Below, piece after piece: positions 1 to 13,122 of a stretch of DNA of 13,122 bases (within the stretch, counting starts at the first letter, position 1; each line of letters begins with the position of its first letter). The stretch covers positions 1 to 13,122 of the forward strand of contig JABIQT010001042.1 in NCBI GenBank assembly GCA_018667995.1. Direction: 5' to 3'. Made by a program: the position numbers and the translations under genes. The stretch is from Candidatus Latescibacterota bacterium (GTDB lineage Bacteria > JAAXHH01 > JABIQT01). A model generated the notes under the pieces. It saw nothing but the letters and a program-made list of their open reading frames with translations. It was not told the origin of the DNA and did no database searches.

Positions 1-7
1 ATAGACT

Positions 8-15
8 CTTCCTCC
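8..15 (-). promoter_or_regulatory. Strong Shine-Dalgarno for a gene off the left edge
   Basis: Read on the minus strand this is GGAGGAAG, close to a perfect anti-16S match. It lies 9 nt downstream of the stop codon of the PLP-enzyme gene, and only 7 nt remain before the window edge. An SD this good right after a stop codon implies that another gene of the same operon starts at or just beyond the edge. The start codon itself is not visible, so this rests on the SD motif and its position alone. Confidence 0.5.
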
Positions 16-24
16 AGTGATTTC

Positions 25-1269
25 TCACATTTGATCGATAACTTCCAAGGCGCGATCAATTTCCAAGCGTGTATTGTAATGCACCGGACCAAGACGGGTA
101 AGCCCCCCCGACGCTCTCAAGCCGAGTCCATCGATCAAAGCTACAGCCAGATAATCTCCACAACGGGAGCCGATCTGCTGCGCTCCGAGGGCATTGGTGA
201 TTTCCTGGGGCGTACTGCCCTCTTTGCGAAAGGAGACGGTAGCCACTCTGTTTGCCATGTCCATCTCATCCGTGATACCGTAAACCTTGATACCGCCAAT
301 CGCCTGCAGCCCACCGATAAGATGCTGGGCGAGCTCCTGTTCATAGCCTCCCAGCACAGGCCATGCAGCCTTCAGTCTGGACCGACGGTCTGAGTTATCA
401 TCCGCGGCGCCGTAATCTACGCCCAACTGGGCAATATAATCTATGGCTGCCAGGGTGCCCACGAGACCCTCATAATTCTTCGTCCCAGGCTCCCATCGGG
501 TTGGCTGTTTCTCCAGACTCGGTCGTACGGTATAGGCTCTAAGTCGCCCCATTAACTCTCGTTTTCCGTAAAGAATCCCCACGTGGGGCCCGTAGAACTT
601 ATAGGCACTGCAAGCGAGAAAATCGCAGTCCAGTTCTTTGACGTCGATGTATCCGTGAGGAGCATATTGAACGGCATCGATGAATGTCCACGCACCTTTA
701 GCCTTGGCCATTTTGATAATGGCCGCCACATCGTTGATGGTCCCGGTTCCGTTACCGGCATGGCTTACGGCGACAAGTTTCGTCCGGTCGGTGATTTTCT
801 CCTGGGCGTCGTTAAGATCGATTGCATACGTCTCCGGATCAATATCGATCCAACGAACCGTCGCGCCGGCATCCTCTGCCATGAGTACCCAGGGACCAAC
901 GTTTCCATCGTGCTCCATGTGTGAAACAACGATTTCATCACCAGGTTTTATCTCATGAACAAGAGACCGGCTCAACAAGACCGTAAGCGATGTCATGTTG
1001 TTCCCGAATGCAATTTCATCGGGGTCAGCACCCAACAGGTCTGCCGCCGCTTGACGGGCTTCCTGGGCCATTCGCGTCACACGCTCTCCCGGACCATACG
1101 GTACCTCAGTGTTGACATTGTAATGTATGAGACATTCCGTTATCCTATCGATCACCTGCTGGGGGATTTGCGTTCCAGCCGGATTGTCCAGGAAAACCAC
1201 CGGCTTTCCGTCAACCGTCTCCTGCAACGCAGGAAATGCGCTTCGCACGGCTTCTACATCATATGACAT
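25..1269 (-). CDS. Class V PLP enzyme, cysteine desulfurase-like (VC1184-type)
   Basis: A fold-type I PLP enzyme of the aminotransferase class V superfamily, closest by eye to the cysteine-desulfurase-like VC1184 group; probably cytoplasmic. Positions here count from a GTG at 1275. The N-terminal FLDNPAGTQIP block is at 28-38, the histidine-containing SHMEHDGN block at 118-125, the PLP-nitrogen aspartate in FIDAVQYAPH at D200 with Q203, and the Schiff-base lysine in SAYKFYGPHVG at K226. The C-terminal loop reads RCGDYLAV (371-378), where SufS-type desulfurases have GHHC. Leucine aligns with the catalytic cysteine, so true desulfurase activity is doubtful; lyase, epimerase or aminotransferase chemistry is possible. 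I prefer the ATG at 1269 over the GTG at 1275, because GGAG at 1278-1275 lies 5 nt before that ATG and overlaps the GTG. This gives 414 residues. It is the fourth visible gene of the operon, 66 nt after the PhyH gene. The fold is secure; the substrate is unknown. Confidence 0.9.
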   Translation of the reverse strand: MSYDVEAVRSAFPALQETVDGKPVVFLDNPAGTQIPQQVIDRITECLIHYNVNTEVPYGPGERVTRMAQEARQAAADLLGADPDEIAFGNNMTSLTVLLSRSLVHEIKPGDEIVVSHMEHDGNVGPWVLMAEDAGATVRWIDIDPETYAIDLNDAQEKITDRTKLVAVSHAGNGTGTINDVAAIIKMAKAKGAWTFIDAVQYAPHGYIDVKELDCDFLACSAYKFYGPHVGILYGKRELMGRLRAYTVRPSLEKQPTRWEPGTKNYEGLVGTLAAIDYIAQLGVDYGAADDNSDRRSRLKAAWPVLGGYEQELAQHLIGGLQAIGGIKVYGITDEMDMANRVATVSFRKEGSTPQEITNALGAQQIGSRCGDYLAVALIDGLGLRASGGLTRLGPVHYNTRLEIDRALEVIDQM

Positions 1270-1274
1270 TTTCA

Positions 1275-1278
1275 CTCC
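1275..1278 (-). promoter_or_regulatory. Ribosome binding site that decides the PLP-enzyme start
   Basis: GGAG on the minus strand, followed by 5 nt and then an ATG at 1269. The GTG at 1275 shares its first base with this motif and has no SD of its own, so initiation at 1269 is favoured and the two extra residues are probably not made. Confidence 0.55.
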
Positions 1279-1335
1279 AGATCTTTACGTCTACATTGAT
1301 AATTTCATTGCGGCTGCGATGGTCTCTTCGCCTGC

Positions 1336-2166
1336 TCAGCGCCACAGATCCAAACCCAGCAACTTTCTTCCGAGATCGGTCAGACGCGCAGGCTCGCCAG
1401 GCTGTGGTTCCGGCCTTCTTGGATCACCTGGAAAATCGGCCGGTTTTCGGGCATGCCGCCACATGTCAATTCGTTCACTTCTCTTCGCTTCGTTATCCGG
1501 CTCGGCTGGGGTCATCAGAATATACTGGCTCCAGCGTGCGCGATTGGATGCATTCAAGCTGTTCCCATGGGGCAACAGGCTATTCCAAATAATCAGATCT
1601 CCCGCCCCTGCAGCAATTTGCTGAATTTCTAGTCCCGCAAGGTCAGGTTGATCTGGATTACGACCTGAAGGCTGGCCGGCGACCCACTCCTGGAACTGGC
1701 GATGAAAACCGGGGACACATTGAAAGCCTCCCTGGTCCTGCTCGGTATCCGTTAGGCACAACACGCCCTGAACCATCAGCTTATCTGGCGAGAGAGATGC
1801 CCCGAAGTCCCAATGAATCAGTGGCTCATTGAATCCAGAGGGTTTATCCGGCCGCTCCGGCGGCGTCATATTAGCTCGGTCAAACGAAACCCAGAGATCA
1901 GGAGTGCCCCATATTTCTGCAAAACTCTCATGAATCCGGGGATATTGACGATTGTCCCATAGCGCCTGGTGGTGATACATCTCTACGAACCCGAGTCGCC
2001 GGGCCGGTTCATGGTACCAAGTTGAAGGATCTTCCGGATCAACATTCAATACGGCAGACACAGCTTGGATCACAGAGATCAGGTTTTCTTCCGGCACTGC
2101 ATCGTGGACGATGACGTACCCGTTCTCATCCCAGCAGCGGCGTGCCTCAGGACTCAGGACAGACAT
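1336..2166 (-). CDS. Phytanoyl-CoA dioxygenase (PhyH) family protein
   Basis: A non-heme Fe(II)/2-oxoglutarate-dependent oxygenase of the PhyH family, expected to hydroxylate a small organic substrate using O2 and 2-oxoglutarate. The 276 residues are typical of bacterial members and show no signal peptide. The iron-binding facial triad is visible: H118 and D120 in IHWDFG, and H200 in LLPHGNS. R209 or R211 in NRARWSQY is the likely 2-oxoglutarate carboxylate anchor. The N-terminal block with WDENGYVIVHDAV (12-24) is a usual PhyH opening. The C-terminal 40 residues are proline- and arginine-rich and end in LTDLGRKLLGLDLW. The ATG lies 7 nt after the upstream oxidoreductase gene's stop, and an SD-like AGGGA overlaps that TAG stop, so translational coupling is likely. 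Bacterial PhyH proteins act on many substrates, so phytanoyl-CoA should not be assumed. Family secure, substrate unknown. Confidence 0.92.
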   Translation of the reverse strand: MSVLSPEARRCWDENGYVIVHDAVPEENLISVIQAVSAVLNVDPEDPSTWYHEPARRLGFVEMYHHQALWDNRQYPRIHESFAEIWGTPDLWVSFDRANMTPPERPDKPSGFNEPLIHWDFGASLSPDKLMVQGVLCLTDTEQDQGGFQCVPGFHRQFQEWVAGQPSGRNPDQPDLAGLEIQQIAAGAGDLIIWNSLLPHGNSLNASNRARWSQYILMTPAEPDNEAKRSERIDMWRHARKPADFPGDPRRPEPQPGEPARLTDLGRKLLGLDLWR

Positions 2167-2173
2167 GGCATCC

Positions 2174-3244
2174 CTACACGAGTTTCTTGATCTTCACTTC
2201 ATGCCCAGTGTCAGCAGATTCGTAGATTCCATTCAGGATCTGCTGCACCAGCAGGCCGTGCTCACCCGGAGCGTCAGAAGGATTGCCTGTCTGAACACAA
2301 TCTACAAAATGACGCAGTTTGTGTCTGAACTCATCCGTGTTCGGCAGAAATTCGGGGGAAAGGTTCACCATTGTGTCCGACTCATCTTTAAAGATCATGG
2401 GAGGATTGAACTGGCCGCCGCCCTTGTCCCCCATCAAGGTAAATGTCCACTCATCCTTACCGATGTGAGCGGCAAATGACGCCTCAACCGAAAGTGTCGC
2501 CCCGTTATCAAACCGGACCATGCCGACTGCCAGATCCTCCACATTGTATGACTTGTAATCCCAATTAGGCCACGAGCTTACTGTATCGCTGGGTTTGTCA
2601 CCTATATAGGTATAAGAACTCCCAAAGGCACTCACCGGCTGTGGCGATCCCATCAGATAGTGAGCGGCTTCAATCATGTGAACGCCAATATCAATCAGAG
2701 CTCCGCCACCCTGAAGATCTTTGCGTCCAAAAACACCCCAGTTTGGTATACCCCGTCGTCTCAAGGCCAGACATCTGGCATACATCACGTTTCCGAACTG
2801 GTCGTCGTCAATGGACCGCTTCAGCATCTGTGCCGCGGCCGAGAAACGGTGCTGAAACCCGATAACCAGAAGGCGCTTCTTCTTCCGCGCGGCCTTCACC
2901 ATTTCAGTGGCTTCAGCCGGTGACATGGCCATAGGTTTTTCTACAAGAACGTCTTTACCAGCATTCAAGGCATCCAAGGTGGGCTGATGGTGCATGCCAT
3001 TGGGTGTTCCTACTGTGACTGCTTGAAGATCCTTGATCTTCAGGAGATCCTTGTAGTCCGTAAAGCAATTTGAAAAACCAAATTGTTCGCTGCACAAGCC
3101 CAATGCGTCCTCGCTCACGTCCGCCACACCGACCAATTCTACGTCGTCCATTTCAGCCAGATACTTCATGTGATGGCGACTGATACCACCACCACCGATG
3201 AATCCGATTTTAGTCTTACGCTTCTTTGCTAACGTAACCTCCAT
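2174..3244 (-). CDS. Gfo/Idh/MocA family NAD(P)-dependent oxidoreductase
   Basis: A 356-residue dehydrogenase of the Gfo/Idh/MocA family, which oxidises or reduces hydroxyl groups on sugars, inositols and related compounds with NAD(P). The Rossmann motif is GFIGGGGIS at 14-22, preceded by a basic start (KKRKTK). The family EKP motif is at 102-104, with K103 the usual catalytic lysine. GGGALIDIGVHMIE (179-192) carries D185 and H189, the expected active-site pair. No twin-arginine or Sec signal is visible, so it is cytoplasmic. The ATG at 3244 has no clear SD upstream; GGAGG occurs just inside the gene but precedes no usable in-frame start. An out-of-frame 15-codon ORF (ATG at 3263) overlaps the start and may be incidental. 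It sits 44 nt after the C45 gene and 7 nt before the PhyH gene. Its likely job is to oxidise an alcohol made or exposed by its neighbours. Substrate unknown. Confidence 0.93.
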   Translation of the reverse strand: MEVTLAKKRKTKIGFIGGGGISRHHMKYLAEMDDVELVGVADVSEDALGLCSEQFGFSNCFTDYKDLLKIKDLQAVTVGTPNGMHHQPTLDALNAGKDVLVEKPMAMSPAEATEMVKAARKKKRLLVIGFQHRFSAAAQMLKRSIDDDQFGNVMYARCLALRRRGIPNWGVFGRKDLQGGGALIDIGVHMIEAAHYLMGSPQPVSAFGSSYTYIGDKPSDTVSSWPNWDYKSYNVEDLAVGMVRFDNGATLSVEASFAAHIGKDEWTFTLMGDKGGGQFNPPMIFKDESDTMVNLSPEFLPNTDEFRHKLRHFVDCVQTGNPSDAPGEHGLLVQQILNGIYESADTGHEVKIKKLV

Positions 3245-3288
3245 TGATTGTTTGGTTGACCATTTTTCTACCGTACTGGTTGTCCGGC

Positions 3289-4329
3289 TCAGTTTCGACT
3301 TACTTCATGTGTCTCCCAGGATCCCAGGCATCCATGCCCGCGGCGCACATGAAACAGCCGTTTGGATGGTTCAGCGATGTAACCTGAGATGGAGTGCATA
3401 TTTACAGCTCCGTGTCTACAGATGCCCGCCGGATCACCTTCATGATCGGCCAGAATGTCTTTGAGAACGTCGACTGTAATCTGCCCCCACGCTTCACGAA
3501 TCAAGACTCCAAGCCGGCTAAGTCGGGGGGCAGAGTCCGCTAACGAATGGGTTTCGAAATCGAGATACTCGGAAGTCAGGTAGTGATTGGTGTGTAGCAG
3601 GGCATCTTCGTGCGTGTCCTTGAACAGGGCGATTCCATCTGGACGCACCTCCACATCCCCAATGGATCCTTCACCATCCGCCAGCACCACATTGGCAGCC
3701 GAACACGTCCTATTTTCTCTGAGAAGGGAAACACAATCTCCCACCGTCTTCTGCTCCAACATGAGTCGCTTAAGTGGATAATGCGGTAGAGCGGGTTGCC
3801 ACGGGGCGTCGTACAACGCATTTGCGAAATGGGCAACTCCATGCTCATTCATCCCCGCATATCCGAGTTGACCCGCAAACGTGAACATAAGCGCGGCTGG
3901 CCTACCGTCATTCGGCTTTACCTTCAGCAGAATCGATACATCACCATACTCGGCCTCGAGATCCTGATTCTGTCCCGCCAATGGCCTGCCATCAGCTGTA
4001 GCCTCGCCCGACAGCGCAAATGCGGAACATCCACCTTCACGGGTTTTGGAGGCCTCCGCTCTCGCCTGGCACAGCAACGCCTCTTCGAATGATATGCGGG
4101 CTCCTTCAGCCAGTCCGCGCACCTCCTGAATGAAGGCGGGACTGAGCGCCTCCATCTGGGGAAGTATAGCCAGAGCATTGGCACATAAGACATCGCGGGA
4201 TTGCCCCGTTATCCGATCAATCCAGGATAGATATCTGTGTACCAGGTTTCCTGCTTGCTCTCCGTGTTGGTGGCCCATGGAATAGGCATCACCCGATACT
4301 TCTACCATTGGAAAGGATTGAGTGGTCAT
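3289..4329 (-). CDS. C45-family autoproteolytic acyltransferase/amide hydrolase
   Basis: A 346-residue Ntn-fold protein of peptidase family C45. The family includes fungal acyl-CoA:6-aminopenicillanate acyltransferase and insect Tan (beta-alanyl-dopamine hydrolase), which form or break amide bonds to small amines. The expected self-cleavage site is visible: REGGCSAFA, with nucleophile C101. Cleavage before C101 would give a chain of about 100 residues and one of about 246, as in the fungal enzyme. Other family marks are MGHQHGEQ (18-25), GQNQDLE (119-125, the usual NxDW-type loop), GYAGMNEHGVAHFANAL (156-172), HTNHYL (246-251) and the C-terminal GHGCLGSWETHE (331-342). There is no signal peptide, so it acts in the cytoplasm. 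It is the first gene of the minus-strand operon; its SD is weak. Whether it hydrolyses or transfers, and on which amine, cannot be read from the sequence. Confidence 0.88.
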   Translation of the reverse strand: MTTQSFPMVEVSGDAYSMGHQHGEQAGNLVHRYLSWIDRITGQSRDVLCANALAILPQMEALSPAFIQEVRGLAEGARISFEEALLCQARAEASKTREGGCSAFALSGEATADGRPLAGQNQDLEAEYGDVSILLKVKPNDGRPAALMFTFAGQLGYAGMNEHGVAHFANALYDAPWQPALPHYPLKRLMLEQKTVGDCVSLLRENRTCSAANVVLADGEGSIGDVEVRPDGIALFKDTHEDALLHTNHYLTSEYLDFETHSLADSAPRLSRLGVLIREAWGQITVDVLKDILADHEGDPAGICRHGAVNMHSISGYIAEPSKRLFHVRRGHGCLGSWETHEVSRN

Positions 4330-4378
4330 GCGAAAGTCTCGTATGTTTACCGGCGGACAACTAATGCCATGTCGTAGG

Positions 4379-4394
4379 GGAACCTACTGGTTCC
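4379..4394. repeat. 16-bp dyad in the operon leader, candidate operator or hairpin
   Basis: GGAACC-TACT-GGTTCC is a perfect 6-bp inverted repeat with a 4-nt centre. It lies about 50 nt upstream of the C45 start and just downstream of the predicted minus-strand promoter. It could be a regulator's operator or a small RNA hairpin in the leader. No regulator gene is in the window to pair it with. Confidence 0.4.
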
Positions 4395-4427
4395 AAGGGG
4401 GGTTTACTATGTCGGAGATAGAGCGCA

Positions 4428-4456
4428 AGAGTACAGGGGGGCATTAGGCTTGTCAA
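4428..4456 (-). promoter_or_regulatory. Predicted sigma-70-type promoter of the C45-oxidoreductase-PhyH-PLP operon
   Basis: On the minus strand a perfect -35 box TTGACA (4456-4451) is followed by a 17-nt spacer and TACTCT (4433-4428). TACTCT keeps the critical T, A and final T of a -10 box. Transcription would begin near 4421, leaving a leader of about 90 nt that contains the 4379-4394 dyad. This rests on motif match and spacing only; the -10 is weak. Confidence 0.45.
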
Positions 4457-4498
4457 GTGCTTTAACCGCCCCATGAAACAGCCCATCGCCATATTCCA

Positions 4499-4527
4499 TT
4501 GCGATCCAAATCCATCTTGGGTATATT
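4499..4527 (+). promoter_or_regulatory. Predicted promoter of the GWxTD-priA-radical SAM genes
   Basis: TTGCGA (4499-4504), a 17-nt spacer and TATATT (4522-4527) fit a sigma-70-type promoter reading right. The predicted start near 4534 leaves a leader of about 75 nt before the ATG at 4611. It sits back to back with the minus-strand promoter, about 40 bp away. Some FCB bacteria use a different -7/-33 consensus, so the call is moderate. Confidence 0.45.
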
Positions 4528-4550
4528 ATTATCGGTACCCTTAAACTCGA

Positions 4551-4580
4551 TCTAAAACCCCACAGCCTCGGTGTTTTAGA
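4551..4580. repeat. 8-bp inverted repeat in the leader of the GWxTD gene
   Basis: TCTAAAAC (4551-4558) and GTTTTAGA (4573-4580) are exact reverse complements separated by 14 nt. The repeat lies between the predicted plus-strand promoter and the start codon. It may be an operator or a leader hairpin. The arms are AT-rich, so a stable terminator is unlikely, although a pyrimidine-rich stretch follows. Confidence 0.4.
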
Positions 4581-4610
4581 CTCATTTTCTCTGAATACGA
4601 TGAGGACACT

Positions 4611-5933
4611 ATGAGGCGATTTTCCATACCGATGTTGCGAATATATGGATGTGTATTCGTATTGCTCGCCGTAGCGGCAACAAGCTCGGCCCAACGCCTG
4701 CCGGAATTCCCTGTCGCAGAACAGGGACCAGGGTTCGTTGTCATGGATCTGCTGACTACGCGCGGAGTCTCACCAGACAGTACGCGCGTTGATGTATACT
4801 ACCGACTATCAAACGACATCTTCACCTTCATAAGAAGCACGGGCGACAAATTCGTCGCCCACTATGAATTGTCTCTGTTGATCAATGACCGAGACGGATT
4901 TCAAATGCTTGGAGAGACGTACCGAGACTCTCTTGTAGCCGATACCGAGTTGGAGAGTCGCGTTACAGACAATAGTCAGGCACTCCTGTATTCCACGGCC
5001 CTCCCACCCGGCAAATACAATCTGGTCATGAATATTCTGGATGTGGAAACGAAGGATGAGGTCAACTTTTCCAGGCGATTCGAGGTACCCGATTATTTCC
5101 GGAATGAGTTGAGCATCAGCGATCTCCAATTTGCAGGATTGATCACGCCGGAGGACTCTGGAGATGCAAGCGAGTTCGGAGTCAATGTGGTACCGAATCT
5201 CGCCCGAGCGTACGGAGAAGATCAGACGCAGATGTACGTCTACTATGAGCTCTATACTACTGCGCCCCGTGCCTCCAAAAAGCCGCTCAAGGTAAAGTAC
5301 CGGATAAAGGCATCCAGTGGCAAAGAACAGCTGAAGGTCGAAGAAGAACTACCGCGCCAGGGCGGCACGGGGATCTATAGCCGCAAGTTTGAAACGAAAG
5401 GCTTCGCGCAGGGCGCCTACTCCCTTGAAATCGAAGTCCGTGACGAAGCCATAAAGAAATCGGCCAAGATGAAAGGGGTGTTTTATGTCAGCTGGAAATA
5501 CCTGCTTCCCCTTACTAGTGCCAAGAACTATAGAGAGATTCTTGAACAGATAAAGTATGTGGGCACTAAAGAGGAAATGAAGACTCTCGAGAATCTCAAG
5601 AAAAGCTCAAGCGATGAGCAGCAGGCGGCTCTGGTAGCCTTCTGGAAGAAGAGGGACCCCTCGCCCGAGACAGAGAAGAACGAGAATATGCTGATGTACT
5701 ATCGTCGCATTGATTTCGCCAACCAGAACTTCACGGCTGGAATAGGGAGCGGATGGAAAAGCGACCAAGGGCGTATATATGTGATATACGGCGCCCCTAC
5801 GGAGATTGAGAGAAGAAGTCTCGAGTCCGGCACACAACCGTTCCAGATCTGGCACTACGCCAACCTGGGCCGAAGCTTCTTATTCGTAGACTATGATGGA
5901 TACGGCAGATACGAGCTCAGCCGAGTCTACTGA
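4611..5933 (+). CDS. Secreted GWxTD domain-containing protein
   Basis: A 440-residue exported protein of unknown function ending in a GWxTD domain. The N-terminus has basic residues (MRRF), a hydrophobic core at about 11-23 and a likely signal peptidase I site after TSSA (A27). There is no lipobox in the right place; C14 lies inside the hydrophobic stretch. Residues about 35-295 are beta-rich, with alternating hydrophobic strands that suggest immunoglobulin-like or C2-like modules. About 300-365 is charged and helical. The signature GWKSDQGRIYVIYGAP is at 381-396, with a serine in place of the usual threonine, followed by the aromatic C-terminal block to Y440. SD TGAGGA lies 4 nt before the ATG. 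It is the first gene of the plus-strand run, 43 nt ahead of priA. The family is typical of FCB-type phyla and its molecular role is not established. Probably periplasmic or outer-envelope. Confidence 0.88.
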   Translation: MRRFSIPMLRIYGCVFVLLAVAATSSAQRLPEFPVAEQGPGFVVMDLLTTRGVSPDSTRVDVYYRLSNDIFTFIRSTGDKFVAHYELSLLINDRDGFQMLGETYRDSLVADTELESRVTDNSQALLYSTALPPGKYNLVMNILDVETKDEVNFSRRFEVPDYFRNELSISDLQFAGLITPEDSGDASEFGVNVVPNLARAYGEDQTQMYVYYELYTTAPRASKKPLKVKYRIKASSGKEQLKVEEELPRQGGTGIYSRKFETKGFAQGAYSLEIEVRDEAIKKSAKMKGVFYVSWKYLLPLTSAKNYREILEQIKYVGTKEEMKTLENLKKSSSDEQQAALVAFWKKRDPSPETEKNENMLMYYRRIDFANQNFTAGIGSGWKSDQGRIYVIYGAPTEIERRSLESGTQPFQIWHYANLGRSFLFVDYDGYGRYELSRVY

Positions 5934-5976
5934 GAAACTCCACACAGACGCACGATAACCCCACAAGAAAACACCC

Positions 5977-8436
5977 ATGGCGGCATCTTCCCGCTTTGCT
6001 GAAGTCGCCCTTCCACTTCCCGTAGATCAGCTCTTCACATATAGCCTCACCGAAGACATGGCGAAAATTGCCCTTCCGGGATGTCGCGTATTCGTCTCTT
6101 TCCGCAACAGGTTGATGACGGGCGTGATTACCGGTCTCTTGGATAAATGTACCGTCCCCAGAATAAAGCCGGTCCTCGAAATCCTTGATACCGACCCCAT
6201 AATGGACGCAGACCTGCTCGAACTAACACGTTGGATATCCCAGTATTACCTCTGTGCCTGGGGAGAAGCCATCCGAACTGCGTTACCGGCCGGCCTGCTA
6301 AATGAAGCAGAGCAGTTGGTGGAACCGGTACGCCCGTATACTCGCTCAGAAATAGAATTGTTACACCAATCAGCACCCCGACAGGCAGATCTGCTGCAGC
6401 ACATAGTTAGTACCGAATCTGTCTCAGTTTCTCGGTTAAAGAAGGAATTGGATCTTACAAACATTTTCGGTCCGCTACGGGCGCTGGAAACGAAGGGATT
6501 CATTACCTTAACGGTTGGAAAACCGTCACGCGATCCTGGTCCAAAATTTGAAACATGGATAGAGCTCATTGTTCCGGAAGAATCAGCCCGGGAGGCAGTT
6601 ACAACCCTATCACGGAGAGCGCCGAAACAGGCGAGCTGTATCAACTTACTGCTCAATCACGGAGGCAGTTTGGCAGCGGTTCAACTCCGACACCTCGGTC
6701 ACATCGAAAGACGCGTGATTAAAGAGCTCTCTGACAAGGAGCTTGTCAGGATGTACGAAGTTGAGGTAATGCGTGATCCGTTCAAGAATACGACTACGGA
6801 GCCTCCGGCCGCCATTACCTATACGAAAGAACAGTTGAAGGCGCTGTCAATAATCGAACCTGCGGTCGAGAAACAGACGTTCCACCCAATCCTTCTGTAT
6901 GGTGTAACCGGCAGCGGAAAAACTCATGTTTACATACGGGCGATAGAAAAGACGCTTGAAGCAGAACGTGGCGCCATCGTTCTCGTGCCTGAGTTGGCAC
7001 TAACGCCCCAGGCGGTAAGGCAATTCCGTTCCCACTTCGGCGACCTGATTGCAGTGCTTCATAGCGGCCTTTCAGCCGGTGAAAGGTACGACTCCTGGCG
7101 GGGCATTCGTGATGGGCGCCTCCGCATCGTGGTAGGCGCCCGGTCGGCCATATTCGCTCCTGTGCACGATCTCGGCCTAATCGTTGTCGATGAGGAGCAT
7201 GAGACCTCCTACAAACAATTCGAGGATCCTCCACTCTACCATGCGCGGGATGTCGCCGTGATACGCGCCCGAATCGCGGGTGCCGTGGCCATTCTGGGAA
7301 GTGCGACGCCCTCTCTGGAGTCGTTTGCCAACACACAGAACGGAAAATTCATCTGCTGCGAGTTGTCAGAGCGCGTCGACCAGAGGCCAATGCCCAAAGT
7401 GTCCATCATCGACATGAAAGAAGAACACGAGGAGGGCAACTGGGAGATCTTCTCGCGGGACCTGATGGTCAAGATCGAGGACCGACTGCAAAAGAAGGAA
7501 CAGATAATCCTGTTTCTCAACAGACGGGGATTCTCGACCTTTCTCCTCTGCTCCGATTGCGGTCATGCGGCTAATTGTCCCAACTGCAGCGTAACAATGA
7601 CCTACCATGCTGATAGCCTGCTACTTCGATGTCACTATTGTGACCATCGAATTCACAAGCCCGAGGAGTGCTCCAAATGCCATTCGAGATATCTCAAACT
7701 GAAGGGCACCGGCACACAAAAGGTCGAGGAAGAACTCAAACAGCTCTTCCCGGAGGCACGGATTGCTCGAATGGACATGGACACGACGACCCGAAAGCAC
7801 GCCCACAGGGAGATATTCGAACAGTTCCTTCATCAAGAGGCGGATATCCTACTGGGTACTCAGATGGTCACCAAAGGATTTGACTTTCCGCACGTGACAC
7901 TCGTGGGGGTGATCTCTGCTGATACTACATTAAATCTGCCGGACTTTCGGGCAAGCGAACGCACCTTTCAGCTATTGACACAGGTCGCCGGGCGAACAGG
8001 TCGCGGTCATCTGGGCGGTGAGGTCATTATCCAGACATATGCTATGAATCATCACAGCATACTTACGGCACAGAATCATGACTATGGTGCATTCTATAAA
8101 CACGAAATCGAAGAGCGGCGAGAGTTATCGTATCCGCCCTTCGGACGCATGGTCGGGGTACTCTTTCAGGGCGCCAATGAAAAGAGAGTCATGTCCGAAG
8201 CCAGCCGCTTCAGTAAGCTCCTGCAGAAGAACAGCTCGGACACGGTCATTCTAGGGCCCGCCGCTTCTGTGGTATCTAAAATCCGTGGCATGTTTCGATA
8301 TCATTTAATTGCTCGCAGCGCCAACGCAGCGTCCATGCGCTTCGGCGTTCAAAAGACCCGCCTGGACTGGGAATCAAAGGTGGATCGGAAACAGGTCCAA
8401 CTGAGAATCGACGTCGATCCGGTCGGATTGATCTAG
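5977..8436 (+). CDS. priA: Primosomal protein N' (PriA), replication-restart helicase
   Basis: PriA recognises stalled forks and D-loops, unwinds DNA 3' to 5' and recruits the proteins that reload the replicative helicase. The N-terminal 3'-DNA-binding domain opens with RFAEVALPLPVDQLFTYSL (6-24), as in the family. The superfamily 2 helicase core has Walker A GVTGSGKT (309-316), DEEH (405-408) and GSATPS (441-446). Eight cysteines in four pairs (C525/C528, C534/C537, C552/C555, C565/C568) form the two-zinc module. The C-terminal helicase half has GTQMVTKGFDFPHV (627-640) and the arginine-finger block QVAGRTGRG (669-677). At 819 residues it exceeds E. coli PriA (732) but matches FCB-group versions. 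All key residues are present, so it should be active. No clear SD precedes the ATG. It follows the GWxTD gene by 43 nt and precedes the radical SAM gene by 30 nt. Confidence 0.98.
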   Translation: MAASSRFAEVALPLPVDQLFTYSLTEDMAKIALPGCRVFVSFRNRLMTGVITGLLDKCTVPRIKPVLEILDTDPIMDADLLELTRWISQYYLCAWGEAIRTALPAGLLNEAEQLVEPVRPYTRSEIELLHQSAPRQADLLQHIVSTESVSVSRLKKELDLTNIFGPLRALETKGFITLTVGKPSRDPGPKFETWIELIVPEESAREAVTTLSRRAPKQASCINLLLNHGGSLAAVQLRHLGHIERRVIKELSDKELVRMYEVEVMRDPFKNTTTEPPAAITYTKEQLKALSIIEPAVEKQTFHPILLYGVTGSGKTHVYIRAIEKTLEAERGAIVLVPELALTPQAVRQFRSHFGDLIAVLHSGLSAGERYDSWRGIRDGRLRIVVGARSAIFAPVHDLGLIVVDEEHETSYKQFEDPPLYHARDVAVIRARIAGAVAILGSATPSLESFANTQNGKFICCELSERVDQRPMPKVSIIDMKEEHEEGNWEIFSRDLMVKIEDRLQKKEQIILFLNRRGFSTFLLCSDCGHAANCPNCSVTMTYHADSLLLRCHYCDHRIHKPEECSKCHSRYLKLKGTGTQKVEEELKQLFPEARIARMDMDTTTRKHAHREIFEQFLHQEADILLGTQMVTKGFDFPHVTLVGVISADTTLNLPDFRASERTFQLLTQVAGRTGRGHLGGEVIIQTYAMNHHSILTAQNHDYGAFYKHEIEERRELSYPPFGRMVGVLFQGANEKRVMSEASRFSKLLQKNSSDTVILGPAASVVSKIRGMFRYHLIARSANAASMRFGVQKTRLDWESKVDRKQVQLRIDVDPVGLI

Positions 8437-8466
8437 TGTTGCAGGTCTTCTCGGAGCCCCATCGGT

Positions 8467-9333
8467 ATGTCCATCGCTGTACGTGAGATCACATGCAAAT
8501 CAGCATTGACGAAGACGGGAGGATTCCTGTCTACGTACACGCATTCCATGCAGCCTTACAAGGGCTGTGTTTTCGGCTGCCCATATTGCTATGTGCAGGC
8601 ATTGCCGATACACCGCTATCATGGAGGTAGCTGGGGGCAGTACGTGGATGTAAAGGTCAATATCGCGGCGGTGCTTGCACGGGAGCTGGCAAGAATTCGA
8701 GACAAGGGACGTTCACTACGGGTTTTCATGAGTTCAGCGACGGATCCCTATCAGGGCAGCGAGGCCAAGTACGGCATCACTCGTAAATGCCTGGAAGCCT
8801 TCATCATTCATCAACCAGACCTGCTGGTAGTCCAGACGCGCAGCCCACTAGTAAGACGGGATCTTGACCTGATCCGGAAAATCAGGAATTGTGTGTTGAG
8901 TATGACCATCGAGACGGATGATGACTCGGTACGACGAAGCGTGACTCCTGGAACTCCGTCCATAAAGCACAGGTTGGATGTGCTTAAGATGGCTATGGAG
9001 GCAGGCATTACCGTTCAGGCCGCTGTCAGTCCCATGCTTCCCAACAATGCGACTCGTCTCGCGCAGTTGCTGGACACAAATTGCCACCGGGTCGTCGTAG
9101 ACACTTACTTCGATGGGGACGGCTCCGGCGGGAAACGTACTGAGCAGCTTGGAATCAGGGCACTTTACGATGAGCTAGGATATGCGAACTGGTACCATGG
9201 AGCCGCGCATATAGAGCTACTGGGCCACCTATCGGACGTCCTTGGCCCCGACAGAATAGTCTTCGGCAAAGAAGGCTTCAATTCGGCCGTTGAGATGATC
9301 AGTTTTCCAAAGGAGAATTGTGATCCCGGATGA
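8467..9333 (+). CDS. SPL-family (Rv2578c-like) radical SAM protein
   Basis: A 288-residue radical SAM protein of the group related by sequence to spore photoproduct lyase, often annotated Rv2578c family. The [4Fe-4S] motif CX3CX2C is C34-C38-C41 in YKGCVFGCPYCYVQ. Other group marks are the preceding THSMQPY (25-31), SSATDPYQGSE (89-99), QTRSPLVRRDLDLI (123-136) and SMTIETDDD (145-153). The residue equivalent to the hydrogen-donor cysteine of Bacillus SplB, some 40 residues after the cluster, is not evident. DNA photoproduct repair should therefore not be assumed, although the neighbour is priA. GGAG at 8453-8456 lies 10 nt before the ATG. Its last 35 bp overlap the opposing glycosyltransferase gene. 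The radical SAM chemistry is well supported; the substrate is unknown. Confidence 0.88.
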   Translation: MSIAVREITCKSALTKTGGFLSTYTHSMQPYKGCVFGCPYCYVQALPIHRYHGGSWGQYVDVKVNIAAVLARELARIRDKGRSLRVFMSSATDPYQGSEAKYGITRKCLEAFIIHQPDLLVVQTRSPLVRRDLDLIRKIRNCVLSMTIETDDDSVRRSVTPGTPSIKHRLDVLKMAMEAGITVQAAVSPMLPNNATRLAQLLDTNCHRVVVDTYFDGDGSGGKRTEQLGIRALYDELGYANWYHGAAHIELLGHLSDVLGPDRIVFGKEGFNSAVEMISFPKENCDPG

Positions 9334-10423
9334 GAATCCGCTCATATACCTCCATGGTACGTGCCGCCATTTCTTTTGCTCCATGATGGAGGTGGACGTG
9401 TGCGGAAGCCTTCGTGGCCAACCGCCTGGCAAGTTCCGGATATGTTGCGAGATCAAGAATGGCGTGGGCCAAGGCGCTGGGATTGTTCGGTGGGACGACG
9501 ATACCGTTGTCACCGTCGCGAATCACCTCTGAGATTCCGTTCACATTGGCACCCACGACGGGCTTTCCCAATGCCATGCCTTCAAGCAACACATAAGGCA
9601 TTCCCTCCCACAACGATGGTAGCGCTAACACGGTAAACAGGCTGTAAGCGCGAATGCTGTCCGGAATCCATCCCGCGAAGCGAACCACATCCTCCAAGCC
9701 GAGTTCCCGTACCCGGGCCTCGGCGCGAGTTCGCCATACCCCGTCGCCGACTATCACAAAGGGGATTTGGCCTTGTATCTCGTGAACAACCGCGGCTGCC
9801 TCGATGAATGCGAGAACGCCCTTCTGTCGGTCCAGGCGCCCTATGAATCCTACGCCTGAAAAGCCAGGGCTCTGGGGTTGCGCCTGCCATTCCTCCAGCG
9901 GCAAACCATTGGGAATCGTCTCAATGTTCTCTACCGAAAGTTTCAACCGGGAGATGCCGTATCTCCGATTGGCCTCACATACCGAGATCACGAAATTCGA
10001 ACGATGACAAATGAAACGCTCAATGAGACCATAGAACCAGGAGGCTCCAAACCGATCATCCCTATTGCCTCTGGTTGCATGCAGGGTGTATATGCACGGG
10101 ATTTTTGATATTCGGGCAGCAAGGACACCTATAAAACCAGCCCGGGTACCATGGGCGTGCATTAGTTCAATTTCACCTGACCTGATCGCCTTCACAAGAC
10201 CAATGAGCGACCACGGCAGTCGATACCAGCACATCATATCGACCGGTACTATCCTCGTGTGTCCCTGGGCAAGCAGTGTTTCGAATATACCACCGGCAGT
10301 ACAGGCTACCACGGCACGAATCCGTGCGTAATCCAGGTATCTCAAAAGGTACCCCAGGTGCTGGGGACCTCCGCCAATATCAGAGTTATTGATGACGTAC
10401 AGAATTTTGATTGGTGTGCTCAT
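9299..10423 (-). CDS. GT4-family glycosyltransferase
   Basis: A 374-residue GT-B glycosyltransferase of family GT4, predicted to transfer a sugar from a nucleotide donor to a growing surface glycan at the cytoplasmic face of the membrane. The N-terminal acceptor half opens with IKILYVINNSDIGGGPQHL (5-23), with HAHGTRAGF at 89-97. The donor half has GVGFIGRLDRQKG (190-202), FVIVGDGVW (222-230) and the EX7E motif at E273 and E281 in LWEGMPYVLLEGMALGKPVV. The start is 15 nt after the stop of the tandem glycosyltransferase gene, so they are co-transcribed; the SD is weak. The 3' end runs 35 bp into the convergent radical SAM gene. Donor and acceptor sugars cannot be told from sequence. Confidence 0.93.
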   Translation of the reverse strand: MSTPIKILYVINNSDIGGGPQHLGYLLRYLDYARIRAVVACTAGGIFETLLAQGHTRIVPVDMMCWYRLPWSLIGLVKAIRSGEIELMHAHGTRAGFIGVLAARISKIPCIYTLHATRGNRDDRFGASWFYGLIERFICHRSNFVISVCEANRRYGISRLKLSVENIETIPNGLPLEEWQAQPQSPGFSGVGFIGRLDRQKGVLAFIEAAAVVHEIQGQIPFVIVGDGVWRTRAEARVRELGLEDVVRFAGWIPDSIRAYSLFTVLALPSLWEGMPYVLLEGMALGKPVVGANVNGISEVIRDGDNGIVVPPNNPSALAHAILDLATYPELARRLATKASAHVHLHHGAKEMAARTMEVYERILIRDHNSPLEN

Positions 10424-10438
10424 GAAGCTCGCCTGGAC

Positions 10439-12685
10439 TTAGGATATTCTGTTATAGACCTGCTGAACCTGGTCTACCATCCGGTCCATTGTAAAGTCAC
10501 GTTCGACTGCCTCGCGGGCTGCCTCGCCAATGTGTTGCCTGCGATCTTCGTCGTCCAGCAATGCGACGATCGAGCGCGTCAACTCTTCGCGATCGTCTGG
10601 AGCCACAAGAATCCCCGTAACTCCATTCTCGGTGATGATCTCGCGGATGCCACCAACGGAGTACGCAATTACAGGTTTGGCCATAGCCATGGCCTCCGTT
10701 ACCACCATACCGAATGCCTCTCCCAACGACGGCACGATGACAACGTCGAGCGTCCTGAGAATCCTGGGTATATCCTCCTGAAAGCCCAGTAGCCGCACAT
10801 ATATGTCGAGTCCTCGGTCGTGTATGTACTGCTCAAGATGAGACCTTAGAGAGCCTTCACCAATCAGAAGCACCGTTACCGCCGAAGCTCGTTCGACTAC
10901 CTGTGGAAGTATCTCAAGAAACGCACGCTGGCCTTTTTCTATCTCCAGACGCCCGAGTACCCCTATCAACCGGTTTGACTCGGGAATATCCCATTCTCGC
11001 ATGACAGCACTCCGCGCCTCCTCCGTCAAATCAGATCCGTGTCTGAACCTATCCACCTCTATGCCTGGATGAATAACTGATATCTGGCCATCGGGCAGCC
11101 CTAGTCTCTGTAGCAATTCGTCAGCCACGGAATGGGATACCGCAATGATAGCATCAGACTTGCGTAACATCACGCGATCGATGGAGAAACGAAAGGACCT
11201 GGACTTTGCCTGTTCGGTCTGAGCCTCCAGATGCCTGTGTACCGTCGCGATACGTTTTAGTCCTGAAACGAACCAGGATGCGAGCCATCCATACAGATTG
11301 CCCCTGCGATCATGGGTCTGAAGCAGCCAGGGGCGCTCCTGGCGCAAGACTCTGACAAGTCGGATGAGACCATGTATATCGAAGGGGTGGTTCAGGGTGA
11401 CCGTACGCGTACGAATTCCGGACGCCCTCATTATCATGGCGGTGTGACCCTTGTTACATAGCGCGGTAACGTCCTCGCTTTCCTTGAGACGGCTTAACAG
11501 ATCACAGGCCAATCGCTCGACGCCTCCAACTGTCGCGCCCACGACCAGATGGCAACTTCTCGTTCGCCCTCCGGTTTTCCAGCTCTTCTGGAATATCTCT
11601 TGAATCTGAGACGCGCGCTGATCCCAGGAGTGTGCAAGAACCCGATTTCGTCGGGCCCGGGCAAGCACAGGCGTATTATCGCACAAGGCGGCAGCTATCT
11701 GCAAAGAGAAGTGTTCAGAATCGAGACCAATGTATACCTCCCCGCCGAAACTGAGAGCCGCGGGAAAATCCGTAGAGACCACGGGCTTTCCAGACGAGAG
11801 ATAGTCATACAGTATGATGGGATCCGAGTGCGCGATATGTCGATTCGGAATGAATGGTAAAAGGCAGACGTCAAGACAACGGATCAGACTGGGAAGTTCA
11901 GCATAGGGCCTTCTTCCCAAAAGCCTGATATTGGGCAACGATTCGAGGCGTGCCTCGTCCTTTTTGGCTTTTACAGGGCCGATCAGAACAAGCGTCCATT
12001 CCGGATGATTCGTGGCCACATTCATGAGTAGCTCAATATCAACCCACTCGTAGATGGCGCCGACGAAACCGATGAGTGGTCCGCGCTCATCGCGGAGTTC
12101 TTCAGATAGTGGTCCATTTTCCGTGAAGTGAGATGGATCCCCACCGTCCTTTACCAGAAACACCCTATCCCGGGCACAGATCTGACTGGCCTTTTCATGG
12201 AGAGCCGGGCTGAGAGTAAGTACAACATCAGCACGCTCAAACACCTCTGTTTCCATGGCGCGGATAACGCTCCTCCGTCCGAGTCCACTGAACGATTCGT
12301 GATCGTCCATACAATCATAGCAAACCATGCGCTCCTGGAAACAGCCGATAAGTGCACCGGCCTGAGGTTGATTTATCCAAAGAACGGGATCGGAAAACCC
12401 AAGCTGTCGTACGTACTCGGAAACGCGGCGAGCGACAATTCGGTAGGCCAATCGGTTTAGCGATGGCACCATATTCTTCAATGGGGGTGTGAGAGGCGGT
12501 GTGCACCCGTGGATATTCGGCGCTAATTCCCGTATACCCTCGTCTCTGAGCCCCTTAAACCTGTTGAGGGAATAAGGAGGATCGACAAACAGAATTCGGT
12601 GAGATTCGGCAAGCCTCGTAATCAACTGCTGCGGCCGTTGCCAGAGGAAATCCCAGTCTACCGATCCAAAATAGATGATGTCCAT
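10439..12685 (-). CDS. Two-domain fused glycosyltransferase (GT-B + GT4)
   Basis: A single 748-residue chain holding two glycosyltransferases. The N-terminal one (about 1-368) opens with WDFLWQRPQQLITRLAESHRI and VDPP (11-37), the start of TuaH-like GT-B proteins. It has IGFVGAIYEWVD (205-216) and DPIILYDYLSSGKPVVST (288-305), where D294 replaces the usual glutamate. After a short linker (about 366-376, KSWKTGGRTRS) a full GT4 enzyme begins at HLVVGATVGGVERLACDLL. It continues with QTHDRRG (456-462), IGVLGRLEIEKGQ (574-586), VTVLLIGEGSLR (603-614) and EX7E at E656 and E664. No frame break is visible at the junction. An AGG lies about 6 nt before the ATG. It follows the flippase gene by 80 nt and precedes the single GT4 gene by 15 nt. 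It probably adds two sugars in succession to a surface polysaccharide repeat; the sugars are unknown. Confidence 0.93.
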   Translation of the reverse strand: MDIIYFGSVDWDFLWQRPQQLITRLAESHRILFVDPPYSLNRFKGLRDEGIRELAPNIHGCTPPLTPPLKNMVPSLNRLAYRIVARRVSEYVRQLGFSDPVLWINQPQAGALIGCFQERMVCYDCMDDHESFSGLGRRSVIRAMETEVFERADVVLTLSPALHEKASQICARDRVFLVKDGGDPSHFTENGPLSEELRDERGPLIGFVGAIYEWVDIELLMNVATNHPEWTLVLIGPVKAKKDEARLESLPNIRLLGRRPYAELPSLIRCLDVCLLPFIPNRHIAHSDPIILYDYLSSGKPVVSTDFPAALSFGGEVYIGLDSEHFSLQIAAALCDNTPVLARARRNRVLAHSWDQRASQIQEIFQKSWKTGGRTRSCHLVVGATVGGVERLACDLLSRLKESEDVTALCNKGHTAMIMRASGIRTRTVTLNHPFDIHGLIRLVRVLRQERPWLLQTHDRRGNLYGWLASWFVSGLKRIATVHRHLEAQTEQAKSRSFRFSIDRVMLRKSDAIIAVSHSVADELLQRLGLPDGQISVIHPGIEVDRFRHGSDLTEEARSAVMREWDIPESNRLIGVLGRLEIEKGQRAFLEILPQVVERASAVTVLLIGEGSLRSHLEQYIHDRGLDIYVRLLGFQEDIPRILRTLDVVIVPSLGEAFGMVVTEAMAMAKPVIAYSVGGIREIITENGVTGILVAPDDREELTRSIVALLDDEDRRQHIGEAAREAVERDFTMDRMVDQVQQVYNRIS

Positions 12686-12721
12686 TTTAGCCTGGCTCGC
12701 GATCCCGGAAGGATCAACTCA

Positions 12722-12737
12722 GGTGGAGGGAGGGTGG
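12722..12737 (+). other. G-rich tract, possible G-quadruplex
   Basis: GGTGGAGGGAGGGTGG on the plus strand has five runs of two or three G separated by single bases, enough for a two-layer quadruplex. It lies in the 80-bp gap between the flippase and tandem-GT genes, on the template strand for this operon. It could slow transcription there, or it may be chance. Confidence 0.3.
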
Positions 12738-12765
12738 TCAAAGCTATCGTAATATAACTGCTGAA

Positions 12766-13122
12766 TTAGCGGCGAAGCAATGCAAATACGGCGCTTAGGA
12801 TGGCAACTCCTGTGGCGGTATTTGTAAGTAGCATAGCCAATCCCGCGCCCTCGGGTCCCATTGATCTGATGAAGAAAAGGTAGAGGACCAGACCCAAAAC
12901 GAGCTGGACGACGGCAATAGCCGCCCGAATCGCGGGTCTGTTTACCGCATAGAGAACCAGGGCTGCCGGTTGCACGGCAAGGTGAACAAAGAAGGATAGA
13001 GTGATATACTGGAATAGTCGCACATGCTCAACATATGGCGCTGAATAGACCAAGGACAGAATAGCATCGGCAAGCACTACGACAAGAATCACTGCGGGGA
13101 GTGCATAGAGAGCATATCGCAG
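12766..13122 (-). CDS. Polysaccharide flippase (Wzx/MATE-like), C-terminal part, cut by window edge
   Basis: The frame is open from the right edge to a TAA at 12766, giving the last 118 residues of a larger membrane protein. An internal GTG at 13090-13092 is not a believable start, because the hydrophobic coding frame continues upstream of it to the edge. The visible part has about three hydrophobic helices: ALPAVILVVVLADAILSLVY, a middle stretch around FVHLAVQPAALVLYAV, and AIAVVQLVLGLVLYLFFI. The SMGPEGAGLAMLL turn then leads into a last helix ending in ALLRR. The NRPAIRAAIAVVQ loop and the GPEGAG motif are typical of the C-terminal end of oligosaccharide flippases that move lipid-linked repeat units across the inner membrane. 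With two glycosyltransferase genes directly downstream, a Wzx-type role is the natural reading. A general MATE transporter is the less likely alternative. Confidence 0.78.
   Translation of the reverse strand: MRYALYALPAVILVVVLADAILSLVYSAPYVEHVRLFQYITLSFFVHLAVQPAALVLYAVNRPAIRAAIAVVQLVLGLVLYLFFIRSMGPEGAGLAMLLTNTATGVAILSAVFALLRR

Follow-up and report, generated by a model that had tools for sequence, protein, structure and literature searches.

The stretch of DNA analysed here, hereafter the window (13,122 nucleotides), is one entire contig (C347) of a fragmented assembly (6.06 Mb, 1,165 contigs, ~85% complete), and it carries a run of four genes whose products are assigned by profile matches to the C45, Gfo/Idh, PhyH and class V PLP enzyme families (Table 1). 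The original prediction had named the same families and, as it had stated, the genes are intact and follow each other on one strand in this order, separated by 44 nt, 7 nt and then either 60 nt, if the PLP enzyme gene starts at its GTG, or 66 nt, if it starts at the downstream ATG; the prediction had measured this last gap from the ATG and numbered the lysine K226 from the GTG, a trivial mismatch. The contig edge lies 25 nt beyond the end of the PLP enzyme gene. Likewise, the active-site residues that had been called intact are conserved: Cys101 of the C45 protein, the nucleophile following the processing site, and the catalytic set K103 (within EKP), D185 and H189 of the Gfo/Idh protein are invariant in 16 orthologs each, the iron triad HxD...H of the PhyH protein (H118, D120, H200) is invariant in 15, and K226 is present in the single ortholog of the PLP enzyme. 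The promoter candidate proposed for the run carries no weight, as promoter-like and terminator-like sites occur in the window at the frequency found in shuffled sequence (5 observed vs 4.0, and 4 vs 4.1, respectively). Neither Rfam families nor tRNAs were found within the window.

Table 1. Genes of the run and the divergent gene next to it
Gene	Position	Strand	Remarks
C45	4329-3289	minus	complete ORF
Gfo/Idh	3244-2174	minus	complete ORF
PhyH	2166-1336	minus	complete ORF
PLP enzyme gene	1275-25	minus	complete ORF; alternative start ATG at 1269
GWxTD-domain protein	4611..5933	plus	divergent; outside the run; marks a conserved chromosomal position

The Gfo/Idh protein possesses both domains of its family (PF01408 and PF02894), and its best solved relatives are the DgpA proteins (PDB 7xr9, 9m3d), which score 188-195 bits, followed by the next relative at 101 bits. 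The stretch RRR..P.WGVF..K..QGGG.LIDIG.H, combining the catalytic and a substrate-side motif, is common to both, and judged by sequence the enzyme appears closest to DgpA, a glycoside 3-oxidoreductase. Substrate specificity in the Gfo/Idh family often diverges, and a sugar substrate for the enzyme studied here rests on similarity. DgpA itself oxidises C- and O-glucosides at C3 by a ping-pong NAD mechanism (PMC11239390). In contrast to the DgpA system, the C-terminal part of our protein aligned poorly, and no C-deglycosidase partner (DgpBC) was noticed beside the gene. The C45 protein matches NF040521 at 216 bits, far above the cut-off of 85, as well as AAT (PF03417); on these matches it is an Ntn amidohydrolase or acyltransferase, predicted to mature by autoprocessing at Cys101. 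Its nearest solved protein, at a weak 59 bits, is acyl-CoA:isopenicillin N acyltransferase (PDB 2x1d). NF040521 membership, the Ntn cysteine and an alignment covering most of the chain connect it to proenzymes of this type, whereas the C45 gene of the window, unlike isopenicillin N acyltransferase, stands outside any penicillin context.

The PhyH protein exceeds the cut-off of its family profile (PF05721, 58 bits vs 22), and a single-sequence search of the PDB returned no match at E 0.01. An AlphaFold model built from 37 sequences reached a pLDDT of 88.8, as compared to 36 with the 15 close orthologs. With this model, Foldseek ranked TlxI/J, SnoK and SptF at the top, while VIA-align placed YbiU first (Z 21.1 over 253 residues, 3 Å), followed by GIG2 (20.5) and, at lower scores (Z ~18.5), SnoN and TlxJ. 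Furthermore, the Gig2-like/DUF1479 profile (PF07350) was matched at E <= 0.01 by 14 of the 15 orthologs (best 4e-8). The window protein itself scores 19.9 bits against a cut-off of 27, thus below the threshold of the Gig2-like family and above that of PhyH, and with 276 aa it is shorter than the ~400 aa typical of the YbiU/GIG2 group. We therefore describe it as a putative PhyH-type Fe(II)/2-oxoglutarate oxygenase whose predicted fold lies closest to the YbiU/GIG2 group. The pathway of YbiU in E. coli is not known (PMC8464067), and the PhyH clade leaning towards this unsolved group is a lead in its own right. A role like that of PHYHD1, for which 2'-O-methyl nucleoside demethylation was shown with a poribacterial enzyme (PMC12709175), was considered and found no specific support, as PHYHD1 was matched by the broad 37-row profile but not by the ortholog profile.

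For the home phylum, 16 genomes including that of the window (G000) were compared, 12 of which constitute the g3 group; neighbours were annotated with a simple ORF picker, which may overlook small genes, and linkage can go unnoticed where assemblies are fragmented. One close copy of the Gfo/Idh ortholog (71-78% identity) is present in all 16 genomes, as is a single-copy C45 ortholog (66-77% identity). In the loci examined, the Gfo/Idh gene adjoins the divergent GWxTD gene, from where GWxTD, PriA and usually rSAM genes run away from the locus, with Gfo/Idh on the other side. Its remaining neighbours vary. C45 precedes Gfo/Idh in 4/16 genomes, which belong to one clade (window, G013, G011 and G001, the last with an HpcH/HpaI aldolase gene in between), and PhyH follows it in 13/16, namely in the window and in all 12 g3 genomes, where LacI regulators come after the pair. 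The trio of C45, Gfo/Idh and PhyH was encountered in the window only. The PriA tree, which has no outgroup and leaves gain or loss unoriented, needs just one change to explain the C45-Gfo arrangement, which can thus represent a single evolutionary event; since conservation in this segment extends to GWxTD, PriA and rSAM as well, the synteny of this pair may be background.

Searches with the PhyH protein matched 16/16 genomes of the phylum, and these matches were split by the tree into an ortholog clade, comprising the window, G011 and the 12 g3 proteins, and paralogs apart from it. The G011 ortholog is located elsewhere in its genome and not beside Gfo/Idh, and G001 and G013 have a paralog only, which groups with a protein from contig C83 of the window genome and with the second phylum. 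The PLP enzyme gene is rarer, being present in 2/16 genomes (window and G013) and absent from 14; searching the genome contigs with its product yielded one locus, on G013 contig C301, separate from the other three genes.

A second phylum was represented by 64 genomes around G296. Gfo/Idh orthologs were found in 31 of these genomes, C45 orthologs in 30 and PhyH relatives in 41; the PhyH relatives included in the tree fall into the paralog clade. The PLP gene was detected in 0/64 genomes at E <= 1e-100, a search that had no positive control inside that phylum. In the loci examined, C45, Gfo/Idh and the PhyH relative are unlinked, lying on different contigs or far apart. On the single contig of G419, for instance, C45 (1.79 Mb) is far from PhyH (5.70 Mb), and no Gfo/Idh ortholog was found at the threshold used. 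The presence of C45 is also independent of that of Gfo/Idh (both in 15 genomes, Gfo/Idh only in 16, C45 only in 15, neither in 18; Fisher p = 1), a comparison based on thresholds of 1e-120 and 1e-60 and on incomplete assemblies, with related genomes counted separately. Among the neighbours of the Gfo/Idh loci examined, which include DUF6807 (in some), a ceramidase-like protein and a class III aminotransferase with E1 subunits, no common partner was found.

Enzyme genes that line up neatly are easily mistaken for a pathway, and here it is ortholog synteny together with phyletic independence that distinguishes a pair arrangement with partial conservation from a four-gene layout private to the window. 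The original prediction had read the run as an operon for a compact pathway that could open or build an amide-linked small molecule, hydroxylate it, oxidise the alcohol and process the amine. As an arrangement, the operon stays plausible, with the C45-Gfo and Gfo-PhyH pairs both recurring in the phylum, but the full set does not recur: none of the other genomes examined combines all four genes, nor the first three of them. The four-step pathway on one amide-linked molecule, in turn, is not supported, because the full set is unique among these genomes, the PLP enzyme gene is rare, and the second-phylum genes are unlinked in the loci examined, with C45 and Gfo/Idh distributed independently. We favour, with moderate confidence, a gene run peculiar to this lineage, located at a stable site beside the divergent GWxTD-PriA-rSAM segment, that is, a locus of a sugar-type dehydrogenase with changing partners rather than a conserved four-enzyme pathway. 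The LacI regulators that come after the g3 pair and the DUF6807 genes beside some second-phylum Gfo/Idh orthologs also count in favour of this reading. Its constant unit is the DgpA-like dehydrogenase at its fixed site, with C45 and PhyH as optional partners and the PLP enzyme gene as a private and, we infer, late addition.

Most probably, and as a working model, such a locus would serve modified-sugar or glycoside metabolism, in which the Gfo/Idh step is the best grounded and the others are more conjectural. The four genes would likely be co-transcribed. The dehydrogenase might use NAD to oxidise a ring hydroxyl on a sugar or glycoside, at C3 if DgpA is a guide, PhyH might hydroxylate or oxidatively dealkylate related substrates, C45 could hydrolyse an N-acyl group, and the PLP enzyme would perform a separate amino-acid reaction. 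Two observations speak against the lineage-specific run: the short spacing of the genes (7-66 nt) suits a functional unit, and the Gfo-PhyH adjacency in the window and 12 g3 genomes exceeds rearrangement noise. Further leads are the DgpA-like dehydrogenase and the C45 hydrolase themselves, both universal and single-copy in a small, PhyH-rich phylum.

Alternatively, the four genes might be fortuitous neighbours, each with a role of its own, in a genome where PhyH and Gfo/Idh genes abound. The window's genome yields ~154 PhyH and ~82 Gfo/Idh matches, and because both are so numerous, a PhyH gene beside a Gfo/Idh gene is unremarkable by itself: by a rough count, assuming 4,500-5,500 genes, 8/82 Gfo/Idh genes have a PhyH neighbour, as against ~5 expected by random placement. 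PhyH genes in such numbers are consistent with Poribacteria or a closely related lineage (PMC3909097), a trait in which a second phylum may share. The phyletic independence of C45 and Gfo/Idh in the second phylum fits this explanation as well, as does the different location of C45 in g3, next to AddAB-like nuclease genes or an ornithine cyclodeaminase gene. However, the orthologous Gfo-PhyH pair is kept in the same order, on the same strand and with short gaps in two families of the phylum, and we regard a purely fortuitous assemblage as rather unlikely.

The remaining alternatives hinge on the PLP enzyme. The protein matches TIGR01976 at 448 bits (cut-off 352), and among solved structures FGM3 comes closest to it (195 bits); the two have in common His122 (stacking), the SxYKxYGPH lysine region (Tyr225-Lys226-x-Tyr228-Gly-Pro-His) and the HYNT end; a leucine (Leu376) occupies the place of the catalytic Cys of SufS (RxGHHCA), and Tyr, not His, precedes the PLP lysine. 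In the fungal pathway, Fgm3 splits the Cbeta-Cgamma bond of 4-hydroxyarginine, which is made by a P450, into alanine and a second product, and an amidohydrolase acts in the same pathway (PMC10967133). A tyrosine, Y225, is the proposed base of Fgm3 (PMC10367076); Tyr225, Tyr228 and His122 are all present in our enzyme, the Fgm3 Y225 numbering being not exactly matched to the PDB chain. The protein hence resembles the retro-aldol lyase Fgm3 and has no desulfurase Cys, but its gene stands outside any NRPS or P450 context, and SufS-type enzymes score nearly as high (182 bits).

On this basis, together with the tight gene spacing, one could envisage a lineage-private, fgm-like pathway in which PhyH introduces a hydroxyl at the gamma position of an amino-acid derivative, the PLP enzyme releases alanine and an aldehyde by retro-aldol cleavage, the dehydrogenase oxidises a product and C45 opens an amide. 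We consider it improbable, because the PLP enzyme gene is linked to PhyH nowhere but in the window genome, whereas in G013, where this PhyH has no ortholog, the PLP gene adjoins a xylose-isomerase-like gene and another one left unassigned; furthermore, the Gfo/Idh protein resembles a sugar dehydrogenase, not an aldehyde dehydrogenase. Highly improbable is a bolder version, a hydroxylate-and-cleave route in bacteria, where a PhyH/GIG2-like oxygenase would take the part of the fungal P450 and supply an Fgm3-like PLP lyase, the sugar-type dehydrogenase and the C45 amidase being coupled to them on one amino-sugar or amino-acid derivative. Finally, SufS-like profiles (240-250 bits) and the PADLOC matches SspA/DndA (~133 bits, generic to class V) might suggest a cysteine desulfurase that mobilises sulfur and is unconnected with the other three genes. 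We consider this very unlikely and rejected the role, as the catalytic Cys is missing, Tyr instead of His stands before the lysine, and the scores stay far from the curated SufS/IscS cut-offs.

An HpcH/HpaI aldolase gene sits between the C45 and Gfo/Idh genes in G001, another genome of the home phylum (locus L030, 7950-8777), and is followed there by a second Gfo/Idh gene. Among the g3 genomes of the same phylum, the C45 gene, which lies at another site, is immediately preceded by an ornithine cyclodeaminase gene in several (L032, 6335-8387) and preceded by AddAB-like nuclease genes in others. Immediately after the g3 Gfo-PhyH pair, on the opposite strand, comes a tandem of three LacI-type regulator genes (L072, 9759-13421; also L071, L073 and other g3 loci), with an amino acid permease gene next in some genomes.

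The PhyH paralog, a separate clade in the tree, has conserved neighbours of its own in three genera (L078, 517-3880; L079, 1808-5441; L077, 121-3059), including a molybdopterin-oxidoreductase/pentapeptide-repeat protein. Across the whole 6.06 Mb assembly of G000, the source of the window, there are about 154 PhyH-domain and 82 Gfo/Idh matches, an expansion resembling the one reported for Poribacteria (PMC3909097).

Within the window, the second GT4 gene (9299-10423) and the radical SAM gene are convergent, overlapping by 35 nt at the end of the latter.

Glycosyltransferase genes in the window
Feature	Position	Remark
748-aa protein	10439-12685	two glycosyltransferase group 1 regions
Second GT4 gene	9299-10423	neighbour of the 748-aa protein gene
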